A stretch of DNA of 6,189 nucleotides from Candidatus Baldrarchaeota archaeon (GTDB lineage: Archaea > Asgardarchaeota > Baldrarchaeia > Baldrarchaeales > DXJG01), in assembly GCA_030587435.1 (NCBI GenBank), contig JAUQZC010000024.1, positions 1 through 6,189 of the forward strand, in the 5' to 3' direction. This document shows, in pieces, positions 1 through 6,189 of the stretch (position 1 is the stretch's first letter; each line of letters opens with the position of its first letter). The notes beneath the pieces were generated by a model. It searched no databases. It saw only the letters and a program-made list of their open reading frames with translations, and was not told the DNA's origin. The translations under genes were made by a program, and so were the position numbers.

Positions 1-2
1 TA

Positions 3-1085
3 GTTAGACGCGACCTTTCGATAAGATCTGAAGGAATCGAAATAGAAAGTCTAAATGATTTAGTCAATAAGATCGGGGAAAAGCTTAAGGTTGATTACAT
101 TGTTGTTATTGATGAGTTTCAGAGGTTGCCTATGCATATACTTGAGGACTTAACGCAGTTCCATCCACGTGGAAGGCTAATTCTTTCGGGTTCAGCGCTA
201 GGAATTATAAAAAAGATTTTTGAGCCTTCCTCTCCACTTTTAGGATTTTTCACACCCATAAGAATTTCATTAATAAGTCCTAGAGATATTTTATCAACGT
301 TATCCAAAAAGTATGATCCTGTAAGAGCGGTGGAGCTTTCCGCATATTTACGTGATCCTTGGCTTATACCCCTTTATGGGGGAGAAGAACTTAACGAGTT
401 CGTGTATAGATATGCGTGTAGGTATTGGCAGGTAGTTAAAGCGCTGCTCGGAGAAGTGTTTACAGAAGAAGAAAGAACACTGACAAGAACTTACGAGGCA
501 ATATTAAGCCTTATAGGCTCTGGAAAATGGCAGCCAAAGGATATTGCAAATATATTGTATACGAGAGGCATATTAAAGGAACCTAGTAGTTCTGCTATAG
601 CGGGATATCTGAAAAATCTTATGGAAATGGATTTGATTGAAGCTACAAAAATATATGGCTCTAAACGGAAATTTTATCGAATAAAATCTCCAATAATGGA
701 AAACTTCTACTATATGGAAAGCAGATATGAAGTAACCGAAAGAGAAACATCATTTGAAGAATTAGAACCTACATTGAACAAACTAATCAACTTAGAAGTT
801 GAAAGGCTCATAGCTGACTTTTTCGCAGAAATAATGGGTGGACGAAGAGAATACATGCTGCGACCAGAAGTAGATTTCATAGTGACAGTGCGAGATAAAC
901 CTAAAGCGGTGGGCGAAGTCAAATGGGGAACTTATAGCAGAAAAGATTTGAGAAATTTTCTAAATAAAACTGAGACTATTCCAGGAGAAAAACTCTTTAT
1001 AACAAAGAAAAAAGAAGAAACATTTAATGGTGTAAAAATACTTGACGCAAAAGACTTAGTGAACATGATCCCAATAGAAGAATAA
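3..1085 (+). CDS. Archaeal DUF234-type ATPase (AAA/STAND-like), 5' end outside window
   Basis: The reading frame is open from base 3 to the TAA at 1083-1085, so the start and the Walker A motif lie upstream of the window. Visible in order: a Walker B strand YIVVIDEFQRL (Asp-Glu codons 111-116); a sensor-like strand LILSGSALG (177-203); a middle winged-helix-like part (about 480-700, with SSAIAGYLKNLMEMDLIE); and a C-terminal part with a PD-(D/E)XK-like signature, Asp in PEVDFIV (codon 873-875) followed by GEVKW (Glu 915-917, Lys 921-923). This order is typical of the archaeal ATPase family with a C-terminal DUF234 domain. These proteins are numerous, lineage-expanded and of poorly known role; some are thought to be linked to mobile elements or DNA processing. 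The exact function is unknown. The ATG at 126 is internal and not the true start. A decayed paralogous tail follows directly downstream. Confidence 0.85.
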   Translation, partial: VRRDLSIRSEGIEIESLNDLVNKIGEKLKVDYIVVIDEFQRLPMHILEDLTQFHPRGRLILSGSALGIIKKIFEPSSPLLGFFTPIRISLISPRDILSTLSKKYDPVRAVELSAYLRDPWLIPLYGGEELNEFVYRYACRYWQVVKALLGEVFTEEERTLTRTYEAILSLIGSGKWQPKDIANILYTRGILKEPSSSAIAGYLKNLMEMDLIEATKIYGSKRKFYRIKSPIMENFYYMESRYEVTERETSFEELEPTLNKLINLEVERLIADFFAEIMGGRREYMLRPEVDFIVTVRDKPKAVGEVKWGTYSRKDLRNFLNKTETIPGEKLFITKKKEETFNGVKILDAKDLVNMIPIEE

Positions 1086-1120
1086 AGTTAAATGAAACAT
1101 GAAAGGAAAAATCTTGTTAA

Positions 1121-1315
1121 GCGTTGATTTGTCTTGAAGAGAATGTGGCTGAGTTGAATTTAGGGAACTACCATAAAAGACATAAGAGTTTCATGATTAT
1201 AACTTGAACTGCTCTAGGAGAAGACTATTTATAGCAAAAGAAAAGGAAAAATGACAATGGTGTAAAAATATTTGTGTTCAAGGATTTAGTGGATATAGTG
1301 CAAACTTTTGGTTAG
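1121..1315 (+). pseudogene. Decayed C-terminal tail of a DUF234 ATPase paralogue
   Basis: In a single frame this stretch reads ...EENVAELNLGNYHKRHKSF..., then a stop, TALGEDYL, another stop (TAG), QKKRKNDNGVKIFVFKDLVDIV and a final TAG at 1313-1315. It lines up with the end of the ATPase just upstream: VAELNLGNY matches VGEVKWGTY, the two in-frame stops fall in the middle, and NGVKIFVFKDLVDIV matches NGVKILDAKDLVNMI. The DNA also matches (for example AATGGTGTAAAAATA occurs in both copies). The ExK motif of the parent is lost (AELN instead of GEVK). Only the last 60 or so codons remain, so it is a dead tandem duplicate or the scar of a recombination event. It is unlikely to encode anything. 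Confidence 0.75.
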
Positions 1316-1328
1316 AAAAATTTTTAAG
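1315..1328 (+). promoter_or_regulatory. BRE/TATA promoter of the eS25 gene
   Basis: A purine-rich BRE-like GAAAAA (1315-1320) is followed by a TATA-like TTTTTAAG (1321-1328). Transcription would start about 25 bases on, near 1348-1352, giving a leader of roughly 35 bases that contains the ribosome binding site GAGGGG (1372-1377), 6 bases before the ATG. The promoter sits at the very end of the upstream pseudogene. Confidence 0.5.
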
Positions 1329-1383
1329 TGTGGTTGAATTGGCTAATCGATAGCTTACAACTTAAGATTTTGAGGGGTATACT

Positions 1384-1665
1384 ATGGCTCAAAAGGTGAA
1401 GGTTAGGAAGAAAAAGAAGTACGGTAAGGTCTTTGAATACGAACCTATTATTAGAGATGCTTTTATCTCAGATGATTTAAGAGAGAAACTGGAAAAAGAA
1501 ATACCTAAAATGAAAGTCATATCACCAACAGAAATAGCGTTAAGATATAACATTAAAATCAGCACAGCAAAAGACTTCCTAGAAGAACTGGAACAAAAAG
1601 GTCTAATAAAGCTAGCTGTAAAAAACAGGAGAGTAAGAATCTACGTACCAGTAAAAGCAGCGTAA
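1384..1665 (+). CDS. rps25e: Small-subunit ribosomal protein eS25
   Basis: A 93-residue basic protein. Residues 1-14 form a Lys/Arg-rich tail (MAQKVKVRKKKKYG) expected to touch rRNA. The rest is the winged helix of the S25e family: PKMKVISPTEIALRYNIKISTAKDFLEELEQKGLIKL corresponds to the family pattern of a V-[IV]-[ST]-P-[ST] turn, a recognition helix and E-L-E-x-K-G-L-I-K, followed by a wing with RRVRIYVPV. In eukaryotes eS25 lies on the head of the 40S subunit near the E site. In archaea it occurs mainly in TACK and Asgard lineages and is generally missing from Euryarchaeota, which helps place this organism. The ATG at 1384 is supported by GAGGGG 6 bases upstream. The gene appears to be transcribed alone and converges on vapC. 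Confidence 0.9.
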   Translation: MAQKVKVRKKKKYGKVFEYEPIIRDAFISDDLREKLEKEIPKMKVISPTEIALRYNIKISTAKDFLEELEQKGLIKLAVKNRRVRIYVPVKAA

Positions 1666-1705
1666 CAACTTCCACAATTTAAAATTTACAAATTCTAATT
1701 TTGAA
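1666..1705. terminator. AT-rich convergent intergenic, probable termination zone
   Basis: The 40 bases between the stops of the convergent eS25 and vapC genes are almost pure A/T, with short T runs on both strands (ATTTT near 1698-1702 on plus; AAATTT/AATTT runs on minus). Archaeal termination relies on T-rich tracts rather than hairpins, so this is the likely shared end for both transcripts. No strong hairpin is seen. Confidence 0.3.
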
Positions 1706-2089
1706 CTATCCTACAAATAGTTTGAGACCAAGAGATGTTAGTGGTTTAAAGTGTTTTAGATTTAGTGTGTAGAGTTTTGCTCCATTATTTATTGTAATTG
1801 CAGCAATCATAGCATCTGTTCTACGTATAGCTTTCCCCTTTCTTTCCATTTCAATTTCTAATTTAGCTGCTAAAACAGCATCATCCTTTGTGTAACTAAC
1901 TACAGGTAGTCTTAGTATTTCCTCTACAGGCTTAGCATATTTGTATAGACCATACAGTATTTCATGAAGATTTATAGCTGTAATACAAATGTCTTCCCTG
2001 CTCTCAATAATCTTCTTTAACAATTCTTCTCCCTTTTTCGATTTCTTATCCATAATTTCAATTAGAACATCTGTATCAAGTATTATCAT
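1706..2089 (-). CDS. vapC: VapC-type PIN-domain ribonuclease toxin
   Basis: 127 residues, the usual VapC length. It carries the PIN-domain acidic set that binds the catalytic metal: Asp5 (and Asp7) in IILDTDVLIE, Glu43 in INLHEILYG, Asp92 in RRTDAMIAA, and Asn110 in the late strand LYTLNLKHFKPL. VapC toxins cut specific RNAs, often tRNA or rRNA, when not held by VapB. The start codon overlaps the stop of vapB by four bases (ATGA at 2086-2089), so translation is coupled and toxin follows antitoxin. No catalytic residue is missing, so the toxin should be active. Its RNA target cannot be read from the sequence. Confidence 0.93.
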   Translation of the reverse strand: MIILDTDVLIEIMDKKSKKGEELLKKIIESREDICITAINLHEILYGLYKYAKPVEEILRLPVVSYTKDDAVLAAKLEIEMERKGKAIRRTDAMIAAITINNGAKLYTLNLKHFKPLTSLGLKLFVG

Positions 2090-2298
2090 ATTCTTCTCTC
2101 CTCTCTTAAAGAAGCTATTTCTGAAAGCAGTTTCTTCTTATCGCGGAACTCAACTGAAGCCCTTAACTTAACAAGTATCTCGCTGGCGCTCACACTTTTT
2201 AAAAGTCTCTCAAATAAATCACTAAAACTCTCACCTGGCCGTTTAATAGCCAACAACCTCCTATAAACATCGTCCCTAATAGTAATAGTTTTCACCAT
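2086..2298 (-). CDS. vapB: VapB-family antitoxin
   Basis: 70 residues. The N-terminus MVKTITIRDDVYRRLLAIK fits a ribbon-helix-helix DNA-binding fold (strand KTITI, then a helix). It is followed by RPGESFSDLFERLL, a motif typical of the archaeal VapB family once called DUF217. The charged C-terminal part (about 40-70, EFRDKKKLLSEIASLREERRI) should wrap around VapC and neutralise it. The ATG at 2298 is preceded by GGTGG (2306-2310 on minus). It is first in the operon and overlaps vapC by four bases. VapB dimers usually repress their own promoter; the tandem repeat at 2319-2342 is the obvious candidate operator. Confidence 0.9.
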   Translation of the reverse strand: MVKTITIRDDVYRRLLAIKRPGESFSDLFERLLKSVSASEILVKLRASVEFRDKKKLLSEIASLREERRI

Positions 2299-2305
2299 TA
2301 TTTAA

Positions 2306-2310
2306 CCACC
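2306..2310 (-). promoter_or_regulatory. Ribosome binding site of vapB (GGTGG)
   Basis: GGTGG read on the minus strand, 7 bases before the vapB ATG. The same core precedes the ATG chosen for the EAP30 gene (5685-5689), which supports both start choices. Confidence 0.6.
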
Positions 2311-2318
2311 ACAAAATG

Positions 2319-2342
2319 TACATTTAAACATACATTTAAACA
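2319..2342. repeat. Tandem perfect 12-bp repeat, likely vapBC operator/promoter
   Basis: TACATTTAAACA occurs twice back to back (2319-2330 and 2331-2342) with no mismatch. On the minus strand each unit reads TGTTTAAATGTA and contains a TATA-like TTTAAAT, so the repeat overlaps the expected vapBC core promoter. A small palindrome ATGTACAT (2316-2323) touches its vapB-proximal edge. A ribbon-helix-helix antitoxin binding in tandem here would block TBP/TFB. The same A/T core could also serve a promoter for the rightward small gene pair, making it a shared divergent control region. Confidence 0.55.
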
Positions 2343-2382
2343 TTTTCAAACAAATCTACAAAACCTAGAGGGCTTACATTAG

Positions 2383-2565
2383 ATGTTGAGACAAGGAATT
2401 TTGGTAGTCGTTGGAAATAGAATGCATATATTAGTTGATGACCTGATTATTGTTTATTTAATCATAGGAAATATTATTAAAGTCGTAACAGTTATTGATG
2501 TAAGTAAGAGTAGAGATATAATTAAAAGAAGAGAAAAGAAAGGAAGATGGGTGAAAATTAGATGA
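2383..2565 (+). CDS. Small DUF4258-like protein, probably N-terminally truncated by a frameshift
   Basis: 60 codons from ATG 2383, preceded directly by an in-frame TAG (2380-2382). The product is mostly beta strands with a basic end: GILVVVGNR, LIIVYLI, NIIKVVTVIDVSKS, then RREKKGRWVKI. This resembles, from memory of the family, the C-terminal half of small archaeal DUF4258-type proteins that sit beside DUF2283 genes; confidence in the name is modest. In the frame one base off, the bases just before the shared part read LDVET (2379-2393), and removing one A near 2392-2395 would give a continuous DVETGILVVVGNR. A one-base insertion and loss of the N-terminal half therefore seem likely. A weak GAGGG (2368-2372) lies 10 bases before the ATG, so a short product might still be made. 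Its stop overlaps the DUF2283 start by four bases (ATGA). Confidence 0.5.
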   Translation: MLRQGILVVVGNRMHILVDDLIIVYLIIGNIIKVVTVIDVSKSRDIIKRREKKGRWVKIR

Positions 2566-2777
2566 AAATCAGATATGATCCTGAGGCTGATATACTTTAC
2601 ATTCTCATTAAAGAAGGAAGTATCAGGAATACTGTTGAAATTAGTGATGATTTATTTATAGAGTATGATGAAAACAACAACATTGTTGGAATCGAAATAT
2701 GGCAAGCTAGGAAAAACGTACTAAAAGAACTAATGGAATACATAAAAGACGCAATCAAGGCAACTACAAAGTTGTAA
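2562..2777 (+). CDS. DUF2283 family small protein
   Basis: 71 residues with the DUF2283 hallmark at its start: MKIRYDPEADILYILIKEG, then VEISDDLFIEYDENNNIVGIEI (strand-turn-strand), then a helical end LKELMEYIKDAIKA. The family consists of small proteins of unknown function that are common next to small toxin-like genes; a toxin-antitoxin-like role has been suspected but I know of no proof. A GGGTGA (2549-2554) lies 7 bases before the ATG, inside the end of the preceding frame, and the ATGA overlap implies coupled translation. The length is normal and no damage is seen, in contrast to its partner. Confidence 0.8.
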   Translation: MKIRYDPEADILYILIKEGSIRNTVEISDDLFIEYDENNNIVGIEIWQARKNVLKELMEYIKDAIKATTKL

Positions 2778-2794
2778 AACCATCTAATAACCAG

Positions 2795-2802
2795 TTTTCT
2801 TT
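2795..2802 (+). terminator. T-rich tract after the DUF2283 gene
   Basis: TTTTCTTT begins 17 bases after the DUF2283 stop. A pyrimidine/T tract with no hairpin is the usual archaeal terminator form. Confidence 0.35.
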
Positions 2803-2984
2803 AAATTCACTTATATGTCCTAGTCAAGCTTATTTTAACTACAAGTTCTTTAGAAAATGTTAGCATAAAAACGGCGGAGGAAATCTTAAAAGAATTTGAA
2901 TTCCACATCTAAGTTCGAAGGACTCTAATATCGTAATGATGTTTTGAGAATTAGAGGAAATTTAAGTTAGTGCTGGGATTATGA
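2803..2984. other. Intergenic stretch before lplA
   Basis: About 180 bases with no credible gene. One plus-strand frame stays open from 2805 to the TAA at 2910-2912 and ends KTAEEILKEFEFHI, which looks protein-like, but it lacks a start codon and has a stop directly upstream; it may be the tail of a lost gene. A possible lplA promoter lies at 2953-2967. Confidence 0.3.
2953..2967 (+). promoter_or_regulatory. Possible BRE/TATA of lplA
   Basis: AGAGGAAA followed by TTTAAGT (2961-2967). It lies only about 20 bases from the lplA ATG at 2985, and no clear ribosome binding site precedes that ATG, so a leaderless or nearly leaderless transcript is possible. The spacing is a little short, so the call is weak. 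Confidence 0.3.
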
Positions 2985-3758
2985 ATGGAAGAGTGGCGGT
3001 TAATTGATCTTGACATTTATGATGGTTTTATGAATATGGCTATTGATGAAGCGATCTTAGAAGCTAGAATTAAAGGTCTTGTCCCTAATACTATTAGGTT
3101 TTATCGTTGGAGTCCTTCTGCTGTTTCAATAGGTGTTCATCAAAGTATTTATCAAGAGGTTAATTTAGAAGCATGTAAACAATTGGGCGTAAATGTTGTA
3201 CGAAGAATAACTGGAGGAGGAGCCGTTTACCACGATTTTGAAGGAGAAATTACCTACAGCATTGTAGTTAACGAAAACCATAAAGCAGTACCTTCCAATG
3301 TTGCTGATTCATTTGTTGCTTTGTCTAAAGGCCTTATATACGCGTTAAACCGCTTAGGATTAAACGCCCATCACGGAGTTCTCCACTGTCCCTCCATTTT
3401 CATTGGAAGGAAAAAGATTTCCGGTAATGCTCAAGCTAGAAGAAGAGGCTTCATCTTGCAGCATGGAACCTTACTTCTAAAAGTTGATGCAGACAAAATG
3501 TTCACTGTTCTAAAAATTCCACCTGGGAAAACAAAGGAGCGAATGATACGTTCTGTGCATGCAAAAGTTACATCGATTTACAGCGAACTAAAACACAATG
3601 TAGATTTCGACGAAATAAGAGACGCTTTGGTGGAAGGGTTTGAAAAAGCACTCAACATAAAGCTAATACCAGAAAAATTAACTTCTGAAGAACTAAAACT
3701 CGCAAAAAAACTAAAAGAAACAAAATATGGTAGAAAAGAATGGAACTTTAAATTTTAA
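2985..3758 (+). CDS. lplA: Lipoate-protein ligase A, catalytic (N-terminal) domain
   Basis: 257 residues of the BPL/LplA fold, which activates lipoate (or octanoate) as an acyl-AMP and/or transfers it to the lysine of lipoyl carrier proteins such as the GcvH or 2-oxoacid dehydrogenase E2 domains. Motifs seen: FMNMAIDEAIL (15-25); the signature RRITGGGAVYHD (73-84), the lipoyl-AMP loop; and KISGNAQ with the catalytic-type lysine at 144, followed by FILQHGTLLL (156-165). Bacterial LplA has an extra C-terminal domain of about 90 residues. Here the protein ends soon after the catalytic fold, as in archaea with a bipartite enzyme in which a separate LplB supplies that domain. No lplB lies in this window. 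The start at 2985 matches the family N-terminus (WRLID...). A lipoyl/octanoyl transferase of the LipM type is the main alternative. Confidence 0.88.
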   Translation: MEEWRLIDLDIYDGFMNMAIDEAILEARIKGLVPNTIRFYRWSPSAVSIGVHQSIYQEVNLEACKQLGVNVVRRITGGGAVYHDFEGEITYSIVVNENHKAVPSNVADSFVALSKGLIYALNRLGLNAHHGVLHCPSIFIGRKKISGNAQARRRGFILQHGTLLLKVDADKMFTVLKIPPGKTKERMIRSVHAKVTSIYSELKHNVDFDEIRDALVEGFEKALNIKLIPEKLTSEELKLAKKLKETKYGRKEWNFKF

Positions 3759-3792
3759 TGCACATAAATACTTACTTTGGGCAACATAAAAT

Positions 3793-5025
3793 TCAGGAAA
3801 TCTTTTCCAATATTAGTTTTTTACCGTTTTCTAACGCCTCTTCTAACATGTCGCCACGCGGCCCGCCGCCTTTAGCGAAGTTTAGCTGTCCTCCGCCTCC
3901 ACCGCCCAGAATTTTGGAAACCTTGTTAACTATATCACCTATATTTATGCCTTTATCAATAGCTTTTTCACCTGCAGCACCGATGACAGCGGCTCCACCG
4001 TTAACTCTCCCTATTAGAACAACTAAGTTCGGATATTTTTGAACAGCCCTTTTTGCTACGGCTTCCATAGATTTTTTCGGAATATCCACGCATGTGACAA
4101 GTATTTTTAAATCTCCATGCTGCTCGGCTTTGCCAAGGAGTTTTTCGATTTGTATTTCAGCTTCTAAGCTCATAACTTTTTCTTCAAGTTTATTCTTTGA
4201 ATCTAAGAGTTTTTGAACAGCCTTTAAGACATCTTTTTCATTCAACATTTTCCTAATGTTCTCCACGTCAAAACGTTCTTTCCAAAACATGTCAATTGCG
4301 GTTTTACCAGCTGTTATCATTAAGCGGTCGATGCCTTCTCCTGCTCTCTCCCTCCTCAATATACGTATTGCTAAGACTTCTCCTGTTCTTGCAACGTGAG
4401 TTCCACCGCAAAAGTTCACATCCCAATCCTCGATTTCAACAACTCTAACTTCCTTGACGGCTTTTTTAACCTCTAACTCTGGGAATTTTCTTAAAGCTTC
4501 CTCATAGAGCAGGAAGTATGTTTTGACTTTTCTGTCTTCCCAAATAACTTTATTAGCAAGCCGTTCAATTTCTTCAAGTTGTTCATGAGAAATCTTTCTA
4601 CCTTTTCCTACAAAAACCTCTATTCTAGCTCTGTCCGCATGAATTCCTGAACCAGCGACTTTAACATCTCCAACAACTCTTCTAATGGCACCCCAAACAA
4701 TATGAGATGCTGTATGATGTTGCATATGTAATATTCTACGATTCCAATCGATTTCGCCTAGAACTGTTGCGCCTTCAACAAAGTCTTCAACGCTTTTAAC
4801 GTAGTGTCTAATTTCTCCACCGACCTCTAAAACTTTATAGACATCAGTTTCAAAACCTTTGCCTTTAATTTTACCAGTGTCCCATGGTTGCCCTCCACCC
4901 TCAGGGTAAAATGCTGTTCGATCAAGGACTATATAGCTTTCGCCATCCTCTACTCCTATTTTTAAGATTTTTGCTTCAAAACTTTTCAAATACGGGTCAC
5001 TATAATACAGTTTCTCCGTGGACAT
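3793..5025 (-). CDS. alaX: AlaX-L, trans-editing alanyl-tRNA deacylase with DHHA1 domain
   Basis: 410 residues, the long AlaX form. It hydrolyses Ser-tRNA(Ala), and possibly Gly-tRNA(Ala), made by mistake by alanyl-tRNA synthetase. Domain order: an N-terminal part with FYPEGGGQPWDTG (39-51) typical of AlaX; the zinc site with HHTASH (His104, His108) and CGGTH (Cys206, His210); a charged coiled coil (about 260-300, EKDVLKAVQKLLDSKNKLEEKV); and a C-terminal DHHA1 domain ending in a glycine run, GGGGGGQLNFAKGGG (about 373-388), as in the C-terminus of AlaRS. There is no aminoacylation domain, so it is not a synthetase. ATG 5025 is preceded by GGGGAG (5032-5037), which overlaps the last codons of the EAP30 gene; only 3 bases separate the two frames. 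It converges on lplA. Confidence 0.93.
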   Translation of the reverse strand: MSTEKLYYSDPYLKSFEAKILKIGVEDGESYIVLDRTAFYPEGGGQPWDTGKIKGKGFETDVYKVLEVGGEIRHYVKSVEDFVEGATVLGEIDWNRRILHMQHHTASHIVWGAIRRVVGDVKVAGSGIHADRARIEVFVGKGRKISHEQLEEIERLANKVIWEDRKVKTYFLLYEEALRKFPELEVKKAVKEVRVVEIEDWDVNFCGGTHVARTGEVLAIRILRRERAGEGIDRLMITAGKTAIDMFWKERFDVENIRKMLNEKDVLKAVQKLLDSKNKLEEKVMSLEAEIQIEKLLGKAEQHGDLKILVTCVDIPKKSMEAVAKRAVQKYPNLVVLIGRVNGGAAVIGAAGEKAIDKGINIGDIVNKVSKILGGGGGGQLNFAKGGGPRGDMLEEALENGKKLILEKIS

Positions 5026-5028
5026 ATA

Positions 5029-5676
5029 TCACTCCCCTTTTAACTTGTTTTTACCGGCAAAGGAAGGGAAGTACCATCTTAGACCTCTTTCATATTTAAC
5101 ATCTCTAACAGCTATACCCGTTCTCTCCAAATCCTCTAAAACCATTTGAGCTTTCTCAGTGCTCCAGCCAGTTTTCAAAATAATTTCCTCGAGAGTAACC
5201 CAGCCTTTGGAAGAAGCAAGATCTAAAACTGTCCAATGATCGTTAGATAGTTCAACGGGTGAAAAAGATACTATTTTAGCTCCGCTTGGAAGAGTTTTAA
5301 CTCTGGGGATCACATTTTTCTTCTCAAGATTTTTCAAAGCAGTTAAAATTGTCTCCGGGGTTAATGGGTCGTCTTCTCTACCCCTATTTATAAGTAAAAC
5401 TATATCGGAAAGAGTTATTACTCCGCCTCTCTTGGGACATTCATCCCTTAAAACTTTCAGGATTACATAGCTGAGTTTGTCGTAAAACTTACCCTTGCCT
5501 CTAATTTTTTCAAAGAAACTTGGTTTACCAGTTATAAGGGGAAACTTTTCTTCCGGCTCTGGAAATTTAAACACGGTTTGCAAAGTTGATATAGCCCAAT
5601 CTATTTTCCTTTTAATTTCCTTTCTCGCTTCCTCAATCCCCTTTATAATCTTTTCACCAAATTTCTCTACACCCAT
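5029..5676 (-). CDS. EAP30-domain protein, ESCRT-II Vps22/Vps36-like
   Basis: 215 residues from ATG 5676. Residues 1-38 are a charged helix (EKIIKGIEEARKEIKRKI), then two winged helices. Features shared with eukaryotic Vps22 (SNF8/EAP30) and Vps36, from memory: GKFYDKLSYVILKVL (62-76, cf. G.FYYELGVQIIEVC); GGVITLSDIVLLINRGR (84-100, cf. GGLITL of Vps22 and the LVNRARG of Vps36); LTPETI (105-110, cf. LSPEDL of Vps36); SGAKIVSFSPVEL (131-143); DHWTVLDLASSKGWVTLEEI (146-165, cf. DHTVVLQLAEKNGYVTVSEI); GWSTEKAQMVLEDLERTGIAVRD (170-192); and RGLRWYFPSF (197-206, cf. EGLRFYPNLF). It mixes traits of both subunits, as expected of an unduplicated ancestor-like form. ESCRT-II bridges ESCRT-I and ESCRT-III in membrane remodelling; this role in archaea is inferred. 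There are no membrane segments, and no GLUE or zinc-finger domain. A TTG at 5712 would add 12 residues but has no ribosome binding site. First gene of an operon with alaX. Confidence 0.85.
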   Translation of the reverse strand: MGVEKFGEKIIKGIEEARKEIKRKIDWAISTLQTVFKFPEPEEKFPLITGKPSFFEKIRGKGKFYDKLSYVILKVLRDECPKRGGVITLSDIVLLINRGREDDPLTPETILTALKNLEKKNVIPRVKTLPSGAKIVSFSPVELSNDHWTVLDLASSKGWVTLEEIILKTGWSTEKAQMVLEDLERTGIAVRDVKYERGLRWYFPSFAGKNKLKGE

Positions 5677-5684
5677 CTTGGTAA

Positions 5685-5689
5685 CCACC
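5685..5689 (-). promoter_or_regulatory. Ribosome binding site deciding the EAP30 start (GGTGG)
   Basis: GGTGG on the minus strand, 8 bases before ATG 5676. The upstream in-frame TTG at 5712 has no such site and lies only about 10 bases past the TATA-like box, too close to be on the transcript. This favours the ATG. Confidence 0.55.
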
Positions 5690-5720
5690 AATTTACTATC
5701 ATTAAGCCACAAAAGATAAG

Positions 5721-5728
5721 CATAAAAG
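5721..5728 (-). promoter_or_regulatory. TATA box of the EAP30-alaX operon
   Basis: CTTTTATG on the minus strand. A start about 25 bases on, near 5699, would leave a leader of roughly 23 bases holding the GGTGG site before ATG 5676. No other A/T box is as well placed. Confidence 0.45.
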
Positions 5729-5802
5729 GTTACCGATCAACCACGTAAAGCCGCTGCAATTTTCCTTCTCCACTAGAAGCAAGGTCGAAGGTGATTTAAT
5801 TA

Positions 5803-5817
5803 CGAAAAATTTATATT
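5803..5817 (+). promoter_or_regulatory. Strong BRE/TATA promoter of the right-end RNA
   Basis: CGAAAAA (5803-5809, BRE-like) directly joined to TTTATATT (5810-5817, near-consensus archaeal TATA). The expected start, about 25 bases past the box centre, is near 5839, which is where the first helix of the predicted RNA begins. This is the best-looking promoter in the window and points away from the EAP30 operon. Confidence 0.65.
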
Positions 5818-5832
5818 TTCCCGTGGCTAATT

Positions 5833-5846
5833 TCCCTAGCTAGGGA
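5833..5846. repeat. 14-bp perfect palindrome at the predicted RNA start
   Basis: TCCCTAGCTAGGGA equals its own reverse complement and straddles the predicted transcription start. Its right half is also the 5' strand of the closing helix of the RNA. It could be a binding site for a dimeric regulator, or simply a by-product of the RNA sequence. Confidence 0.5.
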
Positions 5847-6160
5847 GATAGTTTCAACCTAGAGGGCAGTAACATGGAGTGAAACTTTCGAACATTTATA
5901 TGCTTTGTATCTCAAATTTAGTGTTTGTGGGTCTGAATGCCTCCTTCGGGGCGATGTGTGGGACCCACGCAAGATAGATGTGTGGAGTGTTCCCGAAGGG
6001 AATGATGAAGGGAGCAGAGTACGATGAGACCGTTCCCCGTGAAAGCCTCCCAATGAAACCAGAGGGAGGAAGACCTCGCTAACGAAAGTTATTAAATGTT
6101 CCGAAAGTTAGCGAGAGTCAGAACGGTAAGGGTACAACTGTATCGTCCTCTCTCCTAGGC
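5839..6160 (+). ncRNA. Structured noncoding RNA of about 320 nt, class not recognised
   Basis: Helices read by eye: P1 5840-5848/6151-6158 (one bulged G) closes the molecule; P2 5850-5856/5880-5886 (AGTTTCA/TGAAACT); P3 5927-5933/5962-5968 (GTGGGTC/GACCCAC) capped by 5939-5943/5948-5952; P4 5990-5994/5998-6002; P5 6017-6025/6042-6050 of the 61xx strand, that is 6142-6150 (one mismatch); P6 6029-6035/6121-6127 (ACCGTTC/GAACGGT) enclosing P7 6046-6051/6064-6069 and P8 6075-6083/6107-6115 (CTCGCTAAC/GTTAGCGAG). Bases 5887-5898 can also pair with the P8 loop (6093-6105), a pseudoknot. A T.G wobble in the P3 cap favours the plus strand, as does the promoter. It is GC-richer than its surroundings, as noncoding RNAs are in AT-rich thermophiles. 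RNase P conserved regions (GGAAAGUC, ACAGAA) and the SRP helix-8 motif (GUCAGG...GGAAG) are not found. The 3' end beyond 6160 is uncertain; 6161-6189 shows nothing else I can support. Confidence 0.65.
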
Positions 6161-6189
6161 GTAAGTTAAACCTATTGATGAAACATACT

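Follow-up and report, generated by a model that had tools for sequence, protein, structure and literature searches.

We found that the window, i.e. the whole 6,189 nucleotide stretch of DNA analysed here, encodes a genuine Asgard EAP30 paralogue, an assignment that is well supported. The DNA stems from an Asgard archaeon of the Baldrarchaeota type. It is an additional divergent paralogue, with paralogy shown in two related genomes (G001 and G002), since both encode an orthologue of the window gene and also a full-length canonical Vps22. We suggest, with about even confidence, that the protein may be a second ESCRT-II-type EAP30 subunit, an adaptor that would bind Vps25 and/or Vps22, beside the canonical Vps22. 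The features of the window are listed here.

5029..5676, minus strand: gene for a 215-aa protein with an EAP30 domain (ESCRT-II-like), from the ATG (5676) to the TGA (5029-5031)
5569..5670, minus strand: N-terminal region with one predicted amphipathic helix, residues 3-36 (AlphaFold model compared with a Vps22 model)
5266..5490, minus strand: first winged helix, residues about 63-137, GGVITLSDIVLLINRGR...SGAKIVSF (Pfam match, AlphaFold model, fold search)
5062..5250, minus strand: second winged helix, residues about 143-205, DHWTVLDLA...GWVTLEEI...RGLRWYFPSF (Pfam match, AlphaFold model, fold search)
5101..5103, minus strand: codon of Asp192, the counterpart of Asp214 of yeast Vps22 in the alignment
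5720..5727, minus strand: TATA-like TTTTATGC, some 45 nt ahead of the ATG, within a stretch conserved at the orthologous loci L001 and L002
3793..5025, minus strand: gene for a 410-aa alanyl-tRNA editing protein of AlaX type, following the EAP30 gene after 3 nt and in the same direction

The open reading frame lies at 5029-5676, where the initial annotation had placed it, and is read from the minus strand. Over 5029-5676, plus-strand frame 1 is interrupted by 11 stops. The ATG at 5676 is preferred over a TTG at 5712 because the aligned orthologues are all 215 aa long from the methionine of this ATG. The four family-like segments that had been pointed out (GGVITLSDIVLLINRGR, SGAKIVSF, DHWTVLDLA..GWVTLEEI and RGLRWYFPSF) are present in the right order in the 215-aa product. 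The claim that this is an archaeal (Asgard) ESCRT-II-like EAP30 protein holds, as the match to Pfam EAP30 (PF04157) is far above chance (E=1.5e-20, 74.3 bits, cut-off 26.8). No NCBIfam family was matched above its cut-off. A sequence search of the PDB gave human SNF8/Vps22 (6.5e-17) and human Vps36 (5.2e-11) as first matches. Seven orthologues of the same length align with the window protein at 81-97% identity, the close ones including those of L001 (a Baldrarchaeota assembly, 94%) and L002 (a record titled Odinarchaeota AUK032, 93%). Compared with these two, dN/dS of the window gene is 0.060 and 0.066, and the gene evolves under purifying selection.

Two consecutive winged helices had been read from the sequence, and the AlphaFold model and a fold search bear them out, in the tandem arrangement of ESCRT-II. 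A Foldseek search with the model gave human Vps22 as the top match (1.7e-9), and each of the five hits with E <= 0.001 is an ESCRT-II chain from human or yeast. The initial annotation had named an unrelated tandem winged-helix transcription factor as the structural match that would speak against it. This candidate was rejected: the first unrelated match, a UFL1-DDRGK1 chimera (1.7e-3), ranks behind the five ESCRT-II chains. The same ESCRT-II entries rank top in a VIA-align search with the Vps22 model of a related genome.

The N-terminus differs from that of Asgard Vps22, being about 30 residues shorter. In the window protein 50 residues precede the aligned domain region, compared with 82 in the related Vps22, and the models have one N-terminal helix (3-36) and two (3-54 and 57-70), respectively. 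The first 83 positions of the PF04157 profile are unmatched. The window protein, which is archaeal, also differs from eukaryotic Vps22/SNF8 in having no long N-terminal helical part of the kind typical of Vps22. Its helix has a hydrophobic moment of 0.64 over residues 9-26, a raw value without a control. No Pfam match to the GLUE/PH domain of Vps36 was found in the protein, in which about 60 residues precede the first winged helix.

The genomes G001 (that of L001) and G002 (that of L002) each encode two EAP30 proteins above the PF04157 cut-off. These are the orthologue of the window gene (70.7 bits in G001, 68.2 bits in G002) and a canonical Vps22 of 246 aa (96.4 and 95.4 bits); G001 has two further matches under the cut-off. 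In G001 the canonical Vps22 comes last in a run of UEV/Vps23, Vps28 and a short Vps28 C-terminal-like gene (locus L067), and this ESCRT run adjoins ubiquitin, E1, E2 and RING-type genes. These names were assigned by eye, guided by the gene orders published in PMC9192718 and PMC10936438, rather than by profile. The G002 contig stops within the ubiquitin-ESCRT cluster, after Vps22 and the short gene (locus L068). Vps25, two ESCRT-III genes and a close relative of Vps4 are each present in 4/4 of G001, G002, G005 and the Odinarchaeum genome G174, with one Vps25 match each in G001 and G002. A genome free of other ESCRT components, which had been put forward as evidence against the ESCRT reading, is thus not what the relatives have.

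The window protein is 41% identical to the Vps22 of G001, and it shares with Asgard Vps22 (EAP30, described as a Vps22-like protein in PMC9192718 and PMC10936438) the tandem winged helices, the Pfam family and conserved residues. Identity to Odinarchaeum Vps22 is 29%. In a maximum-likelihood tree of 107 rows, the six rows of the same type as the window protein (P0001-type, P0001 being the window protein) form one group with 100/100 support and a stem of 0.88. A recent duplicate of the lineage's own Vps22 is not favoured by this identity and stem length, though forcing the group with the Baldrarchaeota Vps22 (cost 6.1 log units, p-AU 0.254) gives no rejection.

A profile built from eight P0001-type proteins was searched in 227 genomes of the phylum of G001, taken to be Asgard by inference. 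Orthologues, at about 470 bits, are found in 2/227 genomes, and the next-best matches, at 163 bits or less, are the Vps22 of these same two genomes. The gene is a lineage-limited gain or has been lost elsewhere, the genomes compared being of unstated completeness. The Vps25 of G174 shows no difference from PDB 7pb9_A over 170 aligned residues, and 7pb9 is presumably the published structure of Odinarchaeum Vps25. We take G174 as Odinarchaeum based on this match and on the Odinarchaeum Vps25 crystal structure described in PMC9192718. The Vps22 of Odinarchaeum was found to be monomeric and may need an undiscovered partner (PMC9192718). A P0001-type protein was considered as this partner in Odinarchaeum itself and rejected: G174 has one PF04157 match, one A1-profile match and no P0001 orthologue. 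It should be noted that the record of L002 (JAGGSW010000026.1) is titled Odinarchaeota, and that its EAP30 and AlaX genes are 99.7% and 98.9% identical to those of the Baldrarchaeota locus L001. Given this near-identity and the lack of an orthologue in G174, L002 probably belongs to the lineage of L001, its title being a loose label in likely need of taxonomic correction.

In yeast, Asp214 of Vps22 forms a salt bridge with Arg83 of Vps25 (PMC539351). This Vps25-contact residue is kept in the window protein as Asp192, the residue number in the alignment being counted back from the printed chain end. Asp occupies the column in 7/7 eukaryotic Vps22, 3/3 Vps36 and 69/93 Asgard rows (a set in which the L001 and L002 orthologues are counted), as well as in 4/4 P0001-type rows counted apart. 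The 24 Asgard rows without it comprise extra paralogues and main Vps22 copies alike, and for this reason Asp192 is only a suggestive, weak marker of Vps25 binding; it may also be kept for reasons of fold.

We propose that the second winged helix would dock Vps25 via the conserved Asp192, and that the docked Vps25 would then recruit ESCRT-III. For the first winged helix, the pairing partner may be Vps22 or another copy of the protein itself. In place of the helical N-terminus of Vps22, the shortened amphipathic helix could alter membrane or ESCRT-I binding. Counting against this role as a second subunit, the gene is paired with AlaX outside the ESCRT clusters, and among the 227 genomes searched its orthologues were found in only two.

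We consider it distinctly less probable that the protein forms an independent, homodimeric alternative ESCRT-II with a separate membrane task, parallel to the Vps22 complex rather than pairing with Vps22. Both the separate, long-stemmed group in the tree and the gene pair of its own, apart from the ESCRT genes, would fit such a complex, and the Vps22 of Heimdall, Loki and Thor lineages is reported to self-interact (PMC9192718). However, the N-terminal helical part of Vps22 proteins is shortened here, and no second Vps25 was found in G001 or G002.

The genomic setting raises another alternative. Asgard Vps22 genes usually, though not universally, lie beside ESCRT-I/II genes, unlike the window EAP30 gene, whose neighbours are AlaX, lipoate ligase, S25e and VapBC-like genes. 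As initially noted, no ESCRT gene is visible around it: among eight window proteins scanned, only the EAP30 protein passes an ESCRT-family Pfam cut-off. Near the orthologue in L001 there are likewise S25e, AlaX and lipoate-ligase genes, besides a macro-domain gene and one for myo-inositol-phosphate synthase. In 3/3 loci (window, L001 and L002) AlaX follows EAP30 in the same direction, with 3 nt between the EAP30 stop and the AlaX start, and the end of the EAP30 gene carries a Shine-Dalgarno-like motif (GGGGAG in the window, GGAGGAG in L001). This spacing and the ribosome-binding-like motif indicate that the two genes are probably co-transcribed, and the TATA-like TTTTATGC, picked out by eye, may have a promoter role.

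It is therefore conceivable, though doubtful, that the protein is a winged-helix paralogue working outside ESCRT, in nucleic-acid or translation work, e.g. by regulating or assisting the AlaX tRNA editing gene. In line with the pairing, neither the 410-aa AlaX nor an EAP30 orthologue was found in the near relative G005, which gave only a shorter AlaX-like match and AlaRS. The second winged helix also has weak matches to DNA-binding families, below their cut-offs. On the other hand, fold and sequence of the whole protein are those of ESCRT-II and the Vps25-contact Asp is kept. Genome G004 encodes an AlaX that is 50% identical to that of the window and flanked by genes identified by eye as macro-domain and S25e, with no EAP30 gene; hence AlaX can do without it. 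Neighbours in archaeal operons are often functionally unrelated.

Other genes in the window include a pair encoding a VapB-like antitoxin and a PIN-domain (VapC-like) toxin at 1706-2298 on the minus strand. An incomplete gene at 3-1085 on the plus strand possibly encodes an AAA ATPase-like protein, with AAA_14 and DUF234 matches below their cut-offs. Upstream of EAP30, at about 5930-6082 on the plus strand, lies what by eye looks like the broken C-terminal relic of an IS605-type TnpB, an assignment that we presume from a motif and that has no Pfam match; L001 and L002 instead have the myo-inositol-phosphate synthase gene at this position. A scan of the whole window with Rfam at gathering thresholds and a tRNA scan found nothing.

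The protein had been described as having both Vps22 and Vps36 traits. Resemblance to both is found, with 64.0 bits for a profile of seven eukaryotic Vps22 rows and 39.3 bits for one of three vertebrate Vps36 rows, and its first winged helix resembles that of Vps36 in the PDB-search alignment. Resemblance to Vps22 dominates, and similar Vps36 scores are seen in other Asgard rows (39.4 bits for L026, over 36 for four more). The six P0001-type rows reach 32.9-39.5 bits with the Vps36 profile, compared with 29.5 bits for the related Vps22 (90.1 bits with the Vps22 profile). The Vps22-over-Vps36 gap is smaller in P0001-type rows than in this Vps22, but some other Asgard rows have smaller gaps still. 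Judged by these scores, the window protein is nearer to Vps22 than to Vps36 overall.

In the best tree the P0001 group sits among Asgard Vps22, beside a set including Baldrarchaeota proteins, and is not grouped with Vps36; support for this position is weak (81/46). When the group is forced to join Vps36, the cost is 2.4 log units and the constrained tree is not rejected (p-AU 0.298). Two controls forced in the same way, at costs of 8.1 and 9.0, are not rejected either (p 0.287 and 0.242), so the topology test is without power to decide. Around the Vps36 rows long branches meet, as flagged by the tree program. Eukaryotic sampling is poor, since animals make up the named rows in the top 120 of each protein search and Vps36 is represented by three vertebrate rows on a long branch.

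With the smaller score gap and the low cost of the forced grouping on one side, and the higher Vps22 score, the like scores of other Asgard rows, the unrejected controls and the lack of a GLUE/PH domain on the other, we find it improbable that the protein is an archaeal orthologue of eukaryotic Vps36, which would make the Vps22/Vps36 split older than the eukaryotes. There is a somewhat better, still small, chance that it is a Vps36-like partner of Vps22 in an archaeal two-paralogue ESCRT-II core, sharing its origin with the eukaryotic Vps22-Vps36 heterodimer or evolved in parallel to it. The initial reading as the one Vps22/36 ancestor-like subunit of its genome, to which the mixed resemblance and the lack of an ESCRT neighbour in the window had lent itself, is highly improbable given the separate canonical 246-aa Vps22 in both orthologue-bearing genomes.

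According to the text of PMC9192718, Asgard genomes have a single Vps22/Vps36-like gene, and Vps36 is suggested to have emerged during eukaryogenesis. The P0001-type gene differs from such single-gene Vps22 in its coexistence, in the two related genomes, with the canonical copy. The text of PMC10936438 notes that Asgard ESCRT-II proteins vary in domain organisation and paralogue number, hence extra ESCRT-II copies in Asgard are not new by themselves. Among the matches listed in our search, none was a publication describing this EAP30 protein, though figures and supplements, which lie outside the search, may list it; as far as checked, this variant is newly described. A second EAP30 paralogue under selection and a canonical Vps22 make a concrete pair for testing hetero-oligomeric ESCRT-II in archaea, and the window protein can be tested as a candidate partner subunit in archaea, of the sort that eukaryotes use. 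Set against the published single Vps22/36 gene per Asgard genome (PMC9192718), the lead is modest but testable.

Two or more EAP30 copies were seen in 18/70 genomes of the set compiled, which is no frequency estimate, as the set was deliberately enriched in second copies and lacks some main ones. These other extra proteins, perhaps including cog.002441 of PMC10936438, likewise exist beside Vps22. They differ in sitting elsewhere in the tree and, among the lengths printed, in having longer N-termini, except for L080. In 24 secondary EAP30 loci of 3 to 6 kb, a tblastn search (1e-4; queries from G001 and the window) detected neither AlaX nor a neighbouring ESCRT gene; distant relatives may escape such a search. 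The sole exception is a UEV-like stretch in L097 that is part of the EAP30 frame itself. In another locus (L073:1073-3427, genome G166), a frame of 784 aa has an EAP30 domain (38.4 bits) towards the C-terminus, at residues 613-742, and weak helix-turn-helix matches further upstream. The L097 frame (L097:771-1619, genome G169; 282 aa) runs straight from the UEV-like part (Vps23 N-terminal) into tandem winged helices of EAP30, with 48.4 bits for EAP30 and 23.6 bits for UEV, the latter under the cut-off of 27. It is a possible fusion of ubiquitin-binding and ESCRT-II parts, formally like Vps36, in which a ubiquitin-binding GLUE domain is combined with EAP30.
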